This document shows positions 1-64,000 of a stretch of DNA of 64,000 bases, piece by piece; the first letter of the stretch is position 1, and every line of letters starts with the position of its first letter. The stretch lies in contig JABLXG010000001.1 of NCBI GenBank assembly GCA_013178165.1, forward strand, positions 205,605 through 269,604, read 5' to 3'. The notes beneath the pieces were generated by a model. The model did not search any database. It saw nothing but the letters and a program-made list of their open reading frames with translations, and was not told where the DNA came from. The DNA is from Anaerolineae bacterium (GTDB lineage Bacteria; Chloroflexota; Anaerolineae; Aggregatilineales; Ch27). A program made the position numbers and the translations under genes.

Positions 1-114
1 AACCATCAGGAAAACCTTGCATTCCGGCATGGGTGGCTGGCCGGTTTTCTGGCCGGGCGCATACCATCTGGCGCCCCGCCTTTTCAACTTGGTGGCCAGT
101 GGGGACACAAGGCC

Positions 115-882
115 GTGATCGGTGTGACCGGCAATATTGCCGTGGGCAAGAGCACTGTTCTGGCGATGCTGGGCAGCCTTGGCGCACACGTTATTGATGC
201 CGACAAGATCGTTCATCGGTTACGCCAACCCGGCGCGCCGGGCTACAACGCCCTGATTGAGCTTTTGGGCACGGACATCCTGCTGCCGGATGGTCGTGTC
301 GATACGGCCCAGCTGGCCAGAAGGGCTTTCGACGATGCCCAGACCTTGAGCCAGTTGGAAGGAATCTTCCGTCCGCTGGTAGTAGCAGAAGTTGCCCGTC
401 AGGGTTGGGCCTGCAGGAGCGAAGTGGTGGTGATTGAGGCGATCAAATTACTGGAGGGCGAACTGCGGACCCAGGTGGATCAGGTATGGGTAGTAGATGC
501 ATCGCGCGCGCAACAGATCGAACGCCTGATGGCTGCGCGTGGCCTCAGCCGACAGGAGGCTGAACGACGCATCGATGCCCAGAGTCCTCAGGAAGAAAAG
601 CTGGCTCAGGCGGACGTCGTCATTCGCAACGATAGCGATCGCTCAGCGGTATGGCAACAGGTCATTACGGCCTGGGCAGATGTGCTTCAAGCGCTGTGGC
701 ATCGGGGATGGCTCAAGGACGATCTGGTCGAGCGATTCATTGGGGCGCATGTCGCCGGGGAAAGCTCTTTGATCTCGCTCGCGGAGTTCTACTTGGCTTT
801 GAAGCGCCTTGCCAAACCCATGGAAACTGCCCCGCTAACACGAGATCAGGCTGTTGCACTGCTGGATAGTTATACAGCATAA
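115..882 (+). CDS. coaE: Dephospho-CoA kinase (last step of CoA synthesis)
   Basis: The product phosphorylates the 3'-OH of dephospho-CoA. The N-terminus carries the P-loop GNIAVGKST (residues 6-14), followed by the DAD segment typical of CoaE (HVIDADKIVH). The usual family length is about 200 residues; this one has 255, with roughly 55 extra C-terminal residues of no recognised domain. The start used is GTG at 115. However, the same frame is open to the window edge without an upstream ATG, GTG or TTG, so the true start may lie outside the window. It converges with the serine hydrolase gene that follows. Family assignment is firm; the start is not. Confidence 0.9.
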   Translation: MIGVTGNIAVGKSTVLAMLGSLGAHVIDADKIVHRLRQPGAPGYNALIELLGTDILLPDGRVDTAQLARRAFDDAQTLSQLEGIFRPLVVAEVARQGWACRSEVVVIEAIKLLEGELRTQVDQVWVVDASRAQQIERLMAARGLSRQEAERRIDAQSPQEEKLAQADVVIRNDSDRSAVWQQVITAWADVLQALWHRGWLKDDLVERFIGAHVAGESSLISLAEFYLALKRLAKPMETAPLTRDQAVALLDSYTA

Positions 883-921
883 GTAGCGGGCTTCCCGGCA
901 AAGTCCTGCCCTGTCGTTTGC

Positions 922-2679
922 TCAGTTAATCGGCGGGAGGTCCCAGCGCTGCAGTTCATCAAGAAGGGGGTTATCCTCAAGCCGGCAGGTTTCATCAACG
1001 GTTTCTGGATGGATGGCATTCAGTGGGGCGTCTGGATTGTAAGCGTTGTAGATCATGCGGGTGATCTCCGCCATAGCCGGCCAGGAGACTTCGTAGGGGA
1101 GCCACTGTGGTTGGTGGAGAGCCATTACCAGGACGAAGTCTCCGCCCGGTGTGAAGATGATCGCGGCATCGCCATGTGTGTCGTCGATCCAACCGTGCTT
1201 ATGGGCGACGCGGGTACCGGCAGGAACACCTGCTTCGGTTAGCACGTTGATCTGATTGCGGCTCATTGCCAGGATGATCTGGCGGCATTCTGTCGGTGTG
1301 AAGTCGCCCGGAAATACTTCCTGCAGTGGGCCGCTTCCATCGGCGGCACACTGATAGATCGCTCCCAGCAACCAGCCCAGATTCTCCGGAGTCATCTGGT
1401 TGAAGGGATCGGGCTCTGCCCTGCTCTGGTCTGCTGATGTTCTGGGCGTGACAACAGAACGGTTTTCTACCGGTTCATCGCCCAGCTTGAAAGGCGCCAC
1501 CAGGAAGGTGTCGGTCAACCCCAGTTTGTGCAGTGTATCGGTTACCTGCGCAGCGCCAGCAAAGGCATCTCCGTTTCCCAGAATGGACAGTAATTCGTTC
1601 GCCGTGTGGTTGCCGCTACAGATCATGGTATTGGTGATAGTCTCGGCCTGGAGGGCATCAGCAGGACGATTGGCCTGGCGGTAGAACTCCAGCAGAATCG
1701 GGATTTTGATCAGACTCATGCCACTGTAAGCAATTCCGCGACCGAGCGAGATGCTCTGGCCGCTAGCCAGATCCAGCAGAAAAAGCGAGGCAAGCCGGTT
1801 TTCTTCCGGGACAAAGCCGAGGTCAAGCAAATAATGAAGAATGCTATCTCCCAGCGCTGGCAGATTGACTGCCCTGTCCAGCGCTGTGCTGGTGGCATCC
1901 TGACTGGCAGCAGGCCAAGGTGGTATGGCGGTCACGACGAAAGGCGGGGTCGGAGTGAGCGTTGGCCATTCGACCTGCTCGATCGTGATGACTGGCAGGT
2001 TGTAGAGGTCTCCGGTGATCCGCACGACATCGGCAAACACCCAGCCGGCTCCCTCCGGGGCGGCGGGAAATTCGATCAGTAGCCAGGGGTACAGCGCATG
2101 GCGGCTGATGACTGGAAAGCGTTCGCCGGGTTGAATCTGGCCAATGCGCGGGTAGTCAACTCCTGGCCCAAACCGCACGTTGATCTCAGCGTCAGCCTCT
2201 ACGTACACTCTGGCTACGGCAGGCAAGGTGGCCGTGGGTGCCTGGCGCGGGTCGGTGACTGTGGCAGGCGGGACAGGTGTAAAGGAGCCGCTGAACACAA
2301 CTGTGCTAGTGATATATGGGAGCTGGGTCAGCGAACCGCTCACTGTAACCAGGTCAATGAAAACCCAGGCCTGGCCGCCCGGAGCAGGGGGATAGGCAAT
2401 CAGCAGCCATGGGACTAACTCATGGCGTGCGATGACCTGATAACGCGTTCCGGCGACGATCTGACCGAGTACAGGGTACTCAATTCCCGGCCCGGCACGC
2501 AGGTTGGCTTCTCCGAGCGCCTCAGCGAAAATCCCGGTGGGGGTCAGTTGAGTAGGCGGTGCGCCGGAGACAACGGGGAGCGACAACAGACCCAGCAACC
2601 CGGCGCATAAAACGAGTAGGCCAGAAAACCGCAACAAGAGGTGCAGCGCATGCTGCCTGGAGATATCACCTGTCATCAT
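922..2679 (-). CDS. Exported SH3b-SH3b-serine hydrolase (class A beta-lactamase fold)
   Basis: 585 residues. A hydrophobic export segment lies at about 16-40, then two bacterial SH3 domains (about 50-115 and 155-225, both with the N[LV]R.GPG pattern), a Pro/Thr linker, and a beta-lactamase-like domain from about 275. The penicillin-recognising motifs can be read in order: S322-x-x-K325 (SLIK), S355-G-N357 and K494-H-G496, the last in place of KTG. The protein is therefore probably an extracytoplasmic serine hydrolase or DD-peptidase-like enzyme tethered to the wall by SH3b domains. Beta-lactam resistance is not implied. The neighbouring SH3b and LCP genes suggest a wall-related locus. Confidence 0.85.
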   Translation of the reverse strand: MMTGDISRQHALHLLLRFSGLLVLCAGLLGLLSLPVVSGAPPTQLTPTGIFAEALGEANLRAGPGIEYPVLGQIVAGTRYQVIARHELVPWLLIAYPPAPGGQAWVFIDLVTVSGSLTQLPYITSTVVFSGSFTPVPPATVTDPRQAPTATLPAVARVYVEADAEINVRFGPGVDYPRIGQIQPGERFPVISRHALYPWLLIEFPAAPEGAGWVFADVVRITGDLYNLPVITIEQVEWPTLTPTPPFVVTAIPPWPAASQDATSTALDRAVNLPALGDSILHYLLDLGFVPEENRLASLFLLDLASGQSISLGRGIAYSGMSLIKIPILLEFYRQANRPADALQAETITNTMICSGNHTANELLSILGNGDAFAGAAQVTDTLHKLGLTDTFLVAPFKLGDEPVENRSVVTPRTSADQSRAEPDPFNQMTPENLGWLLGAIYQCAADGSGPLQEVFPGDFTPTECRQIILAMSRNQINVLTEAGVPAGTRVAHKHGWIDDTHGDAAIIFTPGGDFVLVMALHQPQWLPYEVSWPAMAEITRMIYNAYNPDAPLNAIHPETVDETCRLEDNPLLDELQRWDLPPIN

Positions 2680-2747
2680 GGGGCAAAATCATAACGCGAA
2701 AGCGCCTGTTTGCCAGGTACTATGGCGGGAAAAACAGCGGAGGTTCT

Positions 2748-2778
2748 TTGGACACAAAAGGCAGGACAATTGTACAAT
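2748..2778 (+). promoter_or_regulatory. Possible sigma70-type promoter of the SH3b protein gene
   Basis: TTGGAC (2748-2753) and TACAAT (2773-2778) are separated by 19 bp, longer than ideal. The -10 lies 46 bp before the ATG at 2825. Seen by eye only. Confidence 0.35.
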
Positions 2779-2824
2779 ACTGGCAAGTGAACTCGTACTT
2801 GAGCGCTCAACCGAGGAGTCCGCT

Positions 2825-3832
2825 ATGAAAAGCCGTCCGCACCACCTTATCGGCGTCATGCTGCTGGTCCTTGGCCTGTTGTTGCCAGTGTCGTTGGTTC
2901 TGGGGCAGGGGGGGGATGAGACTGCCAGTGTGATTTCCCGCGCCCCCCTGCACGCTGGCCCGTCTGCGCCATCGGAGACCATTGCGATGCTCCCACGTGG
3001 TACCCTGCTCTTTGTCAAGGGTATGGACGAGAGTCTGAAGTGGGTTGAGGGGGAAACGACCGATGGACTCACAGGATGGGTACATGTTGATCATCTGCGC
3101 CTGAACGGGCCATATATTCCGCCAGCGGATGGCTTCACCGGCACGGCTATTGATGGCAGGCCCGATGACTGGGATCGTTTCCTGAGGCCGTATACTGATG
3201 AAACTGGGGACAGTGCAGGCGCTGTTGACATCACTGCAGTGCGCTCCTTCCTGAACGATCAGTATCTCTACGTGCTGGTTGAAGTTCAGGGAGACCCGGC
3301 CGATGTGGACCTGCTGCTGCTGGATATTGTGACCAACAACCAGGGGGTGTATAGCACGTATCAATACGCCCTGCCCAGGCTGCGCGCAGGCACCGTGTTT
3401 GTGATCAGTCCGGATGCGGCTCAGGCGCGCGCCGCTGCCGGTGTAGTCACTGCCCGTGATATTGCTCTCGAACTGCGGATGCCTCTGACTCTGCTGGATA
3501 ACCCACCGGCACTCAACCTTGTTGCCGTGCGCATCGAGGAAGGGGAAACAGTCACTGACGAACTGGCAGCGGTAATGCCGGCTGTCGTTACGGTAGAAAC
3601 AGAACCGCCACTCAATGGCGCGATCGCCAACTTCCGGGTGAACTTTCGCGCAGCGCCACGGGATGGGCGGGTGATCACCGTGCTGGACCCGGGCACGATG
3701 TTCAGCCTCAGGGGGCGCACTGCTGATGGTGAATGGCTGCTGGTGCGGCGAGAGGACGCCTCCCAAGGCTGGGTGGCGGCCCAGTATGTTCAGACCGAGC
3801 TGGATATCAACGCTTTGCCGGTTGTGGAGTAG
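2825..3832 (+). CDS. Exported protein with two SH3b domains around a CBM9/DOMON-like domain
   Basis: 335 residues from ATG 2825, chosen because the signal peptide (hydrophobic core about residues 9-26) begins here; the frame is open further upstream but that part is not signal-like. The first SH3b domain spans about 33-93. It is followed by a segment beginning IDGRPDDWD, which resembles the start of CBM9/DOMON-like ligand-binding domains. A second SH3b domain lies at about 260-325 (N.R..P..G..I pattern). No catalytic motif is visible. Role unknown, probably wall or glycan binding outside the membrane. A terminator follows. Confidence 0.75.
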   Translation: MKSRPHHLIGVMLLVLGLLLPVSLVLGQGGDETASVISRAPLHAGPSAPSETIAMLPRGTLLFVKGMDESLKWVEGETTDGLTGWVHVDHLRLNGPYIPPADGFTGTAIDGRPDDWDRFLRPYTDETGDSAGAVDITAVRSFLNDQYLYVLVEVQGDPADVDLLLLDIVTNNQGVYSTYQYALPRLRAGTVFVISPDAAQARAAAGVVTARDIALELRMPLTLLDNPPALNLVAVRIEEGETVTDELAAVMPAVVTVETEPPLNGAIANFRVNFRAAPRDGRVITVLDPGTMFSLRGRTADGEWLLVRREDASQGWVAAQYVQTELDINALPVVE

Positions 3833-3853
3833 GCGCTGTAGATTCAGTCTGCG

Positions 3854-3885
3854 GGCCGGGCGAATAACCCGGCCTGTTTTGTTGG
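3854..3885 (+). terminator. Rho-independent terminator after the SH3b protein gene
   Basis: A perfect 7 bp GC stem GGCCGGG/CCCGGCC (3854-3860 with 3868-3874) with a 7 nt loop is followed by TGTTTTGTT. Confidence 0.7.
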
Positions 3886-4018
3886 GAAGGCATCGGAAGG
3901 GTTTCAGATTCATCTTGCCCGACGATCAGCCACCGATTGTCTTACACTCTGACCAGTAGCCTGCTCAACTGGCCTATACTGGGGTCAGTCTGTTCTTGTG
4001 CGGAGGCAGGAGACAGGT

Positions 4019-5425
4019 ATGCGGCGTGATCCCAGGCGAGTATGGCGCGGATGGACAGGGCTAGCGCTGGTGTGCACGCTCCTGCCCGCTATGACGCTGG
4101 TTACTGTCTGTTACGGCTGGTGGTCGCCAATGTCGATAGTGGCTGCCCAGTCGCCCACGCAAACGCCGGCGGAGACTTTCACGCCGTCGAGCGAAGTGCC
4201 CGTGACGGCTATTCCGCCAGCAATGCCGCTGGTCAATGCTGCCAGAGACGATGACGCATTGAATATCTTACTCCTTGGCAGCGATACCACGAATCCTGTC
4301 AATGCTGGCCGCACTGATGCCATCATGGTCGCTTCGATCAACCGGACGCATGGGACGGTGAGCTTGCTTTCCATCCCGCGTGATCTGTTTGTCTACATTC
4401 CCGGTTGGACGATGCAGCGCATCAACACCGCCTTTGGCTACGGAGAGCAGATCGCATCCAGCTATGGCTACACGCTCCTCAAAGAGACGCTGCGCTACAA
4501 CCTGGGTTTGAGGATCGATCATTACGCGCGGGTGGACTTCAACGATTTTCAAACCATCATCGATGCGCTGGGTGGAGTGGAGATCACGGTAGATTGTGCG
4601 CTGCAGGACTGGATACTCAAAGCTCCTGATCTCGACCCGCAGAACGAGGAGAACTGGGAGTTACTGACTCTGCCCGTTGGCGTGCATGTGCTGGATGGTC
4701 GCACGGCGCTATGGTACGCCCGCAGCCGAAGAACCAGCAGTGACTTCGACCGCGGTCGGCGGCAGCAGGACCTCGTCAGGGCGATTGGGTTGCGATTGCG
4801 CCAGTTGGGCCTTTTGGAACAGGTCAGCGTGCTGTGGGGGCAGGTGACAGACATTGTGGAGACCGATCTACAGGTGCAGGATGTGTTGGAACTTATCCCG
4901 GTAGCTCTGACGCTGGATTCTGATCGCATCGCGCAGTACGTGTTTGTACCGCATGTCCATGTTGAGTCGTGGCTGACACCTTCCGGCGCGGCTGTGCAAT
5001 TACCGATTGGCGAGGCGGTGGAGGCGCTGATGCGCCAATTTCTGCAGCCGCCAACGGCGAACCGGCTGGTGCGAAGCGGCCCTCGTGTTGAGATCGTCAA
5101 TGCTACCGGTTATGCGGGAATGGATCGTGTTGCTGCCGACTTGCTGGCCTGGGAGGGGTTCCATGCCATAGCTGCTGGCGCAGAAAACCGTTACGCGGCA
5201 CAAACCACAGTCTATGATTTCACGGGGCGGATCAAGGGCGGCATCCTTGATGAATTGCTGGTTGCGCTGCATTTGCCATCTGCGCCGGTCGTGGTGTCTC
5301 CCGATCCGGGCCGAACGACGGACTACCGGATCATCCTGGGCGGGGATTACCGGACCTGCCACCACAATGTCATGCCGCCGGTGCCTACGCCGACTTCGGC
5401 CCCTGATAGCGCAAGCGCACCGTAA
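4019..5425 (+). CDS. LytR-CpsA-Psr (LCP) family protein with LytR C-terminal domain
   Basis: LCP enzymes transfer lipid-linked glycopolymers onto peptidoglycan on the outer face of the membrane. A short basic N-terminus leads into one membrane segment, then a low-complexity Thr/Pro stretch, then the LCP core with the expected blocks: LLLGSD, GRTDAIMV, SIPRDLFV, the FNDFQTIIDALGGVEI block and the Arg-rich YARSRR...DFDRGRRQQ. The C-terminal roughly 100 residues (EIVNATG onward) match the LytR C-terminal domain. ATG 4019 is chosen over GTG 3998 because AGGAG (4008-4012) sits 6 nt upstream. It converges with the IMPACT gene, with 5 bp between the stops. Confidence 0.9.
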   Translation: MRRDPRRVWRGWTGLALVCTLLPAMTLVTVCYGWWSPMSIVAAQSPTQTPAETFTPSSEVPVTAIPPAMPLVNAARDDDALNILLLGSDTTNPVNAGRTDAIMVASINRTHGTVSLLSIPRDLFVYIPGWTMQRINTAFGYGEQIASSYGYTLLKETLRYNLGLRIDHYARVDFNDFQTIIDALGGVEITVDCALQDWILKAPDLDPQNEENWELLTLPVGVHVLDGRTALWYARSRRTSSDFDRGRRQQDLVRAIGLRLRQLGLLEQVSVLWGQVTDIVETDLQVQDVLELIPVALTLDSDRIAQYVFVPHVHVESWLTPSGAAVQLPIGEAVEALMRQFLQPPTANRLVRSGPRVEIVNATGYAGMDRVAADLLAWEGFHAIAAGAENRYAAQTTVYDFTGRIKGGILDELLVALHLPSAPVVVSPDPGRTTDYRIILGGDYRTCHHNVMPPVPTPTSAPDSASAP

Positions 5426-5430
5426 CGCGC

Positions 5431-6057
5431 CTATGCTTCATCCGTGTCCAGGCGTACCGGCGACACTCTGCCAGCGGTTAGTTCAGATACCTCGGCAGCC
5501 AGCGCAGGGAGGTCGTCTACAGGAAGGCGGGCAAACAGGGTCACCGCAGCGCCAAAACTCTGCTCCTGGACTTCGGCGTTATAGCGGGTCAGCAGACGCT
5601 GTATCTGTTCGAAGAATGTATAGGGGAATTCCAGCCCGATGGTGGCTTTAGGGATGCGACGTTCACGGGGCAGGGCAGCCAGCGCCTCGCGGGCGGCATT
5701 GCCGTAGGCGCGTACTAGCCCGCCCGTACCCAGCTTAGTGCCGCCAAAGTAGCGGGTCACCACAATCACCACATCGCCGAGGTCGGCACCACGCAAAACG
5801 GCCAGGACGGGCGGCCCGGCGGTGCCGCTTGGCTCACCGTCGTCGGTCATGCCTTCGATGACGCTACTTCCGTAGCCGATCTTGAACGCATAGACATGGT
5901 GAGTGGCGTCCGGCATTTCTGCACGTACGGCAGCGATGAAGGCTTTAGCTTCCTCTACCGAACGGGCAGGGCCAACTGTGGCAATGAAGCGTGAATTAAC
6001 CACTCGATTCTCGATCCGGATCGTCTCAGCTGGTACCTCGTAACCACTCTGGCTCAT
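5431..6057 (-). CDS. IMPACT/YigZ family protein
   Basis: 208 residues. The N-terminal domain shows the family signature (HHVYAFKIG, DDGEPSGTAG, VVTRYFGGTKLGTGGLVRAYG), followed by a short C-terminal alpha/beta domain as in YigZ. In eukaryotes IMPACT modulates the Gcn2 response; the bacterial role is not settled. It is the last gene of the minus-strand repair operon, 15 bp after recJ, so it is probably co-transcribed with it. Confidence 0.88.
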   Translation of the reverse strand: MSQSGYEVPAETIRIENRVVNSRFIATVGPARSVEEAKAFIAAVRAEMPDATHHVYAFKIGYGSSVIEGMTDDGEPSGTAGPPVLAVLRGADLGDVVIVVTRYFGGTKLGTGGLVRAYGNAAREALAALPRERRIPKATIGLEFPYTFFEQIQRLLTRYNAEVQEQSFGAAVTLFARLPVDDLPALAAEVSELTAGRVSPVRLDTDEA

Positions 6058-6072
6058 ATTAGAAGAACCCTG

Positions 6073-8403
6073 TTACACTAACAGGCTGGTGAGATCGGCG
6101 CGACGGTGGAAACGGCGATAACTATCGGATTCAGCCGACAGAAACTGGAAGGCTTCTCTGGCCTCAAGCGCATCGTATTGTGTTTTAGATGTGGGATGAG
6201 GTTGGTCGATGGTCACGCCTTCATCACTTTCCGAGAGGCCGATGACGTTTTCAGCGGCCAGCAGGCGCAGCCCCCAGAGGATGGCTTCACGCGTCAGGCC
6301 GATTGCCCCGGCCATTCTATCCAGATCGGCATGGCCTGCCAGATGCGAAAGGGTATAGCGGCAAAGGCCAAGCAATTCGCGCAGACGGCGGTTCAGATCA
6401 GCGGGCGGCAAAGGAACCCAGCCGATATACAGGCGCCGGGCCTGTGTCGTCTCCAGCGCAGCGTTCAAGACGCTCTGTGCCGGTGGCGCTGTGTAGATGA
6501 GGAGAGCTTCTGCCGGGCGCAGTTCATGGCGGCGTCGACCACGAGTCTTTGCAGTGTGTTCCCCTTCTGCCCAGATCAGGCCGTCCGGTTCCTTTTCAGC
6601 AAATGCACGTAGCAGATCTTCAGCAGGCATCTGTCTCCAGTCTTCGACTGTCCAGGCTGAGACGGGCGGTGCGGCAACCGCGACTGGCACACGTTCGCGC
6701 AGGTGGACAAGGGTCAGAGCAACCTGGCGGCGGCCCTGGTAGATATCCCATCCAATATTGAATGCAATATCGACCTGCCCGCTTGGAGCGTGGTGCTCCG
6801 CGCCGCGCCACCAGATGATCTGGCAGGAGGCGCCAGCGCTATCGGTGACGGTCAGCTTGCGGTGCAGTTGCTCCAGGCCAATGGTCTGATACCTGCTGAT
6901 AGTGAGGTCAGTTGCCATCAACGTGACCGGCGGATTGCCCTGGCCAAAAGGCGCCAGCCGCTCCAACTCCTCCGCCAGATTTTCGGTGATCTCTGACAGG
7001 GTTACGGTGGCATCGATGGTCAGGGTAGGGGTGGGGCGGATTGGCGCCTGCTCTTCCAATGTGCGCGACAGCCGCCGCCGGAACTGATCAATCCGGTCAA
7101 CTGGTAGACTCAGGCCCGCGGCGCCGGGATGACCGCCGTAGGCGGAAAGCAACTCAGCCTGAGCCGCAATCGCTGCGCCAATATCGTAGCCGGGAGCAGA
7201 GCGCGCCGAACCGCGGGCAATGCCCCCGCCCGGTTCTGAAGTCAGAAGAATGCAGGGGCGACCGTAGCGCCCGGCCAGTTCACCGGCGACAATCCCCAGC
7301 AGTCCCGCATGCCAGCCGGGCTGATATAACACCAGGGCCGGAAAATCCAGCAAGCCAGGGTCATTGCTAATCAGGTCTTGAGCGGCAGCTGTGATTGCCC
7401 GCTGGTCGTGCTGCCGTTTTCTGTTCAACCCTTCCAGGTTTGCTGCGATTACCCTGGCCTGCGTGTTGTCGCGGGTGGTCAGCAGTTCAACGGCCTGTGC
7501 AGCATCGTACAGCCGCCCGGCAGCATTGAGTCGAGGGGCAAGCTGAAAGCCGATTCCTTCTGCCGTCACATTCGCCAGATCGATCCGGGCAACATCTGCC
7601 AGAGCGCGCAGACCTTTGCGCTCTGTGCTCCTCAGGCGTTCCAATCCCATCTGCAGCAGGTAGCGTGTGTCGCGCCATTGTTCGGCCACATCAGCCACAA
7701 TGCCCAGCGCCACAAGATCGAGAAGGCATTCCAGTTCACTAACATCACGACCCAGGTGCGTGAATAGCCCTTCGACCAGCTTGTAGGCGACACCAACACC
7801 CGGCAGCGTGGTTAGCGGATGGCCGGCGGGCAGGCGTTTCGGGTTTAGCGCGGGGGCTGGCGGCAGAATGCCGTCGGGGGGCAGATCATGGTGATCGGTG
7901 ATGACGACTTTCACACCCTGCTCAAGCGCGCAGACGATAGCATCGTGTGCGGTGATCCCGGTGTCACAGGTGAGCAGTAGCGCCGGGCGGCGCTCAGCCA
8001 ATAGCGCTGTGAGCCGTTCCGTCTGGATGCCATGCGACTCGGTAAGGCGATGGGGAATGTAGAAACTGACCGGCGCTCCCAGCACTGTGAGCGCATCCAG
8101 TAACAGGGCGGTAGCAGTTTGCCCATCGACGTCAAAGTCGCCCCAGATCAGGATGGGTTGGCGAGCCATAACGGTCGTGGCTAGGACTTCCACAGCCTGG
8201 GCCATGTCAGGCAGGTCATCCGGTGGGGCAGGGTGGTAGCGGGTCGCATCAAGAAACGCTACGGCCTCAGCGGGCGTGGTTATGCCGCGCCGGGCGAGAA
8301 TCTGGGCAACCAGCGGATGGCCACCGATGACGCTGTGAAGTGTTTCGGCGGCGGTGACCGGCTCCTGCAGTTTCCACTGAAGATCAGCCATCTGGTTGAA
8401 CAT
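6073..8403 (-). CDS. recJ: Single-stranded-DNA-specific exonuclease RecJ
   Basis: 776 residues. The DHH-type phosphoesterase motifs are present: GDFDVDG around residues 88-94 (motif I, usually GDYDVDG), TCDTGI, and TDHHDLPPD (DHH). The glycine-rich DHHA1 region (YGGHPGAAGL) and an OB-fold segment (GLEQLHRKLTV) follow. RecJ degrades single-stranded DNA 5' to 3' in recombination and mismatch repair. The C-terminal roughly 200 residues go beyond the E. coli-like core, as in other long RecJ proteins. The gene starts 8 bp after the nuclease gene and belongs to the same operon. Confidence 0.93.
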   Translation of the reverse strand: MFNQMADLQWKLQEPVTAAETLHSVIGGHPLVAQILARRGITTPAEAVAFLDATRYHPAPPDDLPDMAQAVEVLATTVMARQPILIWGDFDVDGQTATALLLDALTVLGAPVSFYIPHRLTESHGIQTERLTALLAERRPALLLTCDTGITAHDAIVCALEQGVKVVITDHHDLPPDGILPPAPALNPKRLPAGHPLTTLPGVGVAYKLVEGLFTHLGRDVSELECLLDLVALGIVADVAEQWRDTRYLLQMGLERLRSTERKGLRALADVARIDLANVTAEGIGFQLAPRLNAAGRLYDAAQAVELLTTRDNTQARVIAANLEGLNRKRQHDQRAITAAAQDLISNDPGLLDFPALVLYQPGWHAGLLGIVAGELAGRYGRPCILLTSEPGGGIARGSARSAPGYDIGAAIAAQAELLSAYGGHPGAAGLSLPVDRIDQFRRRLSRTLEEQAPIRPTPTLTIDATVTLSEITENLAEELERLAPFGQGNPPVTLMATDLTISRYQTIGLEQLHRKLTVTDSAGASCQIIWWRGAEHHAPSGQVDIAFNIGWDIYQGRRQVALTLVHLRERVPVAVAAPPVSAWTVEDWRQMPAEDLLRAFAEKEPDGLIWAEGEHTAKTRGRRRHELRPAEALLIYTAPPAQSVLNAALETTQARRLYIGWVPLPPADLNRRLRELLGLCRYTLSHLAGHADLDRMAGAIGLTREAILWGLRLLAAENVIGLSESDEGVTIDQPHPTSKTQYDALEAREAFQFLSAESDSYRRFHRRADLTSLLV

Positions 8404-8411
8404 GCGTTGCC

Positions 8412-9278
8412 TCAGTAGGCGATCTCATCTACGTCTTCAAGACGGAGCGATTCCCAGTCTGGCTCAACATCGCCCAGATCGATCACGCGCTCATCGGTCT
8501 CGCGTCCGGCTGCGACGCCACGTCCGCATAGCGATCGGTAGACGCAGAAACTGCACAATCGTTCATCGGTGGTCATTTCCCAGGCGCCTGAGGTAAGGCG
8601 ATCTTCCGCCTCTCTCAGCAAGCTTTCCAGGTAAACTCGCGTCTGGTCATGCTGGGCCTGATCATAATGGAATACATGTGGCTGATCCGGGAAGTTGGCG
8701 AACCAGTAGACCATGCTCACCCGCGCTGGTTCCACCGGGCTGCCAAAGAAGCGCCCGGCAGCCTCAACCGTAACAAACGGATAGACCCGCGTCTGCAAGC
8801 GTTGAGCCATCGCCTCGCGGGAAGGGCGGAACCGGCCGGTCTTCCAGTCGACAATGACCAGCCGGCGTCCGGGGTCAACCGCCAGCAGGTCGATAACACA
8901 GACCAGACGCTGACCTCCCAGCGCTGTCGCCAGCCGTACTTCTGGAAGGACAACTTCCTGAGGCAGGTTGAGCGGCGGTTCCCGAAGAAAAGCATTCCAC
9001 CATGTGCGCAACTGATCCACAGAAAGACCTGTCTCAATGGCTTCTACCGGCACACCGGTATAGTAGCGTTCCAGTAGCCGGTGAAACTGCCTGCCGCGCT
9101 GGTTGTAGACTTCGCGCTCCAGGGCTGGCTCAACTTCGACAGCGGGCCAGGGTTGAGCATTCACGTATTGCAGCTCAAACCGGCGAGGACAATCGACCAG
9201 ATCCTGCAGCACACCCTGGCTGAACTCGAAGCCTTCGGGCAGCGTGGCTGCGCTGTGATCCTTGTGCATAGTCGCCAT
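8412..9278 (-). CDS. PD-(D/E)XK nuclease with AddB/Cas4-type Fe-S cysteines
   Basis: 288 residues. The RecB-type nuclease motif can be read as D130 ... D144-W-K146 (VIVDWKTGRF), with a helical Q-x-x-x-Y motif after it (QRLQTRVYPF). Four cysteines, C30 near the N-terminus and C242-x2-C245-x5-C251 near the C-terminus, match the 4Fe-4S arrangement of AddB and Cas4 nucleases. The start codon overlaps the stop of the upstream helicase (TGATG), implying translational coupling. I infer that it is the detached nuclease subunit of an AddAB-like end-processing complex. Confidence 0.85.
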   Translation of the reverse strand: MATMHKDHSAATLPEGFEFSQGVLQDLVDCPRRFELQYVNAQPWPAVEVEPALEREVYNQRGRQFHRLLERYYTGVPVEAIETGLSVDQLRTWWNAFLREPPLNLPQEVVLPEVRLATALGGQRLVCVIDLLAVDPGRRLVIVDWKTGRFRPSREAMAQRLQTRVYPFVTVEAAGRFFGSPVEPARVSMVYWFANFPDQPHVFHYDQAQHDQTRVYLESLLREAEDRLTSGAWEMTTDERLCSFCVYRSLCGRGVAAGRETDERVIDLGDVEPDWESLRLEDVDEIAY

Positions 9279-11563
9279 CAGGCATCCTCCAGATATTCCT
9301 TGAGCGCCACAAGGGCCAGAGCCGGGCGATTGACCTTGTCGCCGCCCTGGTTCCAGTAGCGGCCCACATTCCAGGTGATCATCAGGTGGCGGCGGGCGCG
9401 TGTGATGCCCACGTACAGCAGGCGGAGACGTTCGGCAGCGTAATCCAGACGTGCCTGGGCGGTGGCTTCGCCCTCATGATAGGGTTTGTTCAGGCGTAGC
9501 GCGTCAAGCTGGGCCAGGATTTCCGCCTCAAGGTTAAGTTGGTCGCGCAGATACCAGCGCTCAGCCAGGTAATTGTCATAGGGCTGTGCAGCCGGGAAAC
9601 CGTAGTTGCTGACGCCCATCAGGTACACCCGATCCCATTCCAGCCCCTTGGCCGCGTGCATCGTAGCAACGGTCACTTTGCCCTTCTGAGGCTCGTACCC
9701 CTTTTCTACATCATCGAAGCCGATGAATTTGCGCTCGTTCGCGCTGATCTGTTGCAGCTCAGTGGCAAACTCCGGCAGGCGGAAGGCCGGGTTGCTCAAG
9801 GTCATCTCCCGTAGCACTACGGCGATCTTGTATCCGAGTGCAATGTCCGAGGGTTCGGTGAAACAGTCTTGGGTGATTGTCAGGACTAACTGATCAATCG
9901 GTAGTGTGGTCGCCTCCAGCCACAGGCGTACCTGGCTGCGAAACGCTTCCAGATCGACGCGAATATCCGGTTCCTGGGCGATGGCTCCTACATCATCAAG
10001 CCAGTCTAGCCCGGCGAGCGGCCACAGGAAACGCTCTGGCTCGCGGCACCCGGTCAGCGCCCGGACGGCAATGTCTGTCTGACGGTCGTCAAGAGGAAGC
10101 CTGTGCGGCCCCTGCCGCCAGACTTCCTGATATAGAGCGGCGAGCATGCGGGCATTGAGGGGAGCACCCAGGTAGTTCAGGACATGGTAAAGGATTGTCG
10201 CTGCCTGGCGGGTCGCTGAAGTACTGCGTAGCAGCTCTTCATAGTCGATCTCTTGCGCTTTCAGCAGTTCGGCCAGTTTATAGGCATGGCTGTTTTCCGG
10301 CGCCAGAACGGCCACGGTGTAGTCTTTGCCGCTGCCCTGCCGGAGAAATCGCTCCACATTGGCGGCAACCAGCTTAAGCTCGTATTCCGGGCTGATGTTC
10401 TCATCGGGCTGGTAGTGGATGTAGATGCTGCGGTTGTCATCGGGTGGATTCGGCGCCGGATCATCCGCCGGCGCCGGCTGGATGTACTGTTCGAGGAAGG
10501 CCATCTGGCGGAGTACCGGCACGGGATGGGAGCGGGTTGTCCACGCCACCAGCGCATTGGCCAGGTCAATGATCGCCTGTGTCGAACGTCCCGAGGTCTG
10601 CAAGGGCATATCCTGAACCTCACGCTGGCTGAGAAATTCCCGCAGAAAACGCGGATCAGCCGTGGTGAACGTGGTATTGATGGCCTGGTTGGGATCGCCG
10701 ACGCGCACCCAGTTGCGCTCGTCGCTGAGCAACCGCAGCATGTCTTCCTGCAGCTTACTGCTATCCTGAGCTTCGTCTTCCAGGATGTACGGCCAGCGGG
10801 CGCGCAGGCGGATCAGATAATCTTTGTCGCGCTCTAGCGCGTCAATAGCCAGGCGAACCAGATCGTCAAAGTCAACTCCACCCCGATAGGTGAGGCTGCG
10901 CTGGTAGTCTTCGTAAACAGCCAGACCAAAGCGCACCAGCGGCAATTCTGCAGCGCGCGGCTCTAGCAACTGGCGAATCTGCGCCGGATCCAGCCGGTAG
11001 TTTTTGGCCTGCTTGACAAAACGCTGACCCAGATCAATGGCCAGTTGCGATAGTTCATTGCGCCCCATCTGGCGAAGCCGCTGTTCGTTCGCTACGATCT
11101 CCGCACTGAGATAAGGCCTGAGTACCGGCAGGTATTCGCTGAGGAGTCCCCTGGCAATATCCTCAAGGATGCGGGCGGTTACACGTTCGTCGATGATCTG
11201 AAAATCCTCAGAAAGCCCCACCAGCGCCGGGCGTTCCCGCACAATGTCGTGGGCCAAGCCGTGAAGTGTGCGCACACGGTAGCCGATATAGGGCAATAAC
11301 CCGCGTTCGCGTTGCAGGATATCGGCAATGCGGTTGCGAAAGTGGTTGACCGCTGTGTTGGTGAAGGTCACGATCAGTACTTCGCGACGGTTGACTCCTT
11401 CAGTCAGTCCGCGGGATGTCAGATCCTCTACCAGGCGTGCGGCGAGATGGGACAAGGTGAACGTCTTGCCGCTGCCGGGAACGGCTTTTATGCCCATCTT
11501 CCCGCCGCGGTAGCCGTGAACAATGGCATGTTGCTCCGGGCGAAGCCGTACACTGGCTGCCAT
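9278..11563 (-). CDS. UvrD/AddA-type SF1 DNA helicase without nuclease domain
   Basis: 761 residues. SF1A helicase motifs are intact: Q-motif region, Walker A AVPGSGKT (27-34), motif II EDEAQDSS, motif III GDPNQAI, motif V TMHAAKGLEWDRV and motif VI LYVGITRAR. Unlike AddA or RecB, the protein ends after the second helicase domain, and the nuclease function is in the next gene. It overlaps both neighbours by one base (TGATG), so the three genes are translated together. It is probably the motor subunit of a RecBCD/AddAB-like complex. Confidence 0.9.
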   Translation of the reverse strand: MAASVRLRPEQHAIVHGYRGGKMGIKAVPGSGKTFTLSHLAARLVEDLTSRGLTEGVNRREVLIVTFTNTAVNHFRNRIADILQRERGLLPYIGYRVRTLHGLAHDIVRERPALVGLSEDFQIIDERVTARILEDIARGLLSEYLPVLRPYLSAEIVANEQRLRQMGRNELSQLAIDLGQRFVKQAKNYRLDPAQIRQLLEPRAAELPLVRFGLAVYEDYQRSLTYRGGVDFDDLVRLAIDALERDKDYLIRLRARWPYILEDEAQDSSKLQEDMLRLLSDERNWVRVGDPNQAINTTFTTADPRFLREFLSQREVQDMPLQTSGRSTQAIIDLANALVAWTTRSHPVPVLRQMAFLEQYIQPAPADDPAPNPPDDNRSIYIHYQPDENISPEYELKLVAANVERFLRQGSGKDYTVAVLAPENSHAYKLAELLKAQEIDYEELLRSTSATRQAATILYHVLNYLGAPLNARMLAALYQEVWRQGPHRLPLDDRQTDIAVRALTGCREPERFLWPLAGLDWLDDVGAIAQEPDIRVDLEAFRSQVRLWLEATTLPIDQLVLTITQDCFTEPSDIALGYKIAVVLREMTLSNPAFRLPEFATELQQISANERKFIGFDDVEKGYEPQKGKVTVATMHAAKGLEWDRVYLMGVSNYGFPAAQPYDNYLAERWYLRDQLNLEAEILAQLDALRLNKPYHEGEATAQARLDYAAERLRLLYVGITRARRHLMITWNVGRYWNQGGDKVNRPALALVALKEYLEDA

Positions 11564-13650
11564 CAGCTCCGTCCCTCCTGCTCACCATAGCGCTGAAGAA
11601 TCTGCTGGAATACATAGAGCATGGGACCTCGTTGCTCATAGCCCTGTTCGTTCAGGTCAGCAGTGCCCAGGTAGATACGACGGCGGCAACGCCGGAGCAA
11701 ACCGACCATCAGGCGGTAGAGCATACGGCGCTGGGCGTCAATCTCGTCTTCTTCAGACCAGAAGCGCCCGGGAGGATAGCCGCGCATCAGCACGTAGGGA
11801 TGGGTGAGGGGTTGTTCCAGGCGTTTCCACCACGATTCGCTACCCACATCAACCCAGAACTGATAATCAACCACCCGATTGCGCATCAGGAATGTATAGG
11901 CGGGGGCAACAAATACCGCTTCTGCCTTTTCCTCGCGTTGATCCGGCATGTACAGCGCAGCCAGAACTCCCTCATTCACCAGTTGGACATATTCTTGTCC
12001 GACACTGGCCCAGTTCGGCTTGCCATGGTCATAGGGATAAAGCACCTGTCGGAACTTACGCGCCGACTCGATAAGCTGTGCGGCAATGCGCCCGGCATCA
12101 AGATTGGTATGAAAGCCAAAGCCCGGCTGGGAAAGCACTTCCCCGAACAGACGACGCAAGAAGTAATCAAGCGGTTGCGGTTGCTCGGCCAGTTCCTCGC
12201 TGACTGTCTGTAGCCAGGTACGCAGCGTCTCATAACGCTGGCCTGCTTGATAGGTGATGCGTTCACGAACGGCGGGCTGAATGACCTCAAAGGAACTGAG
12301 AGCGCCACCATGCTGGTGTCGGTATACAATGCTCGTCAGCAATTGCGCCCGAACCGGGTCCAGACCGTCAATGACCTGAGTCAGCATGTCAGCTACATCA
12401 ACTGGCAGCGGGGCGCTGAATCCCCAGTCTGGGTGTGCCAGCAGAAGAAGGGTTAGCAGAGCGCGGGCAGCCGGCTCATCACGCAGGGCGCGCGAAGGCC
12501 GATGCGAAACGGCCGGAATGCCATGGCTCTCCAGGCGGTACTGCAGCGAGAAGCGCAGGGTATCCGGCAGAAATGGCGCCAGGATTGCTATTTCACGCGG
12601 TGAGACGCCATCGCGGACGAGATCAGCGATGCGGTCCACTATCCAGTCAAGCATCTGAGGGTAGTAAGTATGGTAGGTAAACTCCAGCGCCGTACGGGGG
12701 CTGATCTCTACAGGGGCGCTATCGCCGCCCAGGGCAATGCGAACGGCACGCTCCAGCGAATCAACCTCCGGCGACATTGTGACTGGCTCCTCCAAGCGAC
12801 GGTGTTCCTCGCACAATTCGCGCAGCCCGGCGGCGCTGGCAGGGTCCGCGCCAAGAAACGATCGAAACCCGCCGTCGGAGTCATAGATCAACCAGGCCGA
12901 TTGCCAGTGGTCCCACCAGAGGCGGATGAAGTCGTGAACAACGGGGCTTTGTTCCTCGATGTTGTCCGCGATCAGGTGCTGGTAGGAGGCTGCGAAGTAG
13001 CGGCGAAACACACGATGCGGTAGCAGATACTGCGTGAAAACTTCCAGTTGCGCTGCGTAATCAAGGAGATTGTGTTGCCGGCAATAGGCTCGATAGGCCT
13101 GGCTGATTTCTTCGCTTTTGCGGTAGACCAGCAAGCGGGACGAGTGACGATCTCCCCAGGCGGCGCATAGCCGGTCGGTAACCTGCTCGAACGGAAAGCC
13201 AGCTTCCGCCGCCTTGGCCATGTTGTCCAACAACTGAGCGGCGATCCGCGGCGCGGTCAGACTGATCGAGTCGAAGACTCCTTCCGCGATGACTGGGCGG
13301 ACGAACCGCATCATATAGTACTGGGCGGTCTCCAGGGTCAGGAATACTGGCTCACGGGTCGGATCAAAGCCAGCTGGCTCCGCTACCAGTGGCCAGAAGC
13401 GCTCCAGGTTACGGCGGGCAATGCCGCTGAGCGTCACAACCGTGACATCACCCGGAACACGGGCATGGCGGTAGGCCGCCAGTTGATACGGGCGACCCAG
13501 CAAACGCTGAGGTACCAGGATCAGCACACTGTCAGGGGAAACACCGCTCTGGAGAAGGCTCTGAAGATGCTGAATGGCGAGCGTAGTCTTGCCCGTCCCA
13601 GCTGGCCCTTCCAGAAAGACACGGGATGGTTGTTGCTGCACGCGACTCAC
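11563..13650 (-). CDS. AddB-like divergent UvrD-fold helicase subunit
   Basis: 695 residues from GTG 13650, preceded by AAGGAG 6 nt upstream. Walker A is GPAGTGKT (15-22). The motif II position reads DNIEEQ rather than DEAQD, and the later helicase motifs are weak, as in AddB, where one subunit has lost motor activity. The fold and position agree with a structural or recognition subunit. It is the first gene of the operon. No nuclease motif or Fe-S cysteines are seen, unlike true AddB; those features are in the separate nuclease two genes downstream. Confidence 0.75.
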   Translation of the reverse strand: MSRVQQQPSRVFLEGPAGTGKTTLAIQHLQSLLQSGVSPDSVLILVPQRLLGRPYQLAAYRHARVPGDVTVVTLSGIARRNLERFWPLVAEPAGFDPTREPVFLTLETAQYYMMRFVRPVIAEGVFDSISLTAPRIAAQLLDNMAKAAEAGFPFEQVTDRLCAAWGDRHSSRLLVYRKSEEISQAYRAYCRQHNLLDYAAQLEVFTQYLLPHRVFRRYFAASYQHLIADNIEEQSPVVHDFIRLWWDHWQSAWLIYDSDGGFRSFLGADPASAAGLRELCEEHRRLEEPVTMSPEVDSLERAVRIALGGDSAPVEISPRTALEFTYHTYYPQMLDWIVDRIADLVRDGVSPREIAILAPFLPDTLRFSLQYRLESHGIPAVSHRPSRALRDEPAARALLTLLLLAHPDWGFSAPLPVDVADMLTQVIDGLDPVRAQLLTSIVYRHQHGGALSSFEVIQPAVRERITYQAGQRYETLRTWLQTVSEELAEQPQPLDYFLRRLFGEVLSQPGFGFHTNLDAGRIAAQLIESARKFRQVLYPYDHGKPNWASVGQEYVQLVNEGVLAALYMPDQREEKAEAVFVAPAYTFLMRNRVVDYQFWVDVGSESWWKRLEQPLTHPYVLMRGYPPGRFWSEEDEIDAQRRMLYRLMVGLLRRCRRRIYLGTADLNEQGYEQRGPMLYVFQQILQRYGEQEGRS

Positions 13651-13701
13651 TTATCTCCTTTGTCGCCGCCGGCGATCGCCAGTATTACTTTCGCTCAGAC
13701 G

Positions 13702-13737
13702 TTCTACTATTGTAGAAGATTGACCGGATTTGCACAA
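13702..13737 (-). promoter_or_regulatory. Promoter of the repair operon with a palindrome over the -10
   Basis: On the minus strand TTGTGC (13737-13732), 17 bp, then TACAAT (13714-13709). The -10 lies inside a perfect palindrome TTCTACAATAGTAGAA (13702-13717), a good shape for a repressor operator. The GTG start of the AddB-like gene is 52 bp further on. Confidence 0.5.
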
Positions 13738-13771
13738 CAACAAACAGCGGGCTGTGCTGGCCAGCCCGCTG
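13731..13771 (-). terminator. Terminator of the LysM gene
   Basis: On the minus strand a 10 bp stem CAGCGGGCTG/CAGCCCGCTG (13762-13771 with 13745-13754) with a 7 nt loop is followed by TTTGTTGTTGT. Its T-rich tail overlaps the -35 of the next operon. Confidence 0.7.
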
Positions 13772-13798
13772 TCGAAGTCACGTTTGTCCCCGGGTATA

Positions 13799-15067
13799 TC
13801 AGTCCACGATGGGGATGTAGAACACCTGGTTGATGAAGATGTAGCGCGGATTGGCGATGATGTCCTGGTTGGCGTACCAGATCTCAATCCACCTGGTACC
13901 CCGGCCATATGCCTTGTACGCAAGATCCCACAGGGTGTCTCCTGGCACTACCACATACGGCCGGCCGGGGTTCGGGATGGCCGACGGCCCGGTTGGGGTA
14001 GGGGTATTGCTGGGCGTGAGCGTGTTGGTAGGCGTATTGGTCGGCGTGCTTGTGGGCGTAGCCGTGGCCGTTGGTGTGAAGGTGGGTGTATTGGTCGGCG
14101 TAGCTGTTGCTGTCGCTGTGGCCGTGTTCGTGGGCGTAGGAGTGTCAGTAGGCGTTGATGTTGGAGTCGCCGTCGGAACGGGAGTATCCGATGGCCGCAG
14201 TGTTGGTGTACTGGTAGGCAGCGGCACGGGCGTGCTGGTAATCGGAATTGGAGTAGACGTTGTCGAGAGTGTAGGCTCTGCAGATGGCGTTACTGTATTG
14301 GTGGACGCGATAACCATCTCAGTAGGAGGCACAGGCGTAGCGCTGGGCGACGCGGGCGTGCGCGTTGGCGGCACAGGTGTGCGCGTTGGCAATTCAGGTG
14401 TGTCACTGGGCTTGACCGGTGTACTGCTCGGCGGAAGCGGCGTATTGCTTGGTGGAAGAGGTGTTGCAGTGGGTCGTGGTGTTCGGGTTGCCTCAACCGC
14501 TGTCGCTGTCGGTGGGAGCGGTGTATTGCTGGGTGGAACAGGGGTATTGGTTGCAGGCACAGATGTAGCCGTTGGCACAGGGGTATCTGATGGGATGAGT
14601 GGCGTCGCGCTTGGCTCCACCGGGGTTGGCGGCTGCTCCGTGGCAGTTGGCACCATGGCTACCACTGCAGGAGTGACCGTCTGCGTCGGTGGCACAGGCG
14701 TCTCCGTGGGCGAGGCAACCGGCGTCGATGTCTCTTCAACCACCGTTGGTTCTGGGGTAGCAGTCTCAGCAGGTGGTTGGGTAGGCATCTCTGTCGATAC
14801 CTCAGCGGGCGTTTCTGTAGGGACCTCAGGCGGGATGGTCGGCACTTCGGTCTCGCCAAGTAGATCGGAGACAACAGTTGGCGTAGCCTGTGGCAGGACA
14901 GGAGGATTGTTAGTGAGAGCGTACACGACGAGGCAGACGGCAGCAAGCACGATGATAAGAGCCAGGATCAGCAGTCCACGGTTGGACTGCCTGTCCTGTT
15001 GTGAGGATGAACCCTGGGCCATGGGTTGGTTACCCCCTGTTGGAGCGAGATCAGCAAACGGAAGCAT
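13799..15067 (-). CDS. Membrane-anchored LysM protein with very long Thr/Pro linker
   Basis: 422 residues. One membrane segment lies at about 31-51, followed by some 310 residues dominated by TPT, PTxTP and PPSNTP units. A C-terminal LysM domain spans about 370-420 ([18 protein letters not shown]...). LysM binds peptidoglycan or chitin-like glycans, so the protein probably spans from the membrane into the wall. An internal ATG at 15022 (MAQGSSSQQ) has a G-rich upstream stretch and could be the real start. The left IS copy sits 66 bp upstream of the annotated start. Confidence 0.8.
13990..14880. repeat. Degenerate Thr/Pro codon repeat tract
   Basis: Imperfect short-period repetition of units such as ggtgtattggt/ggcgta encodes the linker of the LysM protein on the minus strand. 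Its plus-strand reading gives a Val/Gly-rich open frame that is only a shadow. Confidence 0.6.
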
Positions 15068-15125
15068 CCGTATAGGAGCAGTACGGCAAGCATAGCATCA
15101 CACTTCTAAAGATGCAACGCACCTC

Positions 15126-15133
15126 CGAAAAAT
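15126..15133. repeat. Half of a split 8 bp target-site duplication (CGAAAAAT)
   Basis: CGAAAAAT directly abuts the left end of IS copy A. The matching half is not on the right of copy A; it lies, inverted, on the inner side of copy B at 21422-21429. Confidence 0.75.
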
Positions 15134-15223
15134 GGTAGTGTATCTTTCGCGGTTGAAATAGAAAAAGACGCGAAACGAGGTTAAGGTTTTGTTTGGACCC
15201 AAAACGAAACCAAGGATCGCGTC

Positions 15224-16222
15224 ATGACAAGCATAGAAAAGACACTCACAAATTTCAACAGCTTCCTCACGGAGTTACAAGCGGCGTTAGCCGGGGAAGT
15301 GCAGCGACGCATCAATGCCCAACTGGAAGACGAGGTCGAGGCGTGGTTACATCGCGGGTATTATGAACGCCGAGCCAAAGTTGGGGCACGGCAAGGGGGA
15401 GCACAATGCCTGCGCTGTGGAACCCGCCAGGCGCGGCGGTTTTCGCGTAATGGGCATCGCTACCGGCAACTGGTGACGAGCTTCGGCGTGCTTGATATTG
15501 GGGTGCCGCGAGTGATCTGTGCATGTGGCGGCAGTGTGAGGATACCGTTTTCCATGCTGGAACCGGGTCAACGGCTCTGGGGCGATGTGGTGGAACAAAT
15601 CGGGCGTTGGGCGGACCTGGGGGTGAGTTTGCGCCAAATGCAAGGGGCAATCGGCGCGCAACTGGGAACCCAGGTAGGGCTGCGTAAACTGAATGAGGTT
15701 GTTCAACACGTCCATCCCCCACTTGAAACCACCTTAAGCAGTGTGCCACCGGTCATCATGCTGGATGCGATTTGGATGACCCTGCTGGAGCCCACAGGGG
15801 CCACCCATACGGATCGTGCTGGACGCCAGCGCGCGACCAAAGCCAAAGAAAAAGTGTGTTTGTTAGTGGCCCTGGGTCTTTATCCCCAGACCGGGCGCTG
15901 GGGCATCCTCAGTTGGACGCTGGCCAAGAGTGAAAGTCAAGCCGAGTGGGAACGGTTACTTGTCCCCCTGGAAACACGCGGTCTGTATCGTGAACGAGGG
16001 GTAGAATTGTTCATCCATGATGGCGGGGCCGGGTTGATGGCGGCACTCGTCTTGATGTATCCCCATGTCCCTCACCAACGCTGTTTGTTTCACAAACTGC
16101 GCAATCTCCGTTCCGCTATTGAAGTCCCAGCCGACCTGACACGGGATGAGGCGCGCGCCTTCAAACAGAATTTGATGCAGCATATCCAGGTCAGTTTGCC
16201 GCCTCGTCCCCGCAAGCGATGA
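15224..16222 (+). CDS. Transposase, Mutator/IS256 type, N-terminal part (copy A)
   Basis: 332 residues. It has an N-terminal zinc-ribbon-like segment (CLRCGTRQARR, then VICACGG). The first two catalytic acids of the DDE triad are likely D181 in VIMLDAIW and the D in LFIHDGGAGL, followed by the Mutator-type C-x2-H signature (RCLFHKLRNL). The frame stops at 16220-16222, before the catalytic Glu. The rest is in an overlapping -1 frame (ATGA overlap). It is either coupled, frameshifted during translation or broken by an indel; no classical slippery heptamer is visible. Confidence 0.88.
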   Translation: MTSIEKTLTNFNSFLTELQAALAGEVQRRINAQLEDEVEAWLHRGYYERRAKVGARQGGAQCLRCGTRQARRFSRNGHRYRQLVTSFGVLDIGVPRVICACGGSVRIPFSMLEPGQRLWGDVVEQIGRWADLGVSLRQMQGAIGAQLGTQVGLRKLNEVVQHVHPPLETTLSSVPPVIMLDAIWMTLLEPTGATHTDRAGRQRATKAKEKVCLLVALGLYPQTGRWGILSWTLAKSESQAEWERLLVPLETRGLYRERGVELFIHDGGAGLMAALVLMYPHVPHQRCLFHKLRNLRSAIEVPADLTRDEARAFKQNLMQHIQVSLPPRPRKR

Positions 16223-16494
16223 CACGCCAACGTGATGCGTTTGTTGACCACCGGCACGCCCAACAACCCAACTTAGTCGCGACGTTGTGTCGCGATTGGG
16301 CCGCAACGGTCGCCTTCTTTCGCGTGCTGGCGCGTTTCCCTGACTGGCCCCGCCTGTTCTTGCGAACAACCAGCTTGCTTGAGCGCGTCAATCGCATGAT
16401 CCGCCGCCTTTTTCGGGCCGCTGGCGCTTTTCATTCGCCGACAGGTTTGCTCGCGGCTGCTACACGCGTCCTTGAGCCGCATCGCCTGATTTGA
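16219..16494 (+). CDS. Transposase C-terminal part with the catalytic Glu (copy A)
   Basis: 91 residues. The segment LRTTSLLERVNRMIRRLFR is the conserved Mutator/IS256 region holding the third catalytic acid (E in LLERVN). Together with the upstream frame it totals about 420 residues, the usual size of one IS256-type transposase, so the two pieces are parts of a single ancestral protein. The ATG overlaps the upstream stop. The frame remains open upstream of the ATG, as expected for a -1 shift. Confidence 0.8.
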   Translation: MTRQRDAFVDHRHAQQPNLVATLCRDWAATVAFFRVLARFPDWPRLFLRTTSLLERVNRMIRRLFRAAGAFHSPTGLLAAATRVLEPHRLI

Positions 16495-16567
16495 ATTTCA
16501 ACCGCGAAAGATACACTACCTTTGCGGGTTGCTACGCCAAAGGCCACTCGTTACAATAATCACGCAG

Positions 16568-16640
16568 GCCCCCGTAGCTCAAGGGATAGAGCGACGGCCT
16601 TCGGAGCCGTGCGTTGTGGGTTCGAATCCTACCGGGGGCA
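16568..16640 (+). tRNA. tRNA-Arg (anticodon TCG)
   Basis: 73 nt cloverleaf. Acceptor GCCCCCG/CGGGGGC, D stem GCTC/GAGC, anticodon stem ACGGC/GCCGT with loop CTTCGGA (anticodon TCG), T arm GTGGG-TTCGAAT-CCTAC, discriminator A. No CCA is encoded. It lies inside the segment bounded by the two IS copies. Confidence 0.95.
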
Positions 16641-16661
16641 TTCTGTGAGCTGTTCGGCAAG

Positions 16662-16691
16662 CGCCCTGGTCTACAACAGCCCAGGGCGTTT
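16662..16691 (+). terminator. Terminator after tRNA-Arg
   Basis: 8 bp stem CGCCCTGG/CCAGGGCG (16662-16669 and 16681-16688) with an 11 nt loop and a short T run. It lies between the tRNA and trpS. Confidence 0.5.
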
Positions 16692-16729
16692 CAGCACCAG
16701 TTCGTCTGTTCCGGAAGCGAAGGATACCC

Positions 16730-17764
16730 ATGATCATTGAGACAGGTTCCAGCAAGCAGCGTGTGCTATCCGGCATTCAGCCATCCGGCAACCTGACCAT
16801 TGGCAACTACCTTGGAGCGCTCAGCCAATGGGTCAAGGAGCAACACCGCTACGAAAGCTACTTCTGCGTGGTGGATATGCACGCCATCACCGTTCCCCAA
16901 GACCCCGCTACACTGCGCGAGAAAACCCGCGAAGTGGCTGCCCTGTACATTGCCTCCGGCATTGACCCGCAGGTGGCAACCATCTTCGTGCAGTCGCATG
17001 TCCCTGCCCATGCTGAACTGGCCTGGATTCTGAATTGTTTTACTCCCATTGGCTGGCTTAACCGGATGACCCAGTTCAAGGATAAGGCAGCCAAGCAACA
17101 AGCAGATACCGTCAGCGCCGGCTTGTTCAACTATCCTGTCCTGATGGCGGCTGACATCCTGCTGTACCAGGCGCATCAGGTGCCGGTGGGCGACGATCAG
17201 CGTCAGCATCTGGAACTCACACGGGATGTAGCCCAGCGTTTCAATTACCTGTACGGCGAAACCTTCGTCGTGCCAGAACCGATGATTCGTGAGACCGGTG
17301 CACGCGTGATGGGCCTTGACGATCCCACCAAAAAGATGAGCAAGAGCGAGGTCGACTCACAGTATCACGCTGTCTACCTGCTGGACGACCTTGACTGGGC
17401 CAGTAAGAAGATCATGCGCGCCAAGACGGATTCCTACACCGACATCCGCTTCACTAACGACCCGGAACGCGCCGGTGTCAACAACCTGCTTGAAATCTAC
17501 GCGACAATCACCGGCCAATCCCACGATGCCATTGAAGCGCACTTCGCTGGCAAGGGCTATGGTGTTCTCAAGCGTGAAGTTGCAGAAGTGGTTGTAGAGA
17601 TGCTGCGCCCCCTCCAGGCGCGCTACCGCGAGATCACCAGCGATCCCGCCTATCTAGATGGTGTGCTGGCTCAGGGGGCGGAGAGAGCCTCGACGGTGGC
17701 GGAAAGAACGCTCAAGCTGGTCAAAGAGCGTGTGGGGTTCTTGCCGCCTTATCGGCGCTCATAG
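16730..17764 (+). CDS. trpS: Tryptophanyl-tRNA synthetase
   Basis: 344 residues, a normal length for bacterial TrpRS. The class I signatures are TIGN (in GNLTIGNYLGAL, the HIGH equivalent) near residue 23 and KMSKS in PTKKMSKSEVDS. GIQPSGNLTIG and the MAADILLYQAHQVPVGDDQ block are diagnostic for TrpRS over TyrRS. It charges tRNA-Trp in the cytoplasm. It lies downstream of tRNA-Arg; no T-box-like leader was found. Confidence 0.96.
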   Translation: MIIETGSSKQRVLSGIQPSGNLTIGNYLGALSQWVKEQHRYESYFCVVDMHAITVPQDPATLREKTREVAALYIASGIDPQVATIFVQSHVPAHAELAWILNCFTPIGWLNRMTQFKDKAAKQQADTVSAGLFNYPVLMAADILLYQAHQVPVGDDQRQHLELTRDVAQRFNYLYGETFVVPEPMIRETGARVMGLDDPTKKMSKSEVDSQYHAVYLLDDLDWASKKIMRAKTDSYTDIRFTNDPERAGVNNLLEIYATITGQSHDAIEAHFAGKGYGVLKREVAEVVVEMLRPLQARYREITSDPAYLDGVLAQGAERASTVAERTLKLVKERVGFLPPYRRS

Positions 17765-17878
17765 TGAAAACGAGGCCTCAACTTCTCTGCGCTCACGAGC
17801 CGACTACCCGCTGCAACTACGCATCTGAGCACGATGTGCCGCGCTGAGCAGGTCGGCATGAGGAGCCTTGCTGGCAAC

Positions 17879-18706
17879 ATGGAAGATACAGCGGTGCTGT
17901 TCATCGGCCTGATAGCGGCTGTGCCCGCGTTGTACATGCTCTATGCTGGCCTGAGCCTGGCCCGCCGGCCGGACGCGCGAGCAGGAGCGCTCAGTGTGCT
18001 GGTGGCCCTGGCGAATGTGGCCATCGCTCTGTGTTCCCTGATCGTGGACACGTTCCTGCAGCGACTTGCCCCGTTTCTACCGCTGGCCGTCCTGGCCTCT
18101 GGTATAGCGTTGCTGGTATTTGGCGTGGGCTTATTCCAGTGGGTGGAGCGCAGACGTTCCGCTTTTGCACCCGACTATTCCTATGGGTTGCTGGCCGCCG
18201 GGATTGGAACCTTGCTGATCACTGCAGCGCTATTCATCCCGATCCTGCCATCCCAGCTGTCGCCCCGCAGCCAGGAATCATCGCTGGTGCTCGCGTCGGC
18301 AACCGCAACTACTAAGATGCTCGCCACTGTGGTACCATCCCTTACACCTGCTGCAACGGTGACAGCCACCCGCCTGCCTACACGGACTTTACCTGCGCCC
18401 TCCCCTACCCCATCACCTACAGCAACGCCAACGCGTACCCGCTACCACACGCGCACGCCAGTGCCAACCCTAACAGCTAGTGTAACTTGCGAGGCGCTGG
18501 TCAATTTCAATCTCAATCTCCGTTCCGCGCCCAGCACCGGTGCAGACATTCTGACCGTCATCCCATTTGGAAGCCGCATCACTGTAGCCGGGCGAAACAG
18601 CGATAGCGCCTGGTGGTTTGTCGATTATAATGGCCTGTGGGGATGGGTAAGCGGTGAATACATCACTGTGGAAAGTTCGTGCCAGAACATCCCGATTCTT
18701 GAATAG
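17879..18706 (+). CDS. Membrane protein with C-terminal SH3b domain
   Basis: 275 residues from ATG 17879 (MEDTAVLF); in-frame ATGs at 17834 and 17858 are alternatives. GAGGAG at 17860-17865 lies 13 nt before the chosen start. About four membrane segments occupy the first 120 residues, followed by a Thr/Pro-rich linker and an SH3b domain in the last 70 residues (NFNLNLRSAPSTGADILTV...WGWVSGEY). It is likely anchored with the SH3b part outside. No enzymatic motif is seen. Confidence 0.7.
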   Translation: MEDTAVLFIGLIAAVPALYMLYAGLSLARRPDARAGALSVLVALANVAIALCSLIVDTFLQRLAPFLPLAVLASGIALLVFGVGLFQWVERRRSAFAPDYSYGLLAAGIGTLLITAALFIPILPSQLSPRSQESSLVLASATATTKMLATVVPSLTPAATVTATRLPTRTLPAPSPTPSPTATPTRTRYHTRTPVPTLTASVTCEALVNFNLNLRSAPSTGADILTVIPFGSRITVAGRNSDSAWWFVDYNGLWGWVSGEYITVESSCQNIPILE

Positions 18707-18730
18707 CCGAGCCTCCCGGAGATTTGAGAC

Positions 18731-19858
18731 ATGTCTCCTTCAGACAAGCAGCGTGATATCACGTTTCGCTATGAGGAAATCAAGGAAATCCTCGCCAAGG
18801 TGAAGGCAGGTGATTCCTGCTCAGTGGTCGGGATCGGCGCTGTAGGGAAATCCAATCTGTTGCGCCACCTCCTACGCCCGGAGACGCAGAAACACCACCT
18901 GGGCGATCTCGCCAATGAGTTGAAGCTTGTGCTGGTCGATCCGAACAACATGCTCGATTCCCTGCCTCTGCTGACCGGCCAGCAAGCCCTCAGCCCCTGG
19001 GCAGGCTATGAAATCATGACCCACCGTCTTTACAAGGCTTTCTATCCGTTCACCGGCTTCAACGATGAAGACAAGAAAGCATTCCAGTATGCTTATGACC
19101 AGCTGCACAATGGACGGAATCCGCTCATTCCTCACATCGGCCTGCGCTATCTAGAAGCGATACTGGAAATATTACTGGGTCAGCCTGCAGCCGGTGGCCT
19201 CCGGCGGCGGATTGCCTTCGTATTTGACGAATTCGAAGGTACGCTGACCCAGCTACCGGTCAAATTCTTTCAGGCTTTGCGCGGGATCCGCGATGACTAC
19301 AAATACAATTTGACCTATATCACATTCACCCGGCGCCCGATTCCGCAGCTTATTGCCGAACTTGGCTTTGATCATCTTGCCTTTGAGCCATTTGTGGAGT
19401 TGTTTACAGGCAATACCCTGTATCTCGGCCCCTACTCGGACGCTGACGCCAAGGCCATGCTTGATCGCCTCTCCGAACGTAAGGGTGTCACATATCCCCC
19501 TTCGTTCCGCAACTTTCTACTACGTGTGTCCGGCAACCACGCAGGCCTGTTGCGCGCGAGTTTCGACCTGGCCGGCCAGATCGCTTTTGGCACGCCAGAG
19601 AGCGAAGCGTTGCATTTCCTGGCCAACAGCCAACCGATTCAGATGGAATGCCAGACAATCTGGGATAGCCTATCGAAAGACGAACAGATCGCGCTGAAAG
19701 ATCTGATCCGGCAGCCAGTTACCAACGACAGGAATCGCGTGGTGATTGCGCTGCTCCAGGATAAGCATCTCCTGACCAGCGAAGGAAACAACCCGCAGAT
19801 TGTCCCGATACTGTTTCGCGAATACGTGCGTCAGCAGTCCCGCCTGCCACAGGAATAG
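18731..19858 (+). CDS. P-loop (AAA/STAND-like) ATPase
   Basis: 375 residues. Walker A is GIGAVGKS (34-41) and Walker B FVFDEFEG (D166, E167). The helical ATPase lid follows (TFTRRPIPQLI...GPYSDADAKAMLDRL), and the C-terminus is probably a winged helix (ALKDLIRQPVTN...LLQDKHLL). This layout is typical of Orc/Cdc6- or STAND-like ATPases used as switches. The cellular target is unknown. It converges with the Band-7-like gene, with 2 bp between stops. Confidence 0.7.
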   Translation: MSPSDKQRDITFRYEEIKEILAKVKAGDSCSVVGIGAVGKSNLLRHLLRPETQKHHLGDLANELKLVLVDPNNMLDSLPLLTGQQALSPWAGYEIMTHRLYKAFYPFTGFNDEDKKAFQYAYDQLHNGRNPLIPHIGLRYLEAILEILLGQPAAGGLRRRIAFVFDEFEGTLTQLPVKFFQALRGIRDDYKYNLTYITFTRRPIPQLIAELGFDHLAFEPFVELFTGNTLYLGPYSDADAKAMLDRLSERKGVTYPPSFRNFLLRVSGNHAGLLRASFDLAGQIAFGTPESEALHFLANSQPIQMECQTIWDSLSKDEQIALKDLIRQPVTNDRNRVVIALLQDKHLLTSEGNNPQIVPILFREYVRQQSRLPQE

Positions 19859-19860
19859 GC

Positions 19861-21312
19861 TTAAGAAGAGTCACCGTCTTCCGGCAGATCCAGCGGAATA
19901 ATCGGGTTACGACGAGGTTTGTAGACTCCGTCATCATCGAGGTGCAACTCAATCACACCGGTAGACTGCTCCGGGGGAGTCTCCGGCGGCTCCACGGGGC
20001 GAGTAGCCTGCTCCTGACTACCACCCGTCTGACCGCCAGACGGCTGAGTTGGTATGCCTGGCCCAAGCTGGTCTACCAGCGGCCCGGGTGAGATTTGCGG
20101 CCGGTGAGATTCAGCCAGTGTGTGGGCCGCCTTGGTAAGCGCATCCCGCAGTCTGTCGCCGATCTCTACATGCGCACCAGCGCCCAGCGTCAATCTGATC
20201 TGCCCCTCCGGCTCGATAATCAGGTTGACATCACCGCCCTGTGAAATAAGCTCCAGGAACTCCCTCAACGTCCGATCGCCAACTGCGAGCGCTTCAATAG
20301 ACATCAACCGTTGCCGGGAGTCTGTTACCAGCCGGGTTGGCTCCAGAAACACATTGATCGGATTATGTGGAATCAGGCTGATCCCCATCCCCCGTCGGGC
20401 CTCCACCGCTTCACGAATGTCCATCGCCAGTGTCTTGAGCACCGACCGAAACGTCTCTGGCTCGCGCATCTGCTGGCGCTGTTCATCGGTAAGCTTGTGG
20501 CGGATGACAAACTCAATCTCCTTCTGCAGCTCCTGGCGTAACGTGTCGCGGGGCAGGTCGCGGAGGATGATCCTGTTTTCCGGCGCCGCATGCAGCGGAT
20601 TGTACAGACAGACTACGCTCACCCGTGCCCGAAAAGGGAAATAATCCTGCGAAACAAACTCCTCGCTGTCAATATCAATGGTAAAGAACCCGGCTTCCGT
20701 GAATTCAGCGAACCCGTCGATCGGGCGCACCCAGCGCTGACCAGGGCCGACATAGGCAATAAGGTGATCCCCGCTGTCTAGAACCATCCACACCCGGTTA
20801 TCCGGAACGTTGAGCAGCCAGATAGGCATCAATGGCGAAAAAGCTGCGAGAACCACACTGACCACAATCACCAGTGCAGGAAGAATGAGCCGTTCCGAAA
20901 ATGCACTCTGTGGGTCCAGTGCACCCATCGCCAGAAAAACGATGCTCGCCAGGATAACCCCACCAGCAACAAAACTAACAGTAACCCGGATAATGCGGTT
21001 TCCTCGTGTCGCCGCTGGTAAGCCGAACACAAAGAACAACAGCCCGACCGCCGCTACTAGCGCCGCGATCGCCAGGCGTGTAAAGGCCGCAATCTGGGCA
21101 CTGTCTTTGACCGCCGCGGAAGACTCGACTGGAACTGCTCCCGGCATAAGAGCATAGACGATCAGCGCAGGAAGTAGCAGCAGGAAAAGCCTGACAAGTT
21201 GCCCCAGCACGCCAGCCTCGCCCTGGCGCCGGGTAGGGGACGATCCGGGTGGATTGCCGCCCGTCTGATCAGGACCATCTCCCCACAGCGATCGGCTGAC
21301 TTCATCGGACAT
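19861..21312 (-). CDS. Four-helix membrane protein with SPFH/Band 7-like domain
   Basis: 483 residues from ATG 21312 (MSDEV). AAGGA lies 7 nt upstream; GTG 21327 is an alternative. Four membrane helices lie in the first 180 residues. A domain with the shape of SPFH/Band 7 proteins follows (FPFRARVSVVCLYNPLHA, LRQELQKEIEFVIRHKL...IREAVEARRGMGISLI), then a Pro/Gln-rich tail. SPFH proteins scaffold membrane microdomains. The assignment rests on pattern only. In the presumed pre-inversion order this gene would be divergent from the LysM gene. Confidence 0.55.
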   Translation of the reverse strand: MSDEVSRSLWGDGPDQTGGNPPGSSPTRRQGEAGVLGQLVRLFLLLLPALIVYALMPGAVPVESSAAVKDSAQIAAFTRLAIAALVAAVGLLFFVFGLPAATRGNRIIRVTVSFVAGGVILASIVFLAMGALDPQSAFSERLILPALVIVVSVVLAAFSPLMPIWLLNVPDNRVWMVLDSGDHLIAYVGPGQRWVRPIDGFAEFTEAGFFTIDIDSEEFVSQDYFPFRARVSVVCLYNPLHAAPENRIILRDLPRDTLRQELQKEIEFVIRHKLTDEQRQQMREPETFRSVLKTLAMDIREAVEARRGMGISLIPHNPINVFLEPTRLVTDSRQRLMSIEALAVGDRTLREFLELISQGGDVNLIIEPEGQIRLTLGAGAHVEIGDRLRDALTKAAHTLAESHRPQISPGPLVDQLGPGIPTQPSGGQTGGSQEQATRPVEPPETPPEQSTGVIELHLDDDGVYKPRRNPIIPLDLPEDGDSS

Positions 21313-21421
21313 GTTCATTTCCTTCACTGCTCACTTTTCCCTGTCTCATTCTATAGCCCCTCCCCCATCGACACAATAGATGATGCAGTCTGCCTGCTTT
21401 GGGCCTCAACAGGAGGCTGCC

Positions 21422-21429
21422 ATTTTTCG
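21422..21429. repeat. Second half of the split target-site duplication (ATTTTTCG)
   Basis: ATTTTTCG is the exact reverse complement of CGAAAAAT at 15126-15133 and abuts the inner end of IS copy B. Confidence 0.75.
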
Positions 21430-21455
21430 GGTAGTGTATCTTTCGCGGTTGAAAT

Positions 21456-21731
21456 TCAAATCAGGCGATGCGGCTCAAGGACGCGTGTAGCAGCCGCGAG
21501 CAAACCTGTCGGCGAATGAAAAGCGCCAGCGGCCCGAAAAAGGCGGCGGATCATGCGATTGACGCGCTCAAGCAAGCTGGTTGTTCGCAAGAACAGGCGG
21601 GGCCAGTCAGGGAAACGCGCCAGCACGCGAAAGAAGGCGACCGTTGCGGCCCAATCGCGACACAACGTCGCGACTAAGTTGGGTTGTTGGGCGTGCCGGT
21701 GGTCAACAAACGCATCACGTTGGCGTGTCAT
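21456..21731 (-). CDS. Transposase C-terminal part (copy B)
   Basis: 91 residues identical to the C-terminal transposase fragment of copy A, carrying the LLERVN catalytic Glu. It overlaps the first frame by ATGA. Confidence 0.8.
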   Translation of the reverse strand: MTRQRDAFVDHRHAQQPNLVATLCRDWAATVAFFRVLARFPDWPRLFLRTTSLLERVNRMIRRLFRAAGAFHSPTGLLAAATRVLEPHRLI

Positions 21732-22726
21732 CGCTTGCGGGGACGAGGCGGCAAACTGACCTGGATATGCTGCATCAAATTCTGTTTGAAGGCGCGCGCC
21801 TCATCCCGTGTCAGGTCGGCTGGGACTTCAATAGCGGAACGGAGATTGCGCAGTTTGTGAAACAAACAGCGTTGGTGAGGGACATGGGGATACATCAAGA
21901 CGAGTGCCGCCATCAACCCGGCCCCGCCATCATGGATGAACAATTCTACCCCTCGTTCACGATACAGACCGCGTGTTTCCAGGGGGACAAGTAACCGTTC
22001 CCACTCGGCTTGACTTTCACTCTTGGCCAGCGTCCAACTGAGGATGCCCCAGCGCCCGGTCTGGGGATAAAGACCCAGGGCCACTAACAAACACACTTTT
22101 TCTTTGGCTTTGGTCGCGCGCTGGCGTCCAGCACGATCCGTATGGGTGGCCCCTGTGGGCTCCAGCAGGGTCATCCAAATCGCATCCAGCATGATGACCG
22201 GTGGCACACTGCTTAAGGTGGTTTCAAGTGGGGGATGGACGTGTTGAACAACCTCATTCAGTTTACGCAGCCCTACCTGGGTTCCCAGTTGCGCGCCGAT
22301 TGCCCCTTGCATTTGGCGCAAACTCACCCCCAGGTCCGCCCAACGCCCGATTTGTTCCACCACATCGCCCCAGAGCCGTTGACCCGGTTCCAGCATGGAA
22401 AACGGTATCCTCACACTGCCGCCACATGCACAGATCACTCGCGGCACCCCAATATCAAGCACGCCGAAGCTCGTCACCAGTTGCCGGTAGCGATGCCCAT
22501 TACGCGAAAACCGCCGCGCCTGGCGGGTTCCACAGCGCAGGCATTGTGCTCCCCCTTGCCGTGCCCCAACTTTGGCTCGGCGTTCATAATACCCGCGATG
22601 TAACCACGCCTCGACCTCGTCTTCCAGTTGGGCATTGATGCGTCGCTGCACTTCCCCGGCTAACGCCGCTTGTAACTCCGTGAGGAAGCTGTTGAAATTT
22701 GTGAGTGTCTTTTCTATGCTTGTCAT
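21728..22726 (-). CDS. Transposase, N-terminal part (copy B)
   Basis: 332 residues identical to the N-terminal transposase frame of copy A, with the same premature stop before the catalytic Glu. The frame break therefore existed before the element was copied here. Confidence 0.88.
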   Translation of the reverse strand: MTSIEKTLTNFNSFLTELQAALAGEVQRRINAQLEDEVEAWLHRGYYERRAKVGARQGGAQCLRCGTRQARRFSRNGHRYRQLVTSFGVLDIGVPRVICACGGSVRIPFSMLEPGQRLWGDVVEQIGRWADLGVSLRQMQGAIGAQLGTQVGLRKLNEVVQHVHPPLETTLSSVPPVIMLDAIWMTLLEPTGATHTDRAGRQRATKAKEKVCLLVALGLYPQTGRWGILSWTLAKSESQAEWERLLVPLETRGLYRERGVELFIHDGGAGLMAALVLMYPHVPHQRCLFHKLRNLRSAIEVPADLTRDEARAFKQNLMQHIQVSLPPRPRKR

Positions 22727-23039
22727 GACGCGATCCTTGGTTTCGTTTTGGGTCCAAACAAAACCTTAACCTCGTTTCGCGTCTTTTTCTATTTCAACCG
22801 CGAAAGATACACTACCCATTGAAACTCGTAGTTGTCAGCCACCGTTTTCGTATGATAAAATACGTCCGAATTGAGGCTGCTTAACGAATAAAGCTTTGTG
22901 ACGTGACCGACGATTCGGCTGACCCCCCCAGACGCATAGCCCTGCCCCCTCCCGTTGAACTGTATCGCGTTTCCCGGCTGCTGGCACGGCCTCCGCTGGG
23001 CTGCCTGTTATCCGCTGCAGACAAGGACAGGACTTCCCT

Positions 23040-24449
23040 ATGACGACCCTCGCGACGGTTATCCTGGCGGCGGGCCAGGGTACGCGTATGAAATCCCGCC
23101 TGGCCAAAGTATTGCATCCGGTAGCTGGTAAACCGATGGTCGATCATGCTGTTGAAGCCGCCTGGCAGCTTGCCGGACAGCCGCCGGTGCTGGTCGTCGG
23201 GCGACAGAGCGAGGCCGTCCGCGCCCATATTGGCGATCGAGCCGTGTGCGTGGAACAGGTGGAGCAACTGGGCACCGCTCACGCCGTGCAGGTCACGACG
23301 CCGATCCTCCGTGGAAAGGCCGATCTGGTGCTGGTGTGCTATGGCGATATGCCCCTGCTGCGCCCGGAGACATTCCGCCGCCTGGTGGATGCGCATACCG
23401 CCAGCCCTGCCCGTCCGGCGGTCACCCTGCTGACGTATGTCGCCGCTGACCCGCGCGGCTTCGGGCGGATCATCCGCCGCCCGGATGGAAGCGTGGCCGC
23501 CATCGTTGAAGAAGCTGTTGCCACCCCGGCGGAACTGCAGGTGCGCGAGTTGAACGTCGGCGTGTACGTGTTTGACGCGGCCTGGCTGTGGGATGCGCTG
23601 CCGCGCATCGCCCCTACACCGCCCAAGCACGAATACTACCTGACCGATACGGTTGCCCTGGCCAATGCCGATGGCCGGGCTGTCCTGGCGGTGGAGGGTG
23701 ACGATCCCGATGAACTGATCGGCATCAACACCCGCGTTCACCTGGCAGAAGCGGAGGCGGCCTTCCGCCGCCGGATCAATCGCCAGCATATGCTCAACGG
23801 CGTCACGATCACCGATCCGGCGACGACCTACATCGGCCCGGACGTGACCATCGGCCCGGACACCGTGATCCTGCCCAACACGCATCTGGTAGGCCGGACG
23901 ACCATCGGTGAAGCGTGCGAGATCGGCCCTAACAGCATGCTGGTCAATGCCACAATCGGCGATCGTTGCCGGGTATTTGCTTCGGTCATCCAGGACTCGA
24001 CGCTGGAGGAAGAGGTCGAGATCGGCCCGTTTGGCCGCGTACGCGGCGGCGCATACCTGTGCCGCGGCGTGCATATGGGCAACTTCGGCGAGGTCAAGAA
24101 GTCGCGCCTGGGGCCGGGCGTCAAGATGGGCCATTTCAGCTACCTGGGTGACGCTGAAGTTGGCGCCAATGCCAACATCGGAGCAGGGACGATCACCTGC
24201 AACTATGACGGCGTGAGCAAGCATCGTACGGTGATCGGCGAAGGCGCGTTCATCGGCAGCGACACCATGCTGATCGCGCCGGTGACCATTGGCGCTGGCG
24301 CCCAGACGGGCGCGGGCGCGGTGGTGCGCCACCCGGTGCCGGATGGCAAGGTGGCCGTCGGCGTCCCGGCCCGCGTGATCGGCGACAGCCGTATTGCTCA
24401 ACGCCGCGCCGAAAAAGAGCGCGCCCGTTCCCGCCCGGAGGAAGGCTGA
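23040..24449 (+). CDS. glmU: Bifunctional GlcN-1-P acetyltransferase / GlcNAc-1-P uridylyltransferase
   Basis: 469 residues. The N-terminal nucleotidyltransferase begins with LAAGQGTRMKS, which binds UTP, and includes the VLHPVAGKPM block. From about residue 250 comes a left-handed beta-helix of hexapeptide repeats (TYIGPDVTIGPDTVI...) with the GDLR-type acetyltransferase loop region (HRTVIGEGAFIGSDTM). It makes UDP-GlcNAc for peptidoglycan and wall polymers. glmS lies 28 kb away in the same window. Confidence 0.95.
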   Translation: MTTLATVILAAGQGTRMKSRLAKVLHPVAGKPMVDHAVEAAWQLAGQPPVLVVGRQSEAVRAHIGDRAVCVEQVEQLGTAHAVQVTTPILRGKADLVLVCYGDMPLLRPETFRRLVDAHTASPARPAVTLLTYVAADPRGFGRIIRRPDGSVAAIVEEAVATPAELQVRELNVGVYVFDAAWLWDALPRIAPTPPKHEYYLTDTVALANADGRAVLAVEGDDPDELIGINTRVHLAEAEAAFRRRINRQHMLNGVTITDPATTYIGPDVTIGPDTVILPNTHLVGRTTIGEACEIGPNSMLVNATIGDRCRVFASVIQDSTLEEEVEIGPFGRVRGGAYLCRGVHMGNFGEVKKSRLGPGVKMGHFSYLGDAEVGANANIGAGTITCNYDGVSKHRTVIGEGAFIGSDTMLIAPVTIGAGAQTGAGAVVRHPVPDGKVAVGVPARVIGDSRIAQRRAEKERARSRPEEG

Positions 24450-24519
24450 GCAGGCCCCAACCGTCCCGGCCTGATGTTTTCATCGTTGTTGGGGGCCGGG
24501 CGGGATACCTGAGGAGACT

Positions 24520-25869
24520 GTGCAGATCGTGGACGAAGGCAGTATATCCACTTTAGTGGCGCTGGTGATCATGCTGCTGGGCAATGCCCTGCTGGCGCTG
24601 GGCTATCACGCCCTGATCAACGCCCGCAAATCCGACCTGGCGGAGATGGCCGCCGCCGGACGGCGCGGTGCGGCGCTGGCCCTGGCCGTCAGCACGGATG
24701 CTTCCCCGCTGGTGAATGCCTATCAACTGAGTGTCATGGTGCTGCGTTTTCTTTCGGCGGGGCTGGCCGCGATCGGGCTGGCTCCGCGCCTGGCGCTGGC
24801 CCTGGCCGGGCTGGGGCTGGACGGCCTTGCAGCGCTGATCCTGGCTGAGCTGGCCGTCTTGCTCTTCGGGGCGGGGGTGATGCTGATCGTGGGCGGGCAA
24901 ATCCCGGCTACCATCGGCGCTGTTCGTGCTGAGCGGCTGGCCCCGTACTTTGCCCGGTCGATGGCCCTGCTGGTGCGGGTGTTGTTGCCGTTTTCCAACC
25001 TGGCCCGCGCCCTCAGCGATGGCATCGTGCGTCTGCTGGGCATCCAGGCGCAGGTGCGTTATGTGACCGAAGAGGAGATCATGACCCTCGTCGATGCCGG
25101 ACAGGAAGAAGGCGTCATCGAGGATGAAGAGAAGGAAATGATCTACTCGATCTTTCAGCTTGACGAAACCTCCGTGCGTGAGGTGATGATCCCCCGCCCG
25201 GACATGGTCGCCCTGCCGCTGAATACGCCGCTGGAGGAAGTTATCCGCACGGTGCTGGCTGCCGGGCATTCGCGCATCCCGGTTTATGAGGACAACATCG
25301 ATCACATCACCGGTTTGCTGTACGCCAAGGACCTGCTCAAGCTGTGGGGTCGGGGCGACGATGGCGATGCACTGGCTAACCTGGTGCGCCCGGCTTACTT
25401 CGTCCCGGAGGGCAAGAGCGCCATGCGCCTGTTGCAGGAAATGCAACAGAAGCGCGTTCATCTGGCGATCGTGGTCGATGAGTACGGCGGCACCGCTGGC
25501 CTGGTCACGCTGGAAGACCTGATCGAGGAGATCATCGGCGAAGTGCAGGACGAATACGATCAGGATGAAGAAGCCGCCTACGAGCAGGTGAACGAGCATG
25601 AATACATCTGCAATGCTCGCCTGGACCTGGATGATCTCAACCACCTGCTGGCAGTCAACCTGCCCACCGACGAGAGCGATACCCTCGGCGGGTTCATTCT
25701 CTCCCGCCTGGGAGAGGTGCCGGAACCGGGGACCGTGATCGAGACAGACGAGGTGCGGCTGACCGTGCTGACCGTCGATCAGCGACGTATCGGTCAGGTG
25801 CGCGTCACCCGATTACTCCCGACTGGCGAGCCGGATGAGACGCCGTCGGCATTCATGCCGACGGCATAA
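24520..25869 (+). CDS. CorC/HlyC-type membrane protein with CBS pair
   Basis: 449 residues from GTG 24520. It has about three or four N-terminal membrane helices, then the EEEIMTLVDAGQEEGVIEDEEKEMI linker typical of the family, then two CBS domains (VMIPRPDMVALPL...GLLYAKDLL; VDEYGGTAGLVTLEDLIEEI) and a C-terminal CorC/HlyC domain. This architecture is associated with Mg/Co efflux or homeostasis. Start and length are plausible. Tandem with a paralogue 29 bp downstream. Confidence 0.85.
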   Translation: MQIVDEGSISTLVALVIMLLGNALLALGYHALINARKSDLAEMAAAGRRGAALALAVSTDASPLVNAYQLSVMVLRFLSAGLAAIGLAPRLALALAGLGLDGLAALILAELAVLLFGAGVMLIVGGQIPATIGAVRAERLAPYFARSMALLVRVLLPFSNLARALSDGIVRLLGIQAQVRYVTEEEIMTLVDAGQEEGVIEDEEKEMIYSIFQLDETSVREVMIPRPDMVALPLNTPLEEVIRTVLAAGHSRIPVYEDNIDHITGLLYAKDLLKLWGRGDDGDALANLVRPAYFVPEGKSAMRLLQEMQQKRVHLAIVVDEYGGTAGLVTLEDLIEEIIGEVQDEYDQDEEAAYEQVNEHEYICNARLDLDDLNHLLAVNLPTDESDTLGGFILSRLGEVPEPGTVIETDEVRLTVLTVDQRRIGQVRVTRLLPTGEPDETPSAFMPTA

Positions 25870-25898
25870 GTGCCGGCATGAGGAATGGCTGAACGATC

Positions 25899-27299
25899 AT
25901 GAACAATTTTACCGGGCTTCTGATTGCGCTTGGCCTGGTGTTGTTGAACGCCTTTTTCGTCGCAACGGAGTTTGCCCTGGTCAGTGTCCGCCGCTCCCGT
26001 ATTGAAGCCCTGATCGAAGAAGGCAACGCCACGGCGCGGGTCGTGCGCAGTGTAATCAGTAATCTGGATCGCTACATTGCGGCTACCCAGCTGGGCATCA
26101 CGGTGACCAGTCTGGGGCTGGGCTGGGTTGGCGAACCCGCACTGGGCCACCTGATCGAACCCCTGATGGAGCGGGTGCTGGAACCGATTGGGCATCTGCT
26201 GCCCGCCGGGGCGGTGCAGACCACTTCCGCCGCGGCCATTGGCGGCGCGATCGGCTTTCTGATCATCACTTTCATGCATGTGGTGATGGGCGAATTGATG
26301 CCCAAGTCCATCGCCCTGCAGAATCCAGAAGTGACTGCCCTGTGGGTAGTGCGACCGATCGTCTTGCTGGCGCGTGTCTTTCACCTGCCCATTCGCGCCC
26401 TGAATGGCACGGGCAACGCCCTGCTACGACTGATCGGGGTGCGCCCGGCGCAGGGTCACCAGCTCGTGCATTCGGTTGAGGAGCTAAAAATCCTGATCCG
26501 CTCCAGTGCCCAGAGCGGCGTGCTGGCCGGCGGCGAAGATGACATCATGGAAGCTGTCTTTGACATGGGCGAGACCCGCGCTCGCCAACTGATGGTCCCC
26601 CGCACCGAGATCGTGGCCTTCCGGGCGGATACGCCGCTGGCCGAGGTGATTGACCGCGTGGCGGAGTCCAACCTGACCAAGTTCCCGGTCTATGAAGAAG
26701 ACCTGGATCAGACCATCGGTATCCTGCACACCAAAGACTTGCTGCGTGTCGTGCGCCAGAATGGCATGGAAACAACGCTGCGCGACCTGGTGCGCCCTGC
26801 GCTCTTCGTCCCTGAGTCGATCACGATCAGCGACCTGCTTAATCGCTTCCGCCAGGAGCGCCAGCATCTGGCCTTGCTGCTGGATGAGTATGGCGGGACA
26901 GCCGGCCTGATCACCCTGGAAGACCTGCTGGAAGAGCTGGTCGGCGACGTGCAGGATGCCTTTGAGCCGCAGGCAGCTGAGATAGAGGTGCTGCCGGATG
27001 GCAGTGCGCTGCTCAGCGGCCTGACGCCGATTGAAGAGGTCAATGAACGCTTCGGCCTCAACCTGAGCGATCCGAACTACGAGACCATTGCTGGTTACAT
27101 CCTGGGACGTCTCGATCGCATCGCCCAGCTTGGCGACACCGTCGAGGTTGACAACGTGGAACTGGCGGTAGCGGCCATGGACGGCCTGCGGATCGACCGC
27201 GTGCGGCTGACGCGCCGGCCACCCGCCGCCGAATCAGCGGATGAGTCTGCCCCTGCGCCGGGTGAAGCGCCGCTGGATGACGTCATGCCATCGCGGTGA
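25899..27299 (+). CDS. DUF21/CNNM-type membrane protein with CBS pair and CorC domain
   Basis: 466 residues. The N-terminal CNNM domain (ALGLVLLNAFFVATEFALVSVRRSRI) has about four helices. Two CBS domains (MVPRTEIVAFRADTPL; LLDEYGGTAGLITLEDLLEEL) and a CorC/HlyC domain follow. It is related to the preceding gene but has the more canonical CNNM membrane part. The two probably work together or as a heteromer in divalent cation transport; that is inference from adjacency. Confidence 0.88.
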   Translation: MNNFTGLLIALGLVLLNAFFVATEFALVSVRRSRIEALIEEGNATARVVRSVISNLDRYIAATQLGITVTSLGLGWVGEPALGHLIEPLMERVLEPIGHLLPAGAVQTTSAAAIGGAIGFLIITFMHVVMGELMPKSIALQNPEVTALWVVRPIVLLARVFHLPIRALNGTGNALLRLIGVRPAQGHQLVHSVEELKILIRSSAQSGVLAGGEDDIMEAVFDMGETRARQLMVPRTEIVAFRADTPLAEVIDRVAESNLTKFPVYEEDLDQTIGILHTKDLLRVVRQNGMETTLRDLVRPALFVPESITISDLLNRFRQERQHLALLLDEYGGTAGLITLEDLLEELVGDVQDAFEPQAAEIEVLPDGSALLSGLTPIEEVNERFGLNLSDPNYETIAGYILGRLDRIAQLGDTVEVDNVELAVAAMDGLRIDRVRLTRRPPAAESADESAPAPGEAPLDDVMPSR

Positions 27300-27400
27300 G
27301 GTGTCGTTCCCCGGCCCGTCTGTTGTGGTTGAAGCCCTTCCGGTTTGCTGGTACCATCCTCTCACCGCAAGCGGATCTGCCCGGAGAGAGAAGCCGGCCG

Positions 27401-28654
27401 ATGTTAACCGTCAACCCCTCGCGACTGCTGGACGATCTGCAGGTGCTTTCCCGTATCGGGGCGACGCCGGAGGGCGGTGTGCACCGCCCCGCGCTCTCCG
27501 CGGCTGATCTGGAGGCCCGCGCCTGGTTCCGGGCACGGGCGGAAGCGGCGGGCCTGATTTGCCGCCAGGATGGCGCGGGCAACCTCTCAGCAGTGCTACC
27601 CGCCGCCGATCCCGCCGCCCGCACCCTGTTGTGCGGCTCCCACCTGGATAGCGTGCCATATGGTGGGCGGTTTGACGGCGCGCTGGGGGTGCTGGCCGCC
27701 CTGGAAGCATTGCGCACCATCCAGGAGTCCGGCTTGCGGCTGCCTTTCCATCTGGAAGCAATCAGCTTCACTGACGAGGAAGGGACGCACATCAGTCTGC
27801 TGGGCAGCCGGGCCGTCGCCGGTCTGCTTACAGACGCCGATCTGGAGCATCCCCACAGTAGCCCTGAAGCCTTCGCGGCGGCGTTGGAGCGGGCTGGTCT
27901 GTGCCGCGAAGGGCTGCTGGCCGCCCGCCGCGATCCGGCCTCGCTGCTTGGTTACCTCGAACTGCACATTGAACAGGGGTCCCGCCTGCAGGATGCCGGC
28001 CTGGAGATCGGTGCAGTGACAGCAATTGTTGGCATCCGCTCCTTCTGGCTGACCTTCAGCGGGCAGGCCGCCCACGCCGGGACAACGCCCTTGCCCGCCC
28101 GTCGGGATGCCCTGCGCGGGGCAGCGTCGTTCATCACGCGGGCAGCGGAGATCGTCAGCGCTGACTTCCCGCCGGGGGTGGCGACCTGCGGGCAGGTGGA
28201 GGTCGCACCGGGCGCGTTCAATATCGTGCCGGGCCGTGTCCGCCTGGCGCTGGAATTCCGCCATCCGGCGGCGGAGGCCCTGGATGAAATGGAAGCGGCG
28301 CTTCTGGCCCTGGCGCGGGAGTGCGCGGCGGCGCACGGCCTGGAAGTGGCGTTCGCCCCCGTTGGCGGGGTGGAACCGGCGGCTTTTGACCCGGACATGG
28401 TGGCAGCCATTGAGGCCGCCGCCGCGGCGCTGGGCTTGCGCTGCACGCGACTGGTCAGCTTCGCCGGGCACGACGCCCAGGCCATGCGGGCCATCGCCCC
28501 CGCCGCGATGCTGTTTGTGCCATCAGTGGATGGCCTGAGCCATCAACCCGGTGAATACACCCGCGACTCCGATGTCATCAACGGGGCCAACACGCTCCTC
28601 AACACCCTGCTGATCCTGGCCGGGCGCGCCTGGGAAAAGGAACGGGCGCGCTAA
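27401..28654 (+). CDS. M20-family Zn-dependent N-carbamoyl amino acid / allantoate amidohydrolase
   Basis: 417 residues from ATG 27401; the frame is open upstream but homology begins here. Metal-binding blocks: GSHLDSVPYGGRFDGALG (His and Asp ligands), FTDEEGTHI (Glu pair), ELHIEQGSRL, and a C-terminal His in DGLSHQPGEY. This pattern is that of the hydantoinase/carbamoylase subfamily, which hydrolyses N-carbamoyl amino acids, ureidopropionate or allantoate. The exact substrate cannot be read from sequence. Convergent with the phosphatase gene. Confidence 0.85.
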   Translation: MLTVNPSRLLDDLQVLSRIGATPEGGVHRPALSAADLEARAWFRARAEAAGLICRQDGAGNLSAVLPAADPAARTLLCGSHLDSVPYGGRFDGALGVLAALEALRTIQESGLRLPFHLEAISFTDEEGTHISLLGSRAVAGLLTDADLEHPHSSPEAFAAALERAGLCREGLLAARRDPASLLGYLELHIEQGSRLQDAGLEIGAVTAIVGIRSFWLTFSGQAAHAGTTPLPARRDALRGAASFITRAAEIVSADFPPGVATCGQVEVAPGAFNIVPGRVRLALEFRHPAAEALDEMEAALLALARECAAAHGLEVAFAPVGGVEPAAFDPDMVAAIEAAAAALGLRCTRLVSFAGHDAQAMRAIAPAAMLFVPSVDGLSHQPGEYTRDSDVINGANTLLNTLLILAGRAWEKERAR

Positions 28655-28676
28655 GGCGGCTGGGCTAAGCCGCTGT

Positions 28677-29399
28677 TCAAAAGGTGTGCAGGTCGGCGGG
28701 CAGATGATCCAGCCGGTTGAGGAAGTACAGGCGGCCCGGACCGGCGCCATCCAGCGCGATCAGGCTGACGCCAGTATTGTTATGCAGATAGATCATCGGG
28801 TAGCGTTCCACTTCCGGCAGGGGTTGCTCCAGCAAAACGCGCACCAGCAGATCCAGGAAGCCGCCGTGGCTGACCAGGACGATAGCGGTATTCTCGTCGC
28901 TTTCGGCGGCCATTGCCCGCAGCGCATCGGCGACCCGTTCGGCACGGGCGACGGCCTCCGGGTAACGCTCGCGGCCCCGCGCTGCTTCCCACCAGCCGGC
29001 TGCGCCGATGCTCTCCGGTAGCATCCAGCCGGGATAGCTGGCCGCCAGTGCCGCCCGTGAGGGGCCGCCGAAACCGATGTCGGCGCCGTCTTCCCCTTCC
29101 TGGAACAGGCCGCCTATTTCGTGCAGGTCGGGCCAGACGTGCGGCATCAGGCCGAGCGCGGCGGCGATGGGGCGGGTCGTTTCCAGCGCTCGCACCATCG
29201 GGCTGGTATAAAGACGGGCCACGGTGGGCGCGGCGCCAGGCCTGCCCGCCCCGAGGTGCCGCGCCAGGGCCTCGGCCTGCGCCCGACCGGTGGCCGTGAG
29301 CTCAGGATCGTGATGCCGGGTGCGCATGTAATCCCTGGTGGAGGCCGCATCCAGCGCGTTGTTGGCCGACTGGCCATGACGGATGGCGTAGATGTGCAT
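28677..29399 (-). CDS. Histidine phosphatase (phosphoglycerate mutase-like)
   Basis: 240 residues from ATG 29399 (MHIYAIRHGQSANN). The upstream extension of the frame is not family-like. The catalytic RHG is at residues 7-9, the second His in VLVSHGGFLDLLV, and the conserved Arg in TSPMVRALETTRPIA. It belongs to the broad phosphatase/mutase superfamily; a specific substrate cannot be assigned. Confidence 0.85.
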   Translation of the reverse strand: MHIYAIRHGQSANNALDAASTRDYMRTRHHDPELTATGRAQAEALARHLGAGRPGAAPTVARLYTSPMVRALETTRPIAAALGLMPHVWPDLHEIGGLFQEGEDGADIGFGGPSRAALAASYPGWMLPESIGAAGWWEAARGRERYPEAVARAERVADALRAMAAESDENTAIVLVSHGGFLDLLVRVLLEQPLPEVERYPMIYLHNNTGVSLIALDGAGPGRLYFLNRLDHLPADLHTF

Positions 29400-29440
29400 G
29401 CGTCTGCTATCCTTGCGAAAAAGCCATGCGCATTGAGTCG

Positions 29441-30280
29441 TTACCGCGGGTGCCTGGCCCATAGGGTGAAGACCGTGATCTCCGGGCGGCAGTTGAAGCG
29501 CGCCCGCAGGTGCCCGGTGCCCAGTCCGCGATTGGTGTAGACGTACATATCCCGCGCCCGGTACAGGCCCGCCGGGTAGCGCATCCCATATCTGGGCAGC
29601 GCCAGCGGGCCGAACGGCGGCAGGTGCACCTGCCCGCCGTGGGTATGGCCGGAAAGCTGCAGGTCAAAGCGGCTGGTTGCCGCGCTGACGTCAGCGAAGT
29701 CCGGCTCGTGGGCCAGCAGCAGGGCCGCACCCTCCGGCGGCAGCGCCGCCAGGACATAATCCAGCCGCGCCCGGCGGAAGGCCATATCGTCCACCCCGGC
29801 CAGGTGCAGGGTGGCCTCGCCACGTCGCAGCGTGTGGACGCGGTTGGCCAGTTCTATGATCCCGGCAGCCTGCAACACCCGGCGGATGCCCTCCGGACCA
29901 GTGGGGTGGCGGTGATCGTGGTTGCCCAGCACGGCGAAGACGCCCTCCGGCGCGCGTAGTGCCCCCAGCGCCGCGGTCAGCGCCGCCGCATCGTAGCGGG
30001 AATGGCTGCTGAGGATATCGCCGGTGATGGCGATGGCATCCGCGCCCTGGGCGTTGACCAGCGGGATGAGCGCCGCCAGCCGCGCCGGGGTCATCCAGCC
30101 GTTGATGTGAATGTCGCTGATGTGAGCCAGCCGGAAACCGTGGAAGGCCTGCTCCAGGCGCGGCAGGATCAGGGTGATCGCCCGTACCTGGAATGCGTAC
30201 GGTTCGACCCGCACGGCGTAGGCTGCCGCGTAGAGCAGCGCCGATCCGCTGAGCGCCGCCAGGCGCGCCCGGACGCTCAT
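29441..30280 (-). CDS. Metallophosphoesterase (YaeI/YkuE-like)
   Basis: 279 residues. One N-terminal hydrophobic segment could be an anchor. The five calcineurin-type metal motifs are present: DIHING, GDILSSHS, GNHDHRHP, AHEPDF and GHTHGGQV. It resembles membrane-associated phosphoesterases acting on lipid-linked phosphates, but the substrate is unknown. Lies in a minus-strand run with its neighbours on both sides. Confidence 0.88.
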   Translation of the reverse strand: MSVRARLAALSGSALLYAAAYAVRVEPYAFQVRAITLILPRLEQAFHGFRLAHISDIHINGWMTPARLAALIPLVNAQGADAIAITGDILSSHSRYDAAALTAALGALRAPEGVFAVLGNHDHRHPTGPEGIRRVLQAAGIIELANRVHTLRRGEATLHLAGVDDMAFRRARLDYVLAALPPEGAALLLAHEPDFADVSAATSRFDLQLSGHTHGGQVHLPPFGPLALPRYGMRYPAGLYRARDMYVYTNRGLGTGHLRARFNCRPEITVFTLWARHPR

Positions 30281-30301
30281 GCTACCCTCCCGTCTGCCGG
30301 T

Positions 30302-30691
30302 TTATTCAGCTGCTTCACGCTCATCTGCCTCCAGGAAAAAGAACAGGATCGCCGCTGCCCCCTCCACCAGATGCTTCATGCCGTCGACATGGCCCAGGTA
30401 TTCGTCCGGGGCCAGACGGCGGTGGCGGTATAGCCTGCCATCCGGGGCGACGCGACCTACGTATTCGTCCGGACCGCGCCGGTGACGGAAGACGCCACCA
30501 CGCCCGTCCACGCGACCCAGGTATTCGTCCGGGCCAAAGCGGTGATGGTACACATGGCCGCTGGTGTAATCCACCCGGCCCAGATAGCGGTCCGGCCCGA
30601 ACTGCTCCGAATAGACGCGCCCGCTGGCCGGATCAACATTGCCGATGTGCTGATCCGGGGCGCGGGGGATGTGGCGGAAAATGCGGGCCAT
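30302..30691 (-). CDS. Small protein of five 20-residue beta-type repeats
   Basis: 129 residues. Five tandem units of 20-21 residues have the consensus (G/A)PDEYLGRVD-x-x-G-x-V/L-Y-x-HRF, starting near residue 11. They are followed by a short hydrophobic stretch (GAAAILFFFLEADE). AAGGAG lies 9 nt before the ATG. The G-x-VY and YLGRV pairs suggest stacked beta hairpins. I do not recognise the family. The gene follows the same strand as the metallophosphoesterase, which begins 21 bp downstream. Confidence 0.65.
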   Translation of the reverse strand: MARIFRHIPRAPDQHIGNVDPASGRVYSEQFGPDRYLGRVDYTSGHVYHHRFGPDEYLGRVDGRGGVFRHRRGPDEYVGRVAPDGRLYRHRRLAPDEYLGHVDGMKHLVEGAAAILFFFLEADEREAAE

Positions 30692-30916
30692 GTGCTTATG
30701 CTCCTTGCCCGGCCTGCGCCAGGCGATCGATGCGCTCGCCCAATCATGCTTCCCGGCATCGCTGCCGGGCTACCAGTGTACCCCGATTCCGGCGCTCTGC
30801 GCCCCGGCTTAACGCTGCATGGGAAGAAGATGAACACTTGCTGAAAATCTGCTCTGGCGACGCTGGCGGCGATTATAATGGCCATACGTCACAGATTTAG
30901 TGGTAAGGATTCCAGG

Positions 30917-31384
30917 ATGCAATTTCCAGAGGTAGCTGGTTCCAACCTGCAGGGACGCCGCTTCCGGCTGCCCGCCGATTTTGAGGGCGATTATAACGTG
31001 GTGCTGATCGCTTTCCAGCAGGCGCAGCAATACGACGTGGAAACGTGGCTGCCGCTGCTCCGGCGTTTGCGGCAGGTGTACCCGGCCCTGCGCTACTACG
31101 AACTGCCGGTTGTCTGGGAGATGCCCCGGCTCCGCCAGGTATTGCTGGATATGGGCATGCGCCTGGGCATCCCCAGCCGGGCCACGCGGGAGAAAACCAT
31201 CACCCTCTACCTGGACAAGTCGGCTTTCCGCCGGGCGCTGGATATCCCCGACGAGAGCGCGATCATGGTCGCCCTGGTGGATCGCACCGGGCGTGTTCTG
31301 TGGCGCACACTGGGGCCGTATAACGAGGCCAAGGGCGCGTCGCTGGAAGCGTCCGTGCGCCAGCTCCCCCTTCGCGCCCTGTAG
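30917..31384 (+). CDS. Conserved protein, possibly thioredoxin-fold (ATP10-like)
   Basis: 155 residues from ATG 30917, with AAGGA 7 nt upstream. The frame opens earlier but overlaps a TATAAT at 30874-30879. The order beta strand (YNVVLIAFQQAQQYD), helix, strand (YELPVVWEM), helix, then IMVALVDRTGRVLWRTLGPYNE resembles thioredoxin-fold proteins of the ATP10-like kind, but no CXXC is present. Function unknown. Confidence 0.6.
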   Translation: MQFPEVAGSNLQGRRFRLPADFEGDYNVVLIAFQQAQQYDVETWLPLLRRLRQVYPALRYYELPVVWEMPRLRQVLLDMGMRLGIPSRATREKTITLYLDKSAFRRALDIPDESAIMVALVDRTGRVLWRTLGPYNEAKGASLEASVRQLPLRAL

Positions 31385-31400
31385 GGCGCGGGCGGGGCGC

Positions 31401-32549
31401 CTACCGCAACTGAATCTCCACCCAGGTTGTGCGGTTGGGGTGGACGTACACCTGATCGCGGAAGAGGGTCGTCCCGCCGGAGCGCACCACCAGGTTGTAG
31501 TAATCGGCAGGCAGGTCGCCCAGCGCGTAATTTTCCCCGAATTGTGTATCCCCGTTGACGGTGTCATCGGCATAGGTGAAAGCCGCGCGGCGGAAGCCCG
31601 GATCGCGGGCAGAAGTTACGTCCAGTGTCACATCGCGCAGGAGGTTGCCCGCTGCGTCGGTGATCCGCCCGGCCAGCGTGCCGTAGCCGCGGTAAGGCCG
31701 CAGCCATAGCTCCGGGTTGCGTGTGCTGGTGTAGCTGCTCGGATTGCCCACCCGCACTTCAAAGTGCAGGTGCGGCCCCAGGGCGACGCCCGTCCCTCCC
31801 ACCAGGCCGATCTCGTCGCCCTGTGTCACGCGCTGCCCGCTTTCCACTTTCACCGCCAGTAAATGCCCGTACAGCGAATAGACTGGCTCGCCGCTGCCCG
31901 GATCGACAAAGTCATGCTGGATAACGATCACGTTGCCGTAGAAGTTGGGCTGTGGGCCGAAGATCGCGCCGAGATCATCCCCGGCATAGATCACGGTGCC
32001 ATCCTGGACGGCGATCACCGGCGTACCCGTGCCGTTCTGGATATCCACGCCGTGATGCGTCTGCAGCCGCCCGCCGTTGGTGCTGCCATAGGGGTAATTG
32101 CGCGAGACCCAGGTGGTGAAGTCCGCCGGGATCGGGCGGGCCATCCAGTAGTGGTCGGGGATGGTCAGTGCCGGGTCCAGCGGCGGGGGCGTCCAGGTTG
32201 GTTCGTCGGCGCTGGCGCTGCCGGGCTGCCCGGTGGGCGAGACGACGATCGGCGGCGTCGGGGACGGGCGCGGCGTATTGGTGTGGAAAGGCGTGCGGGT
32301 GGCCGTCGGGGTGTTGGAGGGCGTCGGCGTCGGGGGGAGGGTGGGCGTGTCCGTCGGGCCGATGGTTGGCACCGGCGTATTGGTGCGTGTTGGCACGGCG
32401 GCAATGGCCGTAGCGGTCAGGTTGGCGGCGCTCATCGGCGTGCCCATCTGCTCCTGGCCGGCGCAGCCCGCCAGCAGGATCAGCCCGGCTATAGCCGCCG
32501 CCAGCGCCGGACGCCTGATCAGTATTCCCTGGGCAGCAATGTGTTTCAT
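31401..32549 (-). CDS. M23 peptidase lipoprotein
   Basis: 382 residues from ATG 32549. The signal peptide ends in the lipobox LLAGC, so the mature protein should be lipid-anchored at the Cys near residue 29. A TPT-rich linker leads to an M23 (LytM-type) domain with HHGVDIQNG, YGHL and HLHFEV, the usual zinc and catalytic His/Asp set. A C-terminal beta domain of about 80 residues follows (AGRITDAAGNLLRDVTLDV). It probably cleaves peptide crossbridges or acts as a wall-binding factor outside the membrane. Confidence 0.88.
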   Translation of the reverse strand: MKHIAAQGILIRRPALAAAIAGLILLAGCAGQEQMGTPMSAANLTATAIAAVPTRTNTPVPTIGPTDTPTLPPTPTPSNTPTATRTPFHTNTPRPSPTPPIVVSPTGQPGSASADEPTWTPPPLDPALTIPDHYWMARPIPADFTTWVSRNYPYGSTNGGRLQTHHGVDIQNGTGTPVIAVQDGTVIYAGDDLGAIFGPQPNFYGNVIVIQHDFVDPGSGEPVYSLYGHLLAVKVESGQRVTQGDEIGLVGGTGVALGPHLHFEVRVGNPSSYTSTRNPELWLRPYRGYGTLAGRITDAAGNLLRDVTLDVTSARDPGFRRAAFTYADDTVNGDTQFGENYALGDLPADYYNLVVRSGGTTLFRDQVYVHPNRTTWVEIQLR

Positions 32550-32673
32550 GATGGTTCTCAACGCGTCTTCCTGATCACGAACCGGCCCCTGCCGGGCCGC
32601 GATAATGTCGACCGGGGGCGCCGCATGCTGCACCCCTATCGCCGTGGTGTCGTCTGGTTTCTGGCCTGCTGCT

Positions 32674-34206
32674 TCAACTATCCAGCCCGGCCCGCTCCGC
32701 TGCGCGGGCCAGCAAGTTGGCGCTCAGAGCGCGAGCCTCGGCCACGATGGCGGCGGCGTGCCCGGCATAGTCGGCGGCGCGTTCCGGGTCAGTCAGGCTG
32801 GCGGCGTTGATCCGCACGTTCAGCGCCGCGATCTCGATGGCCGCCAGGGCCATGTGCACGCCGGCCATCGCGTCGGTGACGGCGTTCAGGTTGCCCAGCG
32901 TGGCGGCGTTGCCGGCCAGTTTCATGGCCTCCAGGGCGGCTTCAGCCACGCCCAGGGGGACCCCGGCGGCGCCGATCAGGGCCGCCTGAATCGCGGCTTC
33001 CCGGCCAGCGTCGTCTTTGGGCAGGCGGTAAGCCGCCATCACCCGCCCGAAGGCATCGACATCCGCCTGCACTGCCTGCAGGAGCCGGACCCGCAAAGCG
33101 TCGGCATCGCGGGCGATGGCGGTCATCTGCGCTTCGACCTCAGCGTACTTCTTCTTGCCGGCCGTCAGGCGGGCGACCATGCCCGCCAGAGCCGCGGCCA
33201 GCGCCCCAGCTGCTGCGGCGACCGCGCCCCCGCCGGGCGCAGCCGTGCCCTCCGCGACCGCCCCGGCGAAAGCGTCCATAGCGGGCGGGGGGGCGGATTC
33301 TTCGGCCAGGTGAACAGCCGCCAGCCGCCGCTCCAGCACCTGATCTTTGGTGAAGCGGTCAAGCTGCAGGTACCACTGCGCCGCGTCGAGCAGGGCATCT
33401 TCCGGAATCAGGCCGACCAGCTCACTATGGGTGATCAACACGCCGTAGCGGGCGGCTTCCCGCCGGATCATCTCGACGACGCGGTGGATGGGCGTCTTTT
33501 CAAAGTTGGTCAGGTTCATGGAAACCTGCGCCTGGCCTTCCACCAACACGCCCATGGCCTTGACAAAGTGCAACCCGCCGCTGGAATGGCGGACGGCGCG
33601 GGCGATCCGGTCGGCGATCTGAACATCGGCGGTGTTCAGGTAGACATTGAAGGCGATCAGGAAGGGGCGGGCGCCGATCACCGTTGCCCCCGCCGGGCCG
33701 AGCGCCGCCGGGCCGAAGTCCGGGGCGCGGTCGGGATCAGTGGCAATGACCTGTTTCAGCCCTTCGTACTCGCCCGCCCGGATATTCGCCAGGTTCTGAC
33801 GTTCCGGACGGGTGGCCGCCGCTTCGTAGAGATAGACGGGGATGCCCAGTTCGCGGCCCACCCGTTCGCCCAGGCGGCGGGCGATAGCCACGCAATCGGC
33901 CATCGTCGCCCCGCGCAACGGCACAAAGGGCACCACATCTGTCGCACCGATGCGCGGATGTTCCCCGCGATGTTCATCCAGGTTGATCAAGCGGGCGGCG
34001 GTGGCGATGGCGGCGTAAGCGGCCTGTTCCACCGCCTCCGGCGCGCCGACGAAAGTCACCACCGTGCGGTTGTGGTCAGCGTCGCTGCTGGTATCCAGCA
34101 CGGTCGCGCCGGGTACGGCGCGGATGGCAGCCACAATTTGCGCGATGACTTCCGGGCGGCGGCCTTCGCTGAAGTTGGGGACACACTCAATAAGCAGTTC
34201 GGACAC
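32674..34206 (-). CDS. ftcD: Glutamate formiminotransferase fused to formimino-THF cyclodeaminase
   Basis: About 510 residues from GTG 34206. The N-terminal formiminotransferase (ECVPNFSEGR, DADHNRTVVTFVG, LDEHRGEHPRIGATDVVPF) spans roughly 1-310. The C-terminal cyclodeaminase spans about 320-505 (PGGGAVAAAAGALAAALAGMVARLT, the glycine-rich site). Together they pass the formimino group from formiminoglutamate to tetrahydrofolate and release ammonia. GTG is preferred because the protein family starts with SELLIECVPNFSEG; a TTG 36 bp upstream also exists. Confidence 0.92.
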   Translation of the reverse strand: MSELLIECVPNFSEGRRPEVIAQIVAAIRAVPGATVLDTSSDADHNRTVVTFVGAPEAVEQAAYAAIATAARLINLDEHRGEHPRIGATDVVPFVPLRGATMADCVAIARRLGERVGRELGIPVYLYEAAATRPERQNLANIRAGEYEGLKQVIATDPDRAPDFGPAALGPAGATVIGARPFLIAFNVYLNTADVQIADRIARAVRHSSGGLHFVKAMGVLVEGQAQVSMNLTNFEKTPIHRVVEMIRREAARYGVLITHSELVGLIPEDALLDAAQWYLQLDRFTKDQVLERRLAAVHLAEESAPPPAMDAFAGAVAEGTAAPGGGAVAAAAGALAAALAGMVARLTAGKKKYAEVEAQMTAIARDADALRVRLLQAVQADVDAFGRVMAAYRLPKDDAGREAAIQAALIGAAGVPLGVAEAALEAMKLAGNAATLGNLNAVTDAMAGVHMALAAIEIAALNVRINAASLTDPERAADYAGHAAAIVAEARALSANLLARAAERAGLDS

Positions 34207-34520
34207 CTGATCTCTCTCACACAGGGTTATGGCAGCGGGCAAAAAAGCCGGGCGGGATTATACCAGAGGCGGGGCGCTGCGGCGATTATGCTGCGCCGGG
34301 CATTCGGGCGCTGCTTCAGGCAGGGGGCATACCGCGCCGCCCCCCCCCCGATCTTCGCAACGTGATCAGCCGTCTCGCGGCCAGTCATCGCCATACTGCA
34401 GGCGGCGGTCCCACCTTCCTCTTCCAGGATGCAGGCAGCGGGGGCGTGTGGTACACTGTAGGCCACAGGACGCTGGGCCTGTTTGTGCGCTTGGACTCTG
34501 ACCTGGAGAGGCGCTGCCAG
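34207..34520. other. Divergent intergenic region between ftcD and 34521
   Basis: 314 bp without a credible gene. It holds TATAAT on the minus strand (34257-34262, towards ftcD) and a C9 run near 34341. No clear -35 or terminator was seen. Confidence 0.5.
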
Positions 34521-34919
34521 ATGGCTACCAATGCACGTACCTGGTTCTACCAGACTCCGGAAAAGAACCCCTACCTGTTGCAGGAACGGGTCAATGGCAC
34601 GTTGTGGATGGCCCGCCTGTGGGATGTGTATTTTGTGACCGAGCGGGCCGAGCCGCCTTTCCGCATGTCTGCTGTTTACCACGGCACGCCGCTGGTGATC
34701 GAGTGGGAACCGGGTAAGTGGTTCCGCCTGGCAGCGCCACAGAGCCTGCCAGGTGTGATCACCGCCTTTTCCAATATCCTGCAATTGCCGGCCAGCCTGA
34801 TGTATACCGATAACCATGGCATGGTGGTTACGGAATGGCACCGTGATGGCGGCCATGAGCGCTGGCGCGAGATTCAGGGCAACCCGATGTACCAGAGTGT
34901 GGTGCGGCTGAATCCATGA
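34521..34919 (+). CDS. Hypothetical protein, 132 aa
   Basis: Start ATG 34521 (MATNARTWFYQTPEKNPY) is preferred over the longer frame, whose extra residues look like intergenic translation. The protein is Trp- and aromatic-rich with no signal or membrane segment. I do not recognise a family. Its stop overlaps the start of a 50-residue membrane peptide (ATGA), and a 205-residue protein follows, so the three probably form an operon. Confidence 0.6.
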   Translation: MATNARTWFYQTPEKNPYLLQERVNGTLWMARLWDVYFVTERAEPPFRMSAVYHGTPLVIEWEPGKWFRLAAPQSLPGVITAFSNILQLPASLMYTDNHGMVVTEWHRDGGHERWREIQGNPMYQSVVRLNP

Positions 34920-35068
34920 CGAGTGTCAGGACAGGTTTTTCCCGGCTGATTTTTGTGGCGGTGCTGGGGGTAGCGCTGCTGTGGCTGTGGTGGCGTCGCC
35001 GCCTGGTCAGCCTGTGGCGGCAACCGCAACACGCGCCGCTTTCCGCGCAGTGGCTCAACGCAGGCTAG
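34916..35068 (+). CDS. Small single-helix membrane protein, 50 aa
   Basis: The ATG at 34916 overlaps the TGA of the preceding gene. One membrane helix occupies about residues 11-26 (LIFVAVLGVALLWLWW), followed by a basic RRRLVSLWRQ patch. Ten bases separate it from the next gene. Its existence is inferred from the coupling, the intact membrane helix and the fit between two genes. Confidence 0.55.
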   Translation: MTSVRTGFSRLIFVAVLGVALLWLWWRRRLVSLWRQPQHAPLSAQWLNAG

Positions 35069-35078
35069 GGCACCCCGT

Positions 35079-35696
35079 ATGGCCGCTTATGATCCCGAAC
35101 GCGATCTCATCGTCCTGACGGCGATGGCCGACCAGATCACGCCTTACCTGATCGAAGGGGAGCTGTTCTGGCCGCTTTCCGGGCGGTTGCCGGGCGGGAT
35201 GCCCCACCTGACCATCGGCGGCTTTCTGCTGCGCCAGCACCGCCTGACGGCATTACGCGCCCGGTTGGACGATCGCCAGCAGGCCCGCCTGGATGCCGCG
35301 CTGGCGGCATTCCACACTGCCCGGCTGGAGTGGCGCATCCACTATTTCAACAAGATCGCCCGCGAATGGGAGATGCGCGTCAACCTGTTGCAGCAATTCC
35401 TGAACGACTGCGAGGCGCAGGAGGCAGCTAACTGCTTTGAGAACTGGCCGACTACCGCCCGGCACCGTACCATCCTGCACCATCTGCAGGAGGTGTTGCA
35501 GGAAGAGGGCGAGGGGCTTTCCAATCCGCAGCGGGCCGAGCTTGATCGTCTGGATGACGGGCTGCGCCGTTACCTGGCGCAGGGGGAAGCAGGGCGCTTT
35601 CTGTGGGGCGCAGACCTGGCGGCGATCTATCCCCGTGATCCGTACTGGTGGCTGTGGGTCGTGCCGCCCGACGACACGCTCGATCCTGACCGGTGA
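35079..35696 (+). CDS. Conserved hypothetical protein, 205 aa
   Basis: Largely helical, with charged middle segments (LRARLDDRQQARLDAALAAF; REWEMRVNLLQQFL) and a hydrophobic aromatic C-terminus (DPYWWLWVVPP). No known motif. It is third in a likely operon with the 132 aa and 50 aa genes. Confidence 0.6.
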   Translation: MAAYDPERDLIVLTAMADQITPYLIEGELFWPLSGRLPGGMPHLTIGGFLLRQHRLTALRARLDDRQQARLDAALAAFHTARLEWRIHYFNKIAREWEMRVNLLQQFLNDCEAQEAANCFENWPTTARHRTILHHLQEVLQEEGEGLSNPQRAELDRLDDGLRRYLAQGEAGRFLWGADLAAIYPRDPYWWLWVVPPDDTLDPDR

Positions 35697-35714
35697 TGTT
35701 TCCGCTAAAAACTA

Positions 35715-35754
35715 CCCGGTCGTAGCCACGGGGGTTTCCGCTGCTGCGACCGGG
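35715..35754. terminator. Candidate bidirectional hairpin between convergent genes
   Basis: 12 bp stem CCCGGTCGTAGC/GCTGCGACCGGG (35715-35726 and 35743-35754, one G-T pair). It lies between the 35079 gene and the convergent ferritin gene. T runs are weak. Confidence 0.45.
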
Positions 35755-35786
35755 CTTGCCTTCTGTGGCGTGCGTTTTGCCGGGCG

Positions 35787-36302
35787 TTATTCGGCCTCTG
35801 CTTCCTCAGCCCCCGGCGCGCGCTGGCCCAGTTCGCGATCCAGCATGAACAGGCCAGCGGGGAAGTCCTGCACTCGCCTGAGGTCCTGCACGACCGCGTC
35901 GACCGACGCCTCTTCTTCTACCTGTTCGTCCACAAACCACTTGAGGAAGCTGCCTGTAGCGTGATCGTGTTCTTCTATGGCCAGGGTGGCCAGCTTGTTG
36001 ATCCAGCCACTGATGTACTGCTCGTGCTTGAAGGCGTCTTCAAAGGCGGCCAACGGGGTTTCCCAGGAGGTCTGCGGGGCCTCCAGCGCGGTGAGTTGTA
36101 CGCGTCCCCGACGCTCGATAATGTAGTCATAAAACCTCATCGCGTGGCCCATTTCTTCTTGAGCCTGCAGGCGCATCCAGTGGGCAAAACCGGGGAAATT
36201 GGCGTCAGCAAAGTAGGCTGACATGGCCAGGTAGATGTAGGCGGAATGCAACTCTGCGTTGACCTGATCGTTCAGGGCTTTAACCATTCGCTCGCTTAAC
36301 AT
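35787..36302 (-). CDS. Ferritin
   Basis: 171 residues, a normal bacterial non-haem ferritin length. The ferroxidase residues can be read as E17, E50, H53, E94 and Q127 in the helices AELHSAYIYL, QAQEEMGH, HEQYISGW and DEQVEEE. It stores iron as ferric oxide in the cytoplasm and limits Fenton chemistry. No Fur box was recognised upstream. Confidence 0.93.
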   Translation of the reverse strand: MLSERMVKALNDQVNAELHSAYIYLAMSAYFADANFPGFAHWMRLQAQEEMGHAMRFYDYIIERRGRVQLTALEAPQTSWETPLAAFEDAFKHEQYISGWINKLATLAIEEHDHATGSFLKWFVDEQVEEEASVDAVVQDLRRVQDFPAGLFMLDRELGQRAPGAEEAEAE

Positions 36303-36405
36303 CGCACACTATCCTCTCTTGTTCTATCCGCAACCTCACCCGTCAGGGTGAATAACCCGATCTTAGCACATTTTGGAGCGACTTGTGGGTGTCTGGCAGG
36401 CTTTA

Positions 36406-36969
36406 TTACGGATTTCTAAGAAAGCCATTCTGCCACTCGCGGCGTAGCAGCCCGTAGCAGTACATATCGTAGGTTTGCCCATCGCGCAGGATGACTTCCC
36501 GCATCACCCCTTCACGGTGGAAGCCGAGCTTTTCGTACAGGGCGATGGCCGGCGTGTTGTAACTGAAGACGGTCAGCTGCAGGCGGCGCAGGTTAAGCTC
36601 CCGGAAGGCGAAGTCGATCAGCAGCGTCATGGCTTCCCGGCCATAGCCTTTGCCCCGGTTGGCCTGGTCGCCGATCCCGATCGATAGCCAGGCCAGCTGG
36701 TTGTTCCATTCGATCTCGCTCAGGGCGGCAATACCGAGCAGTTCATCCCCATCCAGAGGGCGGATGGCAAAGGTGATGTCGCTGCGTCCGCTGGCGGCTC
36801 TTTCCAGGTCGCGGGTAACCTGCTCCAGGTTGCGGGGCAGGGCCGGGGCCGAATCCAGCAGGCGCAGGTAACCTGCATCTTCCGTCCAGGCGCGGGCGGG
36901 CGCGGCATCAGCTTTGTCCAGCGCCGTCAGACGTACACGCTGCCCCCGCAGCAGGACGTCGGTATCCAT
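36406..36969 (-). CDS. GNAT-family N-acetyltransferase (RimJ/RimL-like)
   Basis: 187 residues from ATG 36969 (MDTDVLLRGQRVRLTALDKAD); the longer frame lacks family similarity. The acetyl-CoA binding motif A region is NRGKGYGREAMTLLIDFAF, followed by LNLRRLQLTVFSYNTPAIALYEKLGF. The type resembles the RimJ/RimL or spermidine acetyltransferase group; the acceptor is unknown. A minus-strand TATAAT (37016-37021) lies about 47 bp upstream. Confidence 0.87.
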   Translation of the reverse strand: MDTDVLLRGQRVRLTALDKADAAPARAWTEDAGYLRLLDSAPALPRNLEQVTRDLERAASGRSDITFAIRPLDGDELLGIAALSEIEWNNQLAWLSIGIGDQANRGKGYGREAMTLLIDFAFRELNLRRLQLTVFSYNTPAIALYEKLGFHREGVMREVILRDGQTYDMYCYGLLRREWQNGFLRNP

Positions 36970-37371
36970 AGGTGTCTCCTCGGAGGGTTCCGTGGCATGT
37001 TTCGTTGGCCGCCCGATTATACCCGGCTGGCTGCCCCGTATGCCTGCCGCTGCCCGTGAAAAATGCGGAAAAATCGCTCTTGCTTCCTGAAAAGTTGGTG
37101 TTACAATCCGCGCCGCTGGCGCCGTGCATAGCCAGTGCAAATTGGTGTATAGTGAGCTAAAGCACTTTAGTGCCTGAACGGAAACATCCCGGTGTGTGAC
37201 GCGACGGAATGCCGGAGGACATCCCAGGGAATGCCCGGAAGCCCCGGCCCGCGAGCCTGCCGCCCCGCAGCCGGGTTTTATATGGGGGTGCCGCTTCAGG
37301 TTTTGACCGCTGGCTGCGGGGTCTTGATGCCAGTCCGCAGCCCTCTATGAGCATGCGAGAGGTGAGCAGCC
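36970..37371. other. 402 bp divergent regulatory region
   Basis: It holds a minus-strand TATAAT for the acetyltransferase, a plus-strand promoter at 37080-37107, and the palindrome CTAAAGCACTTTAG at 37157-37170. About 200 bp of G+C-rich leader follows before the acidic protein. No gene is seen. Confidence 0.5.
37080..37107 (+). promoter_or_regulatory. Promoter candidate for the acidic 65 aa protein
   Basis: TTGCTT (37080-37085), 16 bp, TACAAT (37102-37107). If used, the transcript would have a leader of about 260 nt that contains the CTAAAGCACTTTAG palindrome. Confidence 0.45.
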
Positions 37372-37569
37372 ATGGCAAAGAGAAAAATCACCCTGAATGT
37401 CCCGGCCGATCTGCTGGACAACCTGAAAGAGTTCGGCGTCAAAGACCCGATCGCTTTCCTGGAGGACTTCTTCGCTGAAATGGACGCCGAAGACTTCGTC
37501 GCCATGATGGAAGAAGAAGACGACGAATACTGGGACGAAGAAGAAGACTACGAAGACGAGGAGTTCTAA
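37372..37569 (+). CDS. Small acidic protein, 65 aa
   Basis: The first 35 residues (KRKITLNVPADLLDNLKEF) look like a short helical or ribbon-helix-helix-like unit. The last 20 are almost all Asp, Glu, Tyr and Trp. GAGAGGTGAG precedes the ATG, and a strong terminator-like hairpin follows, so it is probably a monocistronic gene. Function unknown; the polyacidic tail could mimic nucleic acid or bind basic proteins, but that is a guess. Confidence 0.65.
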   Translation: MAKRKITLNVPADLLDNLKEFGVKDPIAFLEDFFAEMDAEDFVAMMEEEDDEYWDEEEDYEDEEF

Positions 37570-37599
37570 CACCTCGCTCAATAATCGCATCCGACCTGG

Positions 37600-37650
37600 A
37601 ACGGGTGACCCGCCGGTCTGACTGCCTGATCGGGTCACCCGTTGTCCTTT
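37600..37650 (+). terminator. Terminator after the acidic protein gene
   Basis: Perfect 13 bp stem AACGGGTGACCCG/CGGGTCACCCGTT (37600-37612 and 37631-37643) with an 18 nt loop, then GTCCTTTT. Confidence 0.6.
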
Positions 37651-37793
37651 TGGGGCTGGATCATCCAATCCCTGCACCCGGCAGGGGGCGCGACGTGCCC
37701 GGCAAGTATGGGAAAGCTGAGGACAAGGGGCTTAAGCGCCCTGTCTATCTGTCTTGCGCCCGGGTCTGCTCGGTCTGTCTTTCCGGGCGGGTG

Positions 37794-38753
37794 TCAAGGG
37801 GCCTGCTGGCGGGCGGCCTCTTTCTCCACTGCGGCGCGCATCCGCGCTTCTCGCATGGGCAGGAGGGCGATCAGGCCCAGCGCCCCCATATCCGCGAACA
37901 GCATCGGCGCCAGGAATGGTGCACCGCGTAGAAAGCGCTCCGGCACGATGATGCTGCGGGTTGCCAGGCCGGCCCGTACATGCAACAGGAAGCCGATCAA
38001 CCCGACGATGATCAGGGCGATCATGGCAGCGATCACGGTGATGGTATCGCCCCGGCCCGGCTTTTCCAGCATACCGTAGGCGATCATGGCCACCGTGGCG
38101 AAGACCCCCACCAGCGTTGGCAGCCATACCCACAGGTTCTCAAAGTTGAAGCGCCCGTGATCCAGCACGCTGCTCAGCAGCGTGGCCAGAATGCCCAGCC
38201 CGACCCAGATACAATACTGGCGGGTCTTGCTGAAGGGCACGCGCCAGCTGAACAGCCCCGGTACGACCATCCGTCCGCTGTCCGGCGGGTCTTCCACCGT
38301 AGCAGCGATCACGCCCAGCACGCCCACCAGCGAAAAGGTCAGCGGGCCGATGATCGGCGGGGCAAACACCAGCAGGGCCAGGGCGACATCCGGCGTGCCC
38401 GGCCCGCTTGGGGGAATCGCCCGTGCCACATGGAAGTACGCGCCCAGCAGCCCGACGACGATGCTGGCGGCCAGCACGGCAAACGCCAGCAGAATCGCCG
38501 TCGTGCGGCGGCGCAGGGAGATTGCCCCGGCGATCAGCAGGACCAACCCTGCCGCCGGACCAAACACGATCGGGATCATCTCATACGGGCGAATGGTGCC
38601 GTTCATGCTGTGGGCCAGGTAAATGTCCAGCCCCAGGAAGGCCAGGTTGAGGGCCACCATAAGCATCATGATCTGCCCCCGCGTGATCCCCAGGCGGCGC
38701 CCGGCCAGCACTATCCCCGTCTCTGTGATCTGCCAGTTGCTATTCAGGATCAT
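37794..38753 (-). CDS. Eight-helix membrane protein with fourfold TM-His repeat
   Basis: 319 residues, about eight membrane helices and a soluble C-terminal tail. The only four histidines, H48, H108, H199 and H258, each sit at the end of an odd-numbered helix (LAHSM, YFHVA, LDHGR, LLHVR). Each is followed by a loop and a Pro-containing helix (IPIVFGP, APPIIGP, WLPTLVG, APFLAP). The spacings 60, 91 and 59 suggest a duplicated pair of two-helix units. It lies 75 bp after the octaheme cytochrome on the same strand. I infer a quinone- or haem-binding partner of that cytochrome; I do not recognise the family. Confidence 0.75.
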   Translation of the reverse strand: MILNSNWQITETGIVLAGRRLGITRGQIMMLMVALNLAFLGLDIYLAHSMNGTIRPYEMIPIVFGPAAGLVLLIAGAISLRRRTTAILLAFAVLAASIVVGLLGAYFHVARAIPPSGPGTPDVALALLVFAPPIIGPLTFSLVGVLGVIAATVEDPPDSGRMVVPGLFSWRVPFSKTRQYCIWVGLGILATLLSSVLDHGRFNFENLWVWLPTLVGVFATVAMIAYGMLEKPGRGDTITVIAAMIALIIVGLIGFLLHVRAGLATRSIIVPERFLRGAPFLAPMLFADMGALGLIALLPMREARMRAAVEKEAARQQAP

Positions 38754-38828
38754 GGTTCTGTCCCAGCATGCCGCCGGGGGCAGGGCCGCTATACGGCGGC
38801 GACCCTGTCCCCGGCGCTCCCGGCAGGT

Positions 38829-40133
38829 CTAGTCTGACCCGCCTCCGGATTCAGTCTCGGCGTGGCGCGGGTGGACGTATCCTGGCAGGTGTTGCACCGC
38901 ATACTCGCGCACTTCGGCCAGGGCCTGCAGAACTTCGTACGCGCCATGCCACTGCGCATAATCCGGCCCCTGCATCCACACGCCGAACTTGGCCGTGCGG
39001 CCCCAGTGATGCCACAGCTCATAGATGGCAAAGTCGATCGGCTCGTCGAACGGCTCGGCGGTCAGCGCACCAGCCTGCAGCAGCGCCACACGCAGGTCCT
39101 CGCCCTCCTGTGTCCACTCGTTGACGCGTTCGGTGGCGGCGTCGGCGGCAGTGTAGAAATCGTCCACAAAGTTGGGGTTGTGGCATTCCATGCACACCGT
39201 CTGCATGCGCACCTTGTTATCCGTCCAGGCCGGGCGGCGGGTGGAGACCGGGTCAAAGAGGAACCAGGTCAGGCGGTCGCCGACATCGTGGGTGGTGCTG
39301 GCCGCGCCGATGCCGCTGATGTGGCAGATCGCACAGGTGGCCGCCGGGATGTCCTCGACCGTGATCAGGCCCGGTTCGGCTTCCCAGTTCCAGGTGTGGC
39401 CCATCGTGTGGTAGGCGATGCCGTGCGGCGATTCGGTGTAAATCTCGTACTGCGGATGATCGGGGCCGATGTGGCAGAAGTTGCAGGTTTCTGGCTTGCG
39501 GGCCTGTTCCAGGCTGAACTCGTGGCGCAGATGGCACATCTGGCACTCACCGGCGGAGCCATCCTCATGCGGGCGACCAATGTTGTGGCAGCCGTAGCAG
39601 GTGAAGCGGGTGATGGCGTCGCCTTCCAGCGCCGCGATCGCATTGCGCGATTTGTCCGGGCTGGGCTGGCCTTCGGCGATGCTCAGGTACTGGGCCAGGT
39701 GGGTTTCGCTCAAATCCTGCGACCCGGCCACGGCCACATAAGCGGGCAGGCCATGGCGGCTGGCGTTGAACTGGGCCACCTCCTGCGCGTGGCACTTCTG
39801 GCAGAGCGCCGGGGTAGGCGAATTGACCACGTAAGTGCCTTCATGCGCGATGGCGTTGGGATAATCGGCGGCGACCACGTGGCAGTCCTCGCATTTGACG
39901 TTGGCGGCAGCCATTGTGCTGTGGCCGTACTGCTGGACAATGCCCGGCGTGCTGTTGGCGTGGCACTGGACGCAGGGATTGGTGCTGCCCACCAGCACAT
40001 TCTGGCGGACGATGGTCCCGCCCTCGATGCGCTCAGTAGACACCGGGCGGAAGATCACCGCCAGCACTGCGGCCAGTCCGATAAATACGATGGTGACGAC
40101 AACGGCTGTGATCAACACGCGCTGTCTTGACAT
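38829..40133 (-). CDS. Octaheme cytochrome c, hydroxylamine oxidoreductase family
   Basis: 434 residues. An N-terminal membrane anchor lies at about 7-28. Eight CXXCH sites begin at C54, C81, C111, C179, C197, C217, C267 and C314. Blocks such as ASRHGLPAY, CNFCHIGPDHPQYEIY, SPHGIAY and TTHDVGDRLTW are those of the HAO family. Members oxidise hydroxylamine or hydrazine, or run in reverse as nitrite or hydroxylamine reductases. I cannot tell whether the cross-linking Tyr of oxidative HAO is present; PDYAQWHG near residue 390 is the place to check. An FNR-type site lies 97 bp upstream. Confidence 0.88.
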   Translation of the reverse strand: MSRQRVLITAVVVTIVFIGLAAVLAVIFRPVSTERIEGGTIVRQNVLVGSTNPCVQCHANSTPGIVQQYGHSTMAAANVKCEDCHVVAADYPNAIAHEGTYVVNSPTPALCQKCHAQEVAQFNASRHGLPAYVAVAGSQDLSETHLAQYLSIAEGQPSPDKSRNAIAALEGDAITRFTCYGCHNIGRPHEDGSAGECQMCHLRHEFSLEQARKPETCNFCHIGPDHPQYEIYTESPHGIAYHTMGHTWNWEAEPGLITVEDIPAATCAICHISGIGAASTTHDVGDRLTWFLFDPVSTRRPAWTDNKVRMQTVCMECHNPNFVDDFYTAADAATERVNEWTQEGEDLRVALLQAGALTAEPFDEPIDFAIYELWHHWGRTAKFGVWMQGPDYAQWHGAYEVLQALAEVREYAVQHLPGYVHPRHAETESGGGSD

Positions 40134-40230
40134 GGCGACTCCCCCGTTAGGCGGTCCGCTGGCAAGGACGCCCGGACCGCACCCATACCATGGTGTATGC
40201 GCAGCATAGCCGGCCTGCCAGTGACTGTCG

Positions 40231-40244
40231 TTGATCTAGATCAA
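40231..40244. promoter_or_regulatory. FNR/DNR-type operator TTGATCTAGATCAA
   Basis: Exact match to the Crp/Fnr-family consensus TTGAT-N4-ATCAA and a perfect 14 bp palindrome. It lies between the divergent octaheme gene (start 40133) and the methyltransferase gene (start 40394). A Crp/Fnr-family regulator is encoded at 41148-41840. Confidence 0.75.
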
Positions 40245-40393
40245 AAGCCCGCTCCTGCCAGGCAAGCCCCGGCGCTGCCGTGCAGCAGCGCTGCGGAGGG
40301 CTTCAGCCGGTGATACAGCCAGTCTCGCACAATGGCGTGGTCGCCGCAAGACGCCGTAGAATACAGAGCAGTGCGGATAGCGGAGAGGGGACT

Positions 40394-41122
40394 ATGCCAG
40401 ACAATCGGGTACCTGATCAGACATCACGGCTAAACATCTATGGGGTTAACACCATCGGGAAGCATATCGGGCAGGCCATCCTGACGGCGCTCATGCTCTT
40501 TCTGGGCGCCGGGTCGACGGCCTGGCCCTGGGGCTGGGTCTTTGCCGTCGTGACGCTGGTTTGCTGGATCGCCCTCAGTATTGTGCTGGCGGTGGGCAAT
40601 CCGGAGCTGCTCAACCAGCGCGGCCAGCGCATCAAACAGGCAACAGCCGGTACCAAGAAGTGGGACCTGATCATCCTCAGCATCTACTCCGTGCTGATCC
40701 TGGTTCAGCCGCTCGTGGCCGGTCTGGACTGGCGCTATAACCTCTCAGGGCCGGTTTCTCCGCTGGTCTATGTGCTGGGCAACGGGCTGGTGGTGCTGGG
40801 CTTTGCCCTGCTTACCTGGTCGATGGTGGTGAACCGTTTCTTTGAGCCAAGTGTGCGCATTCAGGAGTCACGCGGGCATCAGGTCATCACAGCTGGACCG
40901 TTCCGCTATGTGCGCCATCCGGGCTATGCTGGCGTCATCCTCCAGTTCCTTGGTTTGCCGGTCGCCCTGGGGACATGGACAGCCCTGATTCCCGGCGCCA
41001 TCGGCATTGCGCTCTTCATCATTCGGACGGCGCTGGAGGATCGCACGCTGCTTGAGGAACTGCCTGGATATCCGGAGTATGCCCGGCAAACCCGTTACCG
41101 GCTTATCCCTGGCATCTGGTAA
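40394..41122 (+). CDS. ICMT-like membrane methyltransferase
   Basis: 242 residues from ATG 40394, with GGAGAG 6 nt upstream. Five or six membrane helices, and the C-terminal signature of isoprenylcysteine carboxyl methyltransferase/PEMT-type enzymes: GPFRYVRHPGYAGVIL, then E...L...PGYPEYARQTRYRLIPG. Bacterial substrates are mostly unknown. It is divergent from the octaheme gene with an FNR-type site between them, and convergent with the Crp/Fnr regulator gene. Confidence 0.85.
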   Translation: MPDNRVPDQTSRLNIYGVNTIGKHIGQAILTALMLFLGAGSTAWPWGWVFAVVTLVCWIALSIVLAVGNPELLNQRGQRIKQATAGTKKWDLIILSIYSVLILVQPLVAGLDWRYNLSGPVSPLVYVLGNGLVVLGFALLTWSMVVNRFFEPSVRIQESRGHQVITAGPFRYVRHPGYAGVILQFLGLPVALGTWTALIPGAIGIALFIIRTALEDRTLLEELPGYPEYARQTRYRLIPGIW

Positions 41123-41147
41123 GCGCCGGGCGTTGCCGGAGGCGGCG

Positions 41148-41840
41148 CTATTGCATCGCCATCATGCGCAGCAAATCTTCCCGCAGGACGCGGATCGCGC
41201 TGCGCTCGGTGGCGATAATGCCCGCCCGTTCCAGGGCGCTCAGGGCACGGCTGAGCGTTTCCGGCGTGGTGGCCAGGTGAGCGGCGATGGCCGTCCGGGT
41301 GATGCTGGGGCCGCTGAGGGCAGGGTTCTCCAGTTGCTTGAGCAGGAAGCGGGCCAGGCGGGTGGTGACCGAATGTAACGCCAGGTCTTCTACCTGCTGA
41401 ACCAGTTCGCGGGTGCGCCCGGTCAGCACCTGAATCACGGTCATGGCCAGCTGGGGATCGGCCATGATTGCGGCGCGCAGGGCGGTGTGAGGCAGGCAGC
41501 AGGCGATGACCTCGCTGAGTGCGGCGGCGTTGGCCGGGTTGGGGCCGCCATCCAGGGCGGCAATGTCGTTGCAGGAATCGCCCGGCCCCACTAGGTGCAG
41601 GATGTGCTCGTTGCCTTCGGGACTGACTTTGAAGATTTTGACCCGCCCGGCCTGAATAAGCCACAGTCCGGCGCTGGGTTCCCCTTCCCAAAAGAGCACT
41701 TCGCCAGCGGCCAGGGCGTAACAGCGAGCCGCCGCAGCCAGTTCCTGCAGTTGATCGCCGGTGACACCACGGAAGTAGCGATGCTGGCTCAGCTTCTGCG
41801 CCAGGGCGGTATCCGGCAGGGAACGCGTGATGACAATCAT
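41148..41840 (-). CDS. Crp/Fnr-family transcriptional regulator
   Basis: 230 residues from ATG 41840; a TTG 30 bp upstream is the alternative. The N-terminal cyclic-nucleotide-binding-like beta roll (RYFRGVTGDQLQELAAAARC...GEVLFWEGEPSAGLWLIQAGRVKIF) is joined by a dimer helix to an HTH_Crp domain (ITRTAIAAHLATTPETLSRALSALERAGII). No N-terminal cysteine cluster of the FNR 4Fe-4S kind is seen, so a DNR/CRP-like sensor (haem, NO or small ligand) is more likely than a true FNR. It is a good candidate to act at 40231-40244. Confidence 0.9.
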   Translation of the reverse strand: MIVITRSLPDTALAQKLSQHRYFRGVTGDQLQELAAAARCYALAAGEVLFWEGEPSAGLWLIQAGRVKIFKVSPEGNEHILHLVGPGDSCNDIAALDGGPNPANAAALSEVIACCLPHTALRAAIMADPQLAMTVIQVLTGRTRELVQQVEDLALHSVTTRLARFLLKQLENPALSGPSITRTAIAAHLATTPETLSRALSALERAGIIATERSAIRVLREDLLRMMAMQ

Positions 41841-41882
41841 GGTGACCTGGTTTAGAGTCAAGACAGCCAAGCGCCGGAAGCG

Positions 41883-41888
41883 ATTATA
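41883..41888 (-). promoter_or_regulatory. -10 element for the Crp/Fnr regulator gene
   Basis: TATAAT on the minus strand, 42 bp before the ATG at 41840. No good -35 is visible. The MITE begins 38 bp further upstream. Confidence 0.4.
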
Positions 41889-41926
41889 GCGAATCCGGGT
41901 GCAAAGGCTGTTGCAATGGGAAAATC

Positions 41927-42058
41927 GGTCGTGTATCGAATTCGGTTGAAATATGAACTGGCTGTGCGCTGGGTGCGCTACGCGCAGATTCCCGGCCAGG
42001 GGGTGAAGCCAGGGCAGATGGCCCCGCGCCCGGTTTCAACCGAAAAGGGTACACTGCC
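41927..42058. mobile_element. 132 bp MITE related to the IS256-type ends
   Basis: Both ends (41927-41952 and 42033-42058) match the 26 bp ends of the full IS at 20 of 26 positions each, sharing GTGTA near the tip and CGGTTGAAA inside. The element is flanked by GGAAAATC (41919-41926) and GGGAAATC (42059-42066), an 8 bp duplication with one mismatch, the same length as the split duplication of the full IS. It carries no coding frame and sits in the divergent promoter of the regulator and sixA-like genes. Confidence 0.75.
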
Positions 42059-42100
42059 GGGAAATCCCTTTTCGCACGCGCTTAGCTACGGGAGGAAGCG

Positions 42101-42577
42101 GTGGAACTCTACTTTGTCCGGCACGGCATTGCTGAGGAGCGCGAGCAGTGGGCGCCGCAGCCCGATCATCTGCGCCCGCTGACCGCCGAGGGCATCACCC
42201 GCATGCGCAAGTCCGCTGTGACGATCAAGGCGCTGGGCGTGCGCCCGGCAGCCATCCTGACCAGCCCGATGACCCGCGCCCGCCAGACGGCGGACATCCT
42301 GGGGCAGGCGCTGGATTGCGTGGTCACCGAGGTTGAGGCGCTGGCGAGCTTCAGCATCGACGCCCTGAGCGAGTTGCTCGACCACTACCCGACGGCGGAT
42401 AGCCTGCTGCTGGTCGGGCACGAGCCGGATTTCAGCACGGTGGTGGAGATGCTGATTGGCGGCGGGCAGGTGGTGGTCAAGAAAGGTAGCCTGATCCGCG
42501 TCGATCTCTACGCGACTCATCCGCCGCGTGGCTACCTGACCTGGCTCATCCCACCCAAGGCGCTCTTGTTGCGCTAG
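42101..42577 (+). CDS. SixA-type phosphohistidine phosphatase
   Basis: 158 residues from GTG 42101, with GGAGG just upstream. Catalytic RHG at residues 7-9 (LYFVRHGIAEE), TSPMTRARQTADIL with the conserved Arg, and LLVGHEPDFS with the second His. SixA dephosphorylates histidine on phosphotransfer domains; the partner here is unknown. Start of the coding region is 42 bp from the MITE. Confidence 0.87.
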   Translation: MELYFVRHGIAEEREQWAPQPDHLRPLTAEGITRMRKSAVTIKALGVRPAAILTSPMTRARQTADILGQALDCVVTEVEALASFSIDALSELLDHYPTADSLLLVGHEPDFSTVVEMLIGGGQVVVKKGSLIRVDLYATHPPRGYLTWLIPPKALLLR

Positions 42578-42712
42578 GCGGCGCTGCGGCAGGGGTTCGG
42601 GTTTATACAGGTTTGCACCGGGTCTGGCGAAACTGAATTCCTGCCGGTTCGCCGGGGATGGCGACCGGAGCAACGGGGTGGACGGAAGCAGGCCGGCTCT
42701 GCCTGAAGTAGT

Positions 42713-43129
42713 CTAGACGGCCAGGCAGTACAGGTAACCCCGCCGGCGCGTGTAGGCCTCGAACACGGCGTCGTACAGCTCCATAGGCTGGAAGGGCAGC
42801 GGCAGGCAAACATCCACGCGCGGCCAGGCGGCGTGCTGAATGGGCAGCTCCAGCACGTTATCCGCGCTACAGATCACCAGGCCCGCGTTATCCAGGCGCG
42901 GCTCTTCCGCCACGAAGGTGACGACATCCATGCCCGACACGCTCGCCAGACGGTAATTCACCAGGATTACATCGACCGAGGGCAGCTGCCGCAAAAGCGT
43001 AATGCCATCAGCGCCGCCCTGCGCCGTGTGCACCAGGTGTCCGGCCCGCAACAGGATGCGCTGCATGCCCTGCAGCAGGTCATCCGCGTCGTCGATGCAC
43101 AGGATGCTGAAGCGGGTTGCGAGAAACAT
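42713..43129 (-). CDS. Degenerate response-regulator receiver domain protein
   Basis: 138 residues from ATG 43129. The receiver fold is clear (SILCIDDADDLLQGMQRIL, acidic pair D13-D14; S88 in VICSAD), but the phospho-acceptor Asp is replaced by N58 (VILVNYRLA) and the conserved Lys-Pro by LPF. It should therefore not be phosphorylated in the normal way. No output domain is attached. It is convergent with the SixA-type phosphatase. Confidence 0.8.
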   Translation of the reverse strand: MFLATRFSILCIDDADDLLQGMQRILLRAGHLVHTAQGGADGITLLRQLPSVDVILVNYRLASVSGMDVVTFVAEEPRLDNAGLVICSADNVLELPIQHAAWPRVDVCLPLPFQPMELYDAVFEAYTRRRGYLYCLAV

Positions 43130-43399
43130 ACGGTGTCCACCACGATGACAATCGTGCAAGTCGTTGCATCCTGTTTAGCACAGATTGCCCAAAATGCAAA
43201 ATCGCCGGGCGCGGCGTACAGGGAATAGTGAATTAGGGAGCAGAAAGCGGGATGCGAACATTCCTGTCGTGACAGCCGCGCTACGTTCCGGACAATCTCC
43301 TGGCCCCCTGTTTGCTCCTGGTCAGCGTTGCCAGTCGTTGCCGCCCCTGCTAAAATATGACAAAACCTATCGACAATTGAGCAGACAAAGGAGCCGACG

Positions 43400-44560
43400 A
43401 TGGGTGTCACCACCGCCTCTGCCGCCCCGCGGGCCGCTGCCCGGTCACAGGGGAGCCTCTGGCTGCGGGACCGCAACTGGGACCTGGTGTTCATCACCTT
43501 CAGCGTGATCTGTGTGCCGTTGCCCTACCTGGTTTACCTGCTGTTGCGCGATCGGTTCGGCGTGCACGATGATGTCGCCCGCAACGGCGTCAACGCCTTT
43601 GTTGCCATTGCTGTTGGCGGTCCGCATATGATGTCTACCTTTTTGCGCACAGGGCTGGATAGCAGTTTCCGCGCCCGCTACCCGATGCTGATCCGTTCAT
43701 CGGTCATCATCCCGATCATCGTGGTTGCCCTGGCCTTCCTCAACCTGACCCTGCTGCTGACGGTGTTCTTCTTCTGGGCGGCGCTACATGTGCTGCACCA
43801 GGTGACGTATATCGTCGAGCTGTACAACCGGCGGGAGCAGGACACCGGCGTGCCAGCGCGTCGCAGCGCTGTGTCGCTCTCTGCCCGGCTGGTGGACTAT
43901 GCCGTGATCCTCACCTGCCTGTTCCCGATGGCGGCCTACAAGATCAGCCAGGGATCGTTTGATATCGGCGTGAATGACCTGACCCGCGTGATTCCAACCT
44001 TCTTCCAGCAGACGTGGTTCTTCGTGGTGATGAGCGGCGTTTTTGCCCTGGCGCTGGCTGCATATGTGATCAAGACCATCCGCGAGATTCGCGGCGGCTA
44101 TGTCCACTGGCCCAAGACGATCTTCATCAGCCTGACGGTTGCGGTGGCCTTTACCATGCCGGCCCTGCCCAACCTGGATACTGCCTTTCAGGGTCTCAAT
44201 ACCTGGCACTCGTTCCAGTACCTGGCCCTGACCTTCTACATCATCAAAATCCGCGCCCGCTATGGGGAACTGCGCCAGTCCGCACCGCTGGTGGCCCGTG
44301 CCGCTGAACAGGCCAGCGACTCGCGGGGCCTCTATGCCCTGAGCGCGCTGATGCTGGTCGGCTCGCTGGTGGTCTTTGGCGTCGTCTACCTGCTGACCGG
44401 CATCTTCCAGCCGGGCAGCATCGGCACGGCGGATATCGCCAACTGGCGCTTCGATGTCGCTTATTACACGGCGATTCTGTCCTTTCTGTGGATTCACTAC
44501 TATCATGATCATTTCCTGTTCACCGATTTTGAGGCGCTGACGCCAGGACGCAGCCGCTGA
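43400..44560 (+). CDS. Polytopic membrane protein with histidine clusters
   Basis: 386 residues, about eight or nine membrane helices. AAAGGAG lies just before the ATG. Histidines are clustered at helix ends: H76 (GGPHMM), H130-x2-H133 (ALHVLHQ), H270 (NTWHSFQY), and H366-x2-H369-x-H371 (IHYYHDH). The pattern recalls membrane di-iron hydroxylases/desaturases or Blh-type oxygenases, but the spacing does not match one family I can name. A terminator follows directly. Confidence 0.65.
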   Translation: MGVTTASAAPRAAARSQGSLWLRDRNWDLVFITFSVICVPLPYLVYLLLRDRFGVHDDVARNGVNAFVAIAVGGPHMMSTFLRTGLDSSFRARYPMLIRSSVIIPIIVVALAFLNLTLLLTVFFFWAALHVLHQVTYIVELYNRREQDTGVPARRSAVSLSARLVDYAVILTCLFPMAAYKISQGSFDIGVNDLTRVIPTFFQQTWFFVVMSGVFALALAAYVIKTIREIRGGYVHWPKTIFISLTVAVAFTMPALPNLDTAFQGLNTWHSFQYLALTFYIIKIRARYGELRQSAPLVARAAEQASDSRGLYALSALMLVGSLVVFGVVYLLTGIFQPGSIGTADIANWRFDVAYYTAILSFLWIHYYHDHFLFTDFEALTPGRSR

Positions 44561-44567
44561 GTACGGC

Positions 44568-44596
44568 GGGCGGTCCATCAGGGACCGCCCTTTTTG
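44568..44596 (+). terminator. Strong Rho-independent terminator
   Basis: Perfect 9 bp stem GGGCGGTCC/GGACCGCCC (44568-44576 and 44582-44590) with a 5 nt loop, then TTTTTG. Confidence 0.85.
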
Positions 44597-44606
44597 TTGG
44601 TGGCGG

Positions 44607-44636
44607 TTGTAGGCTTCCTGCTGATTCTGGTAAGAT
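44607..44636 (+). promoter_or_regulatory. Promoter candidate for the FHA protein gene
   Basis: TTGTAG (44607-44612), 18 bp, TAAGAT (44631-44636), 66 bp before the GTG at 44703. Confidence 0.35.
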
Positions 44637-44702
44637 TAGGTCAGCGGAACAGGCAGTGATTTCAGGGAGTGCGCCTGATCGGTTGTTGGAAAGGCGAGGG
44701 TC

Positions 44703-45224
44703 GTGCCCAAGTGTCCGAATTGCCAGCATGACTATGTCGAAGGCATGATCATCTGCGACTATTGCGGCTTTGTGGTGGATTCAGCGGCCATTGCCCGCTA
44801 TACCGAAACGCAGCGTTTTGGCGAAAGCGAACCCGGCCAGAACCAGCCGCGCTGGGGATCGGCCCGCTTTGACGATCAGACGCGCCTGCTGTTGCGCCTG
44901 ATGGATTCCGGGCAGACTCTGTACGTAGAGGTGCGCCAGCCGGAGGGAGTCACGCTGGGCCGCTACGACCCGCTTACGCAGAGTGGCCCGGACATCGACC
45001 TGACCGGCTTTGACGCGGAGAGGCTGGGCGTCTCCCGCCGCCATGCGCGGCTGACCGTCCTGGATAATTCGCTGTACATCACTGATCTGGACGCGGCTAA
45101 CGGCACCTATCTCAACGGGTTGCGCCTGACCTCCCAGCAGCCGCGCATCCTGCGCGACGGTGATGAGATCCGCCTGGGCCATCTCAAGCTGCTGGTGACC
45201 TTCGTCGATATGGTCAACAAGTAA
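44703..45224 (+). CDS. Zinc-ribbon FHA domain protein
   Basis: 173 residues from GTG 44703. An N-terminal zinc ribbon has C4-x2-C7 and C18-x2-C21. After a linker comes an FHA domain (about 75-165) with the phosphothreonine-binding pattern GRYDP, the SRRHARL block and the DLDAANGTYLNG block. FHA domains read Ser/Thr kinase signals; no kinase is seen in this window. Confidence 0.85.
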   Translation: MPKCPNCQHDYVEGMIICDYCGFVVDSAAIARYTETQRFGESEPGQNQPRWGSARFDDQTRLLLRLMDSGQTLYVEVRQPEGVTLGRYDPLTQSGPDIDLTGFDAERLGVSRRHARLTVLDNSLYITDLDAANGTYLNGLRLTSQQPRILRDGDEIRLGHLKLLVTFVDMVNK

Positions 45225-45295
45225 GGCTGCCATCCGTGTGGTAAACTGGGTCGCCGTGCCTTTGCCGTTGTTCTAGCCCCTGCGAGTGTTTTTGC

Positions 45296-46192
45296 ATGGC
45301 TGAAATCGATCATTCCGGGCGCGTCACTGCCCCGCCTGTGACTGCGGCCTGGCAGGGCGTCGGGCTGGTGGTGCTGGCGACTCTGTGCTTTAGCACAGCG
45401 ATCCTCTTCGTCCGCCTGATCCACGGGCTGGACGCAATGACCATTACCTTCTACCGCAGCCTGTTTGCCTTCCTGTTCTTTTGCGGGCTATTGCCGCGCT
45501 TTCGGGAGCCGCTGGCGATTGCCCGTTACCGGCGGTACATCCCCCTGCTGGTCGGGCTGGGGCTGGCCATGGCCCTGACCGCCAGCCTGTACACCTATGC
45601 CGTTCAGCACACGACCGCGGCTAACGCTGCTCTGCTCAACAATTCTGCACCGCTGTATGTGGCCCTGCTGGCGCCGCCACTGTTGAAGGAAGCCCGCCCG
45701 CGCTATCTATGGCCAGGGATTGCGCTGGCCGCGCTGGGGGTGATCCTGATCACTGACCCGGCCCGGCTGCGGCTGGACCCGGCGGCCTTTGGCGGGATTG
45801 CCGCTGCCGCGCTCTCCGGCGTCACCTACGCCGGGCCGATGCTGATCGGTCGCGCCCTGCGCGGGCGGGTGAGCAGCCTCACGCAGATCTGGTGGGGGGC
45901 TGGCCTGACCGCGCTGCTGCTTAGCCCGTTCGGCCTGCGCGGTGATCCCGCGACCATCCTGAACCAGCTTCACCTGCTGATCCCGCTGGGTGTGCTGTCG
46001 CTGGGCGTGCCGTACCTGTTGATGTTTCTGGGGCTGGCGCGGGTCAAGGCCCAGGTAGGCAGTGTGGCGGCGCTGATGGAGCCGGTCTTTGGGACGCTGA
46101 TCGGCTTTCTTTTCTTCGCGGAAGTGCTGACGCCGATCGGGATGCTGGGGGCGCTGGGCGTTCTCAGCGCGATTGTCCTGATTTCGCGTTGA
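45296..46192 (+). CDS. EamA/DMT-family transporter
   Basis: 298 residues with ten predicted membrane helices in two EamA repeats (first about 15-145, second about 160-298). The boundary helix ends and GxxL(I)TDP segments are typical. It is a metabolite exporter or importer of unknown substrate. It follows the FHA gene by 71 bp. Confidence 0.85.
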   Translation: MAEIDHSGRVTAPPVTAAWQGVGLVVLATLCFSTAILFVRLIHGLDAMTITFYRSLFAFLFFCGLLPRFREPLAIARYRRYIPLLVGLGLAMALTASLYTYAVQHTTAANAALLNNSAPLYVALLAPPLLKEARPRYLWPGIALAALGVILITDPARLRLDPAAFGGIAAAALSGVTYAGPMLIGRALRGRVSSLTQIWWGAGLTALLLSPFGLRGDPATILNQLHLLIPLGVLSLGVPYLLMFLGLARVKAQVGSVAALMEPVFGTLIGFLFFAEVLTPIGMLGALGVLSAIVLISR

Positions 46193-46297
46193 GGACGTTC
46201 CCCCTGCGGCGGCAATTTCCCTCTGGTCGGACGCCCGTATCCCCGGTAGACTGGGGTGATAACGGAATGCTATCATCACGGAAACGGCCAGGATACC

Positions 46298-47485
46298 ATG
46301 CCCCAGGAACGTCTCCATAAACTGCTGGCACAGGCCGGCGTTGCCTCCCGCCGCGCCTGTGAAAACCTGATTCGGGATGGTCGTGTGACCGTCAACGGCC
46401 AGCCGGCGAAACTGGGGATGGGCGTTGACCCCGCCACAGACGTGATTCGCGTCGATGGTGAAGTGATCGCCCTGGCTCAGTCGCGCCCGGTGTACATCAT
46501 GCTCAACAAGCCCGCCGGTGTGATCAGCGCGGCGCAGGCCCAGCCTCAGGAGAAGCGCCCAACCGTCCTCGATCTGGTTGACGTGGCGGAGCGCGTATAC
46601 CCGGTTGGGCGGCTGGACGCAGACAGCGAAGGGCTGGTGCTGCTGACCAATGACGGCGCGCTGACGCAGCGCCTGACCCACGCCCGCTACGGCCACCAGA
46701 AGGTCTATCGGGTGCTGGTGGAGGGCGTCCCCACGCCTGAGCAACTGGAAATCTGGGCGGCGGGTGTGATCCTCGATGATGGTCCGACCGCTCCCTGCCA
46801 GGTCAGCGTCGCCAGGCGACTGGAGAACAATACCTGGTTGGAAGTGACCATGGGCGAGGGCCGCAAACGCCAGATCCGCCGCACGGCCTCGGCGGTGGGC
46901 CTGCGTGTGCTGCGCCTGATCCGCACCCGGATCGGCACTCTGCGCCTGAGCGGGGTCAAACCGGGGGAGTGGCGCTACCTGACCGACGAAGAAGTGGCCG
47001 CCCTGCGCCGCCCTGCTGCGCCGGTTCGCCCGGCACGTCGTCCGGCCCGGTCTGCTGCTGGGGAATCAGCCCCGGCGCATCCCCGACGCTTCCGCCACCC
47101 GGAACGGGGCAGGAAGGATGGCGACGAGCGCCCGCTGGCGAGCAGCCGGTCTCCCCGCAGCAAAGCGATCGGGCGCGAGGAGCATCCGCAGCGCCCGACG
47201 CCACCACAGCGGAAGCGACGCCCGGCCCGGCCCACCCGTGATAGCGCCTCAGACTGGGATACCCGCCCGGCTGAAAAGCGCCGCCCCGCCGCGCCAGCCC
47301 GGCCAGCGCCGGACGAAGGGGCGGTCAGCGACCGTCCTCGCCCGGCCCGCCGGCCGGGTCGACCCGCGCCCGCCGGTCAGGGCAGGGGGCGTCCTGCCCG
47401 GCAACCGCGCCCGGCCAGCGACCGCCGGGAGCGCCGCGGTGGGCGTAGCGGCAGCAAGCCGGGCGGCAAAAAGAAGAAAGGATGA
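46298..47485 (+). CDS. RsuA/RluB-type pseudouridine synthase with long Arg/Pro tail
   Basis: 395 residues from ATG 46298. An N-terminal S4 domain (ERLHKLLAQAGVASRRACENLI) is followed by the catalytic domain with the conserved Asp in GRLDADSEGLVLLTNDG and the RQIRR block (EGRKRQIRRTASAVG). From about residue 240 a disordered tail of some 150 residues is made of Arg, Pro, Ala and Ser, ending in GGKKKKG. It modifies uridine in rRNA. Its stop is 3 bp before the next start. Confidence 0.9.
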   Translation: MPQERLHKLLAQAGVASRRACENLIRDGRVTVNGQPAKLGMGVDPATDVIRVDGEVIALAQSRPVYIMLNKPAGVISAAQAQPQEKRPTVLDLVDVAERVYPVGRLDADSEGLVLLTNDGALTQRLTHARYGHQKVYRVLVEGVPTPEQLEIWAAGVILDDGPTAPCQVSVARRLENNTWLEVTMGEGRKRQIRRTASAVGLRVLRLIRTRIGTLRLSGVKPGEWRYLTDEEVAALRRPAAPVRPARRPARSAAGESAPAHPRRFRHPERGRKDGDERPLASSRSPRSKAIGREEHPQRPTPPQRKRRPARPTRDSASDWDTRPAEKRRPAAPARPAPDEGAVSDRPRPARRPGRPAPAGQGRGRPARQPRPASDRRERRGGRSGSKPGGKKKKG

Positions 47486-47488
47486 GCG

Positions 47489-48214
47489 ATGACTACACTC
47501 GCTGCCGATAGCTGGGCCATCCGGCAGCGCACGATCTTTGCCTCTCGGCGGCGCTTTTGCCGTGACGTGCTGTTTGTTCGCCTGGCCCCGCTGTTCTGGA
47601 AGCTGACCGTCACCGGCCTGGAGAATATTCCGCCGGAAGGCCCGACGATCCTGATGATCAACCACATGGCCGCTATCGATCCGGTCGTCGTCATCGGCAC
47701 GGCTCGCCCGCGCTTTGTTGTGCCGATGAGTAAAATCGAAAACTTTCAGAACCCGATCGTGGGCATTCTGGTGCGGACCTGGGGCGCCTATCCGGTCGAC
47801 CGCGGCAAGGTTGACCGGGAAGCGCTCAATATCGCCATGCAGCTCATGGCCGCCGGGGAGATGACCCTGATCGCCCCGGAAGGCACGCGCCACAAGGCCC
47901 TGCAGCGGCCTAAAGATGGCCTGGCCTACATCGCCACCCGGACCGACGCCATGATTGTCCCGACAGCCATCTTCGATACCGAAGGCTGGACGCGCGACCT
48001 GTTCATCCCCTGGCGGCGGACACCGATCAAAGTCTGCTACGGCCCGGCCTTCCGCCTGCGCACGGGCGGGCGTACGCGTATCCCCCGCGACGAGATGAGC
48101 CGTATGACCGACGAGATGATGTACCAGCTGGCCCGCCTGTTGCCGGAGCGTAACCGGGGTGATTACGCCGACCTGACGAAGATGACGACGGAATATTTGG
48201 ACTTTGTCAGGTAG
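47489..48214 (+). CDS. 1-acyl-glycerol-3-phosphate acyltransferase (PlsC family), copy 1
   Basis: 241 residues. Acyltransferase motifs: N-H-x4-D (NHMAAID), the arginine block GAYPVDRGKVDREAL, and PEGTRHK. PlsC adds the second acyl chain in phosphatidic acid synthesis at the membrane. The C-terminus MTDEMMYQLARLLPERNRGDYADL is shared almost word for word with the copy at 51396, showing close paralogy. It lies 3 bp after the pseudouridine synthase gene. Confidence 0.88.
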   Translation: MTTLAADSWAIRQRTIFASRRRFCRDVLFVRLAPLFWKLTVTGLENIPPEGPTILMINHMAAIDPVVVIGTARPRFVVPMSKIENFQNPIVGILVRTWGAYPVDRGKVDREALNIAMQLMAAGEMTLIAPEGTRHKALQRPKDGLAYIATRTDAMIVPTAIFDTEGWTRDLFIPWRRTPIKVCYGPAFRLRTGGRTRIPRDEMSRMTDEMMYQLARLLPERNRGDYADLTKMTTEYLDFVR

Positions 48215-48312
48215 AATTGAGGGCGGCTTGACCCGGCCAGCTGCAAGGGTGGGCTTTGTACCTGGTTGGATGGCCCAGACTGGTGGATTGTTTGCTGCAA
48301 GGAGACTGCCTC

Positions 48313-51228
48313 GTGACAGTGATACACGGTTTCGAACTGGTTGAAGAACGCCACATCCCTGAGATCAACACTCGCGCACGGCGCTTCCGCCACCTCCGCA
48401 CCGGGGCGGAGCTGCTTTCCCTGGAGAATGACGACGAGAACAAGGTCTTTGGCGTGACCTTCAAAACGCCACCTGCCGATTCGACCGGCCTGCCGCATAT
48501 CATGGAGCATTCCGTGCTGGGCGGCTCCCGCAAGTACCCGGTCAAGGAACCGTTTGTGGAGCTGCTCAAAAGCTCGCTCAACACCTTCCTCAATGCCATG
48601 ACCTACCCGGATATGACCTGCTATCCGGTCGCCAGCACCAACCTTAAGGACTTCTACAACCTGATCGATGTCTACTTGGACGCGGTCTTCTACCCCCGCA
48701 TCAGCCAGAAGACGCTCCAGCAGGAGGGCTGGCATTATGAGCTGGCAGCGCCGAATGGCTCACTGACCTACAAAGGCATTGTCTTTAACGAGATGAAGGG
48801 CGTGTACTCCTCGCCAGATAACCTGCTGGGTCGCTACACCGAACGGCACATCCTGCCGGATGGACCGTATGGTTTCGATTCAGGCGGCGATCCGGCGGTC
48901 ATCCCTGACCTGACCTATGAACAGTTCCGGGCCTTTCACCAGACGTACTACCACCCCTCCAATGCCCGCTTCTGGTTCTACGGGGATGACAACCCGGAGG
49001 AGCGCCTGCGTCTGATTGACGCCTATCTTGCCGGTTTCGAACGCATCGAGGTTGACGCGCAGGTTCCGCTCCAGCCGCGCTTTCCCGCCCCGCGTCGCGC
49101 CACGGTCGGCTACGACGCCGGGGAAGAAGCCGGGGAACGGCGCGGCATGGTTACGGTGAGCTGGTTGCTGACGGAAACCACCGATGTCGAGCAGGGGCTG
49201 GCCCTAGATATCCTGTCGCATATCCTGGTGGGCACACCGGCCTCTCCGCTGCGCAAAGCCCTGATCGATTCTGGGCTGGGCGAGGACCTGGCCGATAGCG
49301 GCGTCAGCCCCTTCCAGCGTGAGATGTACTTCTCCACCGGCCTCAAGGGGATCAACCCGGCTGACGTGGAGAAGGTCGAGACCCTGATCATGGACACGCT
49401 GGCCGCGCTGGCCCGCGACGGCATCGACCCGGAGATGGTCGAGGCCGCCATGAATACGATCGAATTCGAGTTGCGGGAGAAGAACACCGGTCGCTACCCG
49501 CGCGGGTTGGCGCTGATGCTGGCCGCCCTGCCCGTCTGGCTGCACGGCGGCGATCCGCTGGCGGCGCTTGCTTTTGAGGGGCCGCTGGAGCGGATCAAGG
49601 CGGGTGTTGCCGCCGGGCGCTATTTTGAGAATCTGATCGCCCGCTATCTGTTGGATAACCCGCACCGCTCGACTGTTGCCCTGGTGCCTGATCCAAACAT
49701 CCGCGCCGAGCGCGAAGCGGCGGAACAGGCCCGCCTGGCCGCGGCCCGCGCCGCCATGAGCGAAACCGACCTCCAGGCTGTGATCGCTGACGCGGAAGAA
49801 CTGCGCCGCATCCAGGAGACGCCCGACCCGCCAGAGGCGCTGGCGACCATCCCTACCTTGACCCTGGCTGATCTGGATCGCGAGATCCGGCGCATCCCGG
49901 TGGAGCATCTGGCAGTGGGCAATAGCCGGTTGCTCTACCACGATCTTTTCACTAATGGGATTGTCTACCTGGACCTGGGCTTTGACCTGCATACCCTGCC
50001 GCAGGACTTGCTGCCCTATGTGCCGCTCTTTGGCCGGGCCTTGCTGGAAATGGGCACGGAGACCGAGGACTTCGTCAAGCTGTCGCAACGCATCGGGCGC
50101 AAGACGGGCGGCATCGGGCCAACTACGCTGATCGCGCCAGTCAGGGGCGGCGGCGATACGGCCACTGCCTGGCTGTTCCTGCGCGGCAAGGCCATGGCTG
50201 CTCAGGCCCCCGACCTGCTGGATATCCTGCGCGATGTGCTGCTGACTGTCAAACTGGACAACCCGACCCGCTTCCGCCAGATGGTGCTGGAGGAAAAGAC
50301 GGGCGCGGAATCGGGGCTGGTGCCGGGCGGGCATATGGTCGTTCTCAGCCGCCTGCGTGCCCGCTTTGGCGAAGCGCACTGGGCCAGTGAGCAGACGGGC
50401 GGAGTCAGCCAGTTGTTCTTCCTGCGGCAATTGATCCAGGAGATCGATACTGACTGGCCGGGGGTGCTGGCCAAACTGGAGGCCATCCGGCGTATCCTGA
50501 TCAATCGCGAACGGCTGATCGCCAATGTCACCCTGGATGCTGCTAACTGGGCGCGCTTCCAGCCACAACTGGAAGGTTTCATCAACACGCTTCCCGCTGC
50601 CTCTACCGCGCCTGTCAGCTGGTCGCGCCCGGCGGCCTTCAGCGATGAAGGGCTGACCATCCCTGCTCAGGTCAACTACGTAGCCAAAGGCGCCAACCTG
50701 TACGAACTGGGTTACCGCTTGCATGGCTCGTATATCCCGATTGTCAACTACCTGAACATGACCTGGTTGTGGGAGCGCGTCCGCGCTCAGGGTGGGGCGT
50801 ATGGTGGCTTCTGTGGCTTTGACCAGGTCTCTGGCGTGTTTGCCTTTACGTCCTACCGCGATCCTAACCTGTTGGGCACGTTGGCGAATTACGACGGCGC
50901 GGCAGATTATCTGCGCCAGCTTGAGCTGAGTCAGGAAGAACTGACGCGGGCGATCATCGGCGCGATCGGCCAGATCGACGAATATCTACTGCCGGACGCT
51001 AAGGGTTTCCGCTCGCTGCAGTACTTCCTGACCGGCTACACGGACGAGATGCGCCAGCAGATCCGCGATGAAGTCCTGAGCACCACCGCCGCTGACTTCC
51101 GGGCCTTTGGCGAGGCGCTGGCCGGAATCAGGGAACGTGGGGCGGTAGTAGTCATGGGATCAGCGGAGGCCATCAGCAAGGCCAATGCCGAGCGTGGTCA
51201 GTTCTTGCAGGTCACGAAGGTGCTTTAG
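48313..51228 (+). CDS. M16C metalloprotease (presequence protease-like)
   Basis: 971 residues from GTG 48313, with AGGAGA 8 nt upstream. The inverted zinc motif H62-x-x-E65-H66 (LPHIMEHSVLGG) is followed by the downstream Glu region (NEMKGVYSS). Length and the four-domain clam-shell match the M16C group (PreP/Cym1), which degrades short peptides. Without a signal peptide it should act in the cytoplasm. It sits between two paralogous acyltransferases. Confidence 0.92.
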   Translation: MTVIHGFELVEERHIPEINTRARRFRHLRTGAELLSLENDDENKVFGVTFKTPPADSTGLPHIMEHSVLGGSRKYPVKEPFVELLKSSLNTFLNAMTYPDMTCYPVASTNLKDFYNLIDVYLDAVFYPRISQKTLQQEGWHYELAAPNGSLTYKGIVFNEMKGVYSSPDNLLGRYTERHILPDGPYGFDSGGDPAVIPDLTYEQFRAFHQTYYHPSNARFWFYGDDNPEERLRLIDAYLAGFERIEVDAQVPLQPRFPAPRRATVGYDAGEEAGERRGMVTVSWLLTETTDVEQGLALDILSHILVGTPASPLRKALIDSGLGEDLADSGVSPFQREMYFSTGLKGINPADVEKVETLIMDTLAALARDGIDPEMVEAAMNTIEFELREKNTGRYPRGLALMLAALPVWLHGGDPLAALAFEGPLERIKAGVAAGRYFENLIARYLLDNPHRSTVALVPDPNIRAEREAAEQARLAAARAAMSETDLQAVIADAEELRRIQETPDPPEALATIPTLTLADLDREIRRIPVEHLAVGNSRLLYHDLFTNGIVYLDLGFDLHTLPQDLLPYVPLFGRALLEMGTETEDFVKLSQRIGRKTGGIGPTTLIAPVRGGGDTATAWLFLRGKAMAAQAPDLLDILRDVLLTVKLDNPTRFRQMVLEEKTGAESGLVPGGHMVVLSRLRARFGEAHWASEQTGGVSQLFFLRQLIQEIDTDWPGVLAKLEAIRRILINRERLIANVTLDAANWARFQPQLEGFINTLPAASTAPVSWSRPAAFSDEGLTIPAQVNYVAKGANLYELGYRLHGSYIPIVNYLNMTWLWERVRAQGGAYGGFCGFDQVSGVFAFTSYRDPNLLGTLANYDGAADYLRQLELSQEELTRAIIGAIGQIDEYLLPDAKGFRSLQYFLTGYTDEMRQQIRDEVLSTTAADFRAFGEALAGIRERGAVVVMGSAEAISKANAERGQFLQVTKVL

Positions 51229-51237
51229 CCGGGGATA

Positions 51238-51275
51238 AAACGGGGGTGTTCAGAGGAGCGCCCCCGTTTCGTCCG
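51238..51275 (+). terminator. Candidate terminator after the M16C protease
   Basis: 9 bp stem AAACGGGGG/CCCCCGTTT (51238-51246 and 51261-51269) with a 14 nt loop; the T run is short. Confidence 0.45.
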
Positions 51276-51395
51276 GGCGCTCTGCCGGTCTGCTACAGCC
51301 AGGCGGGCCTGGCACTGCGCCCGGCCCGCACCCGGCGGCGAGCGTGTGTGTTTGATTCTCTGGCAAGCTATATTGTTGCTCAGAGGGATGTGCGC

Positions 51396-52121
51396 ATGGC
51401 AGGGGAAATGTCTGTCGCCGAATGGGTCGAATGGCAGAAGACCGCCTTCACCGGACGGCGACGCTTTCTACGGGATGTGTTCTTCCAGCGGTTCCTGGCT
51501 CGTTTCCTGTGGCAGGTTACGGTTGAAGGGCTGGAATACGTCCCTGCCAGCGGCCCGGCGATGATCATGATGAGCCATTCGACTATGGTTGACATCACCC
51601 TGCCGCTGGGTGTGATTAAGAATCGTTTCGTTGTGGCGATGTCCAAACAGGAGAACTTCAAATCGCCGCTGCTGGGCCTGGTGGTCAGGAGCTGGGGGGC
51701 GATCCCGGTCCGGCGCGGGGAGGTTGACCGGCGGGCGCTGGAGACTACCCTTGAACTATTGCGGGCTGGCGAGCTGGTGTTGATCATGCCGGAAGGCACG
51801 CGCACCCCGGCCCTGCGCGAAGCCAAGGATGGCCTGGCTTACCTGGCGCTCAAAGCCGACGCGCTGATCGTCCCGGCGGCGGTCTGGGGGCTGGAGCATT
51901 ATGTGCAGGACGCCCTGCGCCTGAAGCGCCCCGACGCCCATATCCGCTTTGGGCCGCCCTTCCGCCTCAGGCAACAGGCGGAGAAGCGCGTCCCCCGCGA
52001 CGTGCTGGCGCAGATGACCCGCGAGATGATGTATCAGCTGGCCCGGCTCTACCCGGAACACAAGCGCGGGCACTACGCCGATCTCTCCCAGGCGACAACC
52101 GAGCACCTGATCTTCGCCTGA
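51396..52121 (+). CDS. 1-acyl-glycerol-3-phosphate acyltransferase (PlsC family), copy 2
   Basis: 241 residues from ATG 51396, with a GAGGG box upstream. Motifs: SHSTMVD (H-x4-D), VRRGEVDRRALE and MPEGTRTP. It is collinear with copy 1 over its whole length, including the C-terminal MTREMMYQLARLYPEHKRGHYADL. The longer upstream frame lacks similarity and was not used. Confidence 0.87.
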   Translation: MAGEMSVAEWVEWQKTAFTGRRRFLRDVFFQRFLARFLWQVTVEGLEYVPASGPAMIMMSHSTMVDITLPLGVIKNRFVVAMSKQENFKSPLLGLVVRSWGAIPVRRGEVDRRALETTLELLRAGELVLIMPEGTRTPALREAKDGLAYLALKADALIVPAAVWGLEHYVQDALRLKRPDAHIRFGPPFRLRQQAEKRVPRDVLAQMTREMMYQLARLYPEHKRGHYADLSQATTEHLIFA

Positions 52122-52179
52122 GGATCGCTCCGGATATTCACGCGCGTTAGCGCTACCGCTGCCGTTTGACTGCACCCAT

Positions 52180-52225
52180 GGGGCAGTGCTGCAACCTGCT
52201 TGCTGGCGCTGCCCCGGTCGTTTTT
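52180..52225 (+). terminator. Terminator after PlsC copy 2
   Basis: GGGGCAG/CTGCCCC stem (52180-52186 and 52209-52215) followed by GGTCGTTTTT. Confidence 0.6.
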
Positions 52226-52368
52226 AGACGGAATTTATCCTTACTGGGTGGCACTTCGGCTACACTGGCAGTAAGGCAGGCGCGCTGCCGCTGCCTGGTA
52301 AAGGCGGTAGCCAGGCCCGGAAAGGAGATGATACGCCGGATCAGCAGTCTGATGGGTATGGGGACAAA

Positions 52369-52560
52369 AGCGCATGAGCCTACCTCCTATGGGGGTAGGA
52401 TGACGAGGTGGCGGTTCCTGCCGTGGGGCAGTGCTAAGGGCTTTGCTGCCAGTACCCGCAAAGCTCGAAAATCGAGGTTTCAGCGGATGCCGCCAGGGTG
52501 CAAGCCGGTCGAGGCTCCGATCTCGGATCGGTGAGCCAGAGCATTTTCACCACCCTATTG
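52369..52560 (+). ncRNA. glmS self-cleaving ribozyme / GlcN6P riboswitch
   Basis: Predicted cleavage is between A52369 and G52370 (A|GCGC). Nine nucleotides later comes P1 (CCTACC/GGTAGG), then ATGACGAGG (52400-52408), which includes the active-site G. P2.1-type pairing TGGCGG/CCGCCA brackets the core CGAGGTTTCAGCGGATGCC (52473-52491). A P3-like AGGGTG...CACCACCCT domain ends near 52556. Order and spacing match known glmS ribozymes, and the element lies 149 bp before glmS. About 50 extra nucleotides with their own hairpins expand the P2a region. Confidence 0.82.
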
Positions 52561-52708
52561 TCCCTTCCTGAGGCAAGGCGTGTGACAAAGCCGATTCCGG
52601 CTATTACACCGCCTGTGATACCCCTCGCCGCAGGGTGATCTCCTGCCGTCGGTGGGTCCTGAGTGTCTGTGTGCGATCCGAGCTCACCTCGGAGGAAGGG
52701 AACTTTTC

Positions 52709-54544
<1,836 letters not shown>

Positions 54545-54659
54545 GCAGCGTCGGCTGGACCCTACAGGCAGGGTGAAAGAGCGTGAAGATCGCAGTTTTC
54601 CGTCATCCGTCCCGGCCAAAAGAGGATGGAGATCCAATACTCCGGGCCGCAAAAGCTCG

Positions 54660-54665
54660 TATAAT
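54660..54665 (+). promoter_or_regulatory. -10 element upstream of the corrinoid protein gene
   Basis: Perfect TATAAT about 105 bp before the GTG at 54771; no clear -35 at the right distance. Confidence 0.4.
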
Positions 54666-54770
54666 GGCAGTATATTGGCTGATCGCGAAGTCGGCTGGCG
54701 GGCCAGGTACAGGGAGAGGCTGCCCTGCCAAGCCCGCTCTGGCCGCAGTCATCCGTCCGGAGGAGAACAC

Positions 54771-55406
54771 GTGAGCATTCTGCAAGAAATCCGCGCCAGT
54801 GTGATCAAAGGGGACGCTGCTGGCGCAACGGCGGGCGTCCACAAAGCCCTGGAGCAGAATATCCCTGCCCTGACGATCCTCAATGAGGCGCTGATCAGCG
54901 CCATGACCGAGGTCGGGGAGAAGTTCGAAGCCGGGGAGTTCTACATCCCGGAGATGCTGATTGCGGCGCGGGCCATGCAAAATGCGCTGCAACCGCTTAA
55001 GCCGCTGCTGGTGGAAAGCGGCGCGGAACCGCTGGGCCGGGTGGCCATCGGCACGGTCCAGGGCGACCTGCACGACATCGGCAAGAACCTGGTGGCGATG
55101 ATGCTGGAGGGTGCGGGTTTTGAGATCCGCGACCTGGGCACCAACACAGCACCGGCCACCTTCGTCAAGGCCGCGCAGGACGGCGCCGATATCATCGCCA
55201 TGTCCGCCCTGTTGACCACGACCATGCCTGCTATGAAGACCACCATCGAGGCCCTGCAGGCCGCGGGCGTGCGCGACCGGGTCAAGGTCATGATCGGCGG
55301 CGCGCCGGTAACCCAGGCCTATGCCGACCAGATCGGCGCGGATGGTTACAGCGGCGACGCCAGCAGCGCCGTCCGCCTGGCCAAGCGGCTGATTGGGGTC
55401 GCCTAG
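54771..55406 (+). CDS. Corrinoid (B12-binding) protein, MtbC/MttC type
   Basis: 211 residues from GTG 54771, with GGAGGAGA upstream. An N-terminal helical cap (about 1-85) and a cobalamin-binding Rossmann domain with D99-x-H101-x2-G104 (GDLHDIGKN), then the SALLTTTMPAM and GGAPVT segments. The His would be the lower ligand of cobalt. Such proteins shuttle methyl groups from methylamines or methoxy compounds, but no methyltransferase partner lies nearby. Confidence 0.9.
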   Translation: MSILQEIRASVIKGDAAGATAGVHKALEQNIPALTILNEALISAMTEVGEKFEAGEFYIPEMLIAARAMQNALQPLKPLLVESGAEPLGRVAIGTVQGDLHDIGKNLVAMMLEGAGFEIRDLGTNTAPATFVKAAQDGADIIAMSALLTTTMPAMKTTIEALQAAGVRDRVKVMIGGAPVTQAYADQIGADGYSGDASSAVRLAKRLIGVA

Positions 55407-55476
55407 CCGCAGGGTCGCCTGGCTGGCGAAGCCTCACGAGCGGGTTTTCCTGACGGAATTCAGGCGCATTTGATGG

Positions 55477-55502
55477 GCCTCCGGCCTGCCGCCGGAGGCT
55501 TT
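55477..55502 (+). terminator. Terminator after the corrinoid protein gene
   Basis: Perfect 9 bp stem GCCTCCGGC/GCCGGAGGC (55477-55485 and 55491-55499) with a 5 nt loop and TTT. Confidence 0.6.
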
Positions 55503-55554
55503 GCGGCATTGTGGATGTGTCAGGTACTGGCCGGGATGGGAAAGGGCAGGGGTA

Positions 55555-56190
55555 ATGGCTGCCGCACCGTTGAGCATCACCAATCGCCCACGGATGGGTA
55601 TCCGGCGGTACCTGCGAGGGCCGGCGCGAGCGATCCTGCGCCTGGCCGGGTGGCAGATCATCGGCGCACCGCCGCCAATTCCCCGCTATGTGGTGATCGC
55701 TGCGCCGCACACTTCCAACTGGGATGGCGTCCTGATGCTGCTGGCGACCACCGCCCTGCAATACCCGCTGAACTTCCTGATGAAGGATAGCCTGTTCCGG
55801 GGGCCGCTGGGGCCGGTTGCGCGGCGGCTGGGCGGGATCGCAGTCGATCGCCGCCGCAGCGCCAACACGGTTGAGCAGATCGCCGCTGCTTTCCGCCAGC
55901 GGGAGACAATGGCGCTGGCCATCGCGCCGGAAGGCACGCGCCGCCCGGCAGAGTGCTGGCGCAGCGGTTTTTACCACATCGCCATCCAGGCTGGCGTGCC
56001 AATCGTGCTGGGCTACATCGACTACGCCCGGCGGGAGGTCGGCTTCGGGCCGGTGCTGTGGCCTACCGGCGATGTTGCTGCCGACATGGATCGCATTCGT
56101 GCCTTCTATGCAGGCAAAACCGCTCGTCACCCGGACAGAGTTGGCCCCATCCGCTTGCGGGAGGAACTGCGCCCGTCCGCCAAACGTTGA
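55555..56190 (+). CDS. PlsC-like acyltransferase, divergent
   Basis: 211 residues from ATG 55555. Motifs APHTSNWDG (H-x4-D), a GGIAVDRRRSAN block and APEGTRRP. It resembles the short 1-acylglycerol-3-phosphate acyltransferase-like proteins acting on unknown acceptors. It is clearly more distant than the two paralogues at 47489 and 51396. Confidence 0.82.
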   Translation: MAAAPLSITNRPRMGIRRYLRGPARAILRLAGWQIIGAPPPIPRYVVIAAPHTSNWDGVLMLLATTALQYPLNFLMKDSLFRGPLGPVARRLGGIAVDRRRSANTVEQIAAAFRQRETMALAIAPEGTRRPAECWRSGFYHIAIQAGVPIVLGYIDYARREVGFGPVLWPTGDVAADMDRIRAFYAGKTARHPDRVGPIRLREELRPSAKR

Positions 56191-56226
56191 CGCCCCTGCC
56201 CGCATTTGCTAGACTCTCTGACGCAG

Positions 56227-56306
56227 GGGGCAGTGGCGGAACTGGCATACGCAGCAGACTTAAAATCTGCCGGGAAACCATGTGGGTTCGAGTCCCACCT
56301 GCCCTA
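56227..56306 (+). tRNA. tRNA-Leu (anticodon TAA)
   Basis: 80 nt. Acceptor GGGGCAG/CTGCCCT (first pair G-T), D arm GCGGAACTGGCATACGC, anticodon stem GCAGA/TCTGC with loop CTTAAAA (anticodon TAA), an 11 nt variable arm, T arm GTGGG-TTCGAGT-CCCAC, discriminator A. No CCA is encoded. Confidence 0.93.
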
Positions 56307-56310
56307 CAGA

Positions 56311-56353
56311 GCGACAGCGGGAGGCCGCGCCGGCTTCCCGCTGTCGCATTTTC
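56311..56353 (+). terminator. Terminator after tRNA-Leu
   Basis: 12 bp stem GCGACAGCGGGA/TCCCGCTGTCGC (56311-56322 and 56336-56347), then ATTTT. Confidence 0.75.
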
Positions 56354-56529
56354 CCGGCCAGGGATGGGAGACAATCGGCCTGGCTTTCCGGCATGGCCGG
56401 TCGCTTTCCGATGTTTCTGCTATCGCCGGGTATGTACACGATGGGCGCGTTGACACGCTGGCCGAGCGCTGTTCTAATTCGGTGACGCGGCGCTCCGCAC
56501 TGGTCGCTGCAAGTCCCGGAGGTGGCGCG

Positions 56530-56892
56530 ATGGCTTCCCCTGAAGTCCTGCTTGTGCAGGCATTCAATGAGGCGTTCAACCGTCATGACGCCGAGGCCAT
56601 GCTGGCCCTGATGACTGACGACTGCGTCTTTGAGAACACAGTGCCGCCCCCCGATGGCGCCCGTTACGTGGGGCAGGCGGAGGGGCGGGCCTTCTGGCAG
56701 GCGTTCTTCCGCGCTTCGCCTGCCGCCCGGATCGCCATCGAGGAACTGGTTATCTGTGGCGAACGGGGCTTTCAGCGCTGGGTATACCGCTGGACGGACG
56801 CTGCCGGACGGGCAGGGTATGTGCGCGGCGTGGATATATTCCGTTTTCGTGACGGCAAGATCGCGGAGAAGCTGTCCTACGTCAAAGGTTGA
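56530..56892 (+). CDS. NTF2/SnoaL-like protein
   Basis: 120 residues from ATG 56530, with GGAGG 7 nt upstream. The pattern FNEAFNRHDAEAMLALMTDDCVFEN...VRGVDIFRFRDGKIAEKLSYVK is that of the SnoaL/NTF2-like cone fold. Such proteins are small ligand-binding or isomerase-like enzymes; the substrate is unknown. It is followed 52 bp later by an aldo/keto reductase. Confidence 0.85.
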   Translation: MASPEVLLVQAFNEAFNRHDAEAMLALMTDDCVFENTVPPPDGARYVGQAEGRAFWQAFFRASPAARIAIEELVICGERGFQRWVYRWTDAAGRAGYVRGVDIFRFRDGKIAEKLSYVKG

Positions 56893-56944
56893 CCGGCGAC
56901 AGGCCATCTGCTGGCATCTGCCGTACCCTGAGGAGGGAGATACA

Positions 56945-57871
56945 ATGAAGTATCGCATTCTGGGCCGGACGGGCCTGCGCGTTTCAGTGGTGGGGGTGGG
57001 CACCTGGCAGTTCGGCGGGGAATGGGGGCGCGCCTTTAGCCAGGCCGAAGCGGACGCCATCCTCAGCCGGGCCAAGGTGCGCGGCATCAACCTGATCGAC
57101 ACCGCTGAATGCTATGGTGATCACGTTTCCGAGGCGCTGATCGGGAACTTTTTGCGCCGCGACCGGCGCGAGGACTGGATTGTCGCCACCAAGTTCGGTC
57201 ACCGCTTCCGCAGTAACTTCACCCGCGATGATCTGTGGAGCGCCGCCGCCGTGCGCCAGCAACTTGAGGATTCCCTGCGCGCCCTGCAGACTGACTATAT
57301 TGATCTCTACCAGTTTCATTCCGGCGGGGATGACGCCTTTGACAACGACGAGCTGTGGACGATGCTGGCCAAACAGGTACAGGCAGGCAAAATCCGCCAC
57401 CTGGGCGTCTCCATCAGCAGCCAGGGCAACCGCCGCCACCAGGTTGCCGGGGCCGTTGCCGTCGGTGCGGGGGCGATCCAGCTGGTCTATAACCGCCTGG
57501 AGCGCGAGCCGGAGGCGGAGTTGCTGCCGCTGTGCCTGGCGCACAACCTGGGTGTGCTGGCCCGTGTGCCGCTGGCCAGCGGCCTGCTCAGCGGCAAGTA
57601 TAAACCCGGTGCCACCTTCACCAACCCCGCCGATGTGCGTTCCCTGCGGGAACAGGAGCGCCTCCAGGCCCAGCTCCGCGAGGTGGAAGAAATCCGGGCG
57701 CGGGAAGTGCCGCCCGGCGTAGACATGGCTGCCTGGGCGCTGGCCTGGTGCCTCAAGCACCCGGCGGTAAGCTGTGTCATCCCCGGCTGTAAGTCGCCGG
57801 AGCAGGTCGACGCCAACGCCGACGCTGCCGGGCTTGACCTGGTCGCCGACGATCACCCGCAGGCAGCCTGA
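56945..57871 (+). CDS. Aldo/keto reductase
   Basis: 308 residues from ATG 56945. TIM-barrel reductase with the family catalytic Asp and Tyr in NLIDTAECYGDH, and KFGHRF in place of the Lys block. The His block is DLYQFHSGGDD. The C-terminal NADP-binding segment reads VSCVIPGCKSPEQVDANADA. It reduces an unknown carbonyl with NAD(P)H. Confidence 0.9.
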   Translation: MKYRILGRTGLRVSVVGVGTWQFGGEWGRAFSQAEADAILSRAKVRGINLIDTAECYGDHVSEALIGNFLRRDRREDWIVATKFGHRFRSNFTRDDLWSAAAVRQQLEDSLRALQTDYIDLYQFHSGGDDAFDNDELWTMLAKQVQAGKIRHLGVSISSQGNRRHQVAGAVAVGAGAIQLVYNRLEREPEAELLPLCLAHNLGVLARVPLASGLLSGKYKPGATFTNPADVRSLREQERLQAQLREVEEIRAREVPPGVDMAAWALAWCLKHPAVSCVIPGCKSPEQVDANADAAGLDLVADDHPQAA

Positions 57872-57895
57872 GCCATCGGTACGAAAGGCGCTCTT

Positions 57896-59083
57896 ATGAA
57901 GATCATTGGCTTGATTTCCGGCACTTCGGCGGATGCCATCGACGCGGCGCTATGCGAGATCAGCGGCGCGCCGCCGAATCTTCGCGCCCGCATTGTCGCC
58001 GCCCGGACGCATCCGTACCCGCCTGGCTTCCAGGCTCGCATCCTGCGCCAGATTCGCCCGGAGAGCAGCCGGGTGGATGAGCTGTGTGAGCTGAACGCTG
58101 CGCTGGGGGAGTTGTTCGCGGAAGCAGTGCTGGCCCTGCTGGTGGAAAATGGTCTGACTCCCGCTGATGTGGACCTGATCGGTTCGCACGGGCAGACGGT
58201 ATGGCACACCGTCCAGCCGGACGGACGGGCTACCGCCACCCTGCAGATCACCGAGGCCAGCGTGATCGCTGAGCGGACGGGCATCACCACGATCAGTAAC
58301 TTCCGCCCGCGCGATATCGCCGCCGGCGGGCAGGGCGCCCCGCTGACCAGTTATGCCGACTGGCTGCTACTGCGCCACCCCGATCACTGGCGGGCCATCC
58401 AGAACCTGGGTGGTATCGCCAACGTGACCTTCCTGCCGCCGCTGAACGATTCCGTTAGCGATCCGCTCAGCTTCGATACCGGCCCGGCCAACTGCCTGAT
58501 CGATGAGATCGCTGTGCTGCTGAGCGAGGGCAGGCAGAGCTATGATGTAGATGGTGCACTGGGCGCGGCGGGGACGGTCGATGAAACCTGGCTGGCCGCC
58601 CTGCTGGATCACCCGTACTACCGCCGCCAGCCACCCAAGACGACCGGGCGCGAGTTGTACACGGCAGCGATGGCCGCCGACTTGCTGGCGACCGGACGGG
58701 CGCGCGGTCTGCGCGATGTTGACGTGGTCGCCACGGTGACCGCGCTCACGGCAGCCAGCATCGCTGACGCTTACCGCCGCTTTGCCCCGGCGCCGATCGC
58801 CGAGGTGATCATCGGCGGCGGCGGGCGGCACAACCCGACCCTGATGCGTATGATCCGGGATCGGCTGGGCGGCATCCCTGTTCGCACCCACGAGGATGTC
58901 GGCCTGGACAGCGATAACAAGGAAGCGCTGGTCTTTGCCCTGCTGGCCCATGAGACCTGGCACGCCCGCCCCGGCAACCATCCCGCCCTGACCGGCGCGC
59001 GCCATCCGGTGGTGTTGGGCCAGATTACACCCGGCGCGAACTACATCGCCCTGGCCCGCCAGACCTGGGGCGCGCCGGGTTGA
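57896..59083 (+). CDS. anmK: Anhydro-N-acetylmuramic acid kinase
   Basis: 395 residues. The ATP/sugar-kinase blocks are GLISGTSADAIDAAL near the N-terminus, IGSHGQTVWH, NLGGIANVTFLP, SFDTGPANCLID, and GGGGRHNPTLM. AnmK converts recycled 1,6-anhydroMurNAc to MurNAc-6-P, so the cell recycles its own peptidoglycan. It follows the aldo/keto reductase by 24 bp. Confidence 0.93.
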   Translation: MKIIGLISGTSADAIDAALCEISGAPPNLRARIVAARTHPYPPGFQARILRQIRPESSRVDELCELNAALGELFAEAVLALLVENGLTPADVDLIGSHGQTVWHTVQPDGRATATLQITEASVIAERTGITTISNFRPRDIAAGGQGAPLTSYADWLLLRHPDHWRAIQNLGGIANVTFLPPLNDSVSDPLSFDTGPANCLIDEIAVLLSEGRQSYDVDGALGAAGTVDETWLAALLDHPYYRRQPPKTTGRELYTAAMAADLLATGRARGLRDVDVVATVTALTAASIADAYRRFAPAPIAEVIIGGGGRHNPTLMRMIRDRLGGIPVRTHEDVGLDSDNKEALVFALLAHETWHARPGNHPALTGARHPVVLGQITPGANYIALARQTWGAPG

Positions 59084-59130
59084 AGCGGCGGGCGGCACCG
59101 GCGACCGGGAGACCGGGAGCAGCCCTGCGC

Positions 59131-59136
59131 TATAAT
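59131..59136 (+). promoter_or_regulatory. -10 element of the heme A synthase gene
   Basis: TATAAT at 59131-59136. A transcript starting just after it favours ATG 59175 over GTG 59145. Confidence 0.45.
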
Positions 59137-59174
59137 CGTGCCCGGTGTATGGATTACCCAGGCGGCAAACCCTT

Positions 59175-60104
59175 ATGGCAGGCAGACCTTTTGCGCGTTA
59201 TGCATGGCTGGTGACCGGCTTCACTGTACTGGTCATCCTGTGGGGGGCGGTGGTAAGGGCCACCGGCTCCGGCGCGGGATGCGGCAACCACTGGCCTACC
59301 TGCAACGGCCAGATCATCCCCCAGCCGGAGCAGATCGAGACGTTGATCGAATTCATCCATCGTCTGACCAGCGGCCTGTCCGGCTTGCTGGTGCTGGCGT
59401 TGGCGGTGTGGGCCTTCCGCGCTGGCTGGGCTACCCGCTTCACACGGCGGGCGGCGGCGCTGGCCCTGCTTTTTATGATGGTGGAGGCCCTCGTGGGCAT
59501 GCTGCTGGTGCGGCTGGAACTGGTCGCGGATAACGCCTCCACGACGCGAGCGGTGGTTATTGCCCTGCATCTGGTCAACACGCTGGCCCTGCTGGCTAGC
59601 CTGGCCCTGACCGCCTGGAGCGCCTCCGGACAGCGGATCAGCCTGCAGGGGAAGCCGCGCCGCCTGGCGGGATTACTGGGTCTGGCGCTGGCGGGGATGG
59701 TGCTGCTCTCCGCGGCGGGGGCGGTCACGGCGCTGGGGGATACGCTCTTCCCACCGGAATCACTGATCGCTGGCCTGCAACAGGACCTGGACGCTACCGC
59801 CCACTTCCTGATCCGGCTGCGGGTGATTCATCCGGCCATTGCCCTGCTGGTCAGCGCCTTCCTGCTGGTCGCCGGGCAGGAATTCCTGGCGGCCTCGGCA
59901 ACGGCGCGTCGTCCGGTCATCGCCATGTATGCGCTGGTGATCCTGCAGATCGCCGCTGGATTCGTGAACGTGATCCTGCTCGCGCCGGTCTGGATGCAGG
60001 TACTGCACCTGTTACTGGCGGATAGCCTGTGGCTGGCGCTGGTGCTGGTGGCGGCGGAGGCTCTGGCAGCGGAAGGCGCCTCTCCAGCAGCCCACCCGGC
60101 CTGA
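59175..60104 (+). CDS. ctaA: Heme A synthase (CtaA/Cox15 family)
   Basis: 309 residues, about eight membrane helices. Two halves repeat the pattern: RATGSGAGCGNHWPTC with EFIHRLTSG (His ligands), and in the second half GAVTALGDTLFP with RLRVIHPAIA and LQVLHLLLAD-like His. The two cysteines in GCGNHWPTCNG are typical of the CtaA type. It oxidises haem O to haem A for terminal oxidases, so the organism probably has an aa3-type oxidase. Confidence 0.88.
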   Translation: MAGRPFARYAWLVTGFTVLVILWGAVVRATGSGAGCGNHWPTCNGQIIPQPEQIETLIEFIHRLTSGLSGLLVLALAVWAFRAGWATRFTRRAAALALLFMMVEALVGMLLVRLELVADNASTTRAVVIALHLVNTLALLASLALTAWSASGQRISLQGKPRRLAGLLGLALAGMVLLSAAGAVTALGDTLFPPESLIAGLQQDLDATAHFLIRLRVIHPAIALLVSAFLLVAGQEFLAASATARRPVIAMYALVILQIAAGFVNVILLAPVWMQVLHLLLADSLWLALVLVAAEALAAEGASPAAHPA

Positions 60105-60204
60105 GGGCCGGGCGCGGCGGGCCATCGAGAAGAACGCTGAAAAGCGTACAATAGAAATATAACAGGCCGCCCGGTTGCCGCCGTGTGGCGGGAAAGGATG
60201 CCTG

Positions 60205-60474
60205 ATGGGATTGCTGCGCCGTTTGCTGGGGCGGCAAAAGGAAGCGCGCGGCCCCGGCCCGGGAGCCACGCCCGGCGAGTTGCTCGACTTCCTGGAAGCG
60301 CGCCGCGCTGATGCTGAGAAAACGCTGCTGGGACGCACCCGGTTTTGCCCGCAGTGCCAGAGCAACTACCTGCGGGTGGGCGCCTGGGCCAGCCGGGGCC
60401 GCGCTGGCTGGACGCTGACGTGCGTCAATTGCGGCCTGTTACTGGAACAGACGACCGAGATCGAGGTGCGCTGA
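60205..60474 (+). CDS. Small zinc-ribbon protein, 89 aa
   Basis: Start ATG 60205, with GGAAAGGA 6 nt upstream. A basic helix (LLRRLLGRQKEAR) precedes a C4 zinc ribbon (CPQC...CVNC). No family recognised. It converges with the nuclease gene. Confidence 0.65.
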   Translation: MGLLRRLLGRQKEARGPGPGATPGELLDFLEARRADAEKTLLGRTRFCPQCQSNYLRVGAWASRGRAGWTLTCVNCGLLLEQTTEIEVR

Positions 60475-60502
60475 CGGGCGCAGCCCCGGAGCCGCTGCAG
60501 CC

Positions 60503-61180
60503 TCACAGGCCGTTCTGGCGGCTTGCCTCGCGGTACTGGCACCACTCACACTTGGGATCGGCGGCGGGCGGTTCCGGGAGTTCCAGCACGGTCAGCACCT
60601 CGTCCAGAAAGGCCAGGAAGGACTCGTCATCGGGCTGGATGGCGTGCCACTTAAGCGGCCCGGAGAGGATCGAACGCGATGTGCCCTCGACGGCGTAGCT
60701 CTCCGGCGTGAATGCCAGCAGCCCCATGTGGCTGATCGGGCTGAGGGTGAACTTGCCCGGCGCGGGGTGTTCCAGGGCGTAGGCGTAGGCACGCAGCTGG
60801 CGGGCGTAAAGCTGCAGCGAAACCGCCTTGATGTCCGAAGTCTTGAAATCGATCACACCGTAGGAGCCATCGTCAAACTGCAGGACGGCGTCCAGCTTGC
60901 CGCGGATGGCACAGGTCGCCGTATGGCCATCCAGATGGATAGGGGCGGACTGTACCCACTTTTCGCCGAAGATCATCAGGCCAGGCGGCAAATCGGGCGT
61001 CATGGCCGCCGTTTCCTTCCACATGAAGTAAGCGCGCATCTCCCGGTCGATGATCCCGAAAATGTTGGGGAAGGGGCTGGAAGGCCGGTTGAACTTGCGC
61101 ACCAGCTTGAGGTAAAAGCAGCGCTTGCATTCTTCCCACAGGAACGAAAAATCAGAAGGGCTGAGGATATAGTTGGTCAT
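60503..61180 (-). CDS. PD-(D/E)XK nuclease, Cas4/RecB-like
   Basis: 225 residues. Catalytic residues D97 (GKLDAVL) and D111-F-K113 (GVIDFKTSD), and the Q-x3-Y helix (QLYARQLRAYAYAL). Cysteines C18 and C21 near the N-terminus and C211-x2-C214 at the C-terminus could hold a 4Fe-4S cluster as in Cas4. No cas gene or CRISPR is nearby, so it is more likely a stand-alone repair nuclease. Confidence 0.78.
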   Translation of the reverse strand: MTNYILSPSDFSFLWEECKRCFYLKLVRKFNRPSSPFPNIFGIIDREMRAYFMWKETAAMTPDLPPGLMIFGEKWVQSAPIHLDGHTATCAIRGKLDAVLQFDDGSYGVIDFKTSDIKAVSLQLYARQLRAYAYALEHPAPGKFTLSPISHMGLLAFTPESYAVEGTSRSILSGPLKWHAIQPDDESFLAFLDEVLTVLELPEPPAADPKCEWCQYREASRQNGL

Positions 61181-61226
61181 CGGGTTGTCCTGTTATCCCT
61201 GCCTGCCAGGGCAAAGCAAACCGGGG

Positions 61227-61841
61227 TCAGCCCGGCCTGCGGCTTCGATGGGTTGGTCTATCGCGGCGGGAAAAGGCGCTGGCCCAGAGTGCCGCCTGTT
61301 CTGCCGCTGTCAGGTCGCGCCACTGGCCCGGTTGTAGCCCTTCCAGCGTGATCGGCCCTACTGCCCAGCGCACCAGCCGTAACGTGGGATGGCCGACCGC
61401 TGCCGTCATGCGCCGTACCTGCCGGTTGCGGCCCTCGGTGATCGTCAGCCGCAGCCAGCAGTCGGGAACACTGGCCCGGTAGCGAATCGGCACAGGGCGT
61501 GGCGGCAGATCGGGTGGCTCCGCCAGCAGCACCACCTCCGCCGGGCGGGTCAGACCATCCTTGAGCAGCACCCCTTCGCGCAGCGCCCGCAGCGCCGCCT
61601 CATCCGGGATGCGCTCCACTTGCACCAGATAGGTGCGCGGATGGGTATAACGCGGATCGGTCAGGCGGGCGCTGAGCGCTCCGGAATCCGTCAGGATCAG
61701 CAATCCCTCACTGTCGTAATCCAGGCGTCCGGCGGGGTAGACGCCCGGCACGTCCACGTAGTCAGCCAGCGTCGGGCGACCGACGGCGTCGGTGAACTTG
61801 CTCAGGACCAGGTACGGCTTCCACAGGCGAATCACGCGCAT
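61227..61841 (-). CDS. Pseudouridine synthase, RluE-like
   Basis: 204 residues, without an S4 domain. Conserved [17 protein letters not shown] with the catalytic Asp, and [23 protein letters not shown]. The short RluE/RsuA form that acts on 23S rRNA is the best fit. The tail is Arg-rich ([12 protein letters not shown]). Confidence 0.9.
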
Positions 61842-61900
61842 GAAACTCTCCGCGGCTTCCTGAGCTCTCTCAGCCCGGCATCGCTGGGATCATGACCGGT

Positions 61901-62443
61901 CTACGCGCCGGCCAGCAATGCCGCCCAGCGCGGATCATTCCGCAGGGGAGCCAGCGTTTCATCCGCTTCCGCCCAGTTGCGGAGCCGGGGAGCAGCAGTC
62001 AGCGCCGCTGTCAGCGCCGCCAGCGCCTCGTCGATCTGGCTCAGTCGGATCAGCAGGGCGATGTAGCGGCGCTGGATCGCCACTTCGTCGGGGGCCAGGT
62101 CCGCTGCGGCGCGGTAGGCATTGCGGGCGGCTTCCAGCTGGCCTTCCCGTTCCCAGCAACGGCCCAGGTTGGCGTGCGCCTCGGCAAAGCCGAAGTCAAG
62201 CTGGATGGCCCGGTTGAACGAGGCGCGGGCGTCGGCCAGCTTGCCCGCTTCCAGCTGGGCCAGGCCGAGCTGGTTATACAGGCGGGCGTCCTCTGGCTCC
62301 AGAAGGACCAGCCGCCGGTAAAACGAAACCGGATCCTCGCCGGGGGCGAGGATGTAGACGTATGCGCGCGTGCCGTCAGGTACGTCAGCGGGCGGGGTCA
62401 GGTAGATCGCGCCGTTGCCAAAGACGCCGATGTGAAAAGGCAT
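61901..62443 (-). CDS. Tetratricopeptide-repeat protein
   Basis: 180 residues. After a short beta-rich start come at least three TPR units of 34 residues (for example ARLYNQLGLAQLEAGKLADA and AEAHANLGRCWEREGQLEA). A protein-interaction scaffold; partner unknown. A minus-strand TATAAT lies at 62481-62486, 38 bp upstream. Confidence 0.8.
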   Translation of the reverse strand: MPFHIGVFGNGAIYLTPPADVPDGTRAYVYILAPGEDPVSFYRRLVLLEPEDARLYNQLGLAQLEAGKLADARASFNRAIQLDFGFAEAHANLGRCWEREGQLEAARNAYRAAADLAPDEVAIQRRYIALLIRLSQIDEALAALTAALTAAPRLRNWAEADETLAPLRNDPRWAALLAGA

Positions 62444-62589
62444 AGCGGTTGCGCTCCAGAGTTTTCAGGGTGTAGCGGCGATTATACCCCTGCGGGCGGG
62501 TACAGGAGAAGAACGATGCCGGGAGGTCGGGAGACCGCCCTTAAGACAGCGACGTCTGGCATGGCGCTGGTGCTGACCAGTCGCCCTGA

Positions 62590-63732
62590 TCAGCCCGCGG
62601 TGACCGCCCTGACCGCATCTTCCGGCAGCGGGGCGAAGGTGTCCAGCATGCGCCAGATATCCCCGTATGCGGAGGCTTCGTCTTCATCGAGCAGGTTAAT
62701 AGCCTCCCCGGCCAGCCGCAGGTTGGCGCTGATGATCTGCCCGCCGGGGGTGTTGAGCAGCAGGGCCAGGCCGCCATGCGTCGCTCCGTCCGCGTCGCTG
62801 AAGCGGTAGGCGATGGCGTAACCATCCCCGTAGGTGCGTGTCACCGGCTGCACATCCAGCGTCTCCACGCCGGGGCGGCGCTCCACCAGCCAGGTTTCGG
62901 CGTCGGCGGGCGCTCCCAGGACGCCAGGCACAGCGGAAAGGGTCAGGGTATCGCCCTCGGCGCTGGTCAGCGTGGTGACGACGCGGCCCGGCCCCCCATC
63001 AGCCAGCGTCCAGCCAGCCGGGTAACGGATGGCGTAGCCCGCCGCTGGATCGACGACCGCCGTCCAGTCCAGCGGGGCGCGCAGGCCATCAGGCAATACG
63101 TGGAAGGAGGGCCGGACAAGCGCTTCCAGAGCGTCCAGCAACGGGGCATTGTTGCCCGGCGCTACCAGCCGCACGACGCAGACCAGCCGGGGGTCTTCTG
63201 GGACGACCCAGGTGATGTGACGGGCCAGGTAAGTATTGCCGGCCAGGTCCAGTGTGAAGTCGATGGTCACGCTATCGGCGTCGATTCGGCGCCCTGTCTC
63301 CCGCCAGCCATCGTATTCCGACCAGGAAGCAGCCAGTGCAGCGGCATCATTGGCGGCGTCCAGCGTCGTCGTGTCCTGGGGAGTGCTATACTCCTGAATA
63401 TAGGCGTGGATCACGCTGTAGCGCCCCCCGTCAACCAGACTCAGGCTGTTGACCGTGCTCCCGCTGGTGGCGCTGGGGGTGAACCCCTGCGGCTGGATCA
63501 GCAGGAAAGTACCCGCCGGGTGGATGTAGACCTGGGCGATCTCCAGCGCCGGGCCGTCCGGGTCGGGCGTGGGGAAAACAACGGCAGGCGCGGTCAGGTC
63601 GAGGGTAGGCTGGTCTGGCAGAGAGGTCGGCTGGCGATCCAGCCCGACCGGCAGGATTGAGGTCAGCAGCATGCTGGCGATGATCATGAACAGGCCGACA
63701 AGGGCGCTGATTCTTCCCAGTGAGCTTTTCAT
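62590..63732 (-). CDS. Exported protein of unknown function
   Basis: 380 residues from ATG 63732 (MKSSLGRISALVG), which gives a signal anchor (about 7-25). The mature part is beta-rich, with two halves related to lipoprotein-like PsbP/DUF-type domains (YAIRYPAGWTLADGG, FRFSDADGATHGGLALLL). No catalytic motif is recognised. The longer frame upstream is not signal-like. Confidence 0.65.
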   Translation of the reverse strand: MKSSLGRISALVGLFMIIASMLLTSILPVGLDRQPTSLPDQPTLDLTAPAVVFPTPDPDGPALEIAQVYIHPAGTFLLIQPQGFTPSATSGSTVNSLSLVDGGRYSVIHAYIQEYSTPQDTTTLDAANDAAALAASWSEYDGWRETGRRIDADSVTIDFTLDLAGNTYLARHITWVVPEDPRLVCVVRLVAPGNNAPLLDALEALVRPSFHVLPDGLRAPLDWTAVVDPAAGYAIRYPAGWTLADGGPGRVVTTLTSAEGDTLTLSAVPGVLGAPADAETWLVERRPGVETLDVQPVTRTYGDGYAIAYRFSDADGATHGGLALLLNTPGGQIISANLRLAGEAINLLDEDEASAYGDIWRMLDTFAPLPEDAVRAVTAG

Positions 63733-63801
63733 GCCCGGACTCCAGGAAATACGGCAAAGCGCGAATCCACCGGATGATACCGCACAGGAAAAGAGGATGC
63801 G

Positions 63802-64000
63802 ATGATAATCCCGGAAGAACCACCTGAACCGATCGCCCCGCAGGAAGCGCGTCAGCGCCTGGAAGCCGCCATTGCGCCCTATCTGGCGGCGGGCTGGGTC
63901 GTGCGCGCCGAACACGACTATATGGCCCGCCTGACATGCGGGCGGCGCAGGGTGGACTTTTACGTTGACCTGCTGGGAGAGGTCAGTAGCGAAGAGGGTC
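63802..64000 (+). CDS. Conserved hypothetical protein, 3' end beyond the window
   Basis: Open frame from ATG 63802 to the edge (66 codons), with AAGAGGA upstream. It begins MIIPEEPPEPIAPQEAR and continues through a helix and a beta pair (WVVRAEHDYMARLTCG, RRVDFYVDLLGEV). Divergent from the exported protein gene. The family is not recognised. Confidence 0.6.
   Translation, partial: MIIPEEPPEPIAPQEARQRLEAAIAPYLAAGWVVRAEHDYMARLTCGRRRVDFYVDLLGEVSSEEG

Follow-up and report, generated by a model that had tools for sequence, protein, structure and literature searches.

A candidate quinone-linked octaheme reductase operon with an undescribed eight-helix membrane partner in Anaerolineae

Octaheme enzymes stand at branch points of the nitrogen cycle, where their connection to the quinone pool decides between reduction and oxidation and governs energy conservation. 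In a 64,000-nucleotide stretch of an Anaerolineae genome (contig JABLXG010000001.1, positions 205,605 to 269,604, hereafter the window), a gene for an octaheme cytochrome of the hydroxylamine oxidoreductase (HAO) superfamily precedes a gene for a polytopic membrane protein, which raises the question of what the membrane protein does and in which direction electrons would flow. On sequence comparison we read the locus as a quinone-linked octaheme reductase operon whose membrane protein is the quinol-side subunit, and we put the probability of this reading at roughly 0.6. A quinone-linked octaheme module is known as such; the eight-helix partner is new and its family is undescribed.

The octaheme cytochrome and its control region

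The octaheme gene (positions 38829–40133, minus strand) encodes a c-type cytochrome of 434 aa, with a single hydrophobic helix as its N-terminal anchor and eight CXXCH motifs (cysteines C54, C81, C111, C179, C197, C217, C267 and C314). Together with these motifs, a match to profile PF13447 (97 bits against a cut-off of 21.9, E = 1.5e-27) places it in the HAO superfamily, and in a profile search of the PDB the best solved relatives were the octaheme 4qo5 and hydroxylamine oxidoreductases including HAO 1fgj. We take 4qo5 to be IhOCC, the octaheme cytochrome c of Ignicoccus hospitalis, and we know of no eight-helix partner for it. This best match to a solved structure is distant in sequence, and a title cited in PMC8840924 reports IhOCC as membrane-associated.

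Both the heme 4 motif and the active-site Asp-His pair of the HAO superfamily were found in the alignment. The CXXCH at C179–H183 (39585–39599, minus strand) aligns with CTMCH of 1fgj and matches the catalytic heme 4 (P460) of HAO, while Asp225-His226 (39456–39461, minus strand; invariant in A2 and A3) is the counterpart of the active-site Asp267-His268 of Nitrosomonas europaea HAO, and both motifs are invariant across 23 diverse octahemes. Reductive epsilon-Hao enzymes carry a Trp where oxidative HAOs have a cross-linking Tyr, plus a Met eight residues before it (PMC8940962). The octaheme carries this signature as Met387-x7-Trp395 (38949–38975, minus strand), again invariant in A2 and A3, which suggests a Trp at the key Tyr position, an equivalence resting on the published motif spacing. 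The profile alignment between the octaheme and HAO ends before the region of Tyr467, the residue cross-linked to heme 4 in N. europaea HAO, and an invariant Tyr392 lies close to the motif. A 422-aa open frame antisense to the gene (38862–40130, plus strand) is most likely a shadow of its high-GC coding sequence.

The perfect palindrome TTGATCTAGATCAA (40231–40244), an FNR/DNR-type box, precedes the octaheme start by about 100 bp. Only four sites of this type occur in the 4.19-Mb genome, and a near-identical box was present in 5 of 59 upstream regions of the octaheme clade, against an expectation of 0.014. A Crp/Fnr-family gene (41148–41870, minus strand; PF00027 and PF13545) encodes a candidate regulator of the operon, and Crp/Fnr genes were also detected near the octahemes of L098, L099, L102, L140, L142, L146 and L148. 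The box and the neighbouring Crp/Fnr genes suggest that the octaheme operon is under anaerobic or NO-linked control.

The eight-helix membrane protein and its pairing with the octaheme

The membrane gene (37794–38753, minus strand; 319 aa) follows the octaheme gene after 75 bp on the same strand. A first-pass annotation had described a membrane-anchored octaheme and, at this distance, a novel polytopic protein with eight helices and four histidines; both reading frames are confirmed, and each element of that description held. The AlphaFold model (pLDDT 82.6, pTM 0.82) has eight transmembrane helices, and the protein contains exactly four histidines (H48, H108, H199 and H258), each 100% conserved in 35 relatives. 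Profile comparison of its N and C halves (probability 97.3, E = 2e-11) reveals a tandem four-helix repeat in which H48 is equivalent to H199 and H108 to H258, giving one His pair per unit. In repeat 1 the codons of His48 (38610–38612) and His108 (38430–38432) fall at the ends of TM1 and TM3, and in repeat 2 those of His199 (38157–38159) and His258 (37980–37982) fall at the ends of TM5 and TM7; all are on the minus strand and all four residues are also invariant in the GMC-linked branch of the family described below.

Diagonal histidines at equal depth on helices 1 and 3 of a four-helix bundle, as in cytochrome b, are a usual bis-His heme b layout, and in each repeat the pair here most probably binds a single b-type heme or lines a quinol site. 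Loop charges in the octaheme-linked subfamily (K+R about 13.5 on one side and 5.9 on the His side) would place all four histidines on the outer side of the membrane, the side of the anchored octaheme.

Profile and sequence searches of Pfam, NCBIfam and the PDB gave no family match for the membrane protein, and its 35 relatives were without Pfam matches to known redox families. A Foldseek search of the model against solved folds returned nothing at E ≤ 0.001, and the best VIA-align matches were only middling (rhodopsins, Z 7.7), which we attribute to common helix packing. Identity with the NapC/NrfH/cM552 quinol dehydrogenases was rejected because the protein has eight helices and neither PF03264 nor a CXXCH motif, and identity with the cytochrome b of Rieske/cytochrome b complexes or with cytochrome b561 because neither PF00033 nor PF01292 matches. 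NrfD/PsrC, with eight helices in two four-helix bundles, gave no Pfam match and is absent among the Foldseek and VIA-align matches listed, though its fold may still be shared. Another polytopic protein near the pair (43400–44560, plus strand; 386 aa) has no Pfam or NCBIfam match.

A survey of gene neighbourhoods bore out the conserved pairing that the first-pass annotation had proposed to look for. In all 57 octaheme-bearing relatives among 151 related genomes, the octaheme gene is followed directly, on its own contig and strand, by the membrane gene (p about 1e-39), a result that rejects chance neighbours, and two further genomes hold just weak traces of the membrane gene. Across a class-wide sample of 298 genomes the octaheme clade was present in 29 and the membrane gene in the same 29. 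Genomes of the window's order and class of Chloroflexota (Anaerolineae-type) commonly carry the pair, and a single operon is the best explanation of the two genes' arrangement. Most relatives have a gap of −4 to +5 bp, mostly 2–3 bp, the 75-bp gap being confined to the window's family and a few others. Read-through of the stop to join both genes was rejected, as the in-frame gap is coincidental and most relatives are out of frame.

Within genus g180, one genome (G422) retains only an octaheme fragment and another (G364) only a fragment of the membrane gene, with both genes retained in other members, and these fragments fit a joint decay of the pair. The sole related octaheme found without the membrane gene inside the eight-helix clade is that of G486, a genome of another class. 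At L134:6844–8732, in another class, a clade-I-like octaheme without an eight-helix gene adjoins a rubrerythrin-like gene. For a model of the complex, the two chains were linked by substituting Gly for the stop, solely for modelling purposes, with paired rows where the genes are in frame; the resulting AlphaFold model (pTM 0.47) speaks neither for nor against a complex. A limited literature search found no description of the octaheme/eight-helix pair.

Membrane partners of related octahemes

Other octahemes of the same class have different partners. Sister octahemes have a PF03264 NapC/NrfH tetraheme gene directly upstream (E about 1e-27), others adjoin Rieske (PF00355) and cytochrome b (PF00033) genes, and in a third type CopD-like helices and a cytochrome b5 domain are fused N-terminally to the octaheme. 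Each partner type forms its own clade in the octaheme tree, except for G486 inside the eight-helix clade; we leave the order of the clades unclaimed because long branches meet in this tree. Octaheme HAO-like genes beside Rieske and/or cytochrome b genes are found, for example, at L144:3727–6984 and L151:4083–6532, and the CopD-like/cytochrome b5/octaheme fusions at L136:6050–8266, L137:5973–8258 and L138:5751–7982 are single proteins of 740–760 aa. The NapC/NrfH-linked octahemes (clade II) belong to a related clade, share the active-site residues and likewise have Crp/Fnr genes nearby, but they are lipoprotein-like with the tetraheme gene upstream, whereas the window's clade has the eight-helix gene downstream.

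NapC/NrfH-type cytochromes are the proposed quinone partners of HAO (PMC3701875), hence the eight-helix protein most likely has an equivalent function. Through this exchange of partners among sister octahemes, a role of the membrane protein as the octaheme's putative route to the quinone pool, suggested by the first-pass annotation, is well supported by comparison. The locus resembles the reverse hydroxylamine:quinone redox module of Nautilia and Campylobacter (epsilon-Hao with NapC/NrfH/cM552) in its HAO-superfamily octaheme, its Met/Trp signature and a membrane partner proposed to link to quinone (PMC3701875, PMC8940962). The partner in that module is a one-helix tetraheme, in contrast to the eight helices, four histidines and lack of c-type hemes seen here. 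NrfA was not found in the window's genome, and the single PF03264 match there is a partial domain within another multiheme protein. The same genome has a second multiheme cluster (L159:1–3237), in which a 7-CXXCH fragment is followed by a protein with a NapC-like N-terminus and eight CXXCH motifs.

The wider membrane family and the direction of electron flow

A survey of the phylum detected distant homologues of the membrane protein that match one or both four-helix units. A Gluconate_2-dh3 gene adjoins the membrane gene at 20 of 21 such loci (the exception is a truncated contig), a GMC oxidoreductase gene comes next at nearly all of them, and a multiheme cytochrome lies beside the homologue at none (0/21). 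In hhalign, this GMC-linked branch aligns with the octaheme-linked family at a probability of 99.2 (E = 9e-20), and the four histidines all match. This GMC arrangement recurs on plasmids of Acidobacteriota, Deinococcota, Actinomycetota and Pseudomonadota, where the membrane gene is annotated as "hypothetical"; the Frondihabitans and Deinococcus homologues consist of one four-helix unit with its His pair kept, and the window's protein matches the Granulicella homologue by tblastn (E = 4e-9). The membrane proteins of these operons are homologous to the window's with all His conserved, but the enzyme beside them is a flavoprotein dehydrogenase that has no c-type hemes and apparently no signal peptide. 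The Gluconate_2-dh3 subunits also lack signal peptides and the topology of the branch is ambiguous, hence the family may not always act from the outer face.

The membrane family is therefore not exclusive to multiheme cytochromes, but the GMC association still fits a redox or quinone role. Wide occurrence of the family without a multiheme neighbour had been named in the first-pass annotation as what would refute its proposal; it was found for the family overall, in the GMC-linked branch, whereas the octaheme-linked subfamily is strictly paired. Tentatively, and at somewhat less than even odds, the four-helix His-pair family, single or duplicated, may constitute a general quinone-reactive and probably heme b-binding subunit that bacteria have joined to at least two unrelated enzymes, namely HAO-type octaheme reductases in Chloroflexota and, in at least five phyla, GMC flavin dehydrogenases.

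In the reductase operon that we favour, the membrane protein would draw electrons from (mena)quinol and hand them to the octaheme, which is membrane-anchored and extracytoplasmic. At its HAO-like heme 4 site the octaheme would then reduce nitrite, nitric oxide or hydroxylamine. The first- and third-helix histidines of each repeat would lie at the outer membrane face, beside the octaheme. By analogy, this would be the hydroxylamine:quinone redox module in reverse, with the NapC-type subunit swapped for an unrelated, duplicated four-helix protein. We infer the physical complex, the binding of heme b or quinone, the direction and the substrate. The first-pass annotation had suggested a module for hydroxylamine, nitrite or a related compound and gave no direction; the epsilon-Hao-like residues, like the FNR-type box, speak for reduction, with nitrite, NO or hydroxylamine as candidate substrates.

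Electrons could also run the other way, as they do through the forward hydroxylamine:ubiquinone module in ammonia oxidisers: the octaheme would oxidise hydroxylamine, NO or a related compound, and quinone would receive the electrons from the membrane protein. Conservation of the HAO Asp-His and heme 4 site would suit such an enzyme, an aa3-type oxidase in the genome could accept the electrons, and the same wiring is able to carry current both ways. However, the reductive Met/Trp signature is invariant, the nearest sister octahemes have NapC/NrfH-type partners like quinol-driven reductases, and the FNR-type box suggests anaerobic control, and we consider oxidation improbable. It is likewise doubtful that the membrane protein carries no electrons and is instead a factor for assembly, heme delivery, substrate transport or anchoring, its His pairs binding a metal or substrate. 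A general accessory role would permit relatives beside so different an enzyme as a GMC dehydrogenase, and is in keeping with the absence of a match to any known redox family and with a linked-chain model that predicted no complex; yet sister operons have established quinone-side electron carriers in the same slot, and the GMC partner too is a dehydrogenase requiring an electron sink.

Many bacteria are known to use multiheme conduits for extracellular electron transfer, and the octaheme might similarly pass quinol electrons supplied by the membrane protein to extracellular acceptors such as metals or other cells, rather than act as an N-oxide enzyme. No nitrogen-cycle genes were identified beside the pair in the examined part of the window, which would agree with a conduit, but the conserved HAO active-site residues and the FNR/DNR box indicate a small-molecule enzyme and make this very unlikely.

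As a quinol-linked reductase, the pair would represent a further pathway for nitrite, NO or hydroxylamine, overlooked in annotation since the membrane partner is labelled "hypothetical", and it suggests a so far unrecognised part of the respiratory wiring in many Chloroflexota. If the membrane family is redox-active, its members would also be candidates for taking up the electrons of GMC dehydrogenases in widespread operons without a cytochrome subunit. The operons at L160–L164 and L109–L128 encode a TPP enzyme, an enolase-superfamily enzyme, a hypothetical 4- or 8-TM His protein, Gluconate_2-dh3 and a GMC oxidoreductase. This arrangement occurs in Acidobacteriota, Deinococcota, Actinomycetota, Pseudomonadota and Chloroflexota, in some cases near glycoside hydrolase or SDR genes.
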